A stretch of DNA of 64,000 nucleotides from an uncultured Clostridia bacterium (GTDB lineage: Bacteria > Bacillota > Clostridia > Christensenellales > Borkfalkiaceae), in the NCBI GenBank assembly GCA_947628505.1, contig CANRAD010000013.1, forward strand, positions 1 through 64,000. The letters run 5' to 3'. Each line of letters opens with the position of its first letter. Position 1 is the first letter of the stretch. Below the pieces are notes generated by a model, which was not told the origin of the DNA, did not search any database, and saw nothing but the letters and a program-made list of their open reading frames with translations. Positions 1 through 64,000 of the stretch are shown piece after piece. A program made the translations under genes and the position numbers.

Positions 1-1430
1 GCGAGCTGTTTATGCACAGCATAGTGGGCGACCAGAAAATGCTCAACGCCATGATGCTCTATCCCCTCGTGTTTGCGGGCTGCGGACTGCTTGCATGCAT
101 AATAGGTATAAGCTATATAGTTCTCAAACCGAGGTTATCGAAGAACGTACATATGGAACTGAATATTTCCACATGGATATCCGCCGGCATAACCGTCGTC
201 GCGGGAATAGTGATATCCATATTTATGTTCAAGGATATAGGTTCCGGATTGGGCGACATACAGAACCCGGCGTTTCAGGCGGCAGGTTTCCGCCTCGGCG
301 CGTTCAGCCCCTGGCTCGCGGCGGTTCTCGGCATAGCCGCCGGAATAATCATCGGCATCATATCGGAATATTACACGAGTTACGACTATAAGCCCACGAA
401 GGGCATTGCGTCGGCCTCCAAAGAGGGCGCGGCGCTCACGGTAACGCAGGGCCTTGCAACGGGCATGATAAGCTGTATGCTTCCCGTGGTAGTGCTCGCG
501 GCGGCGATATTCGGAAGCTATGCAATAGCCGGAATGTACGGCGTTGCGTGCGCGGCGTTCGGCATGCTTTCGTTCGTTGCGGCAACCGTTTCGGTTGATA
601 CTTACGGTCCCATTTCGGACAACGCGGGCGGCATTGCGGAGATGAGCTATCTCGACGAGGGCGTGCGCGAAATAACCGATAAGCTCGACTCCGTCGGCAA
701 CACCACGGCGGCTATCGGCAAGGGCTTTGCAATAGGTTCGGCTTCGTTTGCGGCTCTTTCGCTCATGACGTCGTATCTGTTTGCGTTCCAGAACATAAAC
801 TTAATCGAGCAACTCGCTCTCAATATCATAAACCCCATGACGCTCTGCGGAGCTCTGTGCGGCGCGGCGTTGCCCTTCATGTTCTCGGGCATGCTCATAA
901 ACGCCGTTGCGAAAGCGGCGAGAAAGATGGTAGAAGAAGTCCGCCGTCAGTTCAACGAAATAGAGGGCTTGCGCGAGGGCGAAGTTCTGCCCGACTACAA
1001 GACGTGCATAGAGATATCCTCGTCGGGCGCGCTCAAAGAAATGCGCATACCCTGCATAATGTGCATACTCTTCCCGCTTGTTACCGGCTTCATATTCGGA
1101 CCTATGTTCGTCGGCGGAGTTCTTATGGGCGCAACCATAGCGGCGATTATGCTCGCGATATTCTGCGGCAACTCGGGCGGCGCGTGGGATAACGCGAAGA
1201 AGTATATCGAATCCGGCGGCATAGAGGGCGAAAAGAAAGGCGGAGCCGCTCACGACGCTTCCGTTGTCGGCGACACGGTAGGCGATCCTCTGAAAGACAC
1301 GGTAGGCCCGTCTCTCGACATACTGATAAAGATAATGTCCACCATATCTCTTGCCACGGTGGTAGTGTTCAGCAACTACAATCTGTTCGAGGCTTGCGGA
1401 TGGATGCAGTCTCTCGGGCTCAGATGGTAA
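1..1430 (+). CDS. hppA: Membrane-bound K+-dependent pyrophosphatase, C-terminal part (cut by window start)
   Basis: The frame is open to the left edge, so the N-terminal third, with the first substrate-binding acidic motif, lies outside the window. The visible ~475 residues are a chain of long hydrophobic helices typical of the integral-membrane PPases that couple PPi hydrolysis to H+ or Na+ pumping. The conserved loop reads GNTTAAIGKG; Ala followed three residues later by Gly at the two diagnostic positions is the signature of the K+-dependent class, to which the known Na+-pumping members belong. The C-terminal acidic loop (GGAWDNAKKYIE, then DTVGDPLKDTVGPS) that completes the Mg-PPi site is intact. 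A strong terminator follows, so it ends its transcription unit. H+ versus Na+ specificity cannot be settled because the residues that decide it are not all in view. Confidence 0.95.
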   Translation, partial: ELFMHSIVGDQKMLNAMMLYPLVFAGCGLLACIIGISYIVLKPRLSKNVHMELNISTWISAGITVVAGIVISIFMFKDIGSGLGDIQNPAFQAAGFRLGAFSPWLAAVLGIAAGIIIGIISEYYTSYDYKPTKGIASASKEGAALTVTQGLATGMISCMLPVVVLAAAIFGSYAIAGMYGVACAAFGMLSFVAATVSVDTYGPISDNAGGIAEMSYLDEGVREITDKLDSVGNTTAAIGKGFAIGSASFAALSLMTSYLFAFQNINLIEQLALNIINPMTLCGALCGAALPFMFSGMLINAVAKAARKMVEEVRRQFNEIEGLREGEVLPDYKTCIEISSSGALKEMRIPCIMCILFPLVTGFIFGPMFVGGVLMGATIAAIMLAIFCGNSGGAWDNAKKYIESGGIEGEKKGGAAHDASVVGDTVGDPLKDTVGPSLDILIKIMSTISLATVVVFSNYNLFEACGWMQSLGLRW

Positions 1431-1452
1431 GTTTTACGGATAAAAAAGAACG

Positions 1453-1486
1453 GCCGTGCGGCGAAATCGCCGCACGGCTCATTTTT
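1453..1486 (+). terminator. Rho-independent terminator after hppA
   Basis: An 11-bp perfect GC-rich stem (GCCGTGCGGCG, loop AAAT) is followed by a T-rich tract. Confidence 0.85.
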
Positions 1487-1511
1487 ATCTTCAAAAAGGC
1501 TTCAAAATTTC

Positions 1512-1540
1512 TTTACAAACAAAATAATATCTGCTAAAAT
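1512..1540 (+). promoter_or_regulatory. Promoter of rpsB-tsf
   Basis: TTTACA and TAAAAT are separated by exactly 17 bp, with an extended -10 TG one base upstream. It lies between the hppA terminator and rpsB and predicts transcription starting near 1547, giving a leader of about 110 nt. Confidence 0.75.
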
Positions 1541-1546
1541 ACTAAG

Positions 1547-1658
1547 GCTGTAAAAATTCACACCCGAAGGGCGGGCGTTCCGTGGCGGTAAAATCTTTCA
1601 ATGTCGCAATAAACGCCGTAAAAGCCGCGTCTTCGGGGAGGTAAACGGAGGAATTGAA
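1547..1658 (+). promoter_or_regulatory. Structured leader of rpsB
   Basis: The leader has nested long-range complementarity: CCCGAAG (1563-1569) pairs with CTTCGGG (1631-1637), and inside it GGCGTT (1574-1579) pairs with AACGCC (1612-1617). The outer right arm abuts the GGGAGG/GGAGG ribosome binding region. This is the sort of structure an r-protein could bind to repress its own operon; binding by S2 is inference. Confidence 0.45.
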
Positions 1659-2471
1659 ATGGCGGTTATAACAATGAAACAACTGCTCGAAGCGGGCGTA
1701 CACTTCGGGCACCAGACGAGAAAATGGAATCCCAAGATGAGCAAATACATCTATGCGGCGAGGAACGATATCCATATTATCGATCTTCAACTTACGGTAG
1801 ATCTCATCGAAGAAGCCTATAAATTCGTCTGCGAAAGCGTAAAAGAAGGCAAAACAGTGCTCTTCGTCGGCACGAAAAAGCAGGCTCAGGACGCCATAAA
1901 AGAAGAGGCCGAGCGCTGCGGAATGTATTACGTGAACTCGCGCTGGCTGGGCGGCACGCTCACCAACTTCAAGACCATTCGTTCGCGTATCGACAGAATG
2001 GTCAAGATAGAGAAAATGGAGCAGAACGGCGAGTTCGACCTTCTCCCCAAAAAGGAAGTCGCCAAACTTAAAGACGAGTTCGATAAACTTCAAACCAATC
2101 TCGGCGGCATAAGGGAGATGAACAAGCTCCCCGGCGTTATGTTCGTGGTTGATCCCCATAACGAGGATATAGCCGTATCCGAGGCGAGAAAGCTCAATAT
2201 CCCCATCGTGGCGATAACCGATACCAACTGCGATCCCGATCTTATCGATTACGTAATTCCCGGCAACGACGACGCAATCCGCGCCGTAAAGCTCATTTCG
2301 TCGGTAATCGCAAACGCGGTAATAGAGGCAAATCAGGGCGAAACTCCCGTGCTTCCTTCCGAGGAAGACGAGGGCGAGCCCGTATCCATAGAAGAAGTAG
2401 TGGCGGCGGCGGAAGAAGTTCCCGCTGAGGAAGCAGAAGCCGTATCCGCAGAAGACAAGGAGGAAGAATAA
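1659..2471 (+). CDS. rpsB: 30S ribosomal protein S2
   Basis: S2 is a universal small-subunit protein that binds between the head and body of the 30S particle. The 270-residue product has the family N-terminus ([20 protein letters not shown]), the internal [12 protein letters not shown] motif and the [12 protein letters not shown] segment, followed by an acidic alanine/glutamate-rich tail of about 40 residues that many Clostridia carry. The start is fixed by a GGAGG eight bases upstream and by alignment of the N-terminal motif. It is followed two bases later by tsf, the conserved bacterial gene pair, and is preceded by its own promoter and a folded leader. Confidence 0.98.
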
Positions 2472-2473
2472 TT

Positions 2474-3376
2474 ATGGCATTCACGGCAAAGGACGTAATG
2501 ACTCTGCGCGAGAAGAGCGGAGCCGGAATGATGGACTGCAAAAAGGCTCTTGCCGACGCCGACGGCGATATAGAAAAGGCTTCGGAGCTTCTCCGCGAGC
2601 GCGGCATAGCCAAGGCCGTTAAGAAAGAGGGCAGAATAGCCGCGGAGGGCGTCGTAGGCGCGTTCGTATGCGGCAAGTGCGGCACGGGCGTTCTCCTCGA
2701 AATCAACTGCGAGAGCGATTTCGTATCCCGCGGCGAGAAATTCCACGCGATAGTCGACGAAGTCGCAAAAGTCGTGGCGAGCGAAAAGCCCGCCGACGTC
2801 GAGGCTCTCAACGCTTGCAAACTCGGCGACGGCACCGTAAAGGACTACATCATCTCCCAGACGGCTGTAATAGGCGAGAAGATTTCCATACGTCGTTTCG
2901 CGATTTTCGAGAACGCGGGCAAAATAGAGACGTATATCCATATGGGCGGCAAGGTAGGCGTTATGGTCGAAGCCGAAGACTTCAAAGAGGGCGCAGAGGA
3001 GACGTTGCACGACGTCGCTTTGCAGATAGCCGCTTCCAAGCCCGAATATCTCGTTTCGTCAGACGTTCCGGCAGACGTGCTCGCCAAGGAAAAGGAGATT
3101 ATGCTCGTTCAGATGCAGAACGATCCCAAAAACGCGAACAAACCTCAGAACATTCTCGAAAAGATAGTCGAGGGCAAACTCGGCAAATATTATCAGGACA
3201 ACTGTCTTATGGAGCAGCCGTTCGTAAAGGACGACAGCCTCAAAGTTGCGCAGGTTATAGGCGATAAGTTCAAAGTAAAGCGTTTCGTGCGCTTCGAAAT
3301 GGGCGAAGGTCTCGAAAAGAAGAACGAGAACTTGCAGGACGAAGTGGCGAAGCAGATAGAGTCCATGAAGAAGTAA
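2474..3376 (+). CDS. tsf: Translation elongation factor Ts
   Basis: EF-Ts is the guanine nucleotide exchange factor that recycles EF-Tu-GDP. The 300-residue protein begins with the UBA-like N-terminal domain (KDVMTLREKSGAGMMDCKKAL) and continues with the core that contacts EF-Tu. The AGGAGGAAG at the end of rpsB serves as its ribosome binding site, so the two are translationally close. The length is the usual ~300 for Bacillota. A terminator follows, so unlike in most relatives pyrH is not in the same transcript; about 4 kb of accessory genes intervene. Confidence 0.98.
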   Translation: MAFTAKDVMTLREKSGAGMMDCKKALADADGDIEKASELLRERGIAKAVKKEGRIAAEGVVGAFVCGKCGTGVLLEINCESDFVSRGEKFHAIVDEVAKVVASEKPADVEALNACKLGDGTVKDYIISQTAVIGEKISIRRFAIFENAGKIETYIHMGGKVGVMVEAEDFKEGAEETLHDVALQIAASKPEYLVSSDVPADVLAKEKEIMLVQMQNDPKNANKPQNILEKIVEGKLGKYYQDNCLMEQPFVKDDSLKVAQVIGDKFKVKRFVRFEMGEGLEKKNENLQDEVAKQIESMKK

Positions 3377-3420
3377 AGTCGTTTAACGGCGGCTCAGACG
3401 TCTTTGATAAAAATTATGTT

Positions 3421-3455
3421 CGGGGAGGCAAAACGCCTCCCCGATTTATTTGCTT
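3421..3455 (+). terminator. Terminator of the rpsB-tsf operon
   Basis: A 9-bp stem CGGGGAGGC / GCCTCCCCG with a 5-nt loop is followed by a T-rich run. Confidence 0.85.
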
Positions 3456-3474
3456 TTGATTTATGTTCAGACCG

Positions 3475-3525
3475 AAAAAACGGGCTCCGGAGAAGCCGAA
3501 ACTTTCCGAAGCCCGTTCTTATTTG
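3475..3525 (-). terminator. Terminator of the minus-strand lipoprotein gene
   Basis: On the minus strand CGGGCTTCGGA pairs with TCCGGAGCCCG (one mismatch) and is followed by a run of six Ts. It sits just past the stop codon of the 3559-4641 gene. Confidence 0.6.
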
Positions 3526-3558
3526 TTCTTATTCAATTAATGTTCGCGTCGATTGATT

Positions 3559-4641
3559 TTACCCTTCGGTTTGCTCGCCGAAGCCGGGCGTTTCGCCGTA
3601 ATAAGCCTCGACGGACATACCGCAACCGAACTTCAAATGGCTCTCGCAGACAAACAGACGGCGTACTTCGAGCGAAAAGCTCAAAACGGCGTCGCTCGAA
3701 AACGAATATTCCTTAAAAAGTCCGCTCTCGTCGAAGGCAAGCGTTATTTCAAAGTCTGTGGAGGAGTAACCGAAATCGGCTCTCGGGATATATTTAAGCA
3801 AATCCTCGGGCAAGAGTTCCTCCAACATATCGTTCAAAAGCCCCGTGAAAAAGCCGTGCGTGGCAACGAGGCGAACGGTCAGCCCTTGCGAATCGTCGAT
3901 TTCGGCGGTAAAGCCCAGCTCGATAAGATTTTCCACCGCAAGCCGCAATGACAATCCCTTTTTTACGTCCTCGGGAATACTCATCACCGCGCCGGCAATC
4001 TCTTGCATCGCCCTATCCGTAAATTCGGCGTTGGCTTTGTCGGAAAGCGCGGAAACGGTTATGCTCTTTTCCGTTCCGTCGGTATCGGTATATAATATGA
4101 GGTCTCCGTCGTGGCGGAAACCGACGTCGAAGGATTTTGAGCGCGGCTCGGAATCGGATTTTGGCGCCGTGTAGCCGATATCGACGCCTGCTTTGCCGCC
4201 GCCGAAAAGATCTATCCCTTCGCCGTCTTTTGCAGAGCGTATGCCGAACGTGTCGTCTATATTCGCTCCGGCCGACAAACCTATGTAAAATTTCTCGCTG
4301 TCGGTTATTTCCGACGTCCATTTCAAATCGTATGAATAATCGGCGTTGCCCGTTGCCCGCAGGGCAAACGACCAATCTTTCGAATCGCTGTCTCCGAAGG
4401 CGTCGGCTATCTCGATTTTGTCGAGCGCGGCAAGGGGCGAAACTTTGTCGTCCGCGCGAACGGACGGATATCCGCTCTCCGCGTCTTCAAACTGTTTTTT
4501 CCCGTTTACGGAAGGAGCAGCGGGTTGCGAACGCGAGTCGTCGCAACTTTCGGCGGCGTTTTGATTTTCGCCGCACGCGGCAAAGGCAAACGCCCCCAAA
4601 GACATTAAAATTCCCAAACAAACACATGCAAATTTTTTCAT
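3559..4641 (-). CDS. Putative lipoprotein of unknown function
   Basis: I do not recognise a family. The 360-residue product starts with a type II signal peptide: a Lys at position 3, a hydrophobic stretch and the lipobox FAAC, with Cys at residue 23 as the likely lipidation site. The mature part begins with a low-complexity linker rich in Asn, Glu, Ser and Pro, then a soluble, mixed alpha/beta sequence with many Asp and Glu residues and no transmembrane helix, so it is probably an extracytoplasmic protein anchored to the outer face of the membrane. The start is set by AAGGAGG upstream. It is transcribed alone, against tsf, with its own promoter and terminator, and belongs to the accessory patch between tsf and pyrH. 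Confidence 0.8.
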   Translation of the reverse strand: MKKFACVCLGILMSLGAFAFAACGENQNAAESCDDSRSQPAAPSVNGKKQFEDAESGYPSVRADDKVSPLAALDKIEIADAFGDSDSKDWSFALRATGNADYSYDLKWTSEITDSEKFYIGLSAGANIDDTFGIRSAKDGEGIDLFGGGKAGVDIGYTAPKSDSEPRSKSFDVGFRHDGDLILYTDTDGTEKSITVSALSDKANAEFTDRAMQEIAGAVMSIPEDVKKGLSLRLAVENLIELGFTAEIDDSQGLTVRLVATHGFFTGLLNDMLEELLPEDLLKYIPRADFGYSSTDFEITLAFDESGLFKEYSFSSDAVLSFSLEVRRLFVCESHLKFGCGMSVEAYYGETPGFGEQTEG

Positions 4642-4670
4642 GTCCGTTCCTCCTTGTTTCTTTCAACTGT

Positions 4671-4701
4671 ATTATAGCACATTCGAACGTATATTTGTCA
4701 A
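4671..4701 (-). promoter_or_regulatory. Promoter of the 3559-4641 lipoprotein gene
   Basis: On the minus strand perfect TTGACA and TATAAT hexamers are separated by 19 bp, two more than optimal, so activity may be modest or activator-assisted. The ~175 bp further upstream, up to the XRE gene, shows nothing I recognise. Confidence 0.5.
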
Positions 4702-4876
4702 CGTTTTTGAATATATCCTGAAAGGGAGATGCCGGCGGAGAGCAGAGATGAAGTTTTGCGAAACGCACAAATCGGAGGGCAGGCGGACGCGGCCGGAATA
4801 AAACACAAATCGGCGCGCGGCCGACAAAATACGCCGCTTTCCTGCACGGGGAACTTTTAAAAACTGTGAATAAAGT

Positions 4877-5161
4877 CTATAATTTTCTCGACAATATATC
4901 TTGAACCACTGATTTGATATGCATGACCTCTTCGTCGGTCAGACCGTCCAGCGCAAGATAATTCCGGGTGTTCAAATCAAGCAGATAATCGGTGGAAACG
5001 TCGAAATACCCGGCTAATTTAACCAGCATTTCGATGGACGGCTGTATGTTGTCGTTTTCCCAGTTTGAAACGCATTGTTTGCTTACGTGCAGGGCTTTCC
5101 CGAGTTCAACCTGGCTTATGCCCCTCAGCTTGCGTAATTTTTTAATGTTTTCGTTAAGCAT
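4877..5161 (-). CDS. XRE-family helix-turn-helix regulator
   Basis: The 94-residue protein is a Cro/CI-type DNA-binding domain: residues 5-60 contain the five-helix fold with GISQVELGKALHVSKQCVSNWE as scanning and recognition helices, and the family ending FDVSTDYLLDL. The last ~25 residues form a short helix that could dimerise. It is transcribed divergently from the lipoprotein gene at 5351, and the shared intergenic region holds three repeat units that are natural candidates for its operator. It therefore probably represses or activates that lipoprotein and itself; the effector is unknown. Confidence 0.88.
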   Translation of the reverse strand: MLNENIKKLRKLRGISQVELGKALHVSKQCVSNWENDNIQPSIEMLVKLAGYFDVSTDYLLDLNTRNYLALDGLTDEEVMHIKSVVQDILSRKL

Positions 5162-5207
5162 GATTTTTTCCTATGTCAAATTATCAGATACAATCATACA
5201 AATGTAA

Positions 5208-5313
5208 TTGACCAATTTATAAAATACTTTTGTATACTGATTTTTGACAATTTTTTTAAAGTCTTAAAAGTATACGGATTTGCTTGACAATTTTTGAAAT
5301 ACTTTTGTATACT
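5208..5313. repeat. Three degenerate promoter-like repeats, candidate XRE operators
   Basis: Units begin at 5208, 5244 and 5284. Each starts TTGAC(C/A)AATTT and ends with a version of AAGTATAC or ATACTTTTGTATACT. The first and third are nearly identical over ~30 bp; the middle one carries the 3' part in a diverged form. ATACTTTTGTATAC is a partial palindrome. The array spans the divergent intergenic region between the XRE gene and the lipoprotein gene. Confidence 0.6.
5284..5313 (+). promoter_or_regulatory. Promoter of the 5351 lipoprotein gene
   Basis: TTGACA and TATACT with an 18-bp spacer lie within the third repeat unit, 38 bp upstream of the start codon. A second promoter-like pair, TTGACC and TATACT (19 bp), occurs in the first unit at 5208-5238. 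Confidence 0.65.
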
Positions 5314-5350
5314 AATAATTGGCAAAACCATAAAAAGGAGATACATTTTA

Positions 5351-6904
5351 ATGAACAAACTAAGCAAAATTTTTACTGCGGCCGCATGCGCCGTAATAGG
5401 CACGGCGATGGCTGTTTCGCTTGCGGCTTGCAACGAAACGCCGGAAGAGCCGGCAAAGACGTTGACTTCGATATCGTTGCAGACGAGCGGAGTTACCACA
5501 ACTTTCACCGTCGGCGATCAGTTTACCGCGGAAGGATTGCAAGTTACGGCTAAGTATTCCGACGATTCCGAAAAAATTGTAACCGAATACACCGTCAAAG
5601 CATATCAGGGCGACACGATTGTAAACTTAAACGAAGAGTTTACCGTTGCGGGGCAGTACAGCGCCGAAGTAACCTATGAAGGAAAGGAAGCAAGTTATAG
5701 TCTTACGGTATCCGAAGCCGATACGCGCGTGCACGTTTCGTCCGCCGCGGATCTTGTAAGCGCGCTTGCAAGCGACTGCGAAATAGTTTTGGACGGCAAT
5801 ATCGAAACGGACGAACACTTTACCGTCGACCATACCGTCTCAATCGACCTCAACGGTAAGACCATAACTCAGACGGAAGAAAAGGAGAATGCACTTTTCG
5901 AAGTAACCGGCAAACTCACCGTTACGGGAGAGGGCACCGTTTCGGCAAAGCACTACGTATTCCGCGTAGGCGCTAATCCCGCAACCGACGGCGAAATCGT
6001 TCTGGAAAGCGGCACTTACACTACCGAAAGCGCTTCCGTATTGTCGATGGTACGCGGCTCTGCCGAGATAAAGGGCGGAGATTATTCGGTAACCTATTCG
6101 GGCGGCGACAAGTGGCTTGTAAACGGACAGGACGAAAATCTCGCGGATATAGAAATAACCGTTACGGGCGGAACCTTCCACGGCTTCGATCCCTCAGACA
6201 AGACAATTTCCGACTGCACAATTCCCGAAGATTATATATGCAAAAAGGGCGCTCAGCAGGATTCCGCCAATAAGGACGTCTACACCGTAAGCGCGCTCCA
6301 AGTCAAAGAAGTCGGCACTTTCGCTCAGCTCAAAGACGCCGTTGCCGACGATTGCCTCATCAAACTCACCGCCAACATTGAGGACGCAAACGACAGAATT
6401 GAAATCACCAAACACATAGTTCTCGACCTCAACGGCAAAACTCTCAAAGGCACCGTTCAATCGGGTAAAGGCACCCTTATATGGGTGAAAGACGGCGAAC
6501 TTTACGTCAAGGGCGAGGGAACCGTGGAGAGCGTGAACGGCTATACGGTTGACGTCGGTTCGCAAAATTATACTCTGACGGGCAAACTCGTAATAGAGGG
6601 CGGTATTTTCAAAGCCGGCAACGCGGCTACGGTTGTGCAGGTTGAAAAGGGAATCGCGCAGATAAAGGGCGGCGAATTTTCGGTTACCGAAGACGCCTAC
6701 GGCAACAATTATGTGCTCAACTGCATAGACAATACAGCCGACGCGAACATAGAGGTAACGGGCGGAAAGTTCTATAAATTCAATCCCGCCGAAGCCGACA
6801 ACCATGATGGCGGCGCTACGGTAAAAACCAACTATGTTCAGAGCGGATACAGTTCCGCTGCCGACGGCGAATACTATACCGTATCGGCAAATGTCGCAGG
6901 TTAA
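5351..6904 (+). CDS. Lipoprotein with Ig-like domain and two repeated beta-rich modules
   Basis: The start at 5351 is chosen because AAAAGGAG lies ten bases upstream and a lipoprotein signal peptide follows directly (lipobox LAAC, Cys at about residue 27). Residues ~37-125 resemble bacterial Ig-like group 3 domains (TLTSISLQTSG to YSLTV). Residues ~129-300 and ~322-517 are two copies of a module that opens with (D/Q)L(V/K)(S/D)A(L/V)A.DC and proceeds through (I/L)DLNGKT(I/L), GEGTV and IKGG(D/E)(Y/F)SVT to TGG(T/K)F; the regular Gly turns suggest a right-handed beta-helix. The 517-residue protein is probably displayed on the cell surface, perhaps binding glycan or host protein. No catalytic motif is evident. 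It faces the XRE regulator gene across shared repeats. Confidence 0.82.
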   Translation: MNKLSKIFTAAACAVIGTAMAVSLAACNETPEEPAKTLTSISLQTSGVTTTFTVGDQFTAEGLQVTAKYSDDSEKIVTEYTVKAYQGDTIVNLNEEFTVAGQYSAEVTYEGKEASYSLTVSEADTRVHVSSAADLVSALASDCEIVLDGNIETDEHFTVDHTVSIDLNGKTITQTEEKENALFEVTGKLTVTGEGTVSAKHYVFRVGANPATDGEIVLESGTYTTESASVLSMVRGSAEIKGGDYSVTYSGGDKWLVNGQDENLADIEITVTGGTFHGFDPSDKTISDCTIPEDYICKKGAQQDSANKDVYTVSALQVKEVGTFAQLKDAVADDCLIKLTANIEDANDRIEITKHIVLDLNGKTLKGTVQSGKGTLIWVKDGELYVKGEGTVESVNGYTVDVGSQNYTLTGKLVIEGGIFKAGNAATVVQVEKGIAQIKGGEFSVTEDAYGNNYVLNCIDNTADANIEVTGGKFYKFNPAEADNHDGGATVKTNYVQSGYSSAADGEYYTVSANVAG

Positions 6905-6940
6905 TTCAAACGCAGTGCGTTATTTATGACAACGCAATAA

Positions 6941-6970
6941 AACGCGCCCCGCAACAGGGCGCGTTTTTAA
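6941..6970 (+). terminator. Terminator of the 5351 lipoprotein gene
   Basis: A 9-bp stem AACGCGCCC / GGGCGCGTT with a 7-nt loop is followed by Ts. Confidence 0.8.
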
Positions 6971-7007
6971 ATTTTATCGGTCGGGCGCGTTCAACGCCTC
7001 TCCTTAT

Positions 7008-7190
7008 TCAAAACATTTCGAGCGCGAAAAGATAGTCGGCGGAAATATCGTAAAGTCGGCAGAGCGTGATTATCTGCGAGTAGTTCAGCTCGTATATCCC
7101 GTTTTCGAAACGGCTGTATTGCTGTTGCGACATGTGCAGTATCTGCGCCGCCTCGGTCTGCTTGTAGCCCGCGGGGAAAACAGAATACAA
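7008..7190 (-). pseudogene. N-terminally truncated XRE helix-turn-helix remnant
   Basis: The frame encodes about 60 residues covering helices 2 to 5 of a Cro/CI domain (YKQTEAAQILHMSQQQYSRF, then ELNYSQIITLCRLYDISADY). The first helix that should precede GYKQTE is missing: upstream codons read VFPA and show no homology, the only available start is TTG, and no ribosome binding site is in place. A strong hairpin (7217-7251) lies directly upstream. It looks like a 5'-degraded relic, although translation from TTG as a small protein cannot be excluded. Confidence 0.5.
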
Positions 7191-7216
7191 GGCGGTTTTC
7201 GGAACTTGCCTTGAAT

Positions 7217-7251
7217 TAAACGCGCCGCAGAGCGAAGCCCTGCGGCGCGTT
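7217..7251. terminator. Long GC-rich hairpin between the XRE remnant and pyrH
   Basis: A 13-bp perfect stem AAACGCGCCGCAG / CTGCGGCGCGTTT has a 9-nt loop. The T tract is short on either strand, so it may be a decayed bidirectional terminator. Confidence 0.5.
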
Positions 7252-7284
7252 TGGCGTTGCGGGAAATTTTTATGGCGGAAATCA

Positions 7285-7313
7285 TTGATATTTATAGTCG
7301 GATATGCTATAAT
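7285..7313 (+). promoter_or_regulatory. Promoter of the pyrH operon
   Basis: TTGATA and TATAAT lie 17 bp apart with an extended -10 (TGC before TATAAT). The start is predicted near 7320, leaving a ~23-nt leader with AAGGAG. Confidence 0.85.
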
Positions 7314-7342
7314 ATTTTGGAATAAAATTCCAAGGAGCGGAT

Positions 7343-8053
7343 ATGTTGCCCAAATACAAGAGAGTGCTCATAAAACTTTCCGGCGAAGCGCTTGCCGGCG
7401 CGGCCGGGCACGGACTTGACGAAAACGTCATTTCAGGCGTCGTAAATCAGATAAAAAAGATACACGATATGGGCGTTCAGGTAGCTCTCGTGATAGGCGG
7501 AGGCAACTTCTGGCGCGGCAGACAGGGCAAACAGATGGAGCGCACCACCGCGGACCATATGGGCATGCTCGCCACGGTAATGAATTCCCTCGCAATGATG
7601 GACGCTCTGGAACAGCGCGGAATACCCACACGCGTGCAGACTGCGCTCATAATGACGTCCGTAGCCGAACCGTATATCCTCAGAAAAGCTCTGCACCATT
7701 TCGAAAAGGGAAGAGTGGTAATCATGGCTTGCGGAACGGGCAATCCGTATTGTTCGACCGACACGGCCGCCGCGCAGAGAGCTTGCGAAATTCAGGCGGA
7801 CGTTTTGATGATGGCCAAGAACATAGACGGAATTTACGACAGCGATCCCAAACTCAATCCGAACGCGAAAAAATACGACCATATAAATTATCTCGACATA
7901 ATCAAAAACGGGATAAAGGCTATGGACACCACGGCGGCGACTATGTGTATGGAAAACAATATCCCCGTGCTCGCTTTCGGGCTCGAAGAGGAAAATTCCA
8001 TAATAAGAGTTGTGTGCGGCGAGAGAATGGGAACCATTATAGACAATAATTAA
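7343..8053 (+). CDS. pyrH: UMP kinase
   Basis: PyrH phosphorylates UMP to UDP with ATP in pyrimidine nucleotide synthesis; bacterial enzymes are hexamers of the amino acid kinase fold. The 236-residue product shows the ATP site KLSGEAL near the N-terminus, the GGGNFWRG loop, the UMP-binding GTGNPYCSTDTAAAQRA segment and KNIDGIYDSDP. AAGGAG precedes the ATG. It is the first gene of a run with frr, uppS, cdsA, dxr and rseP, the standard Bacillota order, but here with its own strong promoter because tsf is not directly upstream. Confidence 0.97.
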   Translation: MLPKYKRVLIKLSGEALAGAAGHGLDENVISGVVNQIKKIHDMGVQVALVIGGGNFWRGRQGKQMERTTADHMGMLATVMNSLAMMDALEQRGIPTRVQTALIMTSVAEPYILRKALHHFEKGRVVIMACGTGNPYCSTDTAAAQRACEIQADVLMMAKNIDGIYDSDPKLNPNAKKYDHINYLDIIKNGIKAMDTTAATMCMENNIPVLAFGLEEENSIIRVVCGERMGTIIDNN

Positions 8054-8089
8054 TAAAAGCGGAACTTTCCGCCCGATAAGGAGGATTAA

Positions 8090-8656
8090 ATGATAGAACA
8101 GGTTGAAGAAATACTGCTTACGCTCGACGATAAACTTTCCAAGACGTTGAACGTTCTGAAAGAGGATTATGCCGCCGTGCGCGCTGGCCGCGCCAACCCG
8201 CATATTCTCGACAAGATAAACGTCGACTATTACGGCGTGCCCACGCCCATAAACCAGACGTCGAATATCTCCGTGCAGGAGGGAAGATGCCTCGTAATTT
8301 CCCCGTGGGACGTATCTTTGTTGAAGAGCATAGAAAAGGCTTTGCAGGTTTCCAATATCGGCATAACGCCCACCAACGACGGTAAAGTTATAAGGCTGGC
8401 TTTCCCGCAGCTCACGGAAGAGAGAAGAAAGGAGCTTTCCAAACAGGTCAAAAAAATGGGCGAGGACGCCAAAGTCGCGCAGAGGAACGTCCGCCGCGAG
8501 GCTTTGGAGGCATTGAAAAAGCTGAAAGCGGATAAACTTATTTCCGAGGACGAATTTTCCAATTGCGAAGCCGATGTGGAAAAATACGTATCCGAGGCCG
8601 TTTCGGGCGTCGACGCGCTTGTGGCCGCCAAGGATAAGGAGATAATGACGGTATAA
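8090..8656 (+). CDS. frr: Ribosome recycling factor
   Basis: RRF splits post-termination 70S ribosomes together with EF-G. The 188-residue protein has the expected three-helix-bundle/beta domain layout: the VRAGRANPHILDKINVDYYG motif, the PINQ hinge strand, and the C-terminal helix with RRKELSKQVKKMGEDAKVAQRN-type charged residues. AAGGAGG stands seven bases before the ATG. Its TAA overlaps the uppS ATG by one base, indicating translational coupling. Confidence 0.97.
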   Translation: MIEQVEEILLTLDDKLSKTLNVLKEDYAAVRAGRANPHILDKINVDYYGVPTPINQTSNISVQEGRCLVISPWDVSLLKSIEKALQVSNIGITPTNDGKVIRLAFPQLTEERRKELSKQVKKMGEDAKVAQRNVRREALEALKKLKADKLISEDEFSNCEADVEKYVSEAVSGVDALVAAKDKEIMTV

Positions 8657-9351
8657 TGTCTCGCGCACTCAATTCCGTTCCCCGTCATGTAGGGATAATA
8701 ATGGACGGCAACGGCAGATGGGCGAAAAAGAGGCTCATGCCGCGTTCATACGGGCATAACGCCGGCATGAAGGCCATGATTAAAATATCCGAGCGCGCCG
8801 CCGAACGCGGAATAGAATATCTCACGGTGTACGCGCTCTCGACGGAGAATATAATTTCCCGCCCCGCCGACGAGCTCGAAGGGTTATATAACCTTTTGAG
8901 AAAATATTTCGGCGAAAACGCGCAAAAGCTGTGCGCCGAGGGCTCCGCGATAAAGATAATCGGCGACCTTTCGGCACTGCCGCCGGACGTTGAGGAGCTC
9001 TTGAAAAAGGGAGAGGCAAATTCTCCCGAAAACGCCCGGTTCACTTTGGTATTCGCCATAAACTACGGTTCGCGTTCGGAGATAGCTCGCGCCGCAAATC
9101 TTGCGGCCGCAAAGGGCGGGATAACCGAAGAGAGCCTTGAAAACGAACTGTACACCGCGGGCATACCCGCGCCCGACCTCATAATCCGCACGGGCGGAGA
9201 GATGAGGCTTTCCAATTTTCTCTTATATCAGGCGGCGTATGCCGAACTTTATTTCACGAAAGTGTTGTTTCCGGATTTCACTCCGGCGCATTTCGATAAG
9301 GCAATAGAAGAATATATGTCCAGAGAGAGGCGCTACGGCGGCTCACGCTGA
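8656..9351 (+). CDS. uppS: Undecaprenyl diphosphate synthase (isoprenyl transferase)
   Basis: This cis-prenyltransferase extends farnesyl diphosphate with IPP to the C55 carrier used in peptidoglycan and wall glycan export. The 231-residue protein carries MDGNGRWAKKR, with the catalytic Asp in the first residues, the NYGSRSEI loop, and the RTGGEMRLSNFLLYQAAYAE signature near the C-terminus. The usual RLS is retained. The ATG overlaps the frr stop, and cdsA follows 19 bases later with its own AAGGAG. Confidence 0.96.
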   Translation: MSRALNSVPRHVGIIMDGNGRWAKKRLMPRSYGHNAGMKAMIKISERAAERGIEYLTVYALSTENIISRPADELEGLYNLLRKYFGENAQKLCAEGSAIKIIGDLSALPPDVEELLKKGEANSPENARFTLVFAINYGSRSEIARAANLAAAKGGITEESLENELYTAGIPAPDLIIRTGGEMRLSNFLLYQAAYAELYFTKVLFPDFTPAHFDKAIEEYMSRERRYGGSR

Positions 9352-9370
9352 ATTTTGTAAGGAGTTTGCG

Positions 9371-10321
9371 ATGCAGACTGTAGAAAAACCCGACGATAAA
9401 AAACACAATATGAAGTTGAGATGCATAACCGGCGCGTGTTATTTGCTTGCGTGGGTTGCGCTGTGCTCGATGAAATGGATAATCCCGGGCGGTTACGGCG
9501 CGCTCGGGTTCGACGCCGTTTTCTGCGTCGTTTCGATAATAGGCAGCATGGAATTTCTCAACGCAATAGGCGGCATATCCACGCCGCAACGCGCGTTCAC
9601 GATTGCTTTTGCGGCAGTCGTCGTGCCCTTGCACGTGGCGGTGCAGATGACTATGCAAGCGGGGCTTCTCGCCGTCGCGTGCGCGTTCTGCGTATACGTA
9701 ATGTTCCTTGCGGCGACGTCCGTATTCGATCACAGACGCTCCACCGTAAAAGGTACGATAAACTGTATTTTCTGCATGCTGTATTGCGGAGTGCTTTCCG
9801 CGCTTCTTTCCTCGATAAATCATTTGCCGCGCAATTCGATGGTCGCGATATTGCTTCTTTTCATGTCGACCGTTCTCTGCGATACGGGTGCGTTCTTCGT
9901 GGGCAGTTTGCTCAAAAAATATATCCCGATGAAGCTCGCGCCCCAGCTTTCGCCCAATAAAACGGTTATAGGCGCCATCGGAGGACTTTTGGGCGGCGTG
10001 TTCGGAGCCATACTCGCATATATCACCATTTACTATTTCGGAGGAATGAACGGGCAAATAGTATATGTGGGCATGAACGGCGTAGACCTTACGTTTACGA
10101 GCGAAGCCATTCATCCCATAGTAACTTTCATTCTCGTAGGACTTGCCACTTCCGTGCTCGCGCAGATAGGCGATTTGTTCGAAAGCGCGATAAAACGCGA
10201 ATGCGGGATAAAGGATATGGGAAAATTACTCCCCGGCCACGGCGGAATCCTCGACAGGTTCGACAGTATGCTCTATTGCTCGGTTGTCGTTCTTCTGTGC
10301 TTCGGCACTATAATTATCTGA
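9371..10321 (+). CDS. cdsA: Phosphatidate cytidylyltransferase
   Basis: CdsA makes CDP-diacylglycerol from phosphatidate and CTP, the branch point of phospholipid synthesis. The 316-residue protein has about eight hydrophobic segments, a short cytoplasmic N-terminal extension of about 17 polar residues, and the family signature near the C-terminus (SAIKRECGIKDMGKLLPGHG, then GILDRFDS) with the catalytic Asp pair. It is the fourth gene of the pyrH run; a terminator follows, so dxr has its own promoter. Confidence 0.95.
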   Translation: MQTVEKPDDKKHNMKLRCITGACYLLAWVALCSMKWIIPGGYGALGFDAVFCVVSIIGSMEFLNAIGGISTPQRAFTIAFAAVVVPLHVAVQMTMQAGLLAVACAFCVYVMFLAATSVFDHRRSTVKGTINCIFCMLYCGVLSALLSSINHLPRNSMVAILLLFMSTVLCDTGAFFVGSLLKKYIPMKLAPQLSPNKTVIGAIGGLLGGVFGAILAYITIYYFGGMNGQIVYVGMNGVDLTFTSEAIHPIVTFILVGLATSVLAQIGDLFESAIKRECGIKDMGKLLPGHGGILDRFDSMLYCSVVVLLCFGTIII

Positions 10322-10353
10322 GTTTGCGTCGCGCAGCGAAAGGCATGCGCTTG

Positions 10354-10381
10354 AGCCCCGCGATTATTCGCGGGGCTTTTG
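10354..10381 (+). terminator. Terminator between cdsA and dxr
   Basis: A 9-bp stem AGCCCCGCG / CGCGGGGCT with loop ATTATT is followed by TTTT. Confidence 0.8.
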
Positions 10382-10404
10382 TCATTAAAAATAATGTTTA
10401 CGGG

Positions 10405-10410
10405 TATAAT
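10405..10410 (+). promoter_or_regulatory. -10 element abutting the dxr start codon
   Basis: A perfect TATAAT ends five bases before the dxr ATG, so transcription would begin on or next to the start codon. The -35 region is poor. No ribosome binding site exists between the preceding terminator and the ATG. Confidence 0.5.
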
Positions 10411-10415
10411 ATAAA

Positions 10416-11495
10416 ATGAAAAAAATCGTGCTTATAGGCAGTACGGGTTCGATAGGCAGACAGGTTATCGGAGTTGTAAAAAATCACCCCACGGAATTTG
10501 AGATAATCGCCTTGTGCGCCGGCGTTCGCAGCGACGCGTTGGCTCGTCAGGCGCAGGAGCTGGGCGTGCCGGTCTACGTAAACGACGCGCAGGCGGCCGC
10601 GATACCCGAAGCCGATTTGATTTTCAACGCCGCGGCGGGCTTTGCGGGGCTGAGTTACAGCCTTGCCGCGCTTTCGCACGGGAAGACGCTCGCGCTGGCG
10701 AATAAAGAGACGCTCGTGTGCGCGGGGGAACTCGCGCTTTCCGAGGCCGAAAAGCACGGCGGGAAGATAATCCCCGTCGACAGCGAACACTCGGCCATAT
10801 GGCAGTGTCTTTCGTTCAATACTCGCGCGCCTATGAAAAGGCTGATAATAACCGCGAGCGGCGGAGCTCTCAGGGGAATGAAGAGAGAGGAGCTCGGAAA
10901 GGTTACCTATGAGCAAGTTCTCGCTCACCCCACATGGAAGATGGGGCCGAAGATAACCGTCGACAGCGCAACTCTTGCGAACAAGGGCTATGAAGTCATT
11001 GAAGCGCATATGCTTTACGGCGCGCCTTATTCCAAGATAGAAACGGTCATTCAGCCCACGAGTATTGTTCACTCCCTCGTAGAGTTCGAGGACGGCGCAG
11101 TGCTCGCACAGCTCGGATATCCCTCAATGGAGATACCCATACAGCTTGCGCTCAGCTATCCCGAACGTCTGAAAACCAACGTCCCGCCCATGGATTTCGG
11201 AAAACCTTTCGATATTTCGTTCGAACCGCTCGTAAGAAGCGATTATCCGCTGTACGATCTCGCGCTTTCGTGCGGCGAAAGAGGCGGACTGTATCCGTTG
11301 GCGTTCAACGCCGCGGACGAAGTGGCCGTGCACGCATTTCTCGACGGCGAGGTTTCGTTTACGGATATATTCGGAATAGTCGAAGGCGCCGTCGAAAAAA
11401 CTCCGTCCGCGCGTGCGGATAATGCGGATATCCTTATAAACGAGGATATGGAAGCGAGAATACGCGCACGGGAAATTATAAAGAATATCAGATGA
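10416..11495 (+). CDS. dxr: 1-deoxy-D-xylulose 5-phosphate reductoisomerase
   Basis: Dxr converts DXP to methylerythritol phosphate with NADPH, committing carbon to the MEP isoprenoid route that feeds UppS. The 359-residue protein starts with the NADPH-binding loop KIVLIGSTGSIGRQ, which fixes the start because the glycine loop begins at residue 7. The metal-binding segment PVDSEHSAIWQ and the substrate loop ITASGGALRG with HPTWKMGPKITVDSATLANK-like context are present. There is no Shine-Dalgarno sequence and TATAAT lies immediately upstream, so the mRNA may be leaderless. It overlaps rseP by four bases. Confidence 0.96.
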   Translation: MKKIVLIGSTGSIGRQVIGVVKNHPTEFEIIALCAGVRSDALARQAQELGVPVYVNDAQAAAIPEADLIFNAAAGFAGLSYSLAALSHGKTLALANKETLVCAGELALSEAEKHGGKIIPVDSEHSAIWQCLSFNTRAPMKRLIITASGGALRGMKREELGKVTYEQVLAHPTWKMGPKITVDSATLANKGYEVIEAHMLYGAPYSKIETVIQPTSIVHSLVEFEDGAVLAQLGYPSMEIPIQLALSYPERLKTNVPPMDFGKPFDISFEPLVRSDYPLYDLALSCGERGGLYPLAFNAADEVAVHAFLDGEVSFTDIFGIVEGAVEKTPSARADNADILINEDMEARIRAREIIKNIR

Positions 11496-12610
11496 CTTTG
11501 CTATCGTTTTCGTCGGTGATGTCGACGATAGGCTCGGTGCTTATTGCGGTGCTAATATTGCTCGTAATGATAACCGTGCACGAATTCGGACATTATATCG
11601 CCGGCAAAGCCTTAAAATTCAGAATAAACGAGTTCGCCATAGGCTTCGGCCCCGGGCTTTTCAGGCATACGTCCAAAAAGACGGGCGAGGTATTTTCCGT
11701 AAGGCTGTTGCCTCTCGGGGGCTTTTGCGCTTTCGAGGGCGAGGACGGCGATGAGGACGAAGAGAACGAAATAAGCGAAAACGCTTTCACGCGCAAGGCG
11801 CCATGGAAGAGGATAATAGTTCTTTTGGCGGGCCCCTTGATGAACTACGTGCTCGCCGTCTTTCTCATAATAATATCCATGTTCGCTTTCGGGCAGATGG
11901 TATTCAGAGTGGACGGCATAGTAACCGAAGACGTGCCTCAACAGTATCTCGAATATTCCCTCGAAGACGGCGATCTCATCTTGCAGGCGGAGGGGACGAG
12001 AATATATCTGACAAGCGATTTCGTGTCGGCTCTGAACGGCAGAAAAGAGGGCGAGAAAGTAAATTTTCTCGTGTTCAGGGACGGCGCGGAAAAGGAAATA
12101 GAGGTAATGCTACGCGCGGACTGTTCTTTCAGAAATTCCGCCGACGTTTCCGGGCTCTGGAAAGCCTTGGGAGTGGATATCAACGAGAGCAACTATTATA
12201 AGCTCTCCATAGAAAATTACCGCTTCGGATTCTGGGAAACCCTCGGTCGGTCGTTTGCGTATTCCGGCCGCATAGCCGGCACCATATTCAAAGTGCTCGG
12301 CGAACTTCTGACCGGCAATCTCGGCCTCAACGCTATGGGCGGTCCGGTTACCACGATAAAACTGACGAGCCGGATTGCCACGCAGAGCTGGCAGAATTTC
12401 TTCGAAATAGCTGCATATATAGGCGTGAATTTGGCGGTATTCAATCTTCTGCCCATTCCCGCTCTCGACGGCAGTAAAATAGTCTTCTGTCTCATAGAGT
12501 GGATATTCCGAAAGCCCGTGCCCCGGAAAATCGAGGCGATAATCCACGCCGTCGGCTTCGTGCTCATTCTCGCTTTCGCCGTTATTTTGGATGTGTTGCA
12601 ATTTGTGTAA
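11492..12610 (+). CDS. rseP: Site-2 protease RseP/RasP
   Basis: This intramembrane zinc metalloprotease cleaves anti-sigma factors and leftover signal peptides within the membrane. The 372-residue protein has the HEFGH zinc motif in the first transmembrane helix (about residue 32), a central PDZ-like domain (about 145-230), and the second-half motif NLLPIPALDG with the third metal ligand. Length and layout match the Bacillus enzyme. It is coupled to dxr by an ATGA overlap, as in other Bacillota, but proS and polC, which usually follow, are absent; a terminator and the convergent thiamine transporter gene come next. Confidence 0.95.
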   Translation: MTLLSFSSVMSTIGSVLIAVLILLVMITVHEFGHYIAGKALKFRINEFAIGFGPGLFRHTSKKTGEVFSVRLLPLGGFCAFEGEDGDEDEENEISENAFTRKAPWKRIIVLLAGPLMNYVLAVFLIIISMFAFGQMVFRVDGIVTEDVPQQYLEYSLEDGDLILQAEGTRIYLTSDFVSALNGRKEGEKVNFLVFRDGAEKEIEVMLRADCSFRNSADVSGLWKALGVDINESNYYKLSIENYRFGFWETLGRSFAYSGRIAGTIFKVLGELLTGNLGLNAMGGPVTTIKLTSRIATQSWQNFFEIAAYIGVNLAVFNLLPIPALDGSKIVFCLIEWIFRKPVPRKIEAIIHAVGFVLILAFAVILDVLQFV

Positions 12611-12644
12611 ATAATCATACGGCCGGAGATTTACGGCAAAAGAT

Positions 12645-12677
12645 AAGCGGAGCGCAGAATTATCTGCGCTCCGCTTT
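12645..12677. terminator. Bidirectional terminator between rseP and the thiamine transporter gene
   Basis: A 14-bp perfect stem AAGCGGAGCGCAGA / TCTGCGCTCCGCTT with a 4-nt loop lies between the two convergent genes. Confidence 0.8.
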
Positions 12678-12698
12678 AAAATTGCGGGATATGTGAAA

Positions 12699-13970
12699 TT
12701 ATTTCTTCTCGTCGGCCGCCGAAGCCTCTTCCTCAACGGGAATGGCCGCGCTGTCCGCTGCGGGCGTTTCAGCCGTCTTTTCCTCTTCCGCGGTCGCGGC
12801 GGGAGAGGCCTTCTTTGCGCCCAAAGCCGTATAGCGGTCAATCTGCGTTCTGAAATTCTTCGAAGAGAACAGCAGTATTCCGGCGACGATAACAATGATT
12901 ACGTCCGGGATTACATACATTACCTGATAGAGGAAGCTGTAAAAATAGGGATTTGCAAGCGCTTCGATTCCGTATGCGTCGACATATCCTGCGCCGTAGG
13001 AGCCGAACGCAAGCGCGCCCGATACGAAGTGGGAGATAAATCTCACAAGGCCGGCGATGGCCGCGCCGAGCGAGAATTGCAGACGGGGCTTGCCGTCAAA
13101 CACTTTGAGGTTGCGCAAAATTCCCGCAAGTCCGATTCCCGCGAACGCCACGGGGTAGTCCAGAAGGAATTGCGCGGGATGAAGTATCCAGGGATCCTGT
13201 ATTGCTTGCAAAATGCCGCACACCATTCCGGCGAGCGCGCCCTTTCTTATTCCGAACATATAGGAATACAGCATGAGCGGGAGAGTGGAAGCAAAGGTTA
13301 TGGAGCCGCCGAAGGGCATCTTGAAAAACCTTACATAGGAGAGCGCGAAGCTCATCGCTATGCACACGGCGGCGAAGCTCAGAGAGCGCGAATCAAAAGG
13401 CCTTGAATTTTTGTCGACGAAAATCGCCGTCAGCGCAATCGCCGCGATAATGGCCGCCGCGCCCAGATAGAGCGCCACGTTCTGGCCTACGTCGAGTTTT
13501 ACGCCGTTGAGATGTTCGGGATCGCCGGAGGCGTAATATACTATGAGGCATATTATGACGGCGATAAGAGCGGCGCCCATGGCGGAATATGCCGCAATCT
13601 TCACGGATTTCAAGGGCTTTACCAAAACGGCAATTATGCCCAAAACCGCGACTATCGCAAACGCGAGCATGGGATAATAAGTCATCGGCGTAAAGTATTC
13701 GTCCTCGCCGACGTCTATTTTAAAGTAAATTACCGTGAACAGAATTATAGACGTAACGGCGTAGGCAAGCGCGAAAAAGGCGAATATTTTGTTCACCAAA
13801 GGTTGACCGCCCTTTTTCACCGCAAACTTGCAGACGATAAACGCCAGAACCGCGGCTATGGCTATCCATACCATAGAACTTATGGCGGCGTTTTCAAGGC
13901 CGTTGAAATCGATGAAGAACGACTCCACGTCCTTCAACAGGTCCTGAAAAGAGAGTAACGAAGAAACCAT
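12699..13970 (-). CDS. thiT: ThiT-like thiamine ECF transporter S component with N-terminal membrane extension
   Basis: Start 13970 is chosen because AAGGAGG lies 7-13 bases upstream; an earlier frame opening would run into the riboswitch terminator. Residues ~195-385 match the ThiT family: six helices with MPFGGSITFASTLPLMLYSY, FGIRKGALAGMVCGILQ and HPAQFLLDYPVAFAGIGLAG. ThiT proteins are normally ~190 residues; here ~195 extra residues with about five more hydrophobic segments precede the domain, and an Ala/Glu-rich tail of ~40 residues follows. The S component binds thiamine and needs the shared EcfAA'T energising module, which is not in this window. A TPP riboswitch in the leader independently supports the thiamine assignment. 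Confidence 0.9.
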   Translation of the reverse strand: MVSSLLSFQDLLKDVESFFIDFNGLENAAISSMVWIAIAAVLAFIVCKFAVKKGGQPLVNKIFAFFALAYAVTSIILFTVIYFKIDVGEDEYFTPMTYYPMLAFAIVAVLGIIAVLVKPLKSVKIAAYSAMGAALIAVIICLIVYYASGDPEHLNGVKLDVGQNVALYLGAAAIIAAIALTAIFVDKNSRPFDSRSLSFAAVCIAMSFALSYVRFFKMPFGGSITFASTLPLMLYSYMFGIRKGALAGMVCGILQAIQDPWILHPAQFLLDYPVAFAGIGLAGILRNLKVFDGKPRLQFSLGAAIAGLVRFISHFVSGALAFGSYGAGYVDAYGIEALANPYFYSFLYQVMYVIPDVIIVIVAGILLFSSKNFRTQIDRYTALGAKKASPAATAEEEKTAETPAADSAAIPVEEEASAADEKK

Positions 13971-13989
13971 AAAACCTCCTTTTAACCGC

Positions 13990-14033
13990 CGAAAATAAAA
14001 AAGCCTTCCCCATAAAAAATTTAGGGAATGCCC
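13990..14033 (-). terminator. Terminator (expression platform) of the TPP riboswitch
   Basis: On the minus strand GCATTCCC pairs with GGGGAAGGC (one mismatch) and is followed by TTTTTTATTTT, between the aptamer and the ribosome binding site. It would stop transcription when TPP is bound. Confidence 0.75.
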
Positions 14034-14040
14034 GAAAAAA

Positions 14041-14131
14041 TCTCTTTGCACTATCGCTCAACAATTACGTTGCCGATTCAAAGGGTATAATCTCAGCCGC
14101 GGCACGAAAATATTTCCGCAGCACCCCCGAC
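14041..14131 (-). promoter_or_regulatory. TPP riboswitch (THI element)
   Basis: The minus strand shows the conserved aptamer blocks in order: GGGGGTGCT, GGCTGAGAT, ACCCTTTGAA, GTAAT and the closing GCG...GCAAAGAGA region. These are the pyrimidine-sensor and pyrophosphate-sensor helices of the family. It lies between a promoter and a terminator ahead of the thiamine transporter gene. Confidence 0.9.
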
Positions 14132-14146
14132 GATTAAACTAAATAA

Positions 14147-14175
14147 ATTATATTGCAATTATCCCCCAAAGTCAA
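14147..14175 (-). promoter_or_regulatory. Promoter of the thiamine transporter transcript
   Basis: TTGACT and TATAAT are separated by 17 bp on the minus strand, just upstream of the riboswitch. Confidence 0.85.
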
Positions 14176-14204
14176 TTGAAATTTCACGGCAATTGTTATA
14201 TAAT
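14176..14204 (+). promoter_or_regulatory. Promoter of the YfbR-like gene
   Basis: TTGAAA and TATAAT are 17 bp apart. Its -35 directly abuts the -35 of the divergent thiamine transporter promoter. Confidence 0.8.
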
Positions 14205-14230
14205 TTATAAAAACCAGAGAGGAAAGAACA

Positions 14231-14818
14231 ATGTCCTATAATTTTTTTGCCTTCATGGACAGAATGAAGTATATAAAGCGCTGGCAACTCATGCGCTCGG
14301 TGCGCGAGGAGAACATTATGGAGCACTCCGAGCAGGTTGCAATGCTCACCCACGCGCTCGCAGTCATAAACAATAAAGTGTTCGGCGGTTCGGCCGACGC
14401 TGGCAAAGCCGTCATCTACGCCGTTTATCACGAGTGCAGCGAAGTTATGACGGGCGATCTTCCCACGCCCATAAAATATTTCAACAACTCCATTCACGGC
14501 GCGTATAAAGAGCTCGAAGACAGGGCGTGCGACAAACTGCTTGCAACCCTCCCGAATGAGTTGCAGGGCGAAATGGAGAACTTTATGAAGCCCGATACGG
14601 CGAGCGTCGAATATAAGCTCATGAAGGCGGCGGACAGGCTTGCCGCATATATAAAATGTCTCGAAGAGCTCCGAAGCGGCAACGGCGAATTCGCCAAAGC
14701 GGAGAAGTCTATAAAAGCCGACCTTTTATCCCGCAGAATGCCCGAAGTGGACTACTTTTTCGAGCGTTTCATTTCCGCGTTCGAACTCTCGCTCGACGAG
14801 CTCGAAGGCATAGAGTAA
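14231..14818 (+). CDS. yfbR: YfbR-like HD-domain 5'-deoxynucleotidase
   Basis: YfbR dephosphorylates deoxyribonucleoside 5'-monophosphates. The 195-residue protein aligns along its whole length with the E. coli enzyme: FMDRMKYIKRWQLMRSVREE near the N-terminus, the metal His in MEHSEQVAML, the TGDLPTPIKYFN segment, and the last metal ligand in KAADRLAAYIKCLEE. At the HD doublet the sequence is HE (YHECSEV), a conservative but unusual change at a metal ligand; whether this alters metal use is unknown. AGAGGAAAG precedes the ATG. It stands alone, divergent from the thiamine transporter gene. Confidence 0.9.
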   Translation: MSYNFFAFMDRMKYIKRWQLMRSVREENIMEHSEQVAMLTHALAVINNKVFGGSADAGKAVIYAVYHECSEVMTGDLPTPIKYFNNSIHGAYKELEDRACDKLLATLPNELQGEMENFMKPDTASVEYKLMKAADRLAAYIKCLEELRSGNGEFAKAEKSIKADLLSRRMPEVDYFFERFISAFELSLDELEGIE

Positions 14819-14840
14819 GTTTTTTACGCGACAAATTTAT

Positions 14841-14865
14841 CCCGCCCGCGGCGTTCGCCGCGGGC
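14841..14865. repeat. 25-bp hairpin repeat, copy 1
   Basis: The 9-bp stem GCCCGCGGC / GCCGCGGGC with loop GTTC, preceded by CCC, is identical to the sequence at 16173-16197. It sits after the yfbR stop and may serve as its terminator, although the T tract is poor. Confidence 0.6.
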
Positions 14866-14879
14866 TTTCGCGATTTTAT

Positions 14880-14941
14880 CGGAAAATTTTCCGAAAAGAA
14901 TGTCAAAACGCTTGACAGCGCTGGGGGGGGGCGTGTATAAT
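14880..14941 (+). promoter_or_regulatory. Promoter with a G9 tract in its spacer, plus upstream palindrome
   Basis: TTGACA (14912-14917) and TATAAT (14936-14941) are separated by 18 bp that include nine consecutive Gs (14923-14931). A perfect 14-bp palindrome, CGGAAAATTTTCCG (14880-14893), lies 18 bp upstream of the -35 and may be an operator. Length changes in the G run would alter spacer length. Confidence 0.75.
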
Positions 14942-14973
14942 GAGAATATGACAACACAAGGAGATCGAAGAAC

Positions 14974-16152
14974 ATGAAGAAAAAAATTCTTATGATTATC
15001 GTTTCGTTTGCGCTTGTCGTTTGTTGCGCGTTCGCGCTTGTAGCGTGCGGTAACGGCAACGAAGACGAGGGCAATTACAGCGAAACGTTTACGGGCGTAG
15101 CTTCCGAGGCGTCCTATGAAAGCGAGGACGCCGCCGCCGCGGCTTTCGTCGCCAACGAGATTTGCGGATATACGACAGAGGCGAGCTTCGTGGAATATCG
15201 GAAGTCCGCCGACCTTACCGCGGAGGAAATAGCCGCTCTCAACGTGTCCGGCCCGGACGCGGTAGTCGGGGCGGAACGCGGCGTGGTGGAATACAGCGTA
15301 GCGCAGCCCGTCGCTATAAGCGCGGCGGCCGCCGCGGGAAGCAAAACTCAGAAAGTCTGCATACTTCGCCTCGAATCCGGCGAGGTCAAGTACTATGTCC
15401 CCGCCCTCAGCCCGGGCGAAACGCTTACGAAGAGCTATTATCAGTCGGTAAACGACATTTCGAATTACAGAAATTGCTCGTATACTATGAAAATGAAGAG
15501 CGATGCGACGGTTTCCGGCAACGGAATGACAATATATCCCTTGAAAATGGATACAACTTACGAATGCAAAATAAGCGAAACGAGCGCGTATCTGAAAATG
15601 ACTACATATTCCGAAGTACTTGATAATGAGACCATGAGTTACATCAAATCAAACAAAATCGTTCTCGAAGTCTATATCTTCGAGGACAACGGCTTGAAGG
15701 CGGCGGCAAGAGTAGATAACGGAAATTGGGCGGCCGACTCCGTCGAGAATCTGGGCTTCGACTATCAGTCGATAGACGATATGATATCCGTCGAGCAGGT
15801 GGAAAATCAGGATTGGACGTTTTTCACAAAGACAAAAGACGGCTTCGAAATAAGCTCCGATAAACTCCAAAGTTTTCTCAACATGTATCTTGAAAACGAA
15901 GAAAACGAAAGCATTAAACAACTTATGAGCTCTTATTCAGGAACGACAATGAGCGGAAACGCGAGATTTTACGTAACGGAAGGCAAGATATCCAAGGCAA
16001 ACGTCTCGCTTGGCATGCAGAGCCCTATCAGCGACATTGCCGGCGGCAATATAAATGTTTCGTGCACGGTCGGTTGCAATTATTACAATTTCGGCACTAC
16101 CGTGATAAACGTGCCCGCAGAAGTAAGAAGCATCCTCGAAACAAACGGTTAA
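14974..16152 (+). CDS. Putative lipoprotein of unknown function
   Basis: The 392-residue product starts with three lysines, a hydrophobic segment and the lipobox LVAC, with the lipidated Cys at about residue 25, so it should be anchored on the outer membrane face of a monoderm cell. No known domain is recognised. The mature region is soluble; residues ~165-390 look like an antiparallel beta-rich fold with alternating polar and hydrophobic residues (YTMKMKSDATVSG, VSLGMQSPISD), reminiscent in style of LolA-like lipoproteins but without a convincing match. AAGGAG precedes the ATG. Its promoter contains a G9 tract, which hints at phase-variable expression, and the gene lies between two identical 25-bp hairpins. 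Confidence 0.8.
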   Translation: MKKKILMIIVSFALVVCCAFALVACGNGNEDEGNYSETFTGVASEASYESEDAAAAAFVANEICGYTTEASFVEYRKSADLTAEEIAALNVSGPDAVVGAERGVVEYSVAQPVAISAAAAAGSKTQKVCILRLESGEVKYYVPALSPGETLTKSYYQSVNDISNYRNCSYTMKMKSDATVSGNGMTIYPLKMDTTYECKISETSAYLKMTTYSEVLDNETMSYIKSNKIVLEVYIFEDNGLKAAARVDNGNWAADSVENLGFDYQSIDDMISVEQVENQDWTFFTKTKDGFEISSDKLQSFLNMYLENEENESIKQLMSSYSGTTMSGNARFYVTEGKISKANVSLGMQSPISDIAGGNINVSCTVGCNYYNFGTTVINVPAEVRSILETNG

Positions 16153-16172
16153 AACTCAAAAAACAACATTAA

Positions 16173-16197
16173 CCCGCCCGCGGCGTTCGCCGCGGGC
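16173..16197. repeat. 25-bp hairpin repeat, copy 2
   Basis: Identical to 14841-14865. Here it follows the lipoprotein stop and probably acts as its terminator (ATATTTT follows). Confidence 0.6.
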
Positions 16198-16323
16198 ATA
16201 TTTTCGCGAAAAATCCGGTTTTTACGTCGGCGGGAATTACTTTCGCGGCATATAAAAACCGGCTTCCGCGGTATCTGCGACTTTTTTCGGCGGCGGACGT
16301 CGGACGGCAGAGTGGGAGAGGAC

Positions 16324-16353
16324 AAAGTAAAGCCCCGCGCAACCGCACGGGGC
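16324..16353 (-). terminator. Terminator of the minus-strand micro-ORF transcript
   Basis: On the minus strand GCCCCGTGC / GCGCGGGGC (one G-U pair) with a 4-nt loop is followed by TTTACTTT. Confidence 0.6.
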
Positions 16354-16471
16354 ATATATTTAATATTAAGTTTTATTTGCGAGGTCGCGTCCACACGGTT
16401 ACCTTTTCGGCTCGTCGGTTTAAAAACCTTGCAACTTCATTCTCACGTTGCTTAAATCAAACCGCGTCGGA

Positions 16472-16498
16472 TTAGTCCTCAGTGATTGAATTGTACAT
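16472..16498 (-). CDS. Micro-ORF, 8 residues (MYNSITED)
   Basis: It starts just after the stop of the 14-residue micro-ORF and has GGAAGG nine bases upstream of its ATG, embedded in the end of the first ORF, which suggests coupled translation. No function is recognised; coding status is inferred only from the ribosome binding site and position. Confidence 0.35.
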   Translation of the reverse strand: MYNSITED

Positions 16499-16504
16499 CG
16501 GAGT

Positions 16505-16549
16505 TTACCTTCCTTGTCCTTTATTGGCGCGTTCGTAAAGATAAATCAT
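16505..16549 (-). CDS. Micro-ORF, 14 residues (MIYLYERANKGQGR)
   Basis: A consensus AGGAGG (16559-16564) stands nine bases before the ATG, stronger than the site of many full genes here. The peptide is basic at its C-terminus. Its opening M-I-x-L-Y-E resembles the opening M-I-T-I-Y-E of the peptide at 47130-47222, which is driven by a similar promoter. It lies ~165 nt into the transcript. It could be a leader peptide, a signal peptide precursor or a very small protein. Confidence 0.45.
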   Translation of the reverse strand: MIYLYERANKGQGR

Positions 16550-16721
16550 TTTACTTTACCTCCTGCAATCCAATTTAGGTTTCCCCTCATCGTATAGAAG
16601 CGGCTGCCGGCTCGCCCTGATCCCGGGTACAAATTCCGCCGCACCTGCGGCTACAAAAGAACTCTTTGCAAAATTGTTGGTACCTAACAATTTTTGTAAG
16701 TTATTTTCTTTTTTCAATTAC

Positions 16722-16749
16722 ATTATATCACTTAAAAACACGTTGTCAA
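16722..16749 (-). promoter_or_regulatory. Promoter of the micro-ORF transcript
   Basis: TTGACA and TATAAT are separated by 16 bp on the minus strand. The right half of the spacer, TTTTTAAGTG, is shared with the promoter of the tandem peptide operon at 47278-47306. Confidence 0.75.
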
Positions 16750-16859
16750 TAGGTTAGCCGAAAAAAGTTATAAATTTTTTTAAAATTTGTTTTGGATAAC
16801 CATTTAAGTTAAAATATCCGATATTTTATAATTTATTAGCTTTTTTTGTAAGAAAATGA

Positions 16860-16961
16860 TATAATTTATATTGAACGGTTATCCGGTCGCATATGTAAGG
16901 ATTTCGTGCCCGGATATCGTTTTGTAACGGCTTCGCTCTGAAAGCGGCGAGGCAAGAGGAT
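16860..16961 (+). promoter_or_regulatory. Putative promoter and leader of the CPA2 antiporter gene
   Basis: TATAAT (16860-16865) without a clear -35 is followed by a ~90-nt leader. TATCCGG (16880-16886) can pair with CCGGATA (16910-16916), and GCTT...AAGC forms a second small hairpin before the ribosome binding site. No known riboswitch class was recognised. Confidence 0.4.
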
Positions 16962-18377
16962 ATGGATATGAATCTTCCTTTCGAAGGCAATTCGGCGCTC
17001 GGATTTGTTGCGGTTTTGGCGATTATTCTGTTTTCCACAAAAGTTTTCGGGCTGATATTCAGAAAACTCGGGCTACCTCAGGTTCTGGGCTTTATTATTG
17101 CGGGCATACTTATAGGCCCCTCCATATTCGGCGAACTCATAAACGACGGCAATGGCTTTGCTCTGATAGGTTTCAAGGGCAAAGGTTATCTGTCTTTGTT
17201 CGCTCTTCCCGACAACGAGAACGGCCTCGAAATTTTCTCGAAGATAGGCGTATTGCTTTTAATGTTCTCCACAGGGCTCGAAACAAATCTCAAAGATCTG
17301 AAAAGCACGGGGCTTGCCGCCGTGCTCGTGGCCTGCGCCGGCGTGGCGTTGCCGCTTGCCCTTGGATTCGTCATCTCGTTGCCTTTCGGCGATATCGGGC
17401 TGGGATTTGCCGACGCGGCAAATATATATCGTTCCATATTCATAGGTACGATACTCACCGCAACGAGCGTTGCCATAACGGTGTCGGTTTTAAAGGAACT
17501 TGGCAAAATCAACACCAAACTCGGCACGACAATAGTTTCCGCGGCGATAATAGACGACGTTATCGGCATAGTGCTTCTTTCGGTGGTAACGGGCGTGGCG
17601 AAAGCCGGCTCGCAGCAGGAGGCGGCGAACGGTTTCGAGGCGTTCAAGGGCACTATATACGGCACGGTGATAATGATAATCTGCTTCTTTATCTTTGCCG
17701 TGGCGGCCGGATTTGTTCTCTCGAAGGGCTTTAAATGGCTGGATAAAAGATGGCCCAAAACCCACAGAATCCCCATTTTTTCGCTCGCCGTATGCTTCGG
17801 TTACAGCTGGATAGCCGAAGAGATATTCGGCGTTGCCGATATAACCGGCGCGTTCCTCGCAGGCGTAGTGCTCTCTACCGATATCCGCGCGAGCAAGTAT
17901 GCCGACAGTAAAGTGGAAGTCAACACGTACACCGTTTTCGCTCCCGTGTTCTTTGCTAATATCGGTATTTCGTCAATTCATTTCACGGGAATGGATCCCA
18001 AGTTGCTTCTATTTGTGTTCCTTGCGGTTTTAATGGGGCTTGTCGGCAAGGTAATAGGCTGCGGCGCCGTTTGCAGAGCCTTCCGCTACGGTTGGCGGGA
18101 GAGCGCGATAGGCGGCGTGGGAATGATGGCGAGAGGCGAAGTGGCTCTTATCGTAACTTCAACCGTAACCAACTCATCTCTCGGCAATTGCGCTCTGCCG
18201 GGGCAGTTTATGATAATGACGGTTCTTCTCATTCTGATATCTTCCATTCTTACGCCGATATTTTTGAAAGTGCTATATTCCAAAGCTCCGCCCGAAAACA
18301 AGGAGCCGCCCGAAGAAGTTCCTTCCGCGGATGGCGAAAAGGAGAATTCGCCCTTCGTCGGAGACGCTAAAAGATAA
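16962..18377 (+). CDS. CPA2-family cation/H+ antiporter
   Basis: The 471-residue integral membrane protein has about 12 to 13 hydrophobic segments. It shows LGLPQVLGFIIAGILIGP in the second helix, the FSTGLE segment, and the crossed-helix region TATSVAITVSVLKELGK followed by AAIIDDVIGIVLLS, whose Asp pair binds the ion and H+. No C-terminal RCK/TrkA-N domain follows, only a ~40-residue polar, Glu/Pro-rich tail, so it is closer to Na+/H+ exchangers than to glutathione-gated Kef channels. Two in-frame ATGs (16962 and 16968) lie behind AAGAGG; spacing favours the second. Role: Na+ or K+ export and pH homeostasis. The exchanged ion is not determined. Confidence 0.92.
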   Translation: MDMNLPFEGNSALGFVAVLAIILFSTKVFGLIFRKLGLPQVLGFIIAGILIGPSIFGELINDGNGFALIGFKGKGYLSLFALPDNENGLEIFSKIGVLLLMFSTGLETNLKDLKSTGLAAVLVACAGVALPLALGFVISLPFGDIGLGFADAANIYRSIFIGTILTATSVAITVSVLKELGKINTKLGTTIVSAAIIDDVIGIVLLSVVTGVAKAGSQQEAANGFEAFKGTIYGTVIMIICFFIFAVAAGFVLSKGFKWLDKRWPKTHRIPIFSLAVCFGYSWIAEEIFGVADITGAFLAGVVLSTDIRASKYADSKVEVNTYTVFAPVFFANIGISSIHFTGMDPKLLLFVFLAVLMGLVGKVIGCGAVCRAFRYGWRESAIGGVGMMARGEVALIVTSTVTNSSLGNCALPGQFMIMTVLLILISSILTPIFLKVLYSKAPPENKEPPEEVPSADGEKENSPFVGDAKR

Positions 18378-18392
18378 ATCCGGAAATTAAAA

Positions 18393-18422
18393 AAACCGCG
18401 CGGTTTGCACCGCGCGGTTTTC
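18393..18422. terminator. Bidirectional terminator
   Basis: A 12-bp perfect stem AAACCGCGCGGT / ACCGCGCGGTTT with loop TTGC lies between the converging antiporter gene and the 18434-18883 gene, with T/A tracts on both sides. Confidence 0.85.
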
Positions 18423-18433
18423 AATTTTTCCGA

Positions 18434-18883
18434 TTATTTTTTGATGTAATATTTGTCGTTGGCTTTTATGACTTCCACGCTCTCCGCCAGCGCGCCGAGT
18501 TTTATCTTCATTGCGGGCTTGGTGTTTTTCTTCTCTTCGAATTCGAAAGTGATTTCGGAATTTTCCACGCCGTCGATATAGTATGCGTTCTCGGTTTCTT
18601 CGTCCACGATCACGCAACCTTTTTTAACGTCCTCGTCAATGCCCAGCGCAAGTATGGTCTTTTTGCCGTCGCATTCCTCGGCGTAGAGATTGATAGAGGG
18701 GGAGAGCAGTTCGGCGCCCGTGTAAACGGTATACTTGCGATGATTTTTGTTGAAATCGCTTTCTGCGCGCATATCGTAAGTCGCGTCGTTTATCTTGTTG
18801 CCCATTTTTTTGAAAAATCCGGAGATTTTTCCCTCTTTTTTCTCTTCCTTGACTTCGGTCTCTTTTTTCTCTTCTTCCGACAT
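18434..18883 (-). CDS. Conserved small acidic/basic protein, unknown function
   Basis: The 149-residue product has a highly charged Lys/Glu N-terminus (about 20 residues), a short amphipathic stretch ISGFFKKMGNKINDATYD, and a C-terminal beta-rich part ending in a run of Lys. No signal peptide or membrane helix is present. I do not recognise the family. GGGAGG lies upstream of the ATG. It follows the 18905-19135 gene by 21 bases on the same strand, so the two are probably one transcript. Confidence 0.7.
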   Translation of the reverse strand: MSEEEKKETEVKEEKKEGKISGFFKKMGNKINDATYDMRAESDFNKNHRKYTVYTGAELLSPSINLYAEECDGKKTILALGIDEDVKKGCVIVDEETENAYYIDGVENSEITFEFEEKKNTKPAMKIKLGALAESVEVIKANDKYYIKK

Positions 18884-18904
18884 AAATAACCTCCCGTCTT
18901 TCGT

Positions 18905-19135
18905 TTATCGCGAAAGCATCCAATCTTTTACTTTTTCGCGCTCTATGGGCACGATATTCTCTTCCGGGTATCTGGATTTGGATCCACCGTAGGTGTAGAT
19001 AAAGTATCTTCCGTCGCTCGTTATGTATAAAGTCTCTTCATAGCCGCAAGGATCGCCGGGAACGCCGTAGGTGAATTTTTTGTCGATTGTGGAAGTCGCC
19101 GTGTCATACAGCACTCCGTCAATATCTTTACACAT
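18905..19135 (-). CDS. Small conserved hypothetical protein (76 residues)
   Basis: The start at 19135 is preferred because AAGGGAG lies just upstream, and the longer frame would begin inside the promoter. The product begins MCKDIDGVLYDT and contains GDPCGYEETLYITSDGRYF and YTYGGSKSRYP, a compact, probably beta-rich fold without signal peptide. Homologues of this style are common as uncharacterised single-domain proteins in gut Clostridia (impression, not checked). First gene of a two-gene minus-strand unit. Confidence 0.7.
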   Translation of the reverse strand: MCKDIDGVLYDTATSTIDKKFTYGVPGDPCGYEETLYITSDGRYFIYTYGGSKSRYPEENIVPIEREKVKDWMLSR

Positions 19136-19172
19136 TAATTCACATCTCCCTTGGGTTTTCCCCATCGTGTAA

Positions 19173-19201
19173 ATCTTAGCACATTGTCGCGCCACTGTCA
19201 A
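19173..19201 (-). promoter_or_regulatory. Promoter of the 19135-18434 unit
   Basis: On the minus strand TTGACA and TAAGAT are 17 bp apart, with an extended -10 TGC. Confidence 0.75.
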
Positions 19202-19302
19202 TTTTATGTTCTTTTTTATGCGTCGGCGGGCAAACTTTGTTACTCAGTAAATATTTTTGTTAAAACGTCATAAAAATATTCGGGACGTCCGCGCAAAAAC
19301 GC

Positions 19303-19331
19303 TTGACAAAGCGGTAAGCGAAGTTTAATAT
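19303..19331 (+). promoter_or_regulatory. Promoter of the ylxM-ffh operon
   Basis: TTGACA and TAATAT are 17 bp apart; the start is predicted near 19338. Confidence 0.65.
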
Positions 19332-19361
19332 AGTGTCAAGCTAATCAGCTTTACAGGCGTT

Positions 19362-19700
19362 ATGGATAAATTGAAGTTTGCGCGGCTTTTGGACGCATAT
19401 TCGGGATTGCTCACGCCCACGCAGCGCGAAATCGCGGATTTGTATTTCAATCTCGATCTTTCGCTCTCCGAAATTGCCGAAGATAAGGGCATATCCCGTC
19501 AGGCGGTTTCGGATTGTCTCTCCGCGTGCCGCAGACAGCTCGAAGAATACGAAGACGTTCTCCGCCTTTCGTCCGGCGATTCTTCGGAAAGGCTTGATAA
19601 AATAAAGAGCGCCGTAAAAAATTGGGCGGATAAATTAATTATTGCTCATCCGGATTTTTCCGCCGAGGCGGAAGAACTTTTAAAAATCATCGAGGATTGA
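19362..19700 (+). CDS. ylxM: YlxM-family helix-turn-helix protein, SRP-associated
   Basis: YlxM (UPF0122, p13) is a small DNA/RNA-binding-like protein encoded next to ffh in most Bacillota; in Streptococcus it modulates SRP activity. The 112-residue product has a sigma-70 region 4-like helix-turn-helix: LLTPTQREIADLYFNLDLSL, then IAEDKGISRQAVSDCLSAC. The genomic position directly before ffh supports the call. The ribosome binding site is weak. Confidence 0.92.
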   Translation: MDKLKFARLLDAYSGLLTPTQREIADLYFNLDLSLSEIAEDKGISRQAVSDCLSACRRQLEEYEDVLRLSSGDSSERLDKIKSAVKNWADKLIIAHPDFSAEAEELLKIIED

Positions 19701-19716
19701 GTTTTAAGGAGGACGT

Positions 19717-21027
19717 ATGGCTCTTTTCGGCTCTCTCTCGGAGAGATTGAACCATATATTTTCAAAACTGACGAAGCGCGGCAGGCTTACCGAGCTCGAA
19801 ATAAAAACGGCCATGAGAGAGGTGCGCGTGGCGCTTCTCGAAGCGGATGTGAACGTGCAGATAGCCAAGAAATTCTGCGCGGACGTATCCGAGAAAGCGG
19901 TGGGACAGGAGATATTGAAAAGCCTCAATCCCGCTCAGCAGGTAATAAAGATAGTCAACGACGAGTTGATAGAACTCATGGGCTCGTCCAATCAGAAACT
20001 TGCCGTGTCTCCCAAGCCGCCCACAGTCATCATGATGTGCGGATTGCAGGGCGCGGGCAAAACAACGCTTTGCGGCAAGTTGGCCGTAAATCTGAAAAAG
20101 AACGGTAAAAAGCCTCTGCTCGTCGCGTGCGACGTATACCGTCCGGCGGCAATAAATCAGTTGCAGGTCGTCGGGCGCACGGCGGCAGTGGAAGTGTTCG
20201 AAAGGGGCACGCAAAACCCCGTTAAAACGGCCTGTGAAGCCGTGGAATACTCCCGCTCGCACGGTTACGACACCGTGATAATCGATACCGCGGGCAGACT
20301 CGAAATAGACGAGCCGCTTATGCGGGAGCTCGAAAACATAAAGTCCGCCGTGAACGTGTCGGAAATATTGCTTGTTGTCGACAGCATGATGGGACAGGTT
20401 GCGGTGAACGTGGCAAAGACTTTCAACGAGCGCCTCGAAGTTACGGGCATAGTGCTCACCAAGCTTGACGGCGACACCCGCGGCGGAGCTTGTCTGTCGA
20501 TTAAGGCGGTAACGGGCAAGCCCATAAAATTCATAGGCGTCGGCGAAAAGCTCTCGGATTTGGAGCCCTTTTATCCGGACAGAATGGCGTCGCGCATACT
20601 CGGCATGGGCGATGTTCTGACGCTCATCGAAAAAGCGCAGGAAGCGGTTACGGAAGAGCAGGCCAAGGCAATGCAGAAAAAGATGCTCGAAAATACCTTT
20701 ACTTTGGAGGATTTCTTAACACAGTTCGAGAGCATGAAAAAAATGGGCGGCGCGCAGGCTCTGATATCCATGATGCCGGGCATGGGCAACAAAGTGCGCC
20801 CCGAGGATATCGACGAAAGCAAAATAGAGCGCACGAAAGCGATAATCCTCTCCATGACGCCTCGCGAGAGAACGGAGCCTACCATAATCAACTCGTCGAG
20901 GAAAAAGCGCATCGCCGCCGGCTCGGGCACGAGCGTGCAGGAGATAAATCAGCTTCTCAAACAGTTCGAGCAGACGAAACAGCTAATGAAACAATTTAAA
21001 GGCGGAAAAAAACGTCTGCCTTTCTAA
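19717..21027 (+). CDS. ffh: Signal recognition particle protein Ffh
   Basis: Ffh binds signal sequences and the SRP RNA and delivers nascent chains to FtsY and SecYEG. The 436-residue protein has the N domain (1-~90), the GTPase G domain with GLQGAGKTTLCGKLA, DTAGRLEIDE and TKLDGDTRGGACLS, and the Met-rich M domain (about 300-436), ending with FKGGKKRLPF. AAGGAGG is upstream. No SRP RNA gene was seen nearby. Confidence 0.97.
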   Translation: MALFGSLSERLNHIFSKLTKRGRLTELEIKTAMREVRVALLEADVNVQIAKKFCADVSEKAVGQEILKSLNPAQQVIKIVNDELIELMGSSNQKLAVSPKPPTVIMMCGLQGAGKTTLCGKLAVNLKKNGKKPLLVACDVYRPAAINQLQVVGRTAAVEVFERGTQNPVKTACEAVEYSRSHGYDTVIIDTAGRLEIDEPLMRELENIKSAVNVSEILLVVDSMMGQVAVNVAKTFNERLEVTGIVLTKLDGDTRGGACLSIKAVTGKPIKFIGVGEKLSDLEPFYPDRMASRILGMGDVLTLIEKAQEAVTEEQAKAMQKKMLENTFTLEDFLTQFESMKKMGGAQALISMMPGMGNKVRPEDIDESKIERTKAIILSMTPRERTEPTIINSSRKKRIAAGSGTSVQEINQLLKQFEQTKQLMKQFKGGKKRLPF

Positions 21028-21095
21028 AAGGTCGGAAATCCGACGGTTTCGGATTTTATATATCGAAAAAAATCAATTTACAGGAGTAACAGAAA

Positions 21096-21392
21096 ATGGC
21101 AGTAAAAATGAGACTCACCAGAATGGGCGACAAAAAGAACCCCTTCTACCGCATCGTCGTAATCGATTCGAGAAAGGCGCAATCGGGAGAATATATCGAT
21201 AAGATAGGCACCGTAGATCCTCTCAAAACGCCCGCGGAGATAAATATCGACGTTGAAAAGGCAAAGGCATGGCTTGCGAAAGGCGTTCAGCCCACGGAGA
21301 CGGTGAAAAGTTACCTCGTAAAGGCGGGGGCTATGGAAAAGAGCGCAAAACTTTCCGCGCCCAAGACCAACGACAAAAAGAAGAAGGAATAA
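21096..21392 (+). CDS. rpsP: 30S ribosomal protein S16
   Basis: S16 is an early-assembly small-subunit protein. The 98-residue product starts with KMRLTRMGDKKNPFYRIVVI, the family signature, then YIDKIGTVDPLKTP and a Lys-rich C-terminal tail. AGGAG precedes the ATG. It lies between ffh and khpA as in Bacillus. The 157 bp to khpA contain GC-rich inverted segments but no clear terminator. Confidence 0.97.
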   Translation: MAVKMRLTRMGDKKNPFYRIVVIDSRKAQSGEYIDKIGTVDPLKTPAEINIDVEKAKAWLAKGVQPTETVKSYLVKAGAMEKSAKLSAPKTNDKKKKE

Positions 21393-21549
21393 TCCGGCTC
21401 TGTCCGAAAGGTCGCCCGGCTCAGCCGTACTTTAAGTTTTTTGCTTATTTGCGGTCGGGCGTTCCCGAAGGCGCATGCGAGCCGTATGCGGGCTCCGCAT
21501 ATATCCGAAACGGCGCGTTAACGCTTTTTGCGCGCCAAGGGAGGTAAAA

Positions 21550-21789
21550 ATGGAACTTGAACTTATAAAATACGTAGTTGAAACTTTTGCCGAAAAAAAG
21601 AGCGAAGTGGAATACAAAGTGGAGGAGAAAGAGCGCGTAACAGAGGTTACGGTATTTCTCGATCCCGCCGATATGGGCAAAGTAATCGGCAAGCAGGGCA
21701 AGATAGCCAAAGCGCTCAGAACGCTCGTAAGCTCGGCGACGCCTCGCGGCGAAAAACGCTACACGGTTGAAATAAAAGAAAAGGTCTGA
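21550..21789 (+). CDS. khpA: KH-domain RNA-binding protein KhpA
   Basis: KhpA (YlqC) is a ~75-residue single KH domain protein that, with KhpB, influences cell elongation and mRNA regulation in Gram-positive bacteria. The 79-residue product contains the KH GxxG loop in MGKVIGKQGKIAKALRTLV. GGGAGG stands upstream of the start at 21550. It lies between rpsP and rimM, its usual place. Confidence 0.94.
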   Translation: MELELIKYVVETFAEKKSEVEYKVEEKERVTEVTVFLDPADMGKVIGKQGKIAKALRTLVSSATPRGEKRYTVEIKEKV

Positions 21790-21851
21790 AAGCCTTAAAA
21801 CGGAGACGCAAGCCGAAGAGGACGGGAGCCCTTTTCGGCTTATATCGGGTT

Positions 21852-22346
21852 ATGGAAAAACTTAGCGTAGGTAGAATATTGAAGCCGCAGGGCATACGCG
21901 GCGAACTCAAAATAAAAGTATATCTCGATTCCGCCGAAGATTTCAAGGGAATACGCCGCGTATTCGTCGACGGCGCGGAATACGCCGTAATGAACGTGCG
22001 CGGACAGGGCGAAACGGCGTATGTCGTTCTCAAAGGCGTGGCGGACAGGAACTCCGCCGAACTTCTCAGGGACAAGGAGCTTATCGCTCTCCGCGAGGAC
22101 TGCCCCGAGCCGCCGGACGGCAGATACTATATAGGCGACCTTATAGGTCTGCGCGTCGTAAACGTTTCGGGCGACGTCATAGGCGAAGTTGTCTCCGTAA
22201 CGCCGGCAAAGACAGATATATATACCATTTCGACGCGTTCGGGCGAAGTCAGTTTCGCTGCGGCGGAGGGCGTTATTCTCGGCGTGGACATATCCGCCGG
22301 AACAATCACGGTGGACAAAAAGCGTTTCAAGGAAGTATCCGTTTGA
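21852..22346 (+). CDS. rimM: 16S rRNA processing/ribosome maturation factor RimM
   Basis: RimM binds S19 and assists 30S head maturation. The 164-residue product has the N-terminal RimM barrel (KLSVGRILKPQGIRGELKIK) and a C-terminal PRC barrel (YYIGDLIGLRVVNVSGDVIG). It overlaps the TTG start of trmD by three bases, so the pair is translationally coupled. Confidence 0.95.
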   Translation: MEKLSVGRILKPQGIRGELKIKVYLDSAEDFKGIRRVFVDGAEYAVMNVRGQGETAYVVLKGVADRNSAELLRDKELIALREDCPEPPDGRYYIGDLIGLRVVNVSGDVIGEVVSVTPAKTDIYTISTRSGEVSFAAAEGVILGVDISAGTITVDKKRFKEVSV

Positions 22347-23020
22347 AGATTACCATATTAACGCTCTTCCCCGAGATGTTCGCCCCTTTGGAGACGAGCA
22401 TACTCGGCCGAGCGGTCAAAGCGGGAAAACTGAATATCGAGATAGTCAACATACGCGACTATTCGGAGAACAAGCATTTCAAGTGCGACGATTATCCGTT
22501 CGGAGGCGGCGCCGGAATGGTAATGATGCCTCAACCGATAGGCTCTGCCATAAAGGCCGTCGATCCCGAACATTCGGCGCACCGTATCTACCTTTCTCCG
22601 AAGGGCGGCAGATTTACCCAAAACAAGGCTTTCGAGCTGTTGAATTACGATAATCTGCTGTTGCTGTGCGGACATTACGAGGGCGTGGACCAGCGCGTTA
22701 TCGATTTGTATATAGACGAGGAGATATCCATAGGCGATTATGTTCTGACGGGCGGCGAACTGCCCGCCATGGTCGTTTGCGACTGCGTGGCAAGATACGT
22801 CGAAGGCGTGCTCTCCGAGGGCTCGCTCGTGGACGAAAGTTTTGCTTCGGGCGGGCTCGAATATCCGCAATACACGCGCCCGGCGGTGTACGAGGGACTT
22901 TCCGTTCCGGAAGTGCTTTTGAACGGCGACCATAAAAAAATCGACGAATGGCGGGAGAAAAAGAGCGCGGAAATTACCGCAAAGCGACGTCCCGACCTCG
23001 CCGAAAAGGACGAAAAATGA
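22343..23020 (+). CDS. trmD: tRNA (guanine-37-N1)-methyltransferase
   Basis: TrmD methylates G37 of tRNAs to prevent +1 frameshifting. The 225-residue SPOUT protein starts with KITILTLFPEMF from a TTG codon overlapping the rimM stop, with AAGGAAG upstream. The knotted SAM site is visible in LLLLCGHYEGVDQRV and EISIGDYVLTGGELPAMV. The catalytic Asp is in the C-terminal region after the interdomain linker. It is coupled to rbgA by an ATGA overlap; rplS, which normally follows trmD, has moved downstream of yraN. Confidence 0.96.
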   Translation: MKITILTLFPEMFAPLETSILGRAVKAGKLNIEIVNIRDYSENKHFKCDDYPFGGGAGMVMMPQPIGSAIKAVDPEHSAHRIYLSPKGGRFTQNKAFELLNYDNLLLLCGHYEGVDQRVIDLYIDEEISIGDYVLTGGELPAMVVCDCVARYVEGVLSEGSLVDESFASGGLEYPQYTRPAVYEGLSVPEVLLNGDHKKIDEWREKKSAEITAKRRPDLAEKDEK

Positions 23021-23871
23021 AAACTATTCAATGGTATCCGGGGCATATGGCGAAGGCAATGGGAATGATGCGCGGAAATCTCGCGCTCGTAGACGGCGTT
23101 GTATTCGTGCTCGACGCCCGCTGCCCGGCCTCCTCTTTCAATCCCAAGTTGAAAGAGCTTGCGGGTTCCAAGCCGGTCTTGTATGTTTTCAATAAGTGCG
23201 ATCTGGCCGACGGGCGCGCGGACGCGCTCGTCTCGGCGCTGCGCTCAAAGGGCGCATACGTCGTAAAGCTCAACGCAACCGACAGCGGTTCGCGGAAGAA
23301 TATCTCCGCGGCAATTTCGAAACTCGTCGAGAAAAAACGCGAGGCGTCGCTCTCGAAAGGGCAGACAAGAACTTTCAGATTTATGATTGCCGGCGTTCCG
23401 AACACGGGCAAGAGCACTCTCATAAATCTGCTTGCAGGCTCGAAGCGCGCCGGAACGGGCGATAAAGCGGGCGTAACGCGCGGGAAACAGTGGATACGCT
23501 TAGACGGTTTCGAGCTGTTGGATACTCCCGGCACCATGCCGCCTTCGTTCGAAAACCGCAGATATGCCGCCAGATTGGCGTTCATAGGCAGTATAAACGA
23601 CGATATACTCGATATTTACGAAATTGCGTTGGAGTTGCTCGCCGAACTTTCGGCAAAATATCCCGCGAGATTGAAAGAGAGATACGGCGTAAGCGAAGGC
23701 TCGCCGGAGGAACTTCTCGAAGGCGTGTGCAAAAAGCGCGGATTCGTGTTGCGCGGCGGCGATTGCGACGTCGAACGCGGCGCGCGCGCCGTCATTGACG
23801 ATTTCAGAAAGGGCAGATTGGGAGGAATAACTCTCGACGGCGCGGAAGATATCGACGGTCTGGATTTTTGA
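23017..23871 (+). CDS. rbgA: Ribosome biogenesis GTPase RbgA (YlqF)
   Basis: RbgA is required for late 50S assembly. The start at 23017 overlaps the trmD stop and gives the family N-terminus IQWYPGHMAKAM. The 284-residue protein is a circularly permuted GTPase: G4 (NKCD) comes first, then G1 (GVPNTGKSTLIN) and G3 (DTPG), followed by the helical ANTAR-like C-terminal domain. Its place between trmD and rnhB matches the Bacillus order. Confidence 0.96.
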   Translation: MKTIQWYPGHMAKAMGMMRGNLALVDGVVFVLDARCPASSFNPKLKELAGSKPVLYVFNKCDLADGRADALVSALRSKGAYVVKLNATDSGSRKNISAAISKLVEKKREASLSKGQTRTFRFMIAGVPNTGKSTLINLLAGSKRAGTGDKAGVTRGKQWIRLDGFELLDTPGTMPPSFENRRYAARLAFIGSINDDILDIYEIALELLAELSAKYPARLKERYGVSEGSPEELLEGVCKKRGFVLRGGDCDVERGARAVIDDFRKGRLGGITLDGAEDIDGLDF

Positions 23872-23873
23872 TT

Positions 23874-24494
23874 ATGAGCTCCGAAGAAAAATCAGCTTTT
23901 GAAAAATCGCTCGTATGCGGGGCGGAAGATTGCATATGCGGAGTCGACGAAGTGGGCAGAGGACCGCTCGCCGGCCCCGTGGTCTGCGCCGCGGTGATAA
24001 TGCCTTGCGACAGGTTCGTCGAGGGCGTCGACGACAGCAAAAAACTCTCGGCGAAAAAACGCGAAAGGCTCTCGGCGGAAATTCTCCAAATCGCGAAAGA
24101 CTGCCGGATATGCCTCATCGAAGCGGAAAAAATCGATGAAATAAACATACTCGAAGCCACCAGACTCTGCATGAAAAACGCGGTCGAAGGACTTTTGGTC
24201 AAACCTTCATATGTCCTTACCGACGGGAATATGACTTTAAATATAAGTTATCCCCAGCGGAGCGTTATAAAGGGCGACGCCAAGTGCTATTCGATAGGCG
24301 CCGCGTCGATAGTGGCCAAGGTTTACAGAGACAGGCTTATGGAAGAATACGACGCCGTATATCCCGGTTACGGTTTTGCCCGCAACAAAGGTTACGGCAC
24401 GGCCGAACATATAAAGGCGATAAAGACGCTCGGATTGACGCCGTTGCACAGGCGGAGTTTTCTTAAAAAGATATTTCCGGAAAAACTTTCATGA
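23874..24494 (+). CDS. rnhB: Ribonuclease HII
   Basis: RNase HII cleaves RNA in RNA-DNA hybrids and single ribonucleotides in DNA. The product of about 206 residues has GVDEVGRGPLAGPVV, with the catalytic Asp-Glu, DDSKKLSAKKRE, the third Asp in the LTDGNM region, and the GYGT-AEH segment. ATG 23874 is preferred, but a TTG six bases earlier overlaps the rbgA stop in the same frame and could also serve. It begins with a ~20-residue N-terminal extension. Confidence 0.95.
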   Translation: MSSEEKSAFEKSLVCGAEDCICGVDEVGRGPLAGPVVCAAVIMPCDRFVEGVDDSKKLSAKKRERLSAEILQIAKDCRICLIEAEKIDEINILEATRLCMKNAVEGLLVKPSYVLTDGNMTLNISYPQRSVIKGDAKCYSIGAASIVAKVYRDRLMEEYDAVYPGYGFARNKGYGTAEHIKAIKTLGLTPLHRRSFLKKIFPEKLS

Positions 24495-24504
24495 GGGCGG
24501 TAAG

Positions 24505-24864
24505 ATGAAAAACTCCGCAATCCATAACGCTGCGCTCGGGCAAAAAGGCGAGCGCGCGGCTCGTTCTTACCTTAAAAAACAGGGCTACGAAATAGTCGAA
24601 AAAAATTATAAAAACCCCTTCGGCGAAGTGGATATAATCGCAAAAAAAGGCGATATATATGCATTTATCGAAGTAAAAACGCGCCTTTCCGACGCCTTCG
24701 GCGCGCCGTCGGAAGCGGTGGACGCCCGCCGCCGGAAAAAGTATGCGCTCGCGGCGGAATTCTATCTCTCGGAAAAAATCGACGATTATATCGTGCGGTT
24801 CGACGTAATAGAAGTTTTCAACGGCGGGATAAACCATATAGAAAACGCGTTTTGCGCCGATTAG
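24505..24864 (+). CDS. yraN: YraN-family (UPF0102) nuclease-fold protein
   Basis: The 119-residue product matches UPF0102: LGQKGERAARSYLKKQGYEI followed by the PD-(D/E)xK-like core GEVDIIAKKGDIYAFIEVKTR, in which Asp, Glu and Lys are intact. Proteins of this family are annotated as putative endonucleases related to Holliday junction resolvases; the biological role is unsettled. It follows rnhB by ten bases, next to DNA-uptake and recombination genes (comM, dprA). Confidence 0.93.
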   Translation: MKNSAIHNAALGQKGERAARSYLKKQGYEIVEKNYKNPFGEVDIIAKKGDIYAFIEVKTRLSDAFGAPSEAVDARRRKKYALAAEFYLSEKIDDYIVRFDVIEVFNGGINHIENAFCAD

Positions 24865-25001
24865 ACCGCCGGAAGACGTCCGTATATATTCCATAAATAT
24901 ATATCGTCGGAATTTCCGGCCGTCCGAAAACTGAACGCAGCGAAAAAAGACGCGGTTTTTGAAGGCTTTTGTGAAAATTACGATACACCGCGTAAAAACG
25001 C

Positions 25002-25030
25002 TTGCAATTTGAAAAAAACTCTGTTATTAT
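25002..25030 (+). promoter_or_regulatory. Promoter of rplS
   Basis: TTGCAA and TATTAT are 17 bp apart; the start is predicted near 25037. Confidence 0.65.
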
Positions 25031-25036
25031 AGACAG

Positions 25037-25099
25037 CGACTTCGGGCAGTCCTCTGCCCCTCTGCGGGGTACGAATGCTTGGTTCAGGAGGTAAAGTCA
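25037..25099 (+). promoter_or_regulatory. rplS leader with mutually exclusive hairpins
   Basis: GGGCAG (25044-25049) pairs with CTGCCC (25054-25059), while the same CCCC (25057-25060) can instead pair with GGGG (25066-25069). The structure sits just before AGGAGG. Bacillota rplS genes are known to have an L19 leader motif; whether this belongs to it needs a covariance search. Confidence 0.45.
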
Positions 25100-25444
25100 A
25101 TGAAAGGATTAGTCGAGGCCATAGAAAAAGAGGGCATGAAAAGCGAAGTGCCCGTATTCAATATAGGCGACACCGTAAAGGTCGGATTCAAGGTCATCGA
25201 AGGCACAAAGGAGAGAATTCAGAACTTCGAGGGCGTTGTAATCGCGAAAAAGCACGGCGGCATACGCGAAAGTTTCACCGTAAGGCGTCTTTCTTTCGGC
25301 GTAGGAGTGGAGAGAACGTTCCCTCTTCATTCGCCCAAAATAGCCTATATTAACGTCGTCCGCAAGGGCAAGGTGAGAAGAGCTAAGCTCTATTATCTGC
25401 GCGGACTCACCGGCAAGGCCGCAAAAATTACCGAACAGCAGTAA
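25100..25444 (+). CDS. rplS: 50S ribosomal protein L19
   Basis: L19 lies at the 30S-50S interface. The 114-residue product starts [12 protein letters not shown] at 25100 behind AGGAGG. It contains [46 protein letters not shown] and [19 protein letters not shown], all family signatures. It has its own promoter, leader and terminator because it has been separated from trmD. Confidence 0.97.
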
Positions 25445-25446
25445 TC

Positions 25447-25480
25447 AAAAAAGCTCCCGCTATGTGCGGGAGCTTTTTTA
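25447..25480. terminator. Terminator of rplS
   Basis: A 14-bp symmetrical stem AAAAAAGCTCCCGC / GCGGGAGCTTTTTT with a 5-nt loop. Confidence 0.9.
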
Positions 25481-25528
25481 AAAGCGTTTGCAAAGGCGCC
25501 CGGTTTACGGGCGCGAAAAAGGCGAAAT

Positions 25529-27052
25529 ATGATTTCCAAAGTTATGAGTTACGCGCTTTGGGGGCTCGAAGGCGCGCAGGTAGAGATAGAGACGGATATC
25601 AATAAGGGCATGGTTTCTTACGACCTTGTCGGCTTGCCCGACGCCGCGGTCAAAGAGAGCCGCGAACGCGTGCGTTCGGCAATAAAGAACAGCGCGCTGT
25701 CCTTTCCCGTCAGCAAAATAACGGTCAATCTCGCTCCGGCCGACCTCAAAAAGGAGGGCTCGCAATACGACTTGCCGATAGCGCTTTCGGTCCTTTCCGC
25801 AAGCGGACAATTGCCGCCGGTCGGCGAGGATACGGTGTATCTCGGCGAACTCGCTCTCGACGGCAGACTTCGCCCGATAGCGGGCATATTGCCTATTCTG
25901 ATTTCGGCCAAGAGCAATGGTTTCAGACGTTTCGTCGTGCCGTATGAAAACGCGGCGGAGGCGAGTTACATCGAGGGCGTGGAAGTCTATGCGCTCGGAA
26001 GTCTGAGAGAAGCGGCGGAGTTTATCTCCGGCGCAAGGGCGTTCGCTCCCGTAGAGACGAGGAGCTTCGAAGCCGCTCGCGCCGTCAGAAATTACGGCGC
26101 CGATTTGTCGCTCGTGCGCGGCCAGAAAGTTGCCAAACGCGCGCTCGAAATAGCTGTTGCCGGCGGCCACAATCTGCTTTTTATAGGCCCGCCGGGTGCA
26201 GGCAAAACTCTTCTCGCGCGCTGTATACCTACCATTATGCCCGATATGACCTTTTCGGAGGCTCTTGAAGTAACAAAGATACATTCCGTCGCGGGCGAAC
26301 TTTCGGAGGACGGCATAGTTGCTCTCCGCCCTTTCCGCACACCCCATCACACGGCCACGACGGTGTCCCTTTGCGGCGGCGGCAACGCAAGGATAATGCC
26401 GGGCGAAATTTCGAAAGCGCATAAGGGCGTGCTCTTTCTCGACGAACTTCCGGAGTACGGCAGAAATACGCTCGAAAGCCTCAGACAGCCGCTCGAAGAC
26501 AAGAAGATAACCATAACCCGCGCGGGCGGCGCGGTAACGTTTCCCGCCGATTTCATGCTTTGCGCGAGCATGAATCCATGCCCTTGCGGCAATTTCGGTT
26601 CGGCTTACAGACAGTGCACATGCACGCCCGCTCAGATTCAGAGATACAGAAGCAAGATTTCCGGTCCGCTTCTGGACAGAATAGATATACAGGTGGAAGT
26701 CGACGGCGTAAAATACGACGACCTTGCCTCGGAAGAGGTCGAGGAGACCAGCGCGCAGGTAAAAGAGCGCGTGGAAAGGGCGCGCGCCATAGGCAGAGAG
26801 AGATTTTCGGACGACGGCATAACGTGCAACGCGGCCATGAACGATATTCAACTGAAAAAGTATTGCCGCCTTTCGCGAGAATGCGAGAGCGCATTGAAGA
26901 GCGCATACGAGTCGTTGAATCTTTCCGCCCGCGCGCGTTCGAGGATAATAAAGGTTGCGCGCACCATAGCGGACATAGAGTGTTGTTCGGAAATTTTGCC
27001 CGAACATATATTGGAAGCCGTATCTTACAGAAGTTACGACGCTTCGAAATAA
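25529..27052 (+). CDS. comM: ComM/YifB-family Mg-chelatase-like AAA+ ATPase
   Basis: The family includes ComM, a hexameric helicase that promotes branch migration during natural transformation. The 507-residue protein has an N-terminal Lon-like fold (VDLVGLPDAAVKESRERV-like block at about 30-50), a Walker A GPPGAGKTLLARC at about residue 217, Walker B (LFLDELPEYG), and a C-terminal Mg-chelatase lid with RSRIIKVARTIADI. A Cys cluster (CPCGNFGS, CTCTPAQ) is typical. dprA follows 17 bases later, linking it to DNA uptake and recombination. Confidence 0.94.
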   Translation: MISKVMSYALWGLEGAQVEIETDINKGMVSYDLVGLPDAAVKESRERVRSAIKNSALSFPVSKITVNLAPADLKKEGSQYDLPIALSVLSASGQLPPVGEDTVYLGELALDGRLRPIAGILPILISAKSNGFRRFVVPYENAAEASYIEGVEVYALGSLREAAEFISGARAFAPVETRSFEAARAVRNYGADLSLVRGQKVAKRALEIAVAGGHNLLFIGPPGAGKTLLARCIPTIMPDMTFSEALEVTKIHSVAGELSEDGIVALRPFRTPHHTATTVSLCGGGNARIMPGEISKAHKGVLFLDELPEYGRNTLESLRQPLEDKKITITRAGGAVTFPADFMLCASMNPCPCGNFGSAYRQCTCTPAQIQRYRSKISGPLLDRIDIQVEVDGVKYDDLASEEVEETSAQVKERVERARAIGRERFSDDGITCNAAMNDIQLKKYCRLSRECESALKSAYESLNLSARARSRIIKVARTIADIECCSEILPEHILEAVSYRSYDASK

Positions 27053-27069
27053 ATTTCCGGTAAACGGCG

Positions 27070-28140
27070 ATGTACGACAGGTATGAGCAAAATTCAATAG
27101 TCCTTTCGTCCTTTTGCGAGTTAAGCTATAAACAGCGTTCCGAGCTTACCGAAGGAATGAGTTCGGAGGAGCCGAAATTCGAAGAGTGCGCCGGGAATCT
27201 GATTAAAACTCTCGGAGAGGGCGTATATAATAAAATAAGAGATAAATTCAATTCGGAAAAATACAGAGAGTCGGTATTTACCGAACTCGAAGAAAAGGGA
27301 ATAACCTGCATAGCGTATAATTCCCCCGATTATCCGAAGTCGCTCAAAGAGATATCTTGCCCGCCGTTTATGCTGTTTGCAAAGGGCAACGCGTCTCTTT
27401 TGAAAGAGAGAATGTTTGCCGTAGTCGGATCGAGGCGAACGCTTCCCGACGCTCTGAGACGTTGCGAAGAATTTTCGGAGCAGCTCTCCGAACGCTTCGC
27501 CGTGGTAACGGGAGCCGCCGACGGCGCGGACGCCGCCGCAATCAAGGGAGCTTTGAAAAACGGCCGCGTTATATCCGTGCTCGCTTACGGCTTCGACTAC
27601 GTTTATCCCGCGATAAACTCGTCGCTCATAAAATCGGTAGCCCAAAATGGGTTGCTTTTAAGCGAACATTATCCTCACGTGGAGCCGAAGAGTTATCTCT
27701 TCCCCGTGCGCAATCGCATAATAGCGGCGCTCGGAGAGGGATTGCTCGTCGCCTCCGCCGGCAAAAAGAGCGGCGCGCTTATAACCGCCGGCTACGCCGC
27801 GGAATACGGCAAAGACGTGTTCGCCTTTCCGTACAATCCGGGAATAAACTCTGGCGAGGGCTGTAATTCGCTCATAAAAAAAGGAGCGGCTCTTGCGGAT
27901 AATATACTTGACATTTACTCGGCTTTCGGGTTAGACTTAAAGCCGCAAAAAGAAAACCGTTTGAGCGAAGAGGAGAGAAATACGCTCTCCGTACTCGCGG
28001 AAAGCGGCGACGCGCCCATATCCGAAATAGCGCAAAAACTCGGGAAGCCCGTTTACGCCGTACTGCCTACGCTCTCGTCGCTCGAAATAAAGGGCATGGC
28101 GGTAAGATTGGGCGGAAACAGGTATGCGGCGGTAAAATAA
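27070..28140 (+). CDS. dprA: DNA-processing protein DprA
   Basis: DprA binds incoming single-stranded DNA and loads RecA. The 356-residue protein has an N-terminal SAM-like helical part, the Rossmann-like core with VVGSRRTLPDALRRCE, VTGAADGADAAA, RNRIIAALGEGLLV, KSGALITAGYAAEYGKDVFA and SGEGCNSLIKKGA, and a C-terminal winged helix (about 295-356). It stands in the dprA-topA-trmFO-hslV-hslU order known from Bacillus. comEA and comEC are not in this window, so competence itself is not shown. Confidence 0.95.
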   Translation: MYDRYEQNSIVLSSFCELSYKQRSELTEGMSSEEPKFEECAGNLIKTLGEGVYNKIRDKFNSEKYRESVFTELEEKGITCIAYNSPDYPKSLKEISCPPFMLFAKGNASLLKERMFAVVGSRRTLPDALRRCEEFSEQLSERFAVVTGAADGADAAAIKGALKNGRVISVLAYGFDYVYPAINSSLIKSVAQNGLLLSEHYPHVEPKSYLFPVRNRIIAALGEGLLVASAGKKSGALITAGYAAEYGKDVFAFPYNPGINSGEGCNSLIKKGAALADNILDIYSAFGLDLKPQKENRLSEEERNTLSVLAESGDAPISEIAQKLGKPVYAVLPTLSSLEIKGMAVRLGGNRYAAVK

Positions 28141-28167
28141 CTGCGCAAAAAATTTGAAAATTCCGAT

Positions 28168-28196
28168 TTGTCCGAAAACGGACGTAAAGGTATAAT
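28168..28196 (+). promoter_or_regulatory. Promoter-like element abutting topA
   Basis: TTGTCC and TATAAT are 17 bp apart. TATAAT ends four bases before the topA ATG, so a transcript from here would start at the initiation codon. A weak AAAGG also allows translation of readthrough from dprA. Confidence 0.5.
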
Positions 28197-28200
28197 AATT

Positions 28201-30522
28201 ATGGATTTAATAATAGTCGAATCACCCTCCAAGGCAAAAACAATTTCCAAATATTTGAAGGGCAAGTACAAAGTTGACGCCTCGGGCGGACACGTGCGCG
28301 ATCTGCCGGAAAGAACTCTCGGAGTGAGAGTAACGTCGGATTTCGAGCCGAAATACGAGATAACTCCCAGCAAAAAAGAAGTTATAAAGCGGCTTTCGCA
28401 GGAGGCCAAAAACGCGGGCAACGTATATCTCGCAACCGATCCGGACCGCGAGGGCGAGGCGATAAGCTGGCATCTGCAATGCGTTCTCGGGCTCGACGAA
28501 CAGGGGCTCAACCGCATAGAGTTCAACGAAATTTCACCTTCCGCCGTGCAGAACGCGTTGAAGCATCCCCGCAAGATAAATTATAATCTCGTGGACGCCC
28601 AACAGGCGCGCAGAGTTTTAGACAGGCTCGTGGGCTATAAGCTCTCGCCTCTCTTGAACAACAGAATACAGAACGGACTTTCCGCCGGAAGAGTGCAATC
28701 GGTCGCTTTGAGACTGATAGTGGACAGGGAACGCGAGATAGCGGCGTTCGTTCCGGAGGAATATTGGACGCTTTCCGCCGTTCTGAAAGATAAAGACGGC
28801 AAATATCAGCCGTTCAAGGCCACTTACACCTATAAGAAAACGGGCGTGGGAGTTTCGGAAGCGCTCGCAAAAGCCGCCGCGGAAAAAGTGCGTTCGGGCG
28901 TATTCAAGGTAACCAAAGTTAAATCGGGCGTTGTAAAGCAACATGCGCCGGCGCCTTTCACTACGTCGTCTCTTCAACAGGACGCGTCGAATAAATTCGG
29001 CATGTCCTCTCCGGAGACAATGCTCGTCGCCCAGCACCTTTACGAAGGTATGGACGTCGGCGGCGACCACATAGCGCTCATAACGTATATAAGAACCGAC
29101 TCCGTGCGCGTTGCGAAAGAGGCGCAGGAAAACGCGATTGCGTTCATAAAGAAGAATTACGGCGAGCAATACGCCCCCGAAAAACCCAATTATTACGCTA
29201 CCAAAAAGGGAGCTCAGGACGCGCACGAGGCGATACGTCCCATAAATCTCGAAATAACTCCCGCGAGCGTCAAATCCAGCTTGGACAGAAAGCACTATAA
29301 TATTTACAAACTCGTATACGACAGATTCATAGCGTCTCAGATGACGGAGGCGCAGTACAATTCCGTGCAGCTCGAAGCCGTGAGCGGCGGATATCCTTTC
29401 AAGGCGAGCGGCAAATCGCTCGTGTTTGCGGGTTATGCCGCGGCCTATCAGGATTTCGGCGAGAAAGATGAGGACGAGGAGGATACCAAACTTCTTCCTC
29501 CTTTGAAAGAGGGCGACGAACTCGACCTCTGCTCGCTCGGAACGGAGCAGAAATTTACGAGACCGCCTTTCAGATACACCGACGCCTCGCTCGTCAAGGC
29601 CATGGAGGAAAAGGGAATAGGCAGGCCTTCCACATACGCTTCGATAATTTCCGTGCTCTCCAAGCGCAAGTATGTGGAAAAAGACGGCAAATATATGGTT
29701 CCCACCGAGGTGGCGTATAAGATAACCGATATGCTTGTCCGTTATTTCAAGGATATAATGGACGTGGGCTTTACCGCGAAGATGGAGGACGAACTCGACA
29801 GAATCGAAGACGGCGGTTGCGATTGGCATAAAATAGTGGCGGATTTTTATCCGGGTTTTGCGGAGCAACTCAAAAAGGCCTCTACGGACGGCGACGTTCT
29901 GACGGACGTGCTCTGCCCCAAATGCGGCGCGCCGATGATACGTCGCGAGGGCAAATACGGCAAATATCTCGCTTGTTCGAACTATCCCGCTTGTTCCAAC
30001 ATAATAAGCGAAAGCGGAGCCGAACAGTCGGAGATACCTTGTCCGAAGTGCGGCGCTATGATGGTCGTAAAAAGCGGCAAGTTCGGCAAGTTCCTCGCTT
30101 GCCCCAATTATCCGAAGTGTTCCACCATTCTCCCCATTGACGCGGAAATAACCGCGGAGAAATGCCGGGAATGCGGCGGTTCGATGGTCCTTAAAAGGGG
30201 CAAATACGGCAATTATCTCGAATGCGGCAAGTGCGGCGCAAAGCGCCCGTGCGTCGAGCCGAACGGCACCGCGCGCGACGGCGAAAAGACGGACGGCAAA
30301 TGCCCGGAATGCGGCAAGCCCATGCGGAGAATGCGCTCGAAAACCGGCAAGATATATTTCGGCTGTACGGGCTATCCCGACTGCAAGTTTTTGAGTTGGG
30401 ACGTCCCCACGGGCGATAAGTGCCCCAAGTGCGGCAAATATCTCATAAGAAAGGGCAATAAAATCAAGTGTTCCGACAAGGAATGTAAATATTCCGTGGA
30501 AATCCCGGAAGATGAAGGTTAA
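28201..30522 (+). CDS. topA: DNA topoisomerase I (type IA)
   Basis: TopA relaxes negative supercoils. The start at 28201 gives DLIIVESPSKAKTISKYLKG, the TOPRIM opening; DPDREGEAISWHL holds the metal-binding acids, and the catalytic Tyr lies in ALITYIRTDS near residue 300. The 773-residue protein ends with five zinc-ribbon units (from about residue 575), most as CPKCG...C.NYPxC. The third unit ends in a CGKC arrangement and the last is short. trmFO starts before topA ends (11-base overlap). Confidence 0.96.
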   Translation: MDLIIVESPSKAKTISKYLKGKYKVDASGGHVRDLPERTLGVRVTSDFEPKYEITPSKKEVIKRLSQEAKNAGNVYLATDPDREGEAISWHLQCVLGLDEQGLNRIEFNEISPSAVQNALKHPRKINYNLVDAQQARRVLDRLVGYKLSPLLNNRIQNGLSAGRVQSVALRLIVDREREIAAFVPEEYWTLSAVLKDKDGKYQPFKATYTYKKTGVGVSEALAKAAAEKVRSGVFKVTKVKSGVVKQHAPAPFTTSSLQQDASNKFGMSSPETMLVAQHLYEGMDVGGDHIALITYIRTDSVRVAKEAQENAIAFIKKNYGEQYAPEKPNYYATKKGAQDAHEAIRPINLEITPASVKSSLDRKHYNIYKLVYDRFIASQMTEAQYNSVQLEAVSGGYPFKASGKSLVFAGYAAAYQDFGEKDEDEEDTKLLPPLKEGDELDLCSLGTEQKFTRPPFRYTDASLVKAMEEKGIGRPSTYASIISVLSKRKYVEKDGKYMVPTEVAYKITDMLVRYFKDIMDVGFTAKMEDELDRIEDGGCDWHKIVADFYPGFAEQLKKASTDGDVLTDVLCPKCGAPMIRREGKYGKYLACSNYPACSNIISESGAEQSEIPCPKCGAMMVVKSGKFGKFLACPNYPKCSTILPIDAEITAEKCRECGGSMVLKRGKYGNYLECGKCGAKRPCVEPNGTARDGEKTDGKCPECGKPMRRMRSKTGKIYFGCTGYPDCKFLSWDVPTGDKCPKCGKYLIRKGNKIKCSDKECKYSVEIPEDEG

Positions 30523-31825
30523 CGTAATAGGCGCCGGGCTCGCCGGCTCGGAAGCGGCTTATTATCTCGCGGAAAAGGGATATAAAGTCGTGCTTTACGA
30601 CATCAAGCCCGAGAAATTCACGCCGGCGCACACGGACAGGCGTTTTTGCGAACTCGTGTGCTCCAATTCATTGAAGGGGGCCGACGAATTTTCCAACGCG
30701 TGCGGGCTTTTAAAAGCCGAAATGCGCGTTTTGGGCTCGCTCACCATGGAGGCCGCCGAATATGCGCGCGTGCCGGCAGGCGGCGCTCTCGCCGTCGACA
30801 GAGAGCGGTTTTCCGGATACGTAACCGAAAAACTCGAAAGTCATCCCAATATAGAAATAGTCTGCAAGGAAATCGAAAAAGTGCCGCAGAGTTATTCCGT
30901 AATAGCCACGGGACCTCTCACTACGGAGGCGCTTTCAAACGATATCTCCCGCATATGCGGCGGGCAATTGCATTTTTTCGACGCGTCCGCGCCCATTGTC
31001 TCGCGCGACAGCCTCGATTTTTCGAAGTGTTTTTACGGCGACAGATACGGCAAGGGCGGCGACGACTACATAAATTGTCCGATGGACCGCGAGCAGTATT
31101 CGGCCTTCGTGTCCGAGCTCGTCGGCGCGGAGAGAGTAAATCTCCGCAATTTCGAAAAGGGCGATATCTTCGAAGGCTGTATGCCCGTCGAGGTTATGGC
31201 CGAAAGAGGAGCGGAAAGTCTGCGCTTTGCGATGCTCAAACCGGTCGGGTTGAAGGATAAAGAGGGAAACGGCTATTACGCCGTTTTGCAGTTGAGAAAG
31301 GAAAACGCGGCGGGAAGCGCATATAACCTCGTGGGCTTCCAGACCAATCTCAGATTTCCAGAGCAAAAGAGGGTGTTTTCGATGATACCCGCCCTTAAAA
31401 ACGCGGAATTTTTAAGATACGGCGTAATGCACCGCAACACTTTTATAAATTCCCCCACGTGCTTAAACGCGGATTTTTCGCTCAAAAGCAATCGCGATAT
31501 CTTTTTTGCGGGGCAGATGACGGGAGTAGAGGGATATGTTGAAAGCGCGGCAAGCGGAATACTCGCGGCAATACATATGTGCGCGCGCATAAGGGGCGAG
31601 GAGCCCTCTGTTCCTCCCGCGACCACCGTCTGCGGCGCGCTCTCGGCGCACATATCCGAAAAGACATCGGATTTTCAGCCGATGAACGCGAATTTCGGGC
31701 TGTTGCCGCCGCTTCCAGAGCACATAAAAGATAAAAAAGCGAGGTACGCGCGCCTTGCGAGCCGCGCCCTCGAAGATATAAAAAACTACGCAAAATCTCA
31801 ATATATATCGGGTTTTAAGGAGTAA
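30512..31825 (+). CDS. trmFO: Folate-dependent tRNA (uracil-54-C5)-methyltransferase TrmFO
   Basis: TrmFO makes ribothymidine-54 in tRNA using methylenetetrahydrofolate and FADH2. The 437-residue flavoprotein opens with VNVIGAGLAGSEAAYYLAEKG (FAD dinucleotide fold) and has LVCSNSLKGAD with a catalytic Cys, YINCPMDREQY, and FFAGQMTGVEGYVESAASG near the C-terminus. It overlaps topA by 11 bases, and hslV follows three bases after its stop with AAGGAG in its end. glyA, which provides the folate cofactor, is 4 kb downstream. Confidence 0.96.
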   Translation: MKVNVIGAGLAGSEAAYYLAEKGYKVVLYDIKPEKFTPAHTDRRFCELVCSNSLKGADEFSNACGLLKAEMRVLGSLTMEAAEYARVPAGGALAVDRERFSGYVTEKLESHPNIEIVCKEIEKVPQSYSVIATGPLTTEALSNDISRICGGQLHFFDASAPIVSRDSLDFSKCFYGDRYGKGGDDYINCPMDREQYSAFVSELVGAERVNLRNFEKGDIFEGCMPVEVMAERGAESLRFAMLKPVGLKDKEGNGYYAVLQLRKENAAGSAYNLVGFQTNLRFPEQKRVFSMIPALKNAEFLRYGVMHRNTFINSPTCLNADFSLKSNRDIFFAGQMTGVEGYVESAASGILAAIHMCARIRGEEPSVPPATTVCGALSAHISEKTSDFQPMNANFGLLPPLPEHIKDKKARYARLASRALEDIKNYAKSQYISGFKE

Positions 31826-31828
31826 ACT

Positions 31829-32368
31829 ATGTCAGTTGAATTTCATGCAACAACAATATGCGCCGTCAAAAAAGACGGGCTCACCGCAATCGCGGGCGAC
31901 GGCCAGGTAACTATGGGCGAGAGCGTAATTTTCAAAAACGGCGCGCAAAAAGTGCGCAGAATATACGGCGGAAAAGTGATACTCGGTTTTGCCGGCTCCG
32001 TTTCGGACGCATTTTCGCTCTCCGAAAAATTCGAGGGCATGCTCAATAAGTTTTCCGGCAATCTCATGCGCTCGGCGGTCGAACTCGCCGAATTGTGGCG
32101 CTCCGACAAAGCCGTGAGAAAACTCGAAGCGCTTATGATAGTGGCGGACGCCGAAACGCTTCTCATAGTCTCCGGCACGGGCGAAGTCATCGAGCCGGAC
32201 GACGGGATAGCCGCCATAGGCAGCGGCGGCAATTACGCCCTTGCCGCGGCGCGGGCGCTCTACCAGAACACGCAGTATTCCGCCGAGGAAATAGCCAAAA
32301 AATCCCTCAAAATCGCCAGCGAAATATGCGTGTTCACCAACGACAACATAAAATGCGAGGTGATATGA
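31829..32368 (+). CDS. hslV: ATP-dependent protease peptidase subunit HslV (CodW-like)
   Basis: HslV forms the dodecameric peptidase of HslUV. The 179-residue protein has the N-terminal hydrolase motif [20 protein letters not shown] and [17 protein letters not shown] seven-residue extension (MSVEFHA) precedes the canonical Thr-Thr. Bacillus subtilis CodW has a similar extension and is reported to use an N-terminal Ser exposed by Met removal; the Ser at position 2 here would allow the same mechanism. It is coupled to hslU through an ATGA overlap. Confidence 0.95.
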
Positions 32369-33684
32369 TTATGGATTTATCCCCCAAACAGATAGTTCAC
32401 GAACTCAATAAACACATCATAGGGCAGGAAGAGGCGAAGAAGGCCGTTGCCATAGCTTTGAGGAACAGATACAGAAGAAGCTGTCTCTCCCCGGCGCTTC
32501 AAGACGAAATAACGCCCAAAAATATTATAATGAAAGGCCCTACGGGCGTCGGCAAAACCGAAATAGCCCGCCGTCTCGCAAAACTCGTAAAAGCTCCGTT
32601 TTTAAAAGTCGAAGCCACCAAGTACACCGAAGTGGGTTATGTGGGAAGAGACGTCGAGTCTATGGTCCGCGATCTTGCCGAATGTGCAATAAGGCTCGTC
32701 AAAGAGGAAAAAACACAGGAAGTCAGCTACCGCGCGACGGCCGTGGCCGAGCGCAGGATAGCCAAAGTGCTCGCCGAAGTGAAAAAGGACGAGAGAGGCG
32801 AAACGGCCAAGGAAGTGTTCGAGCAGAAACTCGTCGACGACATACACGAGGGCAAATACGATTCCACCGTTATAGAGATAGAGGTAATCGACGCTCCCAA
32901 GCCCCTCGAACTGTCCCCGGGCAGCGGCGCGGCCATAGATTTGGGCTCTATATTCGGCGGAATGGGTATGCCCAAGAAGACGAAAAAGAGAAAACTGACC
33001 GTCCGCGAAGCGAGAAATCTCATAATGGCGGAAGAGGCCGACAAACTCATAGATAACGACGCCGTAACCGCCGAGGCCATACGCAGAGCGGAGAACGACG
33101 GCATTATATTCATCGACGAGATAGATAAAATAGCCGGCAAGGGCAATCAGGGAGCCGACGTCTCCCGCGAGGGCGTTCAGAGGGATATACTGCCCATCGT
33201 CGAGGGTTGCACCGTAATGACGAAGTACGGACCGGTAAAGACGGACTATATTCTGTTTATCGCCGCGGGAGCTTTCCACGTCTCCAAAGTCGAGGATCTC
33301 ATTCCCGAGTTGCAGGGCAGATTTCCCATACAGGTCGAACTCAAAAGTCTTTCGAAAGAGGACTTTGTGAATATACTCACCCAGCCGGAAAATTCCATCA
33401 CGGCGCAATATTCCGCGCTCTTGTCGGTGGACAACATAGATTTGCATTTCACGGCCGACGCGATAGAAAAAATTGCCGAAATATCCGAGGATATAAACAA
33501 CACGTCCGAGGATATAGGGGCGAGAAGACTGCACACGGTCATGGAATATTTGCTCGAAGACATATCGTATAACGCGGGCGGCAACGATTATCCCGTTATT
33601 CCCGTGGAAGTAAACGCGAAGTATGTAGAGGAGCATTTGGCGAACATAGTCAAGAACAGAGATCTGAAAAAATACGTGCTTTAA
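32365..33684 (+). CDS. hslU: HslU unfoldase ATPase
   Basis: HslU is the AAA+ unfoldase that feeds HslV. The ATG at 32365 overlaps the hslV stop and has GAGGTG upstream; a second in-frame ATG follows at 32371. The ~439-residue protein has [20 protein letters not shown], Walker A ([15 protein letters not shown]), the pore motif [15 protein letters not shown], Walker B ([11 protein letters not shown]), and the C-terminal [19 protein letters not shown] that docks to HslV. The I-domain (~110-230) is present, with a short Gly-rich insertion. Confidence 0.97.
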
Positions 33685-33751
33685 AGAGTGCGGAGCATAT
33701 CGCGTTCCGCAAAAATAACCGGCCGGGCGGCCGGCATATATCGGGGTAACC

Positions 33752-35008
33752 ATGATAAACATTCCAAAGGGAACAAAGGACGTTCTGCCCTCCCAAAGTT
33801 ATAAATGGCAATATATAGAGGATACCGCAAGAGACGTTGCGCGGGTATTCAATCTCAAAGAAATACGCACGCCCGTATTCGAACACACCGAGCTTTTCAA
33901 ACGCGGCGTGGGCGAAGGCACCGACGTCGTCGGCAAGGAGATGTACACCTTCGAGGACAAGGGCGGCAGGAGCGTAACTTTAAAGCCCGAGGGCACGGCC
34001 GGAGCCGTGCGGCTGTTCGTCGAAAACGGACTCTCGTCCACTCCGATGCCCGTAAAAACCTATTATATAACGCCGGCGTTCAGGTACGAGCGTCCGCAGG
34101 CGGGCAGATTGAGGGAATTTCATCAATTCGGAATAGAGGTTTTCGGCTCCGAAAGCGCCGAAACGGACGCGGAAGTCATTTTCGCCGCGTCGTCTTTTCT
34201 CGGAAAGCTCGGACTTTCCGGAACGCGCCTTGAAATTAATTCCATAGGTTGCCGCAGTTGCCGCGCCGATTACAACAGGGCGCTGAGGGAATATTTCGAA
34301 CCCCGGCTCGGCGATATGTGCGAAACGTGCCGAACGAGATTTTCTTCCAATCCTTTGAGGATGCTCGACTGCAAAGAGGAGAAGTGCCGGGAGATATCCG
34401 CGGGCGCGCCCTCCATTCTCGATTATCTGTGTCCCGACTGCCGCGGGCATTTCGAACGCGTCAAGGCCTTGCTCGAAGAGAGCGGGCTTGCGTTCACGGT
34501 CAATCCGTGCATAGTGCGCGGGCTCGATTACTACACGCGCACGGTTTTCGAATTCGTTTCCGACGCCATCGGCGCGCAGGGAACCGTTTGCGGCGGCGGC
34601 AGATACGACGGGCTCGTGGAGCAACTCGGCGGAGCTCACACTCCGGCGGTCGGCTTTGCGGCGGGGATAGAGCGGCTTATGTTGCTCATGGATAACATAG
34701 GCGCAAAGTATCCCGAAGAGCCGAAAGTTACGGTATATGTTGCGGGAATGGACGAGCCCACGCGGGCGGCGGCATTCTCGGCGGCCAACAGACTGAGAGC
34801 CGACGGCATATCGGCGGAAGCCGATCTTATGAGCCGTTCATTGAAGGCGCAGTTCAAATACGCGGATAAACTCGGCGCGGAATATGTGGCCGTTATAGGC
34901 TCGGACGAGTTGTCGGAAAACGAAATCACCGTAAAAAATATGGAGAGCGGCAAATCCGAAAGAATTAAAATAAACGATTTATACGCATACTTGAAAAAGG
35001 AGATTTGA
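33752..35008 (+). CDS. hisS: Histidyl-tRNA synthetase
   Basis: This class II synthetase charges tRNA-His. The 418-residue protein has IPKGTKDVLPSQS (motif 1 region), RYERPQAGRLREFHQFGIEV (motif 2), the histidine-specific RGLDYYTRTVFEF, and GGGRYDGLVEQLGG with motif 3, followed by the anticodon-binding domain. A short hairpin (CCGGCC...GGCCGG) lies in the 67-bp gap after hslU. trxA follows, with its ribosome binding site inside the last codons. Confidence 0.97.
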   Translation: MINIPKGTKDVLPSQSYKWQYIEDTARDVARVFNLKEIRTPVFEHTELFKRGVGEGTDVVGKEMYTFEDKGGRSVTLKPEGTAGAVRLFVENGLSSTPMPVKTYYITPAFRYERPQAGRLREFHQFGIEVFGSESAETDAEVIFAASSFLGKLGLSGTRLEINSIGCRSCRADYNRALREYFEPRLGDMCETCRTRFSSNPLRMLDCKEEKCREISAGAPSILDYLCPDCRGHFERVKALLEESGLAFTVNPCIVRGLDYYTRTVFEFVSDAIGAQGTVCGGGRYDGLVEQLGGAHTPAVGFAAGIERLMLLMDNIGAKYPEEPKVTVYVAGMDEPTRAAAFSAANRLRADGISAEADLMSRSLKAQFKYADKLGAEYVAVIGSDELSENEITVKNMESGKSERIKINDLYAYLKKEI

Positions 35009-35010
35009 AA

Positions 35011-35325
35011 ATGGTAAAGGATCTTAACGTAAAACAATTCGACGAAGCGATAAAAGGCGAAAAACCCGTAGTCTGCGATTTTTACGCCACATGGTGCGGG
35101 CCTTGCAAGATGCTCGCCCCCGTAATGGAAGAGGTTTCGGAGGAGTACGCGGACAAGGCGGACTTTATAAAAGTCGATATCGACGAAAATATGGAACTTG
35201 CCGCCCGTTACGGGATAATGAGCATACCCCTCTTGATAGTGTTCAAAAAAGGCGCGGAGACGGCTAAGAGTTTAGGCTACACAACAAAGAGCGAAACCAA
35301 GGAATTTCTGGATAAAAATCTTTGA
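35011..35325 (+). CDS. trxA: Thioredoxin
   Basis: The 104-residue protein is a classical thioredoxin: FYATWCGPCKMLAPVMEEV with the redox pair CGPC, the cis-Pro in SIPLLIVFKKG, and no signal peptide, so it acts in the cytoplasm as a disulfide reductant. The start at 35011 has AAAAAGGAG upstream, within the end of hisS. A terminator closes the unit. Confidence 0.95.
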   Translation: MVKDLNVKQFDEAIKGEKPVVCDFYATWCGPCKMLAPVMEEVSEEYADKADFIKVDIDENMELAARYGIMSIPLLIVFKKGAETAKSLGYTTKSETKEFLDKNL

Positions 35326-35410
35326 AATTCTCACGGAACGTTTGCGGACGGACGCTTGCCGCCGACGCAAATGTAAGTTGTTCGGATTATCGGAATATGG
35401 AGTAAGCGTA

Positions 35411-35446
35411 TTTTGCCCGCCTTTTAAGGACGGGCAAAATTTTTTG
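35411..35446 (+). terminator. Terminator after trxA
   Basis: Stem TTTTGCCCG / CGGGCAAAA with an inner CC/GG pair and one bulge is followed by TTTTTT. Confidence 0.85.
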
Positions 35447-35455
35447 CGTATAGTC

Positions 35456-35484
35456 TTGTTATTTGAGCTCGGATATGATAAAAT
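35456..35484 (+). promoter_or_regulatory. Promoter of glyA
   Basis: TTGTTA and TAAAAT are 17 bp apart with an extended -10 TGA. Confidence 0.65.
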
Positions 35485-35508
35485 AATAAAAAACCCACGG
35501 AGATATTT

Positions 35509-36759
35509 ATGATAGACGTTTCACTCATAGAAAAAACCGATCCCGAAATAGCGGAAGCGCTGCGGCTCGAACTCAATCGTCAGCAGAACAATATAGAGCT
35601 TATAGCAAGCGAAAATTTCGTTTCGCCGGCGGTAATGGCGGCGGCGGGAACGCATCTCACGAACAAATATGCGGAGGGATATCCCGCGCATCGCTATTAC
35701 GGCGGCTGTCAGTTCGTGGATATAGCCGAAGATCTGGCGCGCAATCGCTTAAAGGAGCTGTTCGGATGCGAATGCTGCAACGTTCAGCCTCATTCGGGCG
35801 CGAGCGCCAATCTCGCGGTGCTGTTTGCCGCGTGCAACCCGGGCGATACGGTAATGGGCATGAATCTCGCCCACGGCGGACACCTCTCGCACGGCTCTCC
35901 CGTAAATATTTCCGGCAAATATTTCAATATAGTTCCTTACGGCGTGAAGAAAGGCGAAGAAGTCATCGACTACGACGAGATGGAAAAAACGGCCTTGGAA
36001 TGTAAACCCAAGCTCATAATTTCCGGAGCATCCGCATATCCGAGAATTATAGATTTCAAGCGCATACGCGAAATATGCGATAAATGCGGCGCGCTCATGA
36101 TGGTGGATATCGCGCACATAGCCGGGCTTGTGGCGGCGGGATTGCATCCCTCGCCCGTGCCTTACGCCGATTTCGTTACTTCCACAACGCACAAAACTTT
36201 GAGAGGTCCTCGCGGCGGCGTTATCATGTGCAGGGAAGAGTGGGGCAAGGCGATAGACAAGGCGGTGTTCCCCGGAGTGCAGGGCGGCCCTCTCATGCAT
36301 ATAATAGCCGCAAAGGCCGTCGCGTTCAAAGAAGCGCTCTCGCCCGAATTTGCACAATATCAGAAACAGATAGTGGCGAACGCGGCCGCAATGGCGGACG
36401 AATGGAAAAAGCTCGGCGTCAGGATGGTTTCGGGCGGAACGGATAATCATCTCATTCTCCTCAATCTCACCGACAAGAACATTACGGGCAAAGAGCTGGA
36501 AAAACTTCTGGACGAAGTGCACATAACCGTAAACAAAAACGCGATACCTTTCGACGTTCAGAAACCTTTCGTAACTTCCGGCATACGCGTCGGCACGCCG
36601 GCGATGACCACGCGCGGCATGAAAGAACCGCAAGCGCGGGAGATAGCTTACCTTATAGCTCAAATCATCGAAAAGCGCGAAGAAGCGTTTGAAGAAGTTA
36701 AAGGCAGGGTTGCGCGCCTCTGCAAAGAATTTCCCCTTTACGAGGACTGCGTAAAATAA
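35509..36759 (+). CDS. glyA: Serine hydroxymethyltransferase
   Basis: GlyA interconverts serine and glycine and makes methylenetetrahydrofolate. The 416-residue PLP enzyme has [25 protein letters not shown], the Schiff-base Lys in [14 protein letters not shown], and [15 protein letters not shown]. Length is standard. It has its own promoter and GGAG, and degV follows 30 bases later. Confidence 0.97.
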
Positions 36760-36789
36760 TTTATATTGCAAAAATATAACGGAGAAAAT

Positions 36790-37644
36790 ATGAAAATCAA
36801 GATAACAACGGATTCCACAGGCGATTTAAGCGAAGAGCTCAAAAAGAGATACAATATCGGCGTGAGCCCTCTCCACGTCATTCTCGGCGAAAAGGTCTAT
36901 ACCGACGGCGAGGATATCACGCCTCAGATAATATTCGACTATGTCAAAGAGACGGGAGTATTGCCCAAGACGAGCGCGCCTTCGCCGGAGGAATACGCGG
37001 CGTTTTTCGAGCGCGAATCGGAGGGCTACGACGCTGTCGTTCATTTCAACATTTCCGAAAAGGCGTCCTCGTCTTATTCGAACGCAAAGGCGGCGGCGGA
37101 AAAATTCAAAAAATGCAAAGTTTACGCCGTCGACACTATGTCTCTTTCTACCGGTCAGGGCTTGCTTGCTCTGAAAGCGTGCGATTTTGCGGCGGCGGGA
37201 GAAAAGCCGGAGAAAATCGTCAAGCTGTGCGAAGATTTGCGCGACAAAGTCAACACTTCATTCGTGCCGAACGTGCTCGACTATCTGCATAAAGGCGGCA
37301 GATGTTCGCTCGCCTCGCTTATAGGCGCGAAAGTATTGAAACTGCACCCGTGGATATCAATGAAGGACGGACAGATGTACGCCAAAAAGAAGTATATGGG
37401 CAATCTCGAAAGCTGTCTCAAAAAATACATAAAGGATCTTGCCGACGAGTATCCCGTGTACGATAAAACGCGCTGTTGCATAACGCACTGCAATTGCGAC
37501 CGCGAAACAGTTGAAAAAGCAAAAGAATACGTAAAGGAAAATTTCGCATTCAACGAGATATTCGAAACCATTACGGGAAGCGTCGTAACTTCCCACTGCG
37601 GCAAGAACACTCTGGGAGTGCTGTTCATAGCCGCGGAACAGTGA
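36790..37644 (+). CDS. DegV-family fatty-acid-binding protein
   Basis: DegV/FakB proteins bind a fatty acid and present it to FakA kinase for incorporation into phospholipids. The 284-residue protein starts KIKITTDSTGDLSEEL at 36790 (GGAG upstream) and has the hallmark KTSAPSPEEYAAFF, ISEKASSSYSNA, and DTMSLSTGQGLLAL. Which lipid it binds is unknown, and no fakA is in the window. Confidence 0.93.
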   Translation: MKIKITTDSTGDLSEELKKRYNIGVSPLHVILGEKVYTDGEDITPQIIFDYVKETGVLPKTSAPSPEEYAAFFERESEGYDAVVHFNISEKASSSYSNAKAAAEKFKKCKVYAVDTMSLSTGQGLLALKACDFAAAGEKPEKIVKLCEDLRDKVNTSFVPNVLDYLHKGGRCSLASLIGAKVLKLHPWISMKDGQMYAKKKYMGNLESCLKKYIKDLADEYPVYDKTRCCITHCNCDRETVEKAKEYVKENFAFNEIFETITGSVVTSHCGKNTLGVLFIAAEQ

Positions 37645-37662
37645 TAAAATACGTTCAAACGG

Positions 37663-37691
37663 TTGACATATCCCGCAACGTTTAATATAAT
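37663..37691 (+). promoter_or_regulatory. Promoter of the FMN riboswitch-ribU transcript
   Basis: Perfect TTGACA and TATAAT hexamers are separated by 17 bp. Confidence 0.9.
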
Positions 37692-37713
37692 AAAGGTACA
37701 ATTCAAGGTTTTT

Positions 37714-37825
37714 CTTTGGGGCGGGGTGAAATTCCCCACCGGCAGTATAGTCTGCGAAGCGGCTTTAAGGCCGCCCGAGCGGGTGAGATTCCCGCACCGA
37801 CGGTATAGTCCGGAGAGGAAAAGAA
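37714..37825 (+). promoter_or_regulatory. FMN riboswitch (RFN element)
   Basis: The conserved blocks appear in order: GGGGCGGGGTGAAATTCC, CCACCGGCAGTA, GCCCGAGCGGGTGAGATTCC, CACCGACGGTATAGTCCGGA and GAGGAAAAG. This is the FMN aptamer that shuts off riboflavin genes when FMN is abundant. It is followed by a terminator and ribU. Confidence 0.97.
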
Positions 37826-37855
37826 AAACGGCGCGTATTCGTCGTGTTTGTTTTT

Positions 37856-37890
37856 GCCGCCCCGAAAGGTATTTCAGGGCGGCTTTTTTA
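37856..37890 (+). terminator. Expression-platform terminator of the FMN riboswitch
   Basis: GCCGCCC / GGGCGGC with an inner GAAA/TTTC pair is followed by six Ts, between the aptamer and ribU. Confidence 0.88.
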
Positions 37891-37931
37891 CAGAGAAATA
37901 CTTTGAAAAATAATTTTAAGGAGTTTTCTGT

Positions 37932-38594
37932 ATGGAACAAAAAACCGATGAAAGCGCACAGTCCGCTTCTATTGCACCCGCCGGGGAAAAGAGCGCCAAA
38001 GAGGCGTTCAAAAGTTACTTTTCCGCAACACGTATCGCATATATGGCGATATTCACCGCATTTTCGTTTGCGTTGAGATTTCTCGAACTTCCGCTTTTGA
38101 GCGGCACGCCCGTCTCGTTTTTAAAGCTCGATTTTTCGAACATATTCCCGCTGATAGGCGGATATGCGCTCGGCCCCGTTGCGGGCGTGGCGATAGGCGT
38201 TTTAAAAGAGGCGCTGTGGATATTCTATTCCACTACGGCGGGCGTGGGCGAACTCGCAAACATTCTGATAATGCTTCCCTTCGTTTTAATCCCCTCCGTG
38301 GCATATAAGTACAGGAAGGGAATAAAGAGCGTTCTGATATTCCTTTCTGTGGGCTGTATAGCGCAGGTAATATGGTCGTTCCCCGTAAATTGGCTTTTGA
38401 ATTTCCCCATATTTTCGGGTTTCAATTGGCCTTTGGGAATGTCGCTGTTTATGGATATAAACGTATGGCCGTGGGTTATACTGTTCAATTTCATAAAATC
38501 GGTAGTTCTCGGCGTTATGGTCTTTCTCATGTATAAGCCCATTTCCGCCCTCATAAAGATGACGAACGCCAGATTCGGGCGCAAAAAAGCATGA
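37932..38594 (+). CDS. ribU: Riboflavin ECF transporter S component RibU
   Basis: RibU is the substrate-binding membrane subunit for riboflavin uptake, energised by the shared EcfAA'T module. The 220-residue protein has a ~40-residue polar N-terminus, then about six helices with IAYMAIFTAFSFALRFLE, FLKLDFSNIFPLIGGYALGP, GVLKEALWIF and GELANILIMLPFV, all family features. AAGGAG precedes the start. The FMN riboswitch upstream confirms the substrate. Confidence 0.96.
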   Translation: MEQKTDESAQSASIAPAGEKSAKEAFKSYFSATRIAYMAIFTAFSFALRFLELPLLSGTPVSFLKLDFSNIFPLIGGYALGPVAGVAIGVLKEALWIFYSTTAGVGELANILIMLPFVLIPSVAYKYRKGIKSVLIFLSVGCIAQVIWSFPVNWLLNFPIFSGFNWPLGMSLFMDINVWPWVILFNFIKSVVLGVMVFLMYKPISALIKMTNARFGRKKA

Positions 38595-38643
38595 AGCCGT
38601 GAGGCGAAGCGCGCTCGCTTTTCCGTAAAAGCGTTTAAAACAA

Positions 38644-38672
38644 TTGCAAAATACCGCCGCACGGGCTATAAT
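38644..38672 (+). promoter_or_regulatory. Promoter of tsaE-tsaB-rimI, predicted leaderless
   Basis: TTGCAA and TATAAT are 17 bp apart. TATAAT ends eight bases before the tsaE ATG, so +1 falls about two bases before it. The eight bases hold no ribosome binding site. Confidence 0.7.
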
Positions 38673-38680
38673 ATAACCGT

Positions 38681-39082
38681 ATGGCGGTATTTTTATCGGA
38701 AAGCCCGCTTGATACGGAGCGGTTCGGGCGCGAATACGCAAAAACTCTCCGCGGCGGCGACGTGGTGATAATAAAAGGCGAAATGGGCTCCGGCAAAACG
38801 GTGTTTTGCAAGGGCGTGGCCAAAGGGCTCGGCGTCGACGACGAGATTTTGAGCCCCACTTACGCCTATATGAACGATTACGGCGGCAAGCTGTATCACT
38901 TCGATTGCTATCGTCTTTCAAACGGCGAACAGGCCGAGGCGCTCGGGCTGACCGATTATTTTTACGCGGACGGCGTCTGCCTCGTCGAGTGGGCCGAAAA
39001 CATCGCGTCCGTGCTCCCGGAGAATTGCAAAAAAGTCGAAATAATCAAAACCGGCGATAAAAGGCGCATAATATATGAGTAA
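38681..39082 (+). CDS. tsaE: tRNA t6A biosynthesis ATPase TsaE
   Basis: TsaE is the ATPase that resets the TsaB-TsaD complex making t6A-37 in ANN-decoding tRNAs. The 133-residue protein has a P-loop (IIKGEMGSGKTVFCKGVAKG), SPTYAYMNDYGG, HFDCYRL and VEWAENI. It has no Shine-Dalgarno and sits right behind TATAAT. The gene overlaps tsaB by eight bases. Confidence 0.95.
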   Translation: MAVFLSESPLDTERFGREYAKTLRGGDVVIIKGEMGSGKTVFCKGVAKGLGVDDEILSPTYAYMNDYGGKLYHFDCYRLSNGEQAEALGLTDYFYADGVCLVEWAENIASVLPENCKKVEIIKTGDKRRIIYE

Positions 39083-39668
39083 ATTTCTCGCAATAGACGT
39101 CTCGTCCCGCTATCTTTGCGCGGCGGTTTCCGACGGCGCGAAAAACAGCGTAAAATACATTCCCGATTGCGCTTACAGACAATCGGAACTTCTTATGGAG
39201 AACATCTCGTCCGCGCTGGATGAAGCGGGGCTCGGCGTTTCGGATCTGGATTTCATAGCCGTTGTGGTAGGTCCGGGCTCGTTCACGGGCATAAGAATAG
39301 GCATAGCCGCGGCAAAGGGGCTCGCGGCGGGAGCGGGAGTGCCGCTTATGCCGTTGACCGCTTTCGACCTCGTGGCATATAATGTGGAGAGCGAAAATTT
39401 TTGCGTGGCTATAGACGCGGCTCATTCGCATTATTACGTACAGGGTTACGGCGTTGCCCCTTTCGAACCTTCGTATATGTCGGAAGAAGAGGTAAACTCT
39501 TTGAATTGCCGCGTATTCGGCCGGGAAGATTTAGGTTTGAAAAACTATACGAAAATCCCGGCGGAGAGCTGTATTCTGAATTCCGTTGCGAAAAATCCGG
39601 CAAATCTCGGCAAGCCCGTCCGCGCGCTGTACGTGCGCAAATCTCAGGCTGAGGAGGGGCGCAAATGA
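39075..39668 (+). CDS. tsaB: tRNA t6A biosynthesis protein TsaB
   Basis: TsaB is the inactive ASKHA-fold partner of TsaD. The 197-residue protein starts FLAIDVSSRYLCAAVSDG and has LDFIAVVVGPGSFTGIRIG and AAAKGLAAG, family signatures. AAAAGG lies in the end of tsaE. rimI follows by an ATGA overlap. tsaD and tsaC must be elsewhere. Confidence 0.94.
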   Translation: MSKFLAIDVSSRYLCAAVSDGAKNSVKYIPDCAYRQSELLMENISSALDEAGLGVSDLDFIAVVVGPGSFTGIRIGIAAAKGLAAGAGVPLMPLTAFDLVAYNVESENFCVAIDAAHSHYYVQGYGVAPFEPSYMSEEEVNSLNCRVFGREDLGLKNYTKIPAESCILNSVAKNPANLGKPVRALYVRKSQAEEGRK

Positions 39669-40099
39669 CTTTCAGAGCGTGGAAATACGAAGATATTCTG
39701 GCAATTTCGCGGCTTGAAACGGAGTGCTTCCCCTCGCACCCGTGGTCTTACGGCATGCTCGTATCCCTATTCGAAACCGATACTTTCAAAGGCGTGGTCG
39801 CCGAGGACGGCGGGGAGATTGTCGGATACGGCGGCGTTACCGTCGCGGCGGACAGCGCGGACATAGAGAATATAGCCGTGAGCGAGAACTATCGTCGCGG
39901 CGGCATAGGCGAAGAGATTTTAAAGAGGCTTATCGCGGCGGCCGCGGAGAGCGGCGCTTTGAAGGTCTTTCTGGAAGTGTGCGTTTCGAATTCTCCCGCC
40001 CTTTGCATGTATCTCAAAAACGGCTTTAACGGCGTCTATGCGCGCACGCGCTATTATCCGGACGGTTCCGACTGTCTCGTGATGGCAAAGGAGCTTTGA
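39665..40099 (+). CDS. rimI: Ribosomal protein S18-alanine N-acetyltransferase-like protein
   Basis: The 144-residue GNAT-fold protein has the ETECFPSHPWS segment, the acetyl-CoA loop VSENYRRGGIGEEILKRLI and LEVCVSNSPALCMYLKNGFN. In Bacillota rimI usually stands with tsaB and tsaE, as here. A strong GAGGAGG precedes the ATG that overlaps the tsaB stop. Substrate (S18 or others) is inferred from family and context. Confidence 0.9.
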   Translation: MTFRAWKYEDILAISRLETECFPSHPWSYGMLVSLFETDTFKGVVAEDGGEIVGYGGVTVAADSADIENIAVSENYRRGGIGEEILKRLIAAAAESGALKVFLEVCVSNSPALCMYLKNGFNGVYARTRYYPDGSDCLVMAKEL

Positions 40100-40819
40100 A
40101 TTTTTCAGGACGGAGACTATATCTCTCTGATAAGAGAGGGCCGCGGCTTTCCCGTGGTGTTTTTGCACGGATATATGTCGTGCAAAGAGAGTTTCTACTA
40201 TCAGATAAAATATTTTGCGCGGCGGCACGAAGTCATCGCGTTTGATTTTCCCGGCTTTGGCAGAAGCTCGCCCATAGCAACCCCGTTTTCCGTCGGCGAT
40301 TATGCGCTTTGGCTCGGCAAGTTTTTGAAAAACGTCGGCGTCGGGAGAGCGTATTTTATCGCCCATTCGTTCGGCGCGCGCGTCGCCGTCAGATTTTTGG
40401 CGGAGGAAGACGTGTGCGAAAAACTCGTCATAACGGGCGGCGCGGGCTTCGTGAAAGAGCGTTCGCCGTCGTATATGCGGCGGGTAAAAGCATACAGAAG
40501 AGTGAAAAAATTTTTCCCGCGCTTTGCCGAAAAACACTTCGGCAGCGAGGAATACCGCAAGCTCTCTCCCGTCATGAAAGAGAGCTATAAAAAGATAGTC
40601 AACGAGGACTTGTCGCGCAGTGCGGAGCGCATAAAATGCCCCACGTTGCTTGTTTACGGCGCGGACGACGTCGTTACTCCCTTTTCGGAAGAGGGCGAGA
40701 GATTTTCGGCAACGATACCGGATAATCGCCTCATAGTCATGCGCGGAGACCATTTCTGTTTCAGTCAGTATCCCGAAATCTTCAATTCTCACGTTTCGGG
40801 CTTTTTCGGAGATAAATAG
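40100..40819 (+). CDS. Alpha/beta hydrolase, probably starting at an ATT codon
   Basis: The fold is clear: FPVVFLHGYMS (oxyanion region), FDFPGFGRSSP, the nucleophile Ser in IAHSFGARVAVRF, Asp in YGADDVVTPF and His in RGDHFCFSQ. The first GTG (40154) would remove the first beta strand. In frame upstream, FQDGDYISLIREGRGFPVV reads as the normal N-terminus, bounded by the rimI stop. The only fitting start there is ATT at 40100, immediately after that stop, with AAAGGAG six bases upstream. This gives 239 residues. AUU initiation is known from infC. The substrate is unknown; its operon partners are tRNA-modification and cell-wall genes. Confidence 0.8.
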   Translation: MFQDGDYISLIREGRGFPVVFLHGYMSCKESFYYQIKYFARRHEVIAFDFPGFGRSSPIATPFSVGDYALWLGKFLKNVGVGRAYFIAHSFGARVAVRFLAEEDVCEKLVITGGAGFVKERSPSYMRRVKAYRRVKKFFPRFAEKHFGSEEYRKLSPVMKESYKKIVNEDLSRSAERIKCPTLLVYGADDVVTPFSEEGERFSATIPDNRLIVMRGDHFCFSQYPEIFNSHVSGFFGDK

Positions 40820-42418
40820 ATGGGTATTTTCATATCTGTTCCCGTAACGGTAGAGTGCGTTGTTGCGTCGGTGATTTTCGCCGCGCTCTATTGCCCGACG
40901 GCTTATAAAGTTCTCGGCATACTCCAATCGCTCCAATACCGCGGGAAAAAACTCTTCGCATGGGCGGCGAAGAAAAACAACAAGATTCTTTTGCGGCAAG
41001 CGCTGCTTTTTATGCTTTGCGCGCTCTCTTCCGCGGTGATTTCGCTGTGCTTTTTCTTCGTTGGCAGATGGGCGGCCGTAATAGGGCTTGCGCCTTACGC
41101 GCTGTTTTTTATCGCATACGTGTGGGCAGATAAAAAATTTGCTCTGCGTTCGCCCGCTTCGCCAACGCCGCGTTTCAAAAGACTTTATATAGTTTTCGCT
41201 TTTATCTCCGCCGTCTTGATATATCTTGCGCTCACGCTCTTGAATTTCGCCGATTGCGTATGGGGCAACGCGCTTTTCGCAAATCTCAAATACTGCGTTC
41301 TCTCCGTATTTCCGCTTTTGACCTTGCCCATTGCGGCGCTTGCCAACTGTATAGATAAAATTTACGAAACGCCAAAAAATGCGGGATACGTCAAAAAGGC
41401 GCGCGCCCGCATGGCCGCTTCGTCGTTGAAGGTTATATGCATAACGGGCAGTTACGGCAAGACGAGCGTAAAGAACATTCTCGCCCGCTTGCTTGCCGTA
41501 AAGTACCGCGTGCTCGCCACGCCGCGTTCGCACAATACGCCCTTGGGGCTCGCGCTCACGATAAATTCCGCCGATCTCGGAAATTACGACGTGTTCATCG
41601 CCGAAATGGGCGCGCGCAACGCGGGCGATATATCGGAACTGTGCGGCATCTGTCCGCCGGATTATTCGGTCATAACGGGAATTTGTCCGCAGCACCTCGA
41701 GAGCTTCGGAACGATTGAAAATATAGTCAAAGCAAAGGGAGAAATACTTTCGGCAACCTTGAAAAGCGCGGCGATTGCTCCCGACTGCGAGGAGCTCTTT
41801 GCGGATTATTCCGTTAAAAGGGCGGCGGTTTGCACGGCCGAAAATATAAAATGTTCGCCGGCGGGCGTTTCGTTCACCCTCCGCATAGGCGATGAGCGCG
41901 CGGAAACTTCCTCTCAACTTTTGGGAGCTCATTCCGCTCGCAATATCGCGCTTGCCGCTTCGGTTGCATATGAGCTCGGCGTGAGCTTGGAGGAAATAGC
42001 TGAGGCTGTAAAGGATATCCCCTATGTGGAGCACAGATTGCAGCTCATAGAGAGCGGCGGAGTCAACATTCTCGACGACGGCTACAATTCGAACGTAAAA
42101 GGCGCTGAGGCGGCTCTCGAAACGCTTCGCTCTTTCGGAGGCAGAAAGATAGCGGTAACTCCCGGTCTCGTGGAGCTCGGCGTGCTGGAAGAGAGCGAGA
42201 ACTTCGAGCTCGGCAAAAAACTTGTCGGTCTCGACCTCGTGATTTTGGTCGGCGAGACAATAATAACGCCAGTAAAAGAGGGATATATATCCGCGGGCGG
42301 CGAACGCGAAAAGCTGAGGATATGCCCTCATCTGAAAGCGGCGGAAGAAGTTATAAAGAGCTATGTGTCAAAGGGCGACGCCGTGCTGTTTCTGAACGAT
42401 TTGCCCGATATATATTGA
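40820..42418 (+). CDS. MurF-like Mur ligase with N-terminal membrane domain
   Basis: The 532-residue protein has about five hydrophobic helices in residues 1-180, where MurF normally carries its small UDP-MurNAc-tripeptide-binding domain. Residues ~200-530 are a Mur ligase: ITGSYGKTSVKNILA (P-loop), PRSHNTPLGLALTIN, EMGARNAGDISELC, the HLESFGTIENIVKAKGEI block and the C-terminal LDDGYNSNVKGAEAAL, which are MurF-specific. It should join D-Ala-D-Ala to UDP-MurNAc-tripeptide, or a related amide ligation, at the membrane. It starts directly after the hydrolase stop, and ddl, which makes D-Ala-D-Ala, is next. Whether it is the only MurF in the genome is unknown. Confidence 0.82.
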   Translation: MGIFISVPVTVECVVASVIFAALYCPTAYKVLGILQSLQYRGKKLFAWAAKKNNKILLRQALLFMLCALSSAVISLCFFFVGRWAAVIGLAPYALFFIAYVWADKKFALRSPASPTPRFKRLYIVFAFISAVLIYLALTLLNFADCVWGNALFANLKYCVLSVFPLLTLPIAALANCIDKIYETPKNAGYVKKARARMAASSLKVICITGSYGKTSVKNILARLLAVKYRVLATPRSHNTPLGLALTINSADLGNYDVFIAEMGARNAGDISELCGICPPDYSVITGICPQHLESFGTIENIVKAKGEILSATLKSAAIAPDCEELFADYSVKRAAVCTAENIKCSPAGVSFTLRIGDERAETSSQLLGAHSARNIALAASVAYELGVSLEEIAEAVKDIPYVEHRLQLIESGGVNILDDGYNSNVKGAEAALETLRSFGGRKIAVTPGLVELGVLEESENFELGKKLVGLDLVILVGETIITPVKEGYISAGGEREKLRICPHLKAAEEVIKSYVSKGDAVLFLNDLPDIY

Positions 42419-42437
42419 GTTTTCGGAAAAAACTATG

Positions 42438-42480
42438 AAATCACCAAAGCTGAAAAATTTTTGGCGGAGGTGATTTTTTT
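42438..42480 (+). promoter_or_regulatory. Terminator-like hairpin covering the ddl ribosome binding site
   Basis: AAATCACC (42438-42445) pairs with GGTGATTT (42469-42476), enclosing or abutting the GGAGG of ddl, and is followed by a T run that ends at the ATG. It could attenuate transcription or block ribosome access. Confidence 0.45.
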
Positions 42481-43569
42481 ATGTTGCAGACAGCGGTTAT
42501 ATTCGGCGGAGTTTCCAACGAAAACGAAATATCGGTTATAACGGGCACTATGGCGGCGAATATTCTGAAAAGCGCCGGCTACGGCGTTCTGCCCGTGTAC
42601 ATATCCCAGAGCGGAGAGATTTATTGCCATCAGGATCTCGCCGACATATCGGCGTTCAAAAACGAGAAATTCTCTCTCTGTCCGCGCGCGGCGATAGCCG
42701 ACGGCGGCGTGTATATATTCAACCGTCGGAGCAGAGTAAAAAAATTCGTAAAGGTATATTGCGCGCTCAATTGCTGTCATGGCGGCGCGGGCGAGGGCGG
42801 CGGAGTGAGCGGACTTTTGCGCATTGCGGGAATACCGCTGGCGGGCGCGGACATAGCCGAATCGGCTGTTTTCATGGATAAGTATCTCACCAAACTCGTG
42901 CTCGCCTCGCTCGGCGTCAAAACCGCAAAATACGTCTATATAAGGAGCGCGGAAGAGCTAGCGGCGGCTGCTTTGCCGCCCTTCCCCGTCATAGTGAAGC
43001 CGGCCTCCCTCGGTTCGAGCATAGGCGTTGAAAAGGCCGCCTCGCGGGAGGAGCTCGAAAGGGCGGCGGCGTGCGCGTTCCTGTATGACGACGGCGTGAT
43101 AATAGAGGAGTATCTCGGCAACCGAAGGGAGATAAATTGCGCCGTATATTCCGTCGGCGGCAAAACGGTCGTTTCGGAGTGCGAAGAAGCCGTTTCGGCG
43201 GGAGATATCCTCTCGTTCGGCGATAAATATGAGGGCGGCGGCAAGTCGGTTATCCCGGCGGATATCCCCGCGGAAATTTCCGAAAAGATAAAGAGCGTAA
43301 CGCGCGCCGTATATTCCGCTCTGAATATGCGCGGTATTGCGCGTTTCGATTTTATATGGGCGGGAGACGTGTATCTGAGCGAAGTGAACACCGTTCCCGG
43401 CTCGCTTTCGTATTACCTGCTTTCGGGAGGTTTCAAGGATTTCGCGGGAGTGCTCACAGACATAATAGAGGATGCCGTGAAAAGAGACAAAAGCGGCAGA
43501 AAAAAACTTCTGAAAACGGGCATACTCGAAAATATCCCTTCAAACGCTTGTAAGACGGGAGTGAAATAG
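42481..43569 (+). CDS. ddl: D-alanine--D-alanine ligase
   Basis: Ddl makes the D-Ala-D-Ala dipeptide used by MurF. The 362-residue ATP-grasp protein begins AVIFGGVSNENEISVITG, has a Gly-rich HGGAGEGGGVSGLLR where HGxxGEDGxxQG is usual, GSSIGVEKA, and the metal-binding end IARFDFIWAGDVYLSEVNTV followed by PGSLSYYLL. The final Tyr-Tyr after PGSLS favours a D-Ala rather than a D-Lac ligase by analogy, but this is not decisive. It directly follows the MurF-like gene, a functional pair. Confidence 0.92.
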   Translation: MLQTAVIFGGVSNENEISVITGTMAANILKSAGYGVLPVYISQSGEIYCHQDLADISAFKNEKFSLCPRAAIADGGVYIFNRRSRVKKFVKVYCALNCCHGGAGEGGGVSGLLRIAGIPLAGADIAESAVFMDKYLTKLVLASLGVKTAKYVYIRSAEELAAAALPPFPVIVKPASLGSSIGVEKAASREELERAAACAFLYDDGVIIEEYLGNRREINCAVYSVGGKTVVSECEEAVSAGDILSFGDKYEGGGKSVIPADIPAEISEKIKSVTRAVYSALNMRGIARFDFIWAGDVYLSEVNTVPGSLSYYLLSGGFKDFAGVLTDIIEDAVKRDKSGRKKLLKTGILENIPSNACKTGVK

Positions 43570-43599
43570 TATATAATTCAGAACATAAGAGGAGATTTT

Positions 43600-44802
43600 A
43601 TGAAGATAGAGATGAAAACGCCGCTCGTGGAGATGGACGGCGACGAGATGACGAGAGTATTATGGGGCTGGATAAAGGAGATACTTCTCGAACCGTACAT
43701 ATCCCTTAAAACCGAGTATTACGACCTCGGGCTGAAAGAGCGGGACAGGACGGACGACAGAGTAACGGTGGAGAGCGCGGAAGCCGCAAGACGGCTGGGC
43801 GTCGCCGTAAAATGCGCCACGATAACTCCCAACGCCGCCCGCGTTGAGGAATACGGACTGAAAGAGATGTGGAAGAGCCCCAACGGAACCATTCGCCGCA
43901 TACTTGACGGCACGGTTTTCCGTTCGCCCATTCTCGTCGACGGCATAACGCCTTATGTTCCGGGTTGGAAAAAGCCCATCGCCATCGCCCGCCACGCTTA
44001 CGGCGATATATATAACGCCGTCGAAACCAAAGTGCCGGGCGGTTCTTCGGCGTATCTCGTCGTGTGCGACGGCAGCGGAAAGGAGATTTCGCGGCAGAAA
44101 GTGCACGCCTTTTCGGGGGACGGCATAGCGCAGGCGGTTCACAACACGGACAAGTCGATATCGGATTTTGCGCGTTCGTGTTTCAATTATGCGCTCTCGG
44201 AGCGCCTCGACGTGTGGTTCGGCGCAAAGGACACCATATCCAAAGTTTACGATCACAGATTTAAAGATATATTTCGCGAGATTTACGAAAACGAATACAA
44301 AAACTCCTTTGAAAAAGCCGGTCTGGAATTTATGTACACGCTCATAGACGACGTTGTAGCGCGCGTCATGCGCAGCGAGGGCGGAATGTTGTGGGTATGC
44401 AAAAATTACGACGGCGACGTCATGAGCGATATGGTCGCCACGGCGTTCGGCTCGCTCGGCATGATGAGCTCCGTGCTCGTCTCTCCCGACGGCAAGTACG
44501 AATACGAGGCGGCGCACGGCACGGTTACCCGCCATTATTATAAATATCTTAACGGCGAACAGACTTCCACCAATCCCGTCGCCACCATATGGGCGTGGAC
44601 GGGCGCGCTTAAAAAGAGGGGCGAATTGGACGGAATACCCGCGCTTCCGGAGTTTGCCGAAAAGCTCGAAAAAGCCACTTTGTCAACCGTCGAAGAGGGA
44701 TTTATGACGGGCGATCTTATCCCCATGTTCAAAAAAGAGGGAGTAACGCCCGTAAAACTCAACTCGCGCGAGTTCTTGTTCAAAATCGCCGAAAAACTCT
44801 GA
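43600..44802 (+). CDS. icd: NADP-type isocitrate dehydrogenase
   Basis: The 400-residue protein is of the eukaryote-like (type II) family: [46 protein letters not shown]-like [19 protein letters not shown] and [17 protein letters not shown]. These contain the isocitrate-binding Ser and Arg residues and the NADP-selecting loop. It oxidises isocitrate to 2-oxoglutarate and supplies NADPH and glutamate precursor. GAGGAG precedes the ATG. No citrate synthase or aconitase is adjacent. Confidence 0.95.
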
Positions 44803-44848
44803 CGTGTCGGCGGACATTTGCGCGCATGCGCTTGTTCTTGCAACCGTA

Positions 44849-44878
44849 TTGACAAAGCCGTGCGGGAAGTGGTATTAT
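44849..44878 (+). promoter_or_regulatory. Promoter of the MocR-like regulator gene
   Basis: TTGACA and TATTAT are 18 bp apart, 35 bp before the ATG at 44914. Confidence 0.65.
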
Positions 44879-44913
44879 TTATAAGACATAAAAATACGGA
44901 CGGGATAATATCA

Positions 44914-46269
44914 ATGCCGCTTTACGACGTCTCCGGCAAAAATAAATATTACACTCTATATCTCAAAATCCGCGAAGACATAACCCGCGGGAAATTCGCC
45001 GCGGGGGACAAACTTCCGTCGAAGCGCGCGCTCGCGGCCGATCTCGGGGTGAGCGTGGTAACCGTGGAACTCGCATACGGGCAGTTGCTTGCCGAGGGGT
45101 ACGTGGAGAGCCGAGAGAGAAGCGGGTATTTCGTGGAGAATATAGACGGCGTTTTTTCCGAAAAACGTCGCCCGATAAAAGAGAGCGTTCCGGAGGGGGA
45201 AAACTGCAAATATGCAATAGATTTTGTCGGCGGATCCGTTCCGGGCGAACTGTTCCCGTTCTCCGTATGGGCAAAATTGACGAGAAAAGTGCTCGCTGAT
45301 TGCGGCGAGGAGCTGTTGCGCAGAGTTCCGTGCGACGGCGCTCCGGAGCTGAAAAAGGCCGTTTCGGATTATCTTTACAGAGCGCGCGGCATTGAGGCGC
45401 CTCCCGGGAATATAGTAATAGGCGCGGGCGCCGAATATCTTTACGGCGTAATCGTCCAGCTGCTCGGTCGCGGCGAAACGTTCGCCGTCGAAAATCCGGG
45501 ATATCCGGGCATTTCGTCGACTTATCGGCTTTACGGCGCAGAGGTTGCGCCTCTCGCGGTAAATCAATCGGGGATATCCCTCGATGAACTGTATTTATCC
45601 GACGCGCGCGCGTTGCACATTTCGCCCGCGCACCAATTCCCGACGGGCGCCGTAACGCCGGTATGGGCGCGCCTTAAAATTATTGAATGGGCCAAATCGC
45701 GCGGCGGCTATATAATCGAGGACGATTACGACAGCGAATTCAGACTTTCGGGGAAGCCTCTGCAAAGTCTTTACAGCCTTTGTCCGGAAAAAGTCATATA
45801 TATGAACACTTTTTCCAAGAGCCTCGCGCCGTCGCTGAGAATGGGCTATATGGTTTTGCCGGACGCGCTTTTGAAAAAATTCCGCGAGCTGTTCTCGGGC
45901 GGAGCCAACGTCGTTCCGCTCTTTGAGCAGATGACGCTCGCCTCTCTCCTCTCGGGAGGTTATTTCGAGCGTCATATTCTGAAAATGAAAAACTATTATA
46001 GGGAAGTCCGTCGCGCGCTCGTTAAAAAACTCGGACAACTCGGCGCCGAATGTGAAATAATCGATACGGGCAGCGGATTGCATATGCTTGCGGGATTTCC
46101 TTCGGCCAAGGACGACGGCGAGATAAAATCGCGCGCCGTGGCCGCGGGAATAAACGTGAAGTGTCTTTCGGATTATCTTTTGTCCCCGATGAGCGGCGTC
46201 GGCAAGTACGCGGTTCTGAATTATTCGGGCATAACGGTATCTCAGATAGAAAATCTATATATGGAGTGA
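44914..46269 (+). CDS. MocR/PdxR-type regulator (GntR helix-turn-helix fused to aminotransferase fold)
   Basis: Residues ~10-75 are a GntR winged helix (LYLKIREDITRGKFAAGDKL, then ALAADLGVSVVTVELAYGQL); residues ~120-450 are a class I aminotransferase fold with the PLP Lys in NTFSKSLAPSLRMGY and EDDYDSEFR. MocR regulators sense PLP or amino compounds and activate or repress a neighbour, often PLP salvage, GABA or transport genes. Start 44914 fits the promoter; the ribosome binding site is weak. The only co-directional neighbour is the flavin reductase gene three bases downstream, so either autoregulation or a distant target is likely. Confidence 0.9.
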   Translation: MPLYDVSGKNKYYTLYLKIREDITRGKFAAGDKLPSKRALAADLGVSVVTVELAYGQLLAEGYVESRERSGYFVENIDGVFSEKRRPIKESVPEGENCKYAIDFVGGSVPGELFPFSVWAKLTRKVLADCGEELLRRVPCDGAPELKKAVSDYLYRARGIEAPPGNIVIGAGAEYLYGVIVQLLGRGETFAVENPGYPGISSTYRLYGAEVAPLAVNQSGISLDELYLSDARALHISPAHQFPTGAVTPVWARLKIIEWAKSRGGYIIEDDYDSEFRLSGKPLQSLYSLCPEKVIYMNTFSKSLAPSLRMGYMVLPDALLKKFRELFSGGANVVPLFEQMTLASLLSGGYFERHILKMKNYYREVRRALVKKLGQLGAECEIIDTGSGLHMLAGFPSAKDDGEIKSRAVAAGINVKCLSDYLLSPMSGVGKYAVLNYSGITVSQIENLYME

Positions 46270-46272
46270 TAT

Positions 46273-46896
46273 ATGAAAGTTTTGATGTTGAACGGCAGTT
46301 CCCGCTTAAACGGTTGCACGTATACTTCGCTGTGCGAAATAGCGCGCGTTCTCGCCGAAGAGGGGATAGAGGCGGAGATTCTTCAAATGGGCGCGCACCC
46401 CGTGCGCGATTGCTGTTCGTGCGGCGGTTGCGTCGGCAAGGGCGTATGCGCGTTCGGAGGGGATATAGTAAACGAATTCATAGAGAAAAGCGCTCAGGCT
46501 CAGGGATTTGTCTTCGGTTCTCCGGTCTACTATGCCCATCCTTCTGGGCAGTTGCTCTCCGCCATGGACAGAATATTCTATGCCGCCGGCGCCGGCTTGC
46601 GCTTTAAACCCGCGGCCGCCGTTGTCTGCGCGCGGCGCGGAGGAACGGCCGCTTCGTTCGACGCGATAAATAAACATTTTACCATAAACCAAATGCCCGT
46701 CGTTTCTTCGTCTTATTGGAATATGGTCTACGGCAACACGCCCGAAGAGATAATGCAAGACGCGGAGGGTTTGCAGACCATGCGCAATCTCGCGAGAAAC
46801 ATGGCTTGGCTCATAAAGTGCGTCGAGGCAGGCAGAGCCTCGGGGATAACCCCGCCCGAACCCGAGAAAAAGATAAAGACGAATTTTATACGTTGA
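46273..46896 (+). CDS. NADPH-dependent FMN reductase / flavodoxin-fold protein
   Basis: The 207-residue protein has a flavodoxin-like N-terminus, VLMLNGSSRLNGCTYTSL, which binds the FMN phosphate, a Cys cluster DCCSCGGCVGKGVC resembling iron-sulfur flavoproteins and NADPH-FMN reductases, and FGSPVYYAHPSGQLLSAMDR. It may be an iron-sulfur flavoprotein or a thiol/quinone reductase; the electron partner is unknown. It follows the MocR gene by three bases. Confidence 0.85.
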   Translation: MKVLMLNGSSRLNGCTYTSLCEIARVLAEEGIEAEILQMGAHPVRDCCSCGGCVGKGVCAFGGDIVNEFIEKSAQAQGFVFGSPVYYAHPSGQLLSAMDRIFYAAGAGLRFKPAAAVVCARRGGTAASFDAINKHFTINQMPVVSSSYWNMVYGNTPEEIMQDAEGLQTMRNLARNMAWLIKCVEAGRASGITPPEPEKKIKTNFIR

Positions 46897-46911
46897 ATTT
46901 TTGAACGAAAC

Positions 46912-46947
46912 AAAAAAACGCGCCCGCGGCATAAAGCCGCGGGCGCG
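46912..46947. terminator. Terminator of the tandem peptide operon (also usable by the reductase unit)
   Basis: A 12-bp perfect stem CGCGCCCGCGGC / GCCGCGGGCGCG with a 5-nt loop is followed on the minus strand by seven Ts. Confidence 0.85.
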
Positions 46948-46965
46948 CCGTTATTTGTGCGTTTT

Positions 46966-47061
46966 TTATCTTGCGCAGTTGAGCGCAACGTAGGAGAGAG
47001 GAGAAACCCCGTACGATTCGTTATATTCTTCCATTTCGTTTAATTCAAAGTATAACAACAT
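46966..47061 (-). CDS. Small peptide 2 of tandem pair (31 residues, conserved C-terminus)
   Basis: AGGAGG (47070-47075) lies eight bases before the ATG. The peptide starts MLLYFELNEMEEYNESYG, acidic and Tyr-rich, and ends PLSYVALNCAR, identical in its last 11 residues to peptide 1. In the DNA for this shared end, all six differences between the copies are synonymous, which points to selection on the peptide. There is one Cys, three residues from the C-terminus. No signal peptide or membrane helix is evident. I recognise no family. The conserved-tail, variable-head layout is the reverse of most RiPP precursors, and no modification enzyme or transporter is adjacent. Confidence 0.7.
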   Translation of the reverse strand: MLLYFELNEMEEYNESYGVSPLSYVALNCAR

Positions 47062-47129
47062 TGCAAATACCTCCTGAAAGTATTTTCATTAATCGCCCCT
47101 TACATATTTTCCGCGAAATCGCGCGGATT

Positions 47130-47222
47130 TTATCTTGCGCAGTTCAATGCAACGTAAGAGAGCGGGCAAAGAGCCTCCTGTCTCTCGTCGATAGCGCTTA
47201 AAGCCTCGTAAATCGTAATCAT
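47130..47222 (-). CDS. Small peptide 1 of tandem pair (30 residues, conserved C-terminus)
   Basis: AAGGAGG (47230-47236) lies seven bases before the ATG, about 49 nt from the predicted transcription start. The peptide starts MITIYEALSAIDERQEAL, then a Cys, and ends PLSYVALNCAR. It shares the last 11 residues with peptide 2; the head is unrelated apart from length and acidity. A small hairpin (TCCGCG...CGCGGA) and 68 nt separate the two. Possible roles include signalling peptide, toxin-like peptide, metal or redox-sensing peptide through the Cys, or translated leader; none is shown. Confidence 0.72.
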   Translation of the reverse strand: MITIYEALSAIDERQEALCPLSYVALNCAR

Positions 47223-47277
47223 AATCAAACCTCCTTAAAAGGTAGTCAAACGGGTTATCTTCCCCGATTGCAGTTGC

Positions 47278-47306
47278 AGTATAGCACTTAAAAAAATGTT
47301 GGTCAA
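47278..47306 (-). promoter_or_regulatory. Promoter of the tandem peptide operon
   Basis: TTGACC and TATACT are 17 bp apart on the minus strand. The spacer ends TTTTTTTAAGTGC, matching the promoter of the micro-ORF transcript at 16722-16749. AATGTT and AACATT flank the -35 as a short inverted repeat. Confidence 0.8.
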
Positions 47307-47514
47307 TAACATTTTACAAAATTTTAAAATTTTTATTTTTGTTATTTTCTACCATTATTATATGAAAATAATTATAATTTATGTGAACTTTACAAAAATC
47401 AAAAAATTTTAGTGTAATTATTTTTCATAAGTAACAAAAATTTATGTTTTATAACAACAAAATTAACATTTTTGTTTGTAGGTATAAATTAAAACGAAAA
47501 AAATATATAAAAGT
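47307..47514. other. AT-rich intergenic segment without genes
   Basis: About 210 bp that are well over 80% A+T, unlike the ~50% surroundings, upstream of the peptide promoter. A-tracts and T-tracts alternate. It could act as an UP element or nucleoid-protein binding region. I see no coding sequence in it. Confidence 0.6.
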
Positions 47515-47551
47515 CGAAAAAAGGGGCTGCCGCGCGGGAAGCGCGGCAGCC
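47515..47551 (-). terminator. Terminator of the SpoIIQ-like peptidase gene
   Basis: An 11-bp stem GGCTGCCGCGC / GCGCGGCAGCC with a 5-nt loop is followed on the minus strand by Cs and six Ts. Confidence 0.8.
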
Positions 47552-47572
47552 TTGAATATTGTTTATTTATTG

Positions 47573-48202
47573 TTATTTGGGCTGCAATTGGAGATAATTT
47601 TCGGGATCCGTGATTTTTCCGTTGCAATAAACTTCGAAATGAAGGTGATCGCCCATTTCGTTTTCCACGCCGGTAGCCGCTATTATCGTTCCGATAACTT
47701 CTTCGCGGTCCACAATGTCGCCTTTTTTGAGTCCGTCCTTGGGCTTTACGAAGCGGTAGACCGTTTCAACGTCGTTCGCGTGTTTGAGAACGATATAGGA
47801 TTCGAAAAGTCTGTCTCCGGTAACTATGTCGACCACTTCGCCGTCAACCGCGGCGAGTACCTGCGTGCCGGCGTCGGCTTTGAAGTCCACTCCGACGTGG
47901 TCGGTATATCTGTTGAGCGTCGAGTCGAAGAAGAACACCTGAGCTTGCGTAAGGTCGACGTCTTTTACGGGAGCTCTGAACTCCGTCGCGGAGGAGACGT
48001 CTTTTTCGGGCTCTTTGTCATCGGGCTCTTTGTCTTCCGGTTCAACCACGGTTCCCGTATCGGCGAGGTTGACCGAATTGCTGTTAACCGCGAACACTAC
48101 CGCCACGCATATGGCGGCTATTACGAGCAGACATGCCGCGATTATCAGGTAACGCAGTAAAATTTTCTTTTTTGTGGGTTTGGTTTTTTCCTTGTCTTTC
48201 AT
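47573..48202 (-). CDS. Membrane-anchored M23 (LytM) domain protein, SpoIIQ-like
   Basis: The 209-residue protein has a Lys-rich cytoplasmic N-terminus, one membrane helix (about 16-39), an acidic repeat linker (PEDKEPDDKEPEKD) and an M23 domain (about 75-200). The zinc motifs are present: HVGVD (His and Asp) and HLHFEV (His pair). The usual catalytic His of the YxHL element is replaced: the sequence reads TVYRFV. Size and topology resemble SpoIIQ, the forespore half of the engulfment channel, rather than secreted autolysins; a role in sporulation is inference. AAGGAG precedes the ATG. It is downstream of and probably cotranscribed with the 48254-48673 gene. Confidence 0.85.
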   Translation of the reverse strand: MKDKEKTKPTKKKILLRYLIIAACLLVIAAICVAVVFAVNSNSVNLADTGTVVEPEDKEPDDKEPEKDVSSATEFRAPVKDVDLTQAQVFFFDSTLNRYTDHVGVDFKADAGTQVLAAVDGEVVDIVTGDRLFESYIVLKHANDVETVYRFVKPKDGLKKGDIVDREEVIGTIIAATGVENEMGDHLHFEVYCNGKITDPENYLQLQPK

Positions 48203-48253
48203 AATATTTCAACTCCTTGTTGTTTTGATATTGACCGTAATTCCGGCTTTTAT

Positions 48254-48673
48254 TCAATATCCTCCGAAAATTATGGGAGAGGCCACTTTCACGCCGCTGT
48301 CGCGCACGCAGATATGCAGATTTATTTCAACTCCGTCGAGCATCAGAGAATATGGCAGATCCGCGGCGCAATAGTAGTTGACGTATCCCTCGCCCTCTTC
48401 ACGGCGGACTATTCTGCCGTTTACGCTCTTTAAAAACTCGTCAAGCGAAAAATCGTCGTATTCCGCGCTCTCGCCGAACACGTCGGTGAGAGTGAGCCTC
48501 GTAAGCGCGGCGTTGTCCCCGGCGAATACCTCTCTGCAATCTTTTGAACTCGTGCCGCAATAGAAAACATAATTTTTGCCGTTTTCGAAGCACAGCCTCG
48601 AAGGGAGCGCCGCAACGGCCAGCGCAACGAAAGCGGCGGCAAGTACAACGGCGGACAGTCTAAAAATTTTCAT
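48254..48673 (-). CDS. Exported protein, possible YwmB-like C-terminal region
   Basis: The 139-residue protein has an N-terminal hydrophobic segment (about 5-24, alanine-rich) that acts as a signal peptide or anchor. The body contains YVNYYCAADLPYSLMLDG and ends VASPIIFGGY. The ending is reminiscent of YwmB proteins, which are encoded near spoIID in Bacillus, but the protein is much shorter and the match is by impression only. AAAGGAG precedes the ATG. It lies upstream of the SpoIIQ-like gene, so the two may act together at the cell surface. Confidence 0.7.
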   Translation of the reverse strand: MKIFRLSAVVLAAAFVALAVAALPSRLCFENGKNYVFYCGTSSKDCREVFAGDNAALTRLTLTDVFGESAEYDDFSLDEFLKSVNGRIVRREEGEGYVNYYCAADLPYSLMLDGVEINLHICVRDSGVKVASPIIFGGY

Positions 48674-48801
48674 GCGGAACTCCTTTTTTCGGAAAGTAAT
48701 GAGGTTATTGACGCCCTCGGAATTTCTTAAACATACTTTTTTATTCGTGTTTATATCGCATTTTGCGCAGTCAATAATTAACAGGTATTTTCGTCAGGCG
48801 C

Positions 48802-48830
48802 TTGCCCGCCGCGGGGAAAAGTGCTATAAT
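48802..48830 (+). promoter_or_regulatory. Promoter of the DUF4011 helicase gene
   Basis: TTGCCC and TATAAT are 17 bp apart with an extended -10 TGC. It diverges from the minus-strand exported-protein gene. Confidence 0.75.
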
Positions 48831-48854
48831 TCGGTAAAAGGGAAAAGGTGAACT

Positions 48855-51800
48855 ATGGCGACAAAGAAAAAAGCGGAAAACATAGAGATCGAAGGCGAAC
48901 TTTTAAACTCCGTCTCCTATTCCGCCTATTATAACAGGATACCTCTTTTTACTTCTTTCAGAATTTACAATCCGGGCGAGGAGAATCTCTCGGGCGTAAC
49001 AGTGAGCGTTTCCGGCTCCACGCCGCTCGTGTTGCCCGCAACCTATAAAATAGAGGAAATTCCGCACGAAAGCAGTATTGAGGTGCGGTTCGACAATATT
49101 CTCAACCCCAAGTATCTTGCGGATATCGATCAGAGCGAGAATTGCACGGTAACAGTAAAGGTTACATGCGGCAAGACGGAGATCTGCGAGTTGAAAGCTG
49201 ACGTTGAGGCGTTGCCCATCGATTGCTGGTCGGGGCTTTCGGGCAACGCGGAAATGCTCGCTCCTTTCGTGCGTCCCAAACTCGCCGATTGCCGCAAGAT
49301 TCTCGCGGAAGCCGGTCTGCAACTCAGAACGTGGGGATATTCTTCCGAATTTTCCGGCTATGCCGGCAACGATAAAAACGCCGTCAGAAACGCGTTCGCC
49401 TCCATATATACCGCCATAAGGAGATTGGACGTCGTCCGCGAAGGGGACGGAGATCTGACCGGCTTGACTTGCGCCGGCGACATACACGGATTGTCTCAGA
49501 ACAAAAAGGCCACGCCTTTGGGACTTGCGCTCTTCGCGGCAAGCTGTCTCGAAGCCGCCCGTCTGAACCCCGTGATTTTATTGGGCAAAAAGTCCGTAGG
49601 CGTGGGAGTATGGCTCTATGAAAGCTGTTTTTCCTCGTCTTTGCAGGACGATATGCCGCTGATAGAGAGATATCTCGAAGACGGCGTGAACAACCTCGGC
49701 GCCGTGGACGTCGAAGATATGTTCGCGCATAAAAACGCGAGCTACGCCACGAGCGAGGCCCACGCGATTTCCGCTCTCGGCAAGGGGGCGTTCGAAGTCT
49801 GCGTCGATATAAAGAGATGCCGCATAGGCGGGCTGTTCCCGCTCCCCATAAAGGTAAAGACAGACGCAGGTTACGAATTGTTGGGCGAGGGACAGTTCTC
49901 CGTCGAGCAGAAGCCGTCGAAGATAATCGACGCTTCGACGTTCGGATACAAAAAAGCGGCTTCCAAGGACAAGACTTGGCAGCGCCGTCTCCTCGATCTG
50001 TCGCTCAAAAACAATCTGTTGAATTTCAGATATAAAAAGGATTGTCTGAAAATAGTCGCGCCGGACGTCGGGAGCTTCTGCGCGGGACTCGAAAAAAAGG
50101 ATAAATTTACTCTCGTTGCGGGCGCCGCGGCCGACGAAAAGGAGATTTTTTCGAGCGCGGCAAAGGATAAGGGACTGAACGAGCTCTCGCGCCTTGAAAT
50201 GGAATCGGGAAAACTGAGGTGCGCCGCTGGCAACGAAGTCTTGTCGGAAACGGCGCAGTCGCTCATAAGAAAAGCGCGCGCCGCCGAAGAAGAGGCGGGC
50301 GCGAAAACGCTGTATCTCGCCGTCGGTTTTCTGAAATGGCGCAGAGAGGGCGAAAAAGAGGATAAATACGCTCCCATTGCGCTTATGCCCGTAAATCTGA
50401 AAAAGCCGAGAAATCAGGGCGTCGTGCTCGAACCGGGCGAAAAATTCGAGGTCAACACAACGTTGCTGGAATTTCTCAAAGAGGAATTTTCCCTCGATAT
50501 ACGCGGCGTGGAGGATACGGATCTCTCTCCGTCAGAGCTGATGGCGGTGTTCAGATCGGGAACGGCCGATATGAAAGGCTGGCAGGTTTACGACGGCGCA
50601 TATCTCGCCCAATTCACGTTCGTAAGATATGCGATGTGGGCCGACGTGCGTAAAAATATAGATATATATCGCAAAAATCCGCTTATAGAGAGCCTTCTTA
50701 CCAACTCGTACAAGCTCCCCGCATGCGAGAGCCCGGATGTGAACGAGGACGACGGCGATCCTCGGGAAGTGCTTCTGCCGCTTCCCTACGACAGCGCGCA
50801 GTATGCCGCCGTGGCGCGCTCCGCCAAGGGCGAAACGTTCGTTCTGCACGGACCTCCGGGCACGGGCAAGAGCCAGACTATAACAAATATGATAGCCAAT
50901 GCCGTCGCGAGCGGCAAGCGCGTATTGTTCGTGGCGGAAAAACAGGCGGCGCTCGAAGTGGTGAAGAAGCGACTTTCCGAAATAGGAATAGGCGAATTCT
51001 GTCTTTCTCTGCATTCCGGCAAAGCCGACAAGGCGGAAGCCGTGCGCTCTATAGAACACGCGCTCTCCCTTTCGGGTTCTTACGACGCCGCGGGATTTTC
51101 CGCCGACGCCGGCAAAATAGTCGATTTGCGCGAAAAACTTCGCGCTCCCTTCGAAGCTCTTCACAAAAAGAGGAGGTTGGGCATTTCGGTATACGAGGCC
51201 ATAGTGGGCTATCTCGAAAACAAGTCCGCTCCGGAGCTTATGGATATTGAGAGCACGTTTTACGATTCGCTCACGCGCGAGAAATTGGCCGAATGCGAGA
51301 GCATGCTCAACGTGGCGCGCGCCGCGGCGAAAGAATGCGGCGGGGTATACCGTTCGCCCTTTGCCGAAGTGCGCATAACCTCTTGCGACAAAAAAGTAAA
51401 AGCGGCGGTAGTATGCGCCGCCGAAGTCGTTCTCGCGGAATTGAAGCATCTCAAAAATTATCTCGGGCTGTTTCTCGAAACTTTCAATCAGAAAGTGAGC
51501 AAATTCACCGATAAAAAACTTGAATCGCTCTCCGAAATCTGCAAAATGCTTAACGGGGAAGAGCTCGCGCCTTTCTTCGGTTGCGACGGCGCGGAATTTT
51601 ATAAATTCTACAACGCCAATTTGAGATACGACCGCGAGACGGAAATTTGGTTGAAACGTTTCAGGTCGTTGCCGGATATCGGGAAATTGGCTCCGGAGAC
51701 AGAGAACGAAATAGATAAATGGGGCGATAATTATCGCTCGTCCCGCGTTTTGTTGCAAGTGATAAAACGCATAAACAAGTGCGGCGAGCCGTTGAAAGAA

Positions 51801-54458
51801 AAGGACGAACTCGAATGGATAAAGCGCGCCGCGGAAATAGAAAAAGCGCGCGCCGCCATTCTTTCGAACACGACACTATCCAAACAGTTTTCGGGCTTCG
51901 GCGGGATAAACGCGAAAAAGCGCGAGGAATTTCTGAAACCCCTTTACGCGCTTCACTCCCTTGCGGCGCAGGTGTTCATGGATTACAACGCCGACGCGTT
52001 CAACGGCGTTTGCATAGATTGCAACGGCGTTTTGAAACCTCTCATCGAGGGCGTGCTCTCTTCCGCGGCGGCCTTCGAAAAGAGCGCGGCGCATTTTATG
52101 CGCACGATAAAAGCGCAGCCCGGCGACTTTGCCGACGCCGATATATTCGAGGTATACACCGAAAAGTGTACGGCTCTCATAGACAACGCGGATATGCTGC
52201 CCGCGTGGTGCGAATATAAGGCCACGGCTAAAAAGCTCAACGAATACGGGCTCACTTTCATAACCGACGCAATGGAGAGGGGAAGGATAAGCGGCAAACA
52301 GATACTCTCGTCTTTCAGAAAAAACGTGTACAGAAATTTCATACAGACGAATATCCCGGCGGACGACGCTCTTGCGGCGTTTTCCGCAAGCGTTGCGGAC
52401 GAATGTGCGTCCGAATTTTCGCGCGTTTTGGAGGAATTTTCCGCACTCACCCGCGAAAAGATACGCGCCGACCTTATATCGCGTCTGCCCGCAAAGGATA
52501 CGGAAGGCGCTCTCGCTCTCGAATTGATGGCGTTTCAGCGCAGCGTGAAGGGAAATATGCGCGGATTGAGTCTGAGAACGCTGTTTTCGGAGATACCCAC
52601 GCTTTTGAAGGCGACTTCTCCTTGCATGCTTATGAGCCCCATAACGGTTTCGCAGTTTCTGCCGCCCGATCCGGAGCTTTTCGATATGGTTATCTTCGAC
52701 GAGGCTTCGCAGATGCCCACGTGCGAGGCCGTTCCGTCGCTCGCAAGGGCAAAGAGCGCCGTAATAGTCGGCGATCCCAAGCAAATGCCGCCCACGCTGT
52801 TTTTCATGGGCGCGGGCGCGGACGAGGAACATCCGGAGGCGGAAGATCTCGAATCGGTATTGGAAGATTGTCTTGCGTTGGGCGTGCCGGAGGAGCATCT
52901 TTTGTGGCATTACCGCTCGAAACACGAAAGCCTTATAGCTTTCTCCAACATAATGTATTATTCCGGACGTCTGTGCACTTTCCCCTCGCCGGACGCTCTC
53001 GAAAGCAAGGTGAAACTGAGATATATAGAGGACGGCGTTTACGACAGAGGCTCGTCCAAGTGCAATAAAGCCGAGGCGGAAGCGCTTGTCGCCGAAGTCG
53101 TGCGCAGGCTTAAAGATCCCGCGCGCAGGTCTTCGAGCATAGGCATAGTTACGTTCAGCGCGCCGCAACAGATATATGTTGAAAAACTTCTCGGTAAAGA
53201 GATAGCGCGCAACGGTCTTGAAAGCGCGGCTTACGAAAGAGACGAACCCGTGTTCGTCAAAAACCTTGAAAACGTTCAGGGCGACGAGCGGGACGTCATT
53301 TTATTCTCCGTATGTTACGGCCCCGACAGGCTGGGCAAAATATCCCTCAATTTCGGGCCTTTGAACCAATTCGGCGGTTGGCGCCGTCTCAACGTGGCTG
53401 TGTCGCGCGCGAGAGAGGAGATGATTGTGTTTTCCTCAATGCGCTATTCGATGATAGATATGTCCAGAACGACGTCGCGCGGAGTGGCAGGTCTCAAAGC
53501 GTTTCTGGAATTTGCCGAAAAGGGCAGAACCAATATCGCTCAGCGAAGCGACGAGATAATAATAAACAGGCAGAGCATAGGCAAATATGTCGCCGACGAA
53601 CTCTCCGCATACGGCTACGACTGCCGTTGCAACGTCGGCGTTTCCGACTTCAAAATAGACGTGGCGGTAGTCGATCCGTCGGACAAACGCAGATTTATCC
53701 TCGGAGTGCTGTGCGACGGCGCGGGCAAATTCTCCGTCAAGGACAGGTCCGTTATGCAGGCGCAGACGTTGAAGCGCAACAATTGGAACGTTCTGAGGCT
53801 GTATTCCGTCAACTTTTTCAATAATCCGAAACGCGAGATAAAAAAGATAAAGGAATACCTCGATAAACTTACGAAAGGCGGCAAAAATGCGGGAATATCT
53901 TTCAAAAAGCCCTATCGCGCAACTTCTTTGAAACTTGCTTTTGCCGAGCCTTCCGAAGCGCTTTCGGGCGCGCGCGACGCCGACCTCGCTCGCGCGGTAA
54001 AAGCCGTTGTGGCCGCGGAAGAACCTATAACGGAGCAATTCCTCATAAAGCGTTCACTGTCTTTGCTGGGAATAACGCGTTACGGCGTAAAGCTCGAAAG
54101 CAAAATGCGCTCCGTCATAGCCAAGTGCGGATTTTCAACCGCCGAACTCGCCGGTTGCGTATGCTATTTCAAAAACGACAAGTTCTCCTCTTTCGACAGG
54201 TGCCGCGTCGAAGAGGGCGAGCCGATGAGAAGCGCCGATTCCGATTTCTGCCCTTACGACGTCGTCTCGCTAATTCGCGGAATACTTCTTTCCAAAGTCA
54301 GCGTGTATTGCGACGAACTCGTGCCCATGGCGTTGAAAGAGCTCCGCGTAACGCGTTCAACCGAGAAATTGCAGTCTATGGTGCTCTCGTGCATAGACGA
54401 GGGAATAAAGCGGGGGATATTCATAAGGAGCGTGTCCGATAAGATTTCGCTCGTATGA
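48855..54458 (+). CDS. Giant DUF4011 / SF1 helicase / PD-(D/E)xK-fold / DUF3320 protein
   Basis: This is the largest gene in the window (1867 residues). Order of parts: an N-terminal beta-rich region (~1-360), the DUF4011 motif RRLLDLSLKNNLLNFRYK at ~376, SF1 helicase motif I GPPGTGKSQTITN (~665), motif II VIFDEASQMPT (~1280) with GDPKQMPP, late motifs NVQGDERDVILFS and LNVAVSRARE (~1515), an MTES_1575-type nuclease fold (~1580-1690), and DUF3320 (~1700-1800). Proteins with the DUF4011-helicase-nuclease layout have been described as antiphage defence (Hhe-type). The nuclease core keeps IDVAVVDP but has GVLCDG where GIECDG is expected, so the catalytic Glu is Leu and cleavage may be lost. It is a single-gene unit with its own promoter and terminator. 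Confidence 0.9.
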   Translation: MATKKKAENIEIEGELLNSVSYSAYYNRIPLFTSFRIYNPGEENLSGVTVSVSGSTPLVLPATYKIEEIPHESSIEVRFDNILNPKYLADIDQSENCTVTVKVTCGKTEICELKADVEALPIDCWSGLSGNAEMLAPFVRPKLADCRKILAEAGLQLRTWGYSSEFSGYAGNDKNAVRNAFASIYTAIRRLDVVREGDGDLTGLTCAGDIHGLSQNKKATPLGLALFAASCLEAARLNPVILLGKKSVGVGVWLYESCFSSSLQDDMPLIERYLEDGVNNLGAVDVEDMFAHKNASYATSEAHAISALGKGAFEVCVDIKRCRIGGLFPLPIKVKTDAGYELLGEGQFSVEQKPSKIIDASTFGYKKAASKDKTWQRRLLDLSLKNNLLNFRYKKDCLKIVAPDVGSFCAGLEKKDKFTLVAGAAADEKEIFSSAAKDKGLNELSRLEMESGKLRCAAGNEVLSETAQSLIRKARAAEEEAGAKTLYLAVGFLKWRREGEKEDKYAPIALMPVNLKKPRNQGVVLEPGEKFEVNTTLLEFLKEEFSLDIRGVEDTDLSPSELMAVFRSGTADMKGWQVYDGAYLAQFTFVRYAMWADVRKNIDIYRKNPLIESLLTNSYKLPACESPDVNEDDGDPREVLLPLPYDSAQYAAVARSAKGETFVLHGPPGTGKSQTITNMIANAVASGKRVLFVAEKQAALEVVKKRLSEIGIGEFCLSLHSGKADKAEAVRSIEHALSLSGSYDAAGFSADAGKIVDLREKLRAPFEALHKKRRLGISVYEAIVGYLENKSAPELMDIESTFYDSLTREKLAECESMLNVARAAAKECGGVYRSPFAEVRITSCDKKVKAAVVCAAEVVLAELKHLKNYLGLFLETFNQKVSKFTDKKLESLSEICKMLNGEELAPFFGCDGAEFYKFYNANLRYDRETEIWLKRFRSLPDIGKLAPETENEIDKWGDNYRSSRVLLQVIKRINKCGEPLKEKDELEWIKRAAEIEKARAAILSNTTLSKQFSGFGGINAKKREEFLKPLYALHSLAAQVFMDYNADAFNGVCIDCNGVLKPLIEGVLSSAAAFEKSAAHFMRTIKAQPGDFADADIFEVYTEKCTALIDNADMLPAWCEYKATAKKLNEYGLTFITDAMERGRISGKQILSSFRKNVYRNFIQTNIPADDALAAFSASVADECASEFSRVLEEFSALTREKIRADLISRLPAKDTEGALALELMAFQRSVKGNMRGLSLRTLFSEIPTLLKATSPCMLMSPITVSQFLPPDPELFDMVIFDEASQMPTCEAVPSLARAKSAVIVGDPKQMPPTLFFMGAGADEEHPEAEDLESVLEDCLALGVPEEHLLWHYRSKHESLIAFSNIMYYSGRLCTFPSPDALESKVKLRYIEDGVYDRGSSKCNKAEAEALVAEVVRRLKDPARRSSSIGIVTFSAPQQIYVEKLLGKEIARNGLESAAYERDEPVFVKNLENVQGDERDVILFSVCYGPDRLGKISLNFGPLNQFGGWRRLNVAVSRAREEMIVFSSMRYSMIDMSRTTSRGVAGLKAFLEFAEKGRTNIAQRSDEIIINRQSIGKYVADELSAYGYDCRCNVGVSDFKIDVAVVDPSDKRRFILGVLCDGAGKFSVKDRSVMQAQTLKRNNWNVLRLYSVNFFNNPKREIKKIKEYLDKLTKGGKNAGISFKKPYRATSLKLAFAEPSEALSGARDADLARAVKAVVAAEEPITEQFLIKRSLSLLGITRYGVKLESKMRSVIAKCGFSTAELAGCVCYFKNDKFSSFDRCRVEEGEPMRSADSDFCPYDVVSLIRGILLSKVSVYCDELVPMALKELRVTRSTEKLQSMVLSCIDEGIKRGIFIRSVSDKISLV

Positions 54459-54483
54459 CTTTTCCACGAAAACGCGAAATTAA

Positions 54484-54520
54484 AGCGCGGGAACGGAAAA
54501 ATCCGTTCCCGCGCTCTTTT
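54484..54520 (+). terminator. Terminator of the DUF4011 helicase gene
   Basis: A 14-bp perfect stem AGCGCGGGAACGGA / TCCGTTCCCGCGCT with loop AAAA is followed by CTTTTT. The ~150 bp after it, up to the GH13 promoter, show no gene. Confidence 0.9.
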
Positions 54521-54677
54521 TGTCCGCGGAGATGATGCCGTCCGAGGGGACGCGGCGGAAGCGCGCCGATTGTAAAGCGGAGAAAGCCCGGACCGCGCTC
54601 GCGTCGGGCGGCGGCGCGGAACTGCCGGGCGGAAAACTTTCAGAGCTTATTTTTTGCCGTTATAATTCAATTGAATA

Positions 54678-54706
54678 TTGACTTTATCGTCTTTGTGTGT
54701 TAAACT
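54678..54706 (+). promoter_or_regulatory. Promoter of the GH13-glgB operon
   Basis: TTGACT and TAAACT are 17 bp apart, with an extended -10 TGT. Confidence 0.65.
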
Positions 54707-54744
54707 TTTATAGTACAATAAGGCGTAAAAAAAGGACCGACTTA

Positions 54745-56820
54745 ATGATTAACCGCAACGCATTGTTCAGCGACGAAACCGCAAGATTCAAGTATCCTTA
54801 CGAGCCCGAGACGGGCGAGCGGGTAACTTTGAGAATACGCACGCTCGCAAACGACGTTCTTCGCGTATATGCCGTGATAAACGGCTTGAAACGCGAAATG
54901 CACAAGATGTCTTTAACCGCTCGCCGGGAGCTTGTATCCGCGAGGAAAGACGTCTATTTCGACTATTACGAGATATCGTTCAAATGCCCCGAAAAGCAGA
55001 TTAAATATTATTATATACTCGAAGACGAGGACGATATAGCTTATTATAACCGCTTGGGCTGCGTGGAGAACGTGCAGGAGGAATACGATTTTTCTTTCGT
55101 GCCCGGGTTCTCGGTGCCGGAATGGGCAAAGGGAGCGGTTTTTTATCAGATTTTCCCCGACAGGTTCTGCAACGGCAATCCCGAAAACGACGTGGAGGAC
55201 AACGAGTACTACTATACGGGCGGACATTCCAAACGCATACGCGAATGGGACAAATTCCCCGACGAGCTCGACGTTCGCTGTTTTTACGGCGGCGATTTGC
55301 AGGGAGTTATGCAAAAGCTCGACTATCTGCAATATCTCGGCGTGGAGGCTATATACTTCAATCCCATTTTCGTCTCTCCGTCCAATCATAAATACGACAC
55401 GCAGGACTACGACCACATAGATCCTCATCTCGCGATAATAGAGGAAGATTGCGACCACAGAATGCAGCATTGGGAGAAGCACAACGGCTATGCCCCCAAG
55501 TATATCAAGCGCACGACGTCTTTGAAAAACCTCGAAGCGAGCAACGAGTATTTCAGAAAGCTCGTCGAAGAGATTCATTCGCGCGGAATGAAAGTAGTCA
55601 TAGACGGCGTGTTCAATCACTGCGGCTCGTTCAACAAATGGATGGACCGCGAGGGAATATATCTCGGCAAAGAGGGCTATGCGCAGCGCGGAGCCTTCCA
55701 ATCCGAAAAGAGCCCTTACAGAAATTATTTCAAATTCAAAAAACCCAACGAAGCCCACAGCGAATACGAGGGCTGGTGGGGATTTTCCACGCTCCCCAAA
55801 CTCAATTACGAGCACAGCAAAGAGCTCGAAGAATACATTCTTTCCACGGGCAGCAAATGGGTTTCCGAGCCGTTCAACGCGGACGGTTGGCGCCTCGACG
55901 TGGCCGCGGACCTCGGACACAGCGCAAGATATAATCACAGGTTCTGGAAAAAATTCCGCGCCCGCGTGCGCGAAGCCAATCCCGACGCGTTCGTGTTTGC
56001 CGAACATTACGGTTCCCCCGAGAGCTGGTTCGACGGCAAAGAGTGGGATTCGGTTATGAATTACGACGCTTTCATGGAACCCGTAACATGGTTTTTGACC
56101 GGTATGGAGAAGCACAGCGAGGCGTTCGACGAGAGCAAACTCTGGGACGGCAAGGCCTTTTTCGCCGCAATGGCTAAAAGTATGTCCCGCTTCCCGCGGC
56201 CCGCGCTCGACAGCGCTTTGAATCAGTTGTCCAATCACGACCATTCGAGATTTCTCACGCGCACGAACCGCACGGTGGGAACGACGCGCACAAAGGGCCC
56301 GCACGCGGCCGGCGAAAACGTCGATAAATCGGTTTTGGAATTGGCCGTTCTCATTCAGATGACGTGGCCGGGCTCGCCGGGCATATATTACGCCGATGAG
56401 GCGGGGCAGGTCGGCTGGACGGATCCGGACAGCAGGCGCACGTATCCGTGGGGGCACGAGGATTGGTCGCTTATAGAGTTCCACCGTCAGGCGATAAAAC
56501 TCAGAAAAACCGTAAACTGCCTCAGACAAGGCAGTATCAAACGCCTCGACGCCGGCAACGGATATATTATATACGGCAGATTCGACGAGAACGAATGTTG
56601 CGCCGTAGTTATAAATTGTTCCGACAGATCGATAGATCTCTCAATTCCCGTCTGGGAGTTGGGCGTTCCGAGAAACGGCGTTGCGATGAAGCGCATTTTC
56701 TCGTGTTGCGACTGCAATTTCGATCTGAGCGACGAGGCTTACGAAGTTTCAAACGGCCGACTGTACGAGTCGATGCCGCCTAAGTCCGGCGCAGTGTATC
56801 TATACAAGTTCGAAACGTAA
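54745..56820 (+). CDS. GH13 alpha-glucan hydrolase (neopullulanase/cyclomaltodextrinase-like)
   Basis: The 691-residue protein has an N-terminal beta domain of the CBM34 kind (~1-125), then the GH13 barrel: VFYQIFPDRFCNGNPEND, AIYFNPIFVSPSNHKYDTQD, the nucleophile region DGWRLDVAADLG, the acid/base FVFAEHYG and NQLSNHDHSRF. No signal peptide is present, so it acts on intracellular glucan or imported maltodextrins. AAAGGA stands eight bases before the start at 54745. It is followed 18 bases later by glgB, suggesting joint work in glycogen turnover. Exact bond specificity cannot be read from sequence. Confidence 0.92.
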   Translation: MINRNALFSDETARFKYPYEPETGERVTLRIRTLANDVLRVYAVINGLKREMHKMSLTARRELVSARKDVYFDYYEISFKCPEKQIKYYYILEDEDDIAYYNRLGCVENVQEEYDFSFVPGFSVPEWAKGAVFYQIFPDRFCNGNPENDVEDNEYYYTGGHSKRIREWDKFPDELDVRCFYGGDLQGVMQKLDYLQYLGVEAIYFNPIFVSPSNHKYDTQDYDHIDPHLAIIEEDCDHRMQHWEKHNGYAPKYIKRTTSLKNLEASNEYFRKLVEEIHSRGMKVVIDGVFNHCGSFNKWMDREGIYLGKEGYAQRGAFQSEKSPYRNYFKFKKPNEAHSEYEGWWGFSTLPKLNYEHSKELEEYILSTGSKWVSEPFNADGWRLDVAADLGHSARYNHRFWKKFRARVREANPDAFVFAEHYGSPESWFDGKEWDSVMNYDAFMEPVTWFLTGMEKHSEAFDESKLWDGKAFFAAMAKSMSRFPRPALDSALNQLSNHDHSRFLTRTNRTVGTTRTKGPHAAGENVDKSVLELAVLIQMTWPGSPGIYYADEAGQVGWTDPDSRRTYPWGHEDWSLIEFHRQAIKLRKTVNCLRQGSIKRLDAGNGYIIYGRFDENECCAVVINCSDRSIDLSIPVWELGVPRNGVAMKRIFSCCDCNFDLSDEAYEVSNGRLYESMPPKSGAVYLYKFET

Positions 56821-56838
56821 AAAATAAGGGGGAAACTT

Positions 56839-58890
56839 ATGGAAAATAAATTTTTCGGAGATCTCGACAGATATCTCTTTCACCACGGCACGCATTACGA
56901 GCTCTATAACAAAATGGGCGCGCATCTGCGTGAAATAAACGGAGTATGGGGCGTGCATTTCGTGCTCTGGGCTCCGAACGCGCGCGCGGTGTGCGTTTTG
57001 TCCGACGGCAACGGCTGGACGCCGTGGCGGGACGTCATGGAAAAGGTGGACGACGCGATATGGGAATTATTCGTTCCCGGAATGTGCGAGGGCGTGAAAT
57101 ATAAGTATCTCGTTGTCCGCGCCGACGGCAGCGAAGTGCAGAAAATCGATCCTTACGCCTTCCGCTCCGAACTTCGCCCCGCAAACGCCTCGATAGTCTG
57201 CGATTACAACAGATATCAGTGGACCGACGGCGAGTGGAAAAAGCAAAAACACGACGAAAATTTCCTCGAAAAGCCGATGTCGGTATACGAAGTCCATCTC
57301 GGGAGCTGGAAAAAAGACCTCTCGAAATGGGACGAGGACCAATATTTCGATTACAGGCGGCTTGCTCACGAACTCGCCGAATACGTAAACTATATGGGCT
57401 ACACACATATCGAGCTCATGGGCATATGCGAGTATCCCTTCGATCCGTCGTGGGGATATCAGGTAACGGGCTATTTTTCGCCCACTTCCCGCTACGGTTC
57501 GCCCGAGGATTTCCAATATTTCGTGGACTATATGCATAAGTGCGGCATAGGCGTAATTCTCGATTGGGTGCCCGCGCATTTCCCCAAGGATGATTTCGGG
57601 CTTGCGAATTTCGACGGAACGCCGCTCTATGAATACGCCGATCCTCTTCGCGCCGAATATCCCGAATGGGGCACAAAGGCGTTTGACCTCGGCAAAAAAG
57701 AAGTTTCGAATTTTCTCATAGCATCCGCGTTCTTCTGGGTGGATAAATATCACATCGACGCACTGCGCGTCGACGCGGTTGCGGCAATGTTCTACAACAG
57801 TTTCGGCAGAGAGCAGTGGCGCCCCAATATGTACGGTGGCAACGAAAATTTGGAGAGCTTCGAATTTTTCCGCCATTTGAACAGCGTTTTGCGCCAGAGA
57901 ACGGACGCGTTTCTGATAGCCGAGGACAGTTCCATTATAGACGGCGTAACAAAGCCCGCAAAAAAGGGCGGCTTCGGATTCGGCCTCAAATGGAATATGG
58001 GCTGGATGAACGATACTCTCACATATATCAAAAAAGATCCCATATATCGCCCTTATCACCATTGGCTTTTAACGCATACTTTCGAATATATCTTCAACGA
58101 AAACTATATGCTCGTCCTTTCGCACGACGAAGTGGTATACGGCAAGGGAAGCATGTACAATAAGTTCCCCGGCAACAGAATGGATAAATTCGGCTCGTTG
58201 AAAGCGCTGTATACGATGATGATGGGGCACCCCGGCAAGAAACTTTTGTTTATGGGGCAGGATTTCGCGCAGGAGAACGAATGGAACTTCCGCACGGGGC
58301 TCGATTGGTGGCTCGTCGACGACGAAGGCCATCGCGACGTCATGAATTGCTACCGCACGCTTCTGCACATATATCGCGAACGCCCCGTTCTGTATAACGA
58401 CTGCGGCGGTCCCAAAACTTTCGAATGGATAAACTCGGGCGACTTCAATCGCAACATATTCACGTTTATAAGGCGCAACCCGTGGAACTACAACAACGCG
58501 CTCATCTTCGTGGTAAATTTTGCGCCCGTCGAAAGATGGGAAATGGGCGTGGGCGCGCCTCTTGCGGGCATATATAAGCGCATATTCACCACTTATCCCG
58601 ACGGCAGTCCTCTCGAAATAGACGCGAGAGAAGAGCTGTGCGACGGCAGACCTTATAAGCTCGTGTTCAATCTGAGACCTTTCGAGGCCGCGATTTTCGA
58701 GGTTCCTTACGTCGAGAGCACGCCGGAGGAGCAGAAAGAGGAAAAGAGCGTGAAGAGCAAGATAAAGAGGGCTCATAAAGAGGCCAAAAACGATATCTCG
58801 CACATTCCGCAGATTCCCCCTCATCCCGATCAGCTCGCCGAAGGGAAAAAGCCCGCAACGAAAAAGCGTTCGTCGGGCGCAAAAGTTTAA
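56839..58890 (+). CDS. glgB: 1,4-alpha-glucan branching enzyme
   Basis: GlgB makes alpha-1,6 branches in glycogen. The 683-residue protein has a CBM48 domain (VWGVHFVLWAPNARAVCVLS), the barrel with YEVHLGSWKK, TGYFSPTSRYGSPEDF, nucleophile region DALRVDAVAAMFY, acid/base FLIAEDSS, and LSHDEVVYGKGSMYNKFPG. The tail is extended by ~50 residues rich in Lys, Glu and Pro. The last codons and the following terminator are duplicated 1.65 kb downstream. glgC, glgD and glgA are not present here. Confidence 0.96.
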   Translation: MENKFFGDLDRYLFHHGTHYELYNKMGAHLREINGVWGVHFVLWAPNARAVCVLSDGNGWTPWRDVMEKVDDAIWELFVPGMCEGVKYKYLVVRADGSEVQKIDPYAFRSELRPANASIVCDYNRYQWTDGEWKKQKHDENFLEKPMSVYEVHLGSWKKDLSKWDEDQYFDYRRLAHELAEYVNYMGYTHIELMGICEYPFDPSWGYQVTGYFSPTSRYGSPEDFQYFVDYMHKCGIGVILDWVPAHFPKDDFGLANFDGTPLYEYADPLRAEYPEWGTKAFDLGKKEVSNFLIASAFFWVDKYHIDALRVDAVAAMFYNSFGREQWRPNMYGGNENLESFEFFRHLNSVLRQRTDAFLIAEDSSIIDGVTKPAKKGGFGFGLKWNMGWMNDTLTYIKKDPIYRPYHHWLLTHTFEYIFNENYMLVLSHDEVVYGKGSMYNKFPGNRMDKFGSLKALYTMMMGHPGKKLLFMGQDFAQENEWNFRTGLDWWLVDDEGHRDVMNCYRTLLHIYRERPVLYNDCGGPKTFEWINSGDFNRNIFTFIRRNPWNYNNALIFVVNFAPVERWEMGVGAPLAGIYKRIFTTYPDGSPLEIDAREELCDGRPYKLVFNLRPFEAAIFEVPYVESTPEEQKEEKSVKSKIKRAHKEAKNDISHIPQIPPHPDQLAEGKKPATKKRSSGAKV

Positions 58891-58921
58891 ATATATATCG
58901 CAAAAAACAAGCGGGCGGGGC
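58872..58921. repeat. ~50-bp direct repeat, left copy (glgB 3' end plus terminator arm)
   Basis: It covers the last six codons and stop of glgB and runs to the end of the first terminator arm. Against the right copy (60521-60571) there are three substitutions and one inserted A. Confidence 0.8.
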
Positions 58922-58936
58922 TTTTGCCCCGCCCGC
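58911..58936. terminator. Terminator between glgB and the XRE gene
   Basis: An 11-bp perfect stem GCGGGCGGGGC / GCCCCGCCCGC with loop TTTT, usable from both converging genes. Confidence 0.8.
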
Positions 58937-58943
58937 TATAATT

Positions 58944-59156
58944 TTACGCGTCGCTCAATCCGAGCAAAAAATCGGCGGATACGTTGAAGTATTTCGCTAT
59001 TTTTATAAGCGAATCGTAATCGGGCTCGCATCGCCCGATTTCCCAAAAGCTCACCGTCTGATTACTGAATCCCAGAATTTCTCCCAGCTTTCTCTGCGAA
59101 ATTTTGCTGTCAAGCCTCAGTTCTTTGAGCCTTGCGCCGAATATGTTGTTCTTCAT
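58944..59156 (-). CDS. XRE-family helix-turn-helix regulator (70 residues)
   Basis: The whole protein is a Cro/CI domain: ARLKELRLDSKISQRKLGEI, SNQTVSFWEIGRCEPDYDSL, and YFNVSADFLLGLS. It lies between the left direct repeat and a divergent zinc-ribbon membrane protein gene, with a 15-bp palindrome in the shared promoter region that is a likely operator. It therefore probably controls that membrane protein and itself. Paralogous in type, but not in detail, to the XRE protein at 4877-5161. Confidence 0.88.
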   Translation of the reverse strand: MKNNIFGARLKELRLDSKISQRKLGEILGFSNQTVSFWEIGRCEPDYDSLIKIAKYFNVSADFLLGLSDA

Positions 59157-59180
59157 CGATTACCATTTTATTTTACATTT

Positions 59181-59213
59181 CCTACATTTTGTTGATATCC
59201 TACAAATTGTAGG
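59181..59213. promoter_or_regulatory. Candidate XRE operator
   Basis: A perfect palindrome CCTACAAATTGTAGG (59199-59213) is accompanied by a half site CCTACA at 59181-59186, in the divergent intergenic region. A TATAAT for the plus-strand gene lies at 59242-59247, with a weak CGGACA 17 bp before it. Confidence 0.6.
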
Positions 59214-59278
59214 ACAAGCGGACAATGTACTTGCCATTCAGTATAATTACAATATATTTCATGCAAAGGGAGTACGTT

Positions 59279-60505
59279 ATGCATATTTGTTCGAATTGCG
59301 GCAAGGAGTTTGAGGGCAATTTCTGTCCCGAGTGCGGCCAAAAATGGGAAGATAACTCTGTTTTTCCGGATTACGGCAAAGACCTTACAAAGTCCGGCGA
59401 GTCGCATGAAACTGTAAGCGTCCCGGCCAATGTCGGCGTTTTGAAAAAGGTATTCAACATACTGCCCGTAGCTCTGTTGGGCGTTGCGGTCATAATATGT
59501 TTCGGCCTTTTCGCTGCGCCCGTCGCAGTGGACGTTATAGGTGAAAGTCAGGGAAGCATATATGGAGCGCTGTTGAGCACGGGCGACGAGGTTGTGTCGG
59601 TGGCAATGGATATAAAAATAATAAACGCCGCCTGTATGCTCGTGTTGTTCACCGCGCTTTGCGCAGTGTTCACGCTGTGTGCCGTCGGCGCGCTTATATA
59701 TAAGCCTCTGCATAAATCCCGGGAATTATTCGGAATCAAATTCACCCTTTACGATCTGTTCGTCGCCATAGCCCTTGTGTTGATGATTGTCGTGTTCGCG
59801 CTCTCCCGCGTTCTCTGGTCAACGTTCGACGGGATAATGGGCGGCGGGCTTGGACTTTTTAAAGAGGGCGGCTGCACGTTGGGCGTATCCGTCGTTTCGG
59901 CTATATTCTTTTTCCTTTCCGCGGGTTCGGAAGTTTTCAAGCTGGTTTTGAGCAAAAAATATCCGACCGAAGAGAGAATTGACGAAATGCGCAAAGAGAG
60001 GTTTATGGCCACTATTATGATGTGGTTTGCCGTTATGTTCAGTATTCTTTGCTTTGCGATATTCTTATTCCCTATATCCGTAACGGCAGATGGCGAGAAT
60101 ATGGGAAGTCTGCTCACTTATTTCTTCAGAGGCTTCGGCGGAGACAATTTCTATAAGATGAGCGACGTGGACAGCGGAAATGTTAATGTTATGTTCGGCT
60201 ATATATTCTTACAGTCTTTCAGCATGGTGTTGCCTCTGTATATGATAATGATTATAGTAGCCTCGCTTATCTATCTTATAGGCGGAAACACGCGCAGAAT
60301 GGATAAATTTTCGTACACGACCATATTCGTATCCGCATTGGCGGTAGTTTTGGGCGCGGCGAATTGGGCTATGGTGCCCGAGGGATATTCCGTGGGCATA
60401 GGCACGGTAACATTGACCATCGTTTCGGCGATAGGCTTTGTGATACAGATTGCCATGCTCGTATCCCGCAGAAAGTATGCGGACAAAAAGACGAACGAGT
60501 CGTAA
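59279..60505 (+). CDS. Zinc-ribbon multi-pass membrane protein, unknown function
   Basis: The start at 59279 follows AAAGGGAG and gives an N-terminal zinc ribbon (CSNCGKEFEGNFCPECGQKW) in the cytoplasm, then a linker and about eight hydrophobic helices over residues ~60-395. The 408-residue protein resembles other zinc-ribbon membrane proteins of Clostridia in layout, without a family I can name. A loop between helices 5 and 6 is longer and polar (ADGENMGSLLTYFFRGFGGD). It is divergent from the small XRE gene, and the pair is enclosed by ~50-bp direct repeats, so it appears to be an inserted cassette. Confidence 0.85.
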   Translation: MHICSNCGKEFEGNFCPECGQKWEDNSVFPDYGKDLTKSGESHETVSVPANVGVLKKVFNILPVALLGVAVIICFGLFAAPVAVDVIGESQGSIYGALLSTGDEVVSVAMDIKIINAACMLVLFTALCAVFTLCAVGALIYKPLHKSRELFGIKFTLYDLFVAIALVLMIVVFALSRVLWSTFDGIMGGGLGLFKEGGCTLGVSVVSAIFFFLSAGSEVFKLVLSKKYPTEERIDEMRKERFMATIMMWFAVMFSILCFAIFLFPISVTADGENMGSLLTYFFRGFGGDNFYKMSDVDSGNVNVMFGYIFLQSFSMVLPLYMIMIIVASLIYLIGGNTRRMDKFSYTTIFVSALAVVLGAANWAMVPEGYSVGIGTVTLTIVSAIGFVIQIAMLVSRRKYADKKTNES

Positions 60506-60520
60506 CGGAAAAGCGTATAA

Positions 60521-60571
60521 GTCGAACGCAAAAGTTTAAATATATTTCGCAAAAAAACAAGCGGGCGGGGC
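60521..60571. repeat. ~50-bp direct repeat, right copy (relic of the glgB 3' end)
   Basis: After the membrane protein stop the sequence returns to a near copy of the glgB end, including CGCAAAAGTTTAAATATAT and the first terminator arm, with weaker similarity extending ~12 bp further upstream (AAAAGCGT). Confidence 0.8.
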
Positions 60572-60600
60572 AAATCGCTTCGCCCGCCTTAATTTTTTTT
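60561..60600 (+). terminator. Terminator of the zinc-ribbon membrane protein gene
   Basis: GCGGGCG pairs with CGCCCGC, with a partly paired centre, followed by eight Ts. It is a diverged copy of the terminator at 58911-58936. Confidence 0.7.
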
Positions 60601-60607
60601 AAAACCG

Positions 60608-60636
60608 TTGACCTTATGTAAAAAAAGGTGTATAAT
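60608..60636 (+). promoter_or_regulatory. Promoter of nadA
   Basis: TTGACC and TATAAT are 17 bp apart. Confidence 0.85.
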
Positions 60637-60663
60637 CCCCATATAAACGGTAGGAATAACGCT

Positions 60664-61578
60664 ATGATAAAAGATTTGCAGGCCGAAATAGCGAGGCTTA
60701 AAAAAGAGAATGACGTGTGCATACTCGCGCACAGCTATATGTCCGAGGACGTATGCGAAGTCGCCGATTTTGTGGGCGACAGCTACGCTCTCGCTTTAAA
60801 GGCCAAAGGCGTGCCGCAAAAGAAAGTGGTTATGTGCGGCGTGCGGTTTATGGCGGAGACCGTTAAAATGCTTGCGCCGGAAAAGACGGTAATCTTATCC
60901 AATCCGCAAGCCGGTTGTCCTATGGCAGAACAGATGGATAAAGAGGTAATTGCGGAAGTCAAAAAGATGTATCCCGATTACGCCGTAGTGGCATATATAA
61001 ACACAACCGCAGAGCTCAAAACAATCGCAGATTATTGCGTAACCAGCTCGTCGGCGGAAAAAATCTGCCGCGCGATTCCGGAGAAAAACATTCTCTTTAT
61101 TCCCGATATAAATCTCGGTACGTATGTCAGAAACCGCGTGCCCGAAAAGAACTTCAAGCTCCTTTCCGGCGGCTGTCCCACGCACGCCCGCATAGAGCGC
61201 GCGGACGCGGAAGAGGCAAAACGGCTTCACCCCGAAGCTCTCTTTCTTGTCCACCCCGAGTGCCGCCCGGAGGTAACGGAACTCGCCGATTACGTCGGCT
61301 CCACAAAAGGAATTATGGATTTCGCGAAAAATTCGGGCAACAGGGAGTTTATAATCGGCACCGAAAACTCCATAGTCCAGCACCTCGGATTTTGCTGTCC
61401 GGAGAAAAAATTCTACCCCCTTTCGAAAAATCTCATATGCCCCAACATGAAACTCACAACCCTCCCCGACGTATACGCTTGCGTTGCGGGCGCGGGCGGG
61501 GAGGCGATATCCCTCGACGAGAAAACGCGCCTTGCCGCCGTCAAATGCATAGAGAGAATGATAGTTTTAGGAGGTTGA
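60664..61578 (+). CDS. nadA: Quinolinate synthase
   Basis: NadA condenses iminoaspartate with DHAP to quinolinate in NAD synthesis and needs a [4Fe-4S] cluster. The 304-residue protein has AHSYMSEDVCEVADFVGDSY, MCGVRFMAETVKML, NPQAGCPMAEQ, GGCPTHARI and CPNMK; the three cluster Cys lie in MCGV, GGCP and ICPN. The start at 60664 follows AGGAA. nadB and nadC are not adjacent. It is directly upstream of an Fe-S regulator and assembly genes, consistent with its cluster requirement. Confidence 0.96.
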   Translation: MIKDLQAEIARLKKENDVCILAHSYMSEDVCEVADFVGDSYALALKAKGVPQKKVVMCGVRFMAETVKMLAPEKTVILSNPQAGCPMAEQMDKEVIAEVKKMYPDYAVVAYINTTAELKTIADYCVTSSSAEKICRAIPEKNILFIPDINLGTYVRNRVPEKNFKLLSGGCPTHARIERADAEEAKRLHPEALFLVHPECRPEVTELADYVGSTKGIMDFAKNSGNREFIIGTENSIVQHLGFCCPEKKFYPLSKNLICPNMKLTTLPDVYACVAGAGGEAISLDEKTRLAAVKCIERMIVLGG

Positions 61579-61582
61579 AATT

Positions 61583-61981
61583 ATGATGATAACCACCAAG
61601 GGCAGAAACGCTCTCAAAGTGATGATAGACCTCGCTCAACATTCGGGCGAAGGTTTCGTGTCTCTTTCCGATATAGCCGAGAGACAGAGAGAAAGTCTCA
61701 AATATCTCGAAACTTCGGCAAAACAACTTTCCACGGCGGGTTTGGTAGTCTCCGCGCGCGGCAAGAGCGGCGGTTATAAACTTTCGCGGCCGGCGGACGA
61801 ATATACCGTTGCGGAAATACTCTTGTCGGGCGAGGGCTCGCTTGCGCCCGTGAGCTGTCTCGAAGAGGGCTCCGCGCCTTGCGAAAACGCAGGCACGTGT
61901 TGCACTCTGCCGCTTTTTAAAGAGCTCGACGAGGTGATTATGAAATTTCTCAACTCGAAAAAGCTCTCCGACCTCGCATAA
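61583..61981 (+). CDS. iscR: IscR-like Rrf2-family regulator
   Basis: The 132-residue protein has the Rrf2 winged helix (MITTKGRNALKVMIDLAQH, then KYLETSAKQLSTAGLV) and a C-terminal Cys cluster: Cys in VSCLEE, PCENAG and TCCTLP, spaced as in cluster-binding IscR. It probably carries a labile Fe-S cluster and reports cluster supply. It starts four bases after nadA with AGGAGG in the nadA end. An 11-bp-arm inverted repeat over the promoter of the next genes is its likely operator, giving feedback control of cluster assembly. Confidence 0.9.
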   Translation: MMITTKGRNALKVMIDLAQHSGEGFVSLSDIAERQRESLKYLETSAKQLSTAGLVVSARGKSGGYKLSRPADEYTVAEILLSGEGSLAPVSCLEEGSAPCENAGTCCTLPLFKELDEVIMKFLNSKKLSDLA

Positions 61982-62017
61982 AATCGCGGGAATTTTAAAT
62001 TTTATCAGAAACAGAGC

Positions 62018-62044
62018 AAATTCCTATTGACATAATAGGAATTT
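62018..62044. promoter_or_regulatory. Candidate IscR operator over the nifS promoter
   Basis: Perfect inverted repeat AAATTCCTATT / AATAGGAATTT with a 5-nt centre (GACAT). It covers the -35, so bound regulator would block RNA polymerase. Confidence 0.75.
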
Positions 62045-62055
62045 AATTTTATAAT
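62027..62055 (+). promoter_or_regulatory. Promoter of the nifS-iscU unit
   Basis: Perfect TTGACA and TATAAT are separated by 17 bp; the -35 lies inside the inverted repeat. Confidence 0.88.
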
Positions 62056-62087
62056 TGTTACATACTGAAAACACGGGAAGTAAAATT

Positions 62088-63290
62088 TTGGAAAAGAAGA
62101 TAATTTACGTCGACAACGCAGCGACCACCGCCATGAGCGACAGGGCAATAGCCGCAATGCAGCCCTATTTCAAGGGCATATACGGAAATCCGTCGTCCTT
62201 GCATACGGTCGGGCAGACAGCAAAGGAAGCGCTCGACGGGGCGCGCAGGAAAATAGCCGCTTGTCTGAACTGCGAACCGGGCGAAGTCTATTTTACGTCC
62301 GGAGGCAGCGAGGCGGATAATCAATGTATCCGTTCGGCCGCTTTACAGGGCGCGAAAAAGGGCAAAAAGCACATAATATCCACGGCTTTCGAGCATCACG
62401 CCGTTCTCCACACCTTGAAAAAGCTGGAAAAAGAGGGGTTCGAGGTAACATATCTCGACGTGCACGGCAACGGGCTTATCACGGCGGAAGAAGTTAAAGC
62501 GGCAATTCGTCCCGACACGGCTCTCGTAACGATAATGTATGCCAATAACGAGGTGGGAACAATTCAGCCGATATCGCAAATAGGCAAGGTCTGCCGCGAG
62601 GCGGGAGTCGTATTCCACACCGACGCCGTGCAGGCGGCGGGGCACATTCCCGTCGATGTCAGGGCGGATAGTATCGATATGCTTTCGCTCTCCGCGCACA
62701 AGTTCCACGGCCCGAAAGGCGTCGGCGCACTGTATTGCAGGAAGGGCTTGCCCCTTTTAACGTTCATAGAGGGCGGCGCGCAGGAGAAGGGAAAGCGCGC
62801 GGGCACGGAAAACATTCCGGGAATAGTCGGCATGGCCGCGGCGCTTGAAGAGGCGTGCGGGAACATGCAGGAGAATGCCGAACGGCTGACGCGTATGCGC
62901 GACAGGCTCATCGACGGGCTTTTAAAGGTTCCGTATTCGGGATTGAACGGCGACAGAGAACACCGTCTGCCCGGCAATATAAACATATCGTTCGAGGGCG
63001 CCGAGGGCGAAAGTCTCATACTTTACGCCGACGCTTTGGGGATATGTCTGTCGTCCGGCTCGGCGTGCACCACGGCTTCGTTGCAGCCGTCGCACGTACT
63101 TATGAGCCTCGGGCTTCCGCATGAAGTTGCGCATTGCTCGTTGAGAATAACTCTCGGCGATACAAACACGGAAGAAGACGTGGATTATATGCTCGTTCAT
63201 ATTCCCGAAGTAGTTAAAAAAGTAAGAGACATATCTTCCCTCTGGGATGATTACGTATCCGGAAAAATCAAACATATATACGATAAATAA
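62088..63290 (+). CDS. iscS: Cysteine desulfurase (NifS/IscS type)
   Basis: This PLP enzyme provides sulfur from cysteine for Fe-S clusters and tRNA thiolation. The start is TTG at 62088: GGGAAG is seven bases upstream, and the family N-terminus KKIIYVDNAATTAMSDRAI follows. The 400-residue protein has GGSEADNQCIRS, the Lys in SAHKFHGPKGVGALY, and the active Cys in SSGSACTTASLQPSHVLMSL. The Cys loop is long, as in group I (NifS/IscS). iscU follows after 30 bases. Regulation is likely through the operator over its promoter. Confidence 0.95.
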   Translation: MEKKIIYVDNAATTAMSDRAIAAMQPYFKGIYGNPSSLHTVGQTAKEALDGARRKIAACLNCEPGEVYFTSGGSEADNQCIRSAALQGAKKGKKHIISTAFEHHAVLHTLKKLEKEGFEVTYLDVHGNGLITAEEVKAAIRPDTALVTIMYANNEVGTIQPISQIGKVCREAGVVFHTDAVQAAGHIPVDVRADSIDMLSLSAHKFHGPKGVGALYCRKGLPLLTFIEGGAQEKGKRAGTENIPGIVGMAAALEEACGNMQENAERLTRMRDRLIDGLLKVPYSGLNGDREHRLPGNINISFEGAEGESLILYADALGICLSSGSACTTASLQPSHVLMSLGLPHEVAHCSLRITLGDTNTEEDVDYMLVHIPEVVKKVRDISSLWDDYVSGKIKHIYDK

Positions 63291-63320
63291 GCATATTAAA
63301 ATGCAATCGAGGAGTAAAAA

Positions 63321-63764
63321 ATGGCACTTTACAGCGACAAAGTCATGGATCATTTTACAAATCCGCGTAACGTTGGGATAATCGAGGACGCCGACGGAAT
63401 AGGCGAAGTGGGCAACGCCGTGTGCGGAGACATAATGAAGATTTATCTCAAAATAGATAAAGAAAGCGGGATAATCTCCGACGTCAAGTTCAAAACTTTC
63501 GGATGCGGCAGCGCGATAGCTTCATCGTCGATGGCCACGGAGATGATAAAGGGCAAGCCCCTCTCGCAGGCGTTGGAGCTCACGAACAAGGCGGTTGCCG
63601 AGGCTCTCGACGGTCTGCCCGCGCACAAGATGCACTGTTCCGTGCTTGCCGAGGAGGCAATCCGCGCCGCGATAAAGGATTATTACGATAAAAACGGAAT
63701 AGAGTACGACCGTTCGAAATTCCCCGAACCGCACGAAGAGGAACACGGGGAAACGGAAGAATGA
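63321..63764 (+). CDS. iscU: Fe-S cluster scaffold protein IscU/NifU N-type
   Basis: The 147-residue protein has YSDKVMDHFTNPRNVG, GNAVCGDIMKIYLKID, FKTFGCGSAIASSS, and HCSVLAEEAIRAAI: three cluster Cys plus the Asp after the first Cys. The C-terminal ~15 residues are a Glu-rich tail. It accepts sulfur from the desulfurase encoded upstream and builds [2Fe-2S] or [4Fe-4S] clusters. GAGGAG precedes the ATG. A TtcA-like gene begins two bases after its stop. Confidence 0.96.
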   Translation: MALYSDKVMDHFTNPRNVGIIEDADGIGEVGNAVCGDIMKIYLKIDKESGIISDVKFKTFGCGSAIASSSMATEMIKGKPLSQALELTNKAVAEALDGLPAHKMHCSVLAEEAIRAAIKDYYDKNGIEYDRSKFPEPHEEEHGETEE

Positions 63765-63765
63765 C

Positions 63766-64000
63766 ATGGCGGAACTGAGCCGTTTACAGCTGATCGAGCG
63801 CTCCGTGATAACAAAATTCCGCAAGCCCTTGTGGTCCAAGTTTCTCGAAGCGGTTAAAAAGTACTCCCTTATTTCGGAGGGAGACCGGATAGCCGTGTGC
63901 ATATCGGGCGGGAAGGACAGCTTTCTGCTCGCTAAACTTTTGCAGGAACTTCAAAGACATTCCGATATCTCGTTCGGGCTGGAATATATATCGATGAATC
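63766..64000 (+). CDS. ttcA: TtcA-like tRNA thiolase, N-terminal part (cut by window end)
   Basis: Only 78 residues are visible. They show SVITKFRKPLWSKFLEAVKK and the PP-loop ATPase motif AVCISGGKDSFLLAKLLQEL, typical of the TtcA/TtuA group that thiolates tRNA (C32 or U54) using an Fe-S cluster. The following CxxC cluster motifs are outside the window, so the precise subgroup is uncertain. Position right behind the desulfurase and scaffold genes fits its need for sulfur and a cluster. Confidence 0.85.
   Translation, partial: MAELSRLQLIERSVITKFRKPLWSKFLEAVKKYSLISEGDRIAVCISGGKDSFLLAKLLQELQRHSDISFGLEYISMN

Follow-up and report, generated by a model that had tools for sequence, protein, structure and literature searches.

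Introduction

Sda, MciZ and CmpA exemplify the regulatory microproteins of bacteria: they are about 30–50 residues long, soluble, and thought to bind a protein. In the bacteriocin regulons pln and blp, a shared promoter box precedes several unrelated small peptides, and in the Rgg/ComR systems a dyad lies near the promoter, an arrangement akin to that described below. Operators of the lacO type, recognised by LacI regulators, are composed of half-sites TGTGA-N5-TAACA. For RRNPP systems, the criteria include a propeptide of 10–100 amino acids, a Sec- or SHP-type export signal on it, and a directly adjacent TPR receptor of 250–500 amino acids (PMC10075063), and leaderless communication peptides are mostly of 8–10 residues, unlike the family reported here (PMC10075063, PMC10518010). 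The GMSC catalogue lists 52.6 of its 96.7 million families with at least three members as genus-specific (PMC11364881).

We analysed a stretch of 64,000 nucleotides (hereafter the window) from an uncultured Clostridia bacterium of the Borkfalkiaceae, in which two adjacent genes for paralogous peptides of about 30 residues had been predicted from the letters alone. We followed their family, here called family A, through 93 genomes of the genus, and describe the promoter that it shares with other families of small peptides.

The peptide gene pair

Both minus-strand reading frames, of 30 and 31 codons, lie where the original prediction had placed them, with AGGAGG ahead of each and with one promoter and one terminator for the two (Table 1). 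The open reading frame list gives gene 1 as 32 residues from a TTG two codons upstream; we took the ATG, which sits behind the ribosome site. The last 11 residues (PLSYVALNCAR, then the stop codon) are identical between the peptides. The tail DNA had been said to differ at six positions, all synonymous; the differences are synonymous, and their number is five over the 11 codons plus the stop. Significant copies in the window's genome (1.71 Mb, 40 contigs) are restricted to this pair. With members in 72 of the 93 genomes, the pair represents, by its sequence record, real genes, beyond what chance would give.

Table 1. Features of the peptide operon, in window coordinates.
Feature	Position	Strand	Description
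Peptide gene 2	46966..47061	-	31 aa, MLLYFELNEMEEYNESYGVSPLSYVALNCAR; family profile and AlphaFold
Peptide gene 1	47130..47222	-	30 aa, MITIYEALSAIDERQEALCPLSYVALNCAR; family profile and AlphaFold
Shine-Dalgarno site, gene 1	47229..47236	-	AAGGAGGT; read from sequence
Shine-Dalgarno site, gene 2	47069..47076	-	CAGGAGGT; read from sequence
Promoter	47278..47311	-	-35 TTGACC (47306-47301), 17-base spacer, extended -10 TGC-TATACT (47286-47278)
Presumed operator	47297..47311	.	TGTTA-TTGAC-CAACA, overlaps the -35 box; genus consensus TGTNATTGACTNACA
5' UTR hairpin	47247..47270	-	near the expected transcript start
Rho-independent terminator	about 46911..46950	-	GC-rich hairpin and T-run; read from sequence

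Family A across the genus

A profile of 16 members found family A in 72 of the 93 genus genomes, the window's included (E <= 1.5e-6); 16 of the remaining genomes gave no match and five gave weak matches only. From 76 stretches (75 fetched ones and the window) we gathered 123 copies that have a start codon, representing 116 distinct peptides, leaving out one extra match at a contig end that had no start. All begin with ATG and are 26–38 residues long, and a ribosome-site match of at least five bases precedes 119 of the 123, although start codons, here as for the promoter-site frames below, were picked with a preference for such sites. Most stretches carry one copy (37) or two (34); three copies occur in three stretches, and four and five copies in one each.

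Purifying selection is evident in the comparison of copies. Among 127 pairs of equally long copies that are at least 80% identical, a set that is not independent, pN was lower than pS in 126, with a median pN/pS of 0.165, and 24 disjoint pairs gave a mean pS of 0.378 and a mean pN of 0.067. This dN/dS-type check bears out the proposal that selection acts on the peptide. Conservation of the tail outside the window's genome holds in the 72 genomes and stops at the border of the genus, as far as we searched. The consensus of a 72-member alignment reads MxIYDxLNELDExxxxxGVSPLSYVxLxCAR, in which both Tyr residues are invariant and V25, L27 and C29 are almost so. The single Cys three residues from the end, to which attention had been drawn, is present in the window pair and stands at that position in 103 of the 116 distinct peptides, but it is not essential to the family; six peptides have no Cys at all, which weakens the case for thiol chemistry. 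Some tails extend beyond the Cys motif (GCGKDAE, NCGQQL, CARK).

We compared copies by operon position across the 34 stretches that have two of them. In 56 of 68 comparisons, a copy was best matched by the one occupying its own position in another operon; mean normalised scores were 0.80 between copies at the same position, 0.66 between copies at different positions, and 0.57 within one operon. Tandem copies are therefore, as judged by these scores, not plain repeats, and their differing heads mostly mark separate lineages.

A near-invariant promoter

Most family A regions share an upstream element, TGTNATTGACTNACA-N10-TGNTATACT, which is near-invariant; in regions that lack it, the stretch often stops short or another small reading frame intervenes. 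This genus-wide promoter, common to other peptide families, had escaped the original prediction and is invisible from one window. A search allowing up to two mismatches returned 88 sites in 77 of the 93 genomes (summed counts), and the reversed control returned none. Across the 88 fetched sites TGT, ATTGAC, T, ACA and the -10 box are almost fixed and the spacer is variable. The dyad TGTNA-N5-TNACA surrounds the -35 box. The consensus -35 is TTGACA; 86 of the 88 sites have TTGACT in its place, which fits what the dyad asks. We count against a repressor dyad that its free positions 4 and 12 showed no covariation over the 88 sites.

The exact 15-mer operator, with N at positions 4 and 12, gave 87 matches in 77 of 93 genomes and one in the control; 84 of the 87 precede small reading frames and three are truncated by contig ends. 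The window's genome contains no exact 15-mer, its own copy carrying a single change from the genus consensus (C for T). The fully symmetric form TGTGATTGACTCACA occurs in one genome only (G169), twice, both times at contig ends that hide what comes next. In 10 of the 93 genomes, some more than 95% complete, we saw no operator and no member of family A.

Directly after the -10 box, most sites have a hairpin, GAAATCAGG-loop-CCTGATT. Individual folds were below the mean of their own shuffles at 81 of 88 sites (mean -8.0 versus -3.5 kcal/mol), the shuffles preserving base composition and not dinucleotides. Loop lengths vary among the 49 hairpins compared, and one stem position, read over 82 anchored sites, is A-T in 33, G-C in 27 and unpaired in 18. 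Behind the last peptide, 82 of the 88 sites have a hairpin of terminator type, as do 138 of 600 random stretches. With its own promoter, 5' hairpin and terminator, the operon looks like a free-standing transcription unit.

Outside the genus, the promoter matched in eight of 266 genomes (rows counted, in a family sample of 331), and seven of these eight sites have no small reading frame downstream. At the eighth, in genome G092 of the sister genus g9, and at a site in G066 of the same genus (loci L264 and L267), the promoter TGTGATTGACGAACA and a hairpin precede a cationic peptide of 16 residues and WLRYVRSLM type, either MRFIQWLRYVRSLMHA or MKFFRWLRYVRSLMRA, which closely resembles a peptide family of the first genus. 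A looser promoter pattern matched seven of 101 g9 genomes, of which G092 and G066 look genuine. At another g9 locus (L265) a loose promoter match is followed by a 33-residue hydrophobic peptide, which we take to resemble a mobile-element holin-like peptide.

Genes behind the promoter

A reading frame of 15–60 codons with a ribosome site lies 25–130 nt downstream of all 88 promoter sites, as against 255 of 7040 random positions (3.6%) and seven of 147 further TTGAC promoters from these loci, the 25–130 nt span having been set from the observed sites. Of the 88, 68 (the window's among them) were included because they carry family A; the promoter alone led to the remaining 20, and all 20, once fetched, have such a frame. 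At one site (L220) the frame starts with GTG, and at another (L212) the first small frame looks doubtful and a convincing one begins at 276. Two observations count against the association: a looser match in the genus, with two mismatches, stands ahead of an ordinary 337-residue gene (G204), and three matches in the window's genome with two or three mismatches stand at no such small genes. Of these three, the one read closely (L178, C1:132567, two mismatches) lies in a stretch that looks mobile and contains one frame of ABC-type ATPase and another resembling a relaxase.

Single-linkage clustering at E < 1e-3 sorted 165 distinct promoter-site peptides of 20–48 residues, two of them from loci outside the 88 sites (L244, L248), into 21 clusters: one of 112, eleven of 2–12, and nine singletons. 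The largest comprises family A and near kin, and two of its members look foreign; four peptides of the type LPL[V/I]YLAL belong to none of the other clusters and are thus counted with family A. Among the singletons, some that lie far downstream are probably frames that arose by chance. Other families are exemplified by MFFTKLFNGMFKNVDRRCAENRLDLKTAARFYRALGNM, MIYELFDDIKDCDGRENGSFFSGAFINAFLRTM, MDMYANLTKTCVEHCMNYTRQFNGKAVNIF and MKFIQWLRYINSLLHPNRHSR, and several operons combine two or three families. Ten representative peptides from the promoter families had no match above the curated cut-offs of Pfam or NCBIfam.

The common C-terminal look of family A and the other promoter families was judged by eye only, and homology between family A and a second family, B, was not significant with hhalign (probability 0.6%, P 0.099), so a docking helix common to all families would be a guess. 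One family B peptide, RRC...DLKTAARFYRAL (L211, L217, L244, L248 and others), weakly resembles a stretch of Csx1/Csm6, at E 0.0043–0.024 in Pfam, NCBIfam and PADLOC, a lead that falls short of the Pfam and NCBIfam cut-offs. Peptides of the type MDMYxNLTxTCxxHCMNY (L119, L134, L213), of which some contain several Cys residues plus a His, are perhaps metal-binding; at L119 and L134 they stand before family A in the same operon. A second peptide module, with the families MIYELF...AFLRTM and MYDF...AIFASMLMF, lies downstream of a LacI-type gene, identified by reading, at L215, L216 and L223–L227.

Predicted structure and database searches

AlphaFold models, made for the window pair, predict two helices in each peptide: residues 3–13 and 21–29 in the 31-mer (mean pLDDT 87.7, pTM 0.45) and, at a modest mean pLDDT of 69.7 (pTM 0.26), residues 4–14 and 20–29 in the 30-mer. 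The S/N-P ahead of the second helix may serve as a helix cap. All 116 distinct family A peptides have a net charge between -1 and -9, and their longest run of AVLIMFWCG residues is 2–6; negative charge together with short hydrophobic runs speaks for soluble peptides. Judged by composition, the family has no Sec- or SHP-type export signal (at most one Lys or Arg in residues 2–10, negative charge), no membrane-spanning hydrophobic helix of the type I toxin kind (runs of at most six), and no GG pair (0 of 116).

Family A appears confined to one genus, as far as we searched. We searched 347 genomes sampled from the order, a set that includes at least 11 from the genus and covers the sister genera of the family thinly; the best match outside the genus had E 0.0156 and an internal stop. 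An exact DNA pattern for the tail matched 10 of 301 family genomes, all of the genus, and a single-peptide search of 41 relatives gave 21 matches, one of which lay outside the genus (E 0.1, internal stop). The absence of a known family, noted from the sequence alone, was upheld: Pfam and NCBIfam gave no significant or precursor-family match for 16 members, PHROGs no significant phage-borne homologue of the same 16, PADLOC no match for the window pair, and the PDB nothing significant, with five designed proteins at E 0.08–7. The chance-level matches, for single members or pairs, were to halocidin (E 0.031), HokA (E 0.15) and PHROGs entries (0.14–0.27). IMG/VR matched neither the tail pattern nor the promoter, and one peptide searched against phages and plasmids had no match. 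Our literature search, a small one, found nothing on these peptides, which is no proof of their absence from print, and no account of microprotein families that are unrelated to each other yet marked by one dedicated promoter. Overall, the evidence favours the proposed new class of small peptides under selection.

Gene neighbourhood and candidate regulators

Eight ORFs around the operon, of 26 listed, were scanned with Pfam, which named a GntR-aminotransferase regulator, an FMN reductase, an M23 peptidase and a DUF4011 helicase. As had been predicted, these eight include no modification enzyme or exporter; there is also no TPR receptor and no immunity gene among them. The next gene downstream follows the terminator on the opposite strand. 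The window also has an FMN riboswitch (Rfam RF00050, 108.4 bits) at 37708-37829 (+). At 48855-54458 (+) it encodes a protein of 1867 residues, possibly a defence protein, whose domains are DUF4011, AAA helicase and MTES_1575 nuclease.

Over the 76 stretches, neighbour clusters of M23 peptidase (38 proteins) and GntR-aminotransferase (34) recur. We rejected a conserved neighbour as a clue to function; contexts vary and many stretches stop at contig ends. LacI was rejected as a general regulator, its gene being found in 20 of 93 genomes (E <= 1e-60) and absent from the window's genome. Operators of the Rex, GlnR/TnrA and CRP types were rejected on spacing only, which differs. Mimicry of a metal-transport ATPase was considered on account of weak recurrent profile hits in ORFs of 749–795 residues, which we took as chance; in the three that were read, the hit is the same piece of a heavy-metal P-type ATPase (VSTLVYVAL, named by reading).

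Discussion

Selection on the peptides, their transcription unit and their common promoter are established at the level of DNA and its comparison among genomes. As to function, we favour, if only tentatively, soluble two-helix microproteins in one dedicated and probably repressed regulon, with the C-terminal helix docking on a partner. A dimeric repressor would bind the dyad TGTNA-N5-TNACA and block RNA polymerase; its release would yield a stable mRNA and a burst of peptide. Each peptide would form a two-helix hairpin, in which the C-terminal helix PLSYVxLxC[A/G/N]R might dock on one conserved cellular partner and the differing first helix would give each paralogue a separate second contact. 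Repression is suggested by a promoter otherwise close to consensus with a dyad covering its -35 box, and docking by the soluble look, the lack of an export signal by composition and the preserved C-terminal helix. It is also possible that the genus has a peptide-regulation or peptide-defence system of its own, with one dedicated operator-promoter for microprotein genes at one to three sites per genome, in which a fixed promoter and 5' hairpin stay while many unrelated microprotein families are gained, lost and swapped; the predicted two-helix form would then apply at least to family A.

Other explanations share some of this evidence. The C-terminal 8–11 residues might be released, exported and sensed as a pheromone, with a peptide-responsive regulator on the dyad autoregulating the operon in an RRNPP-like manner. 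A conserved tail behind a variable head, the dyad on the -35 box, and exact operators that precede small reading frames in 84 of 87 cases, the other three lying at contig ends, would suit such a system, as would the length of validated RRNPP propeptides, 21–50 residues (PMC10075063). We nevertheless hold the pheromone unlikely: a TPR receptor is absent among the window neighbours scanned, the peptides have no basic-hydrophobic N-terminus (at most one Lys or Arg in residues 2–10, negative charge in 116 of 116), and the near-consensus promoter suggests repression over activation. Still more doubtful are stress- or membrane-acting peptides, similar to type I toxins or leaderless bacteriocins and silenced by the repressor. 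Family A is acidic and has no membrane-spanning stretch, and the window neighbours scanned include no immunity gene, even if the promoter is dedicated, some operons add cationic amphipathic peptides of 21–22 residues such as MKFIQWLRYINSLLHPNRHSR, and two sister-genus genomes have a cationic amphipathic peptide of 16 residues. The resemblance of one member among 16 to HokA (E 0.15) and of another to halocidin (E 0.031) is at chance level and not significant.

The conserved tail with Cys at -3 in 103 of 116 peptides could also belong to RiPP precursors in which this Cys is the modified residue, but six of the 116 peptides and the ends of several other promoter families do without it, and no maturase was found among the eight neighbouring ORFs scanned with Pfam; we regard RiPP precursors as improbable. 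Least probable of all, in our judgement, are nascent-chain arrest peptides acting inside the ribosome. Residues conserved directly at the stop codon are what such peptides would have, and a chain of 26–38 residues could mostly fit the exit tunnel; against this, the window transcript contains no downstream gene, ending at a terminator before a gene on the opposite strand, and a few tails run past the Cys motif.

For most small-protein families of uncultured bacteria, only the bare sequences are known. In this genus, a signature in the DNA predicts the positions of small genes, unites unrelated families in one presumed regulon, and yields defined elements for study: a 15-base operator, a 34-base promoter and conserved helices. 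The regulator or the partner, once found, would open a new system, and promoter-guided searches may expose further hidden microprotein regulons.

Comparison with known systems

The operon resembles a peptide regulon, yet the tests made here speak against an RRNPP system, a type I toxin with its hydrophobic helix, and a RiPP cluster. As with Sda, MciZ and CmpA, family A is about 30 residues long, predicted to be soluble, and presumed to bind a protein; no sequence relation to them was found, and tandem paralogues and a turnover of families under one promoter set it apart. One promoter element serves several unrelated small peptides here as in the pln and blp regulons, whereas family A has no GG pair and the window neighbours scanned include no immunity or exporter gene. 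The half-sites of lacO resemble TGTNA-N5-TNACA, but the centre of the genus dyad is TTGAC and the LacI-type gene of the second locus is missing from the window's genome. With RRNPP and leaderless communication peptides, family A has in common tiny genes, strong ribosome sites and conserved C-terminal residues (PMC10075063, PMC10518010), and its 26–38 residues lie within the RRNPP propeptide range; the window operon, however, has no adjoining TPR receptor, and the family A head is acidic and is no Sec/SHP-type N-terminus. Like many small-protein families of GMSC (PMC11364881), family A is genus-specific and has no annotated domain; unlike them, it is tied to a near-invariant promoter that serves other peptide families as well.
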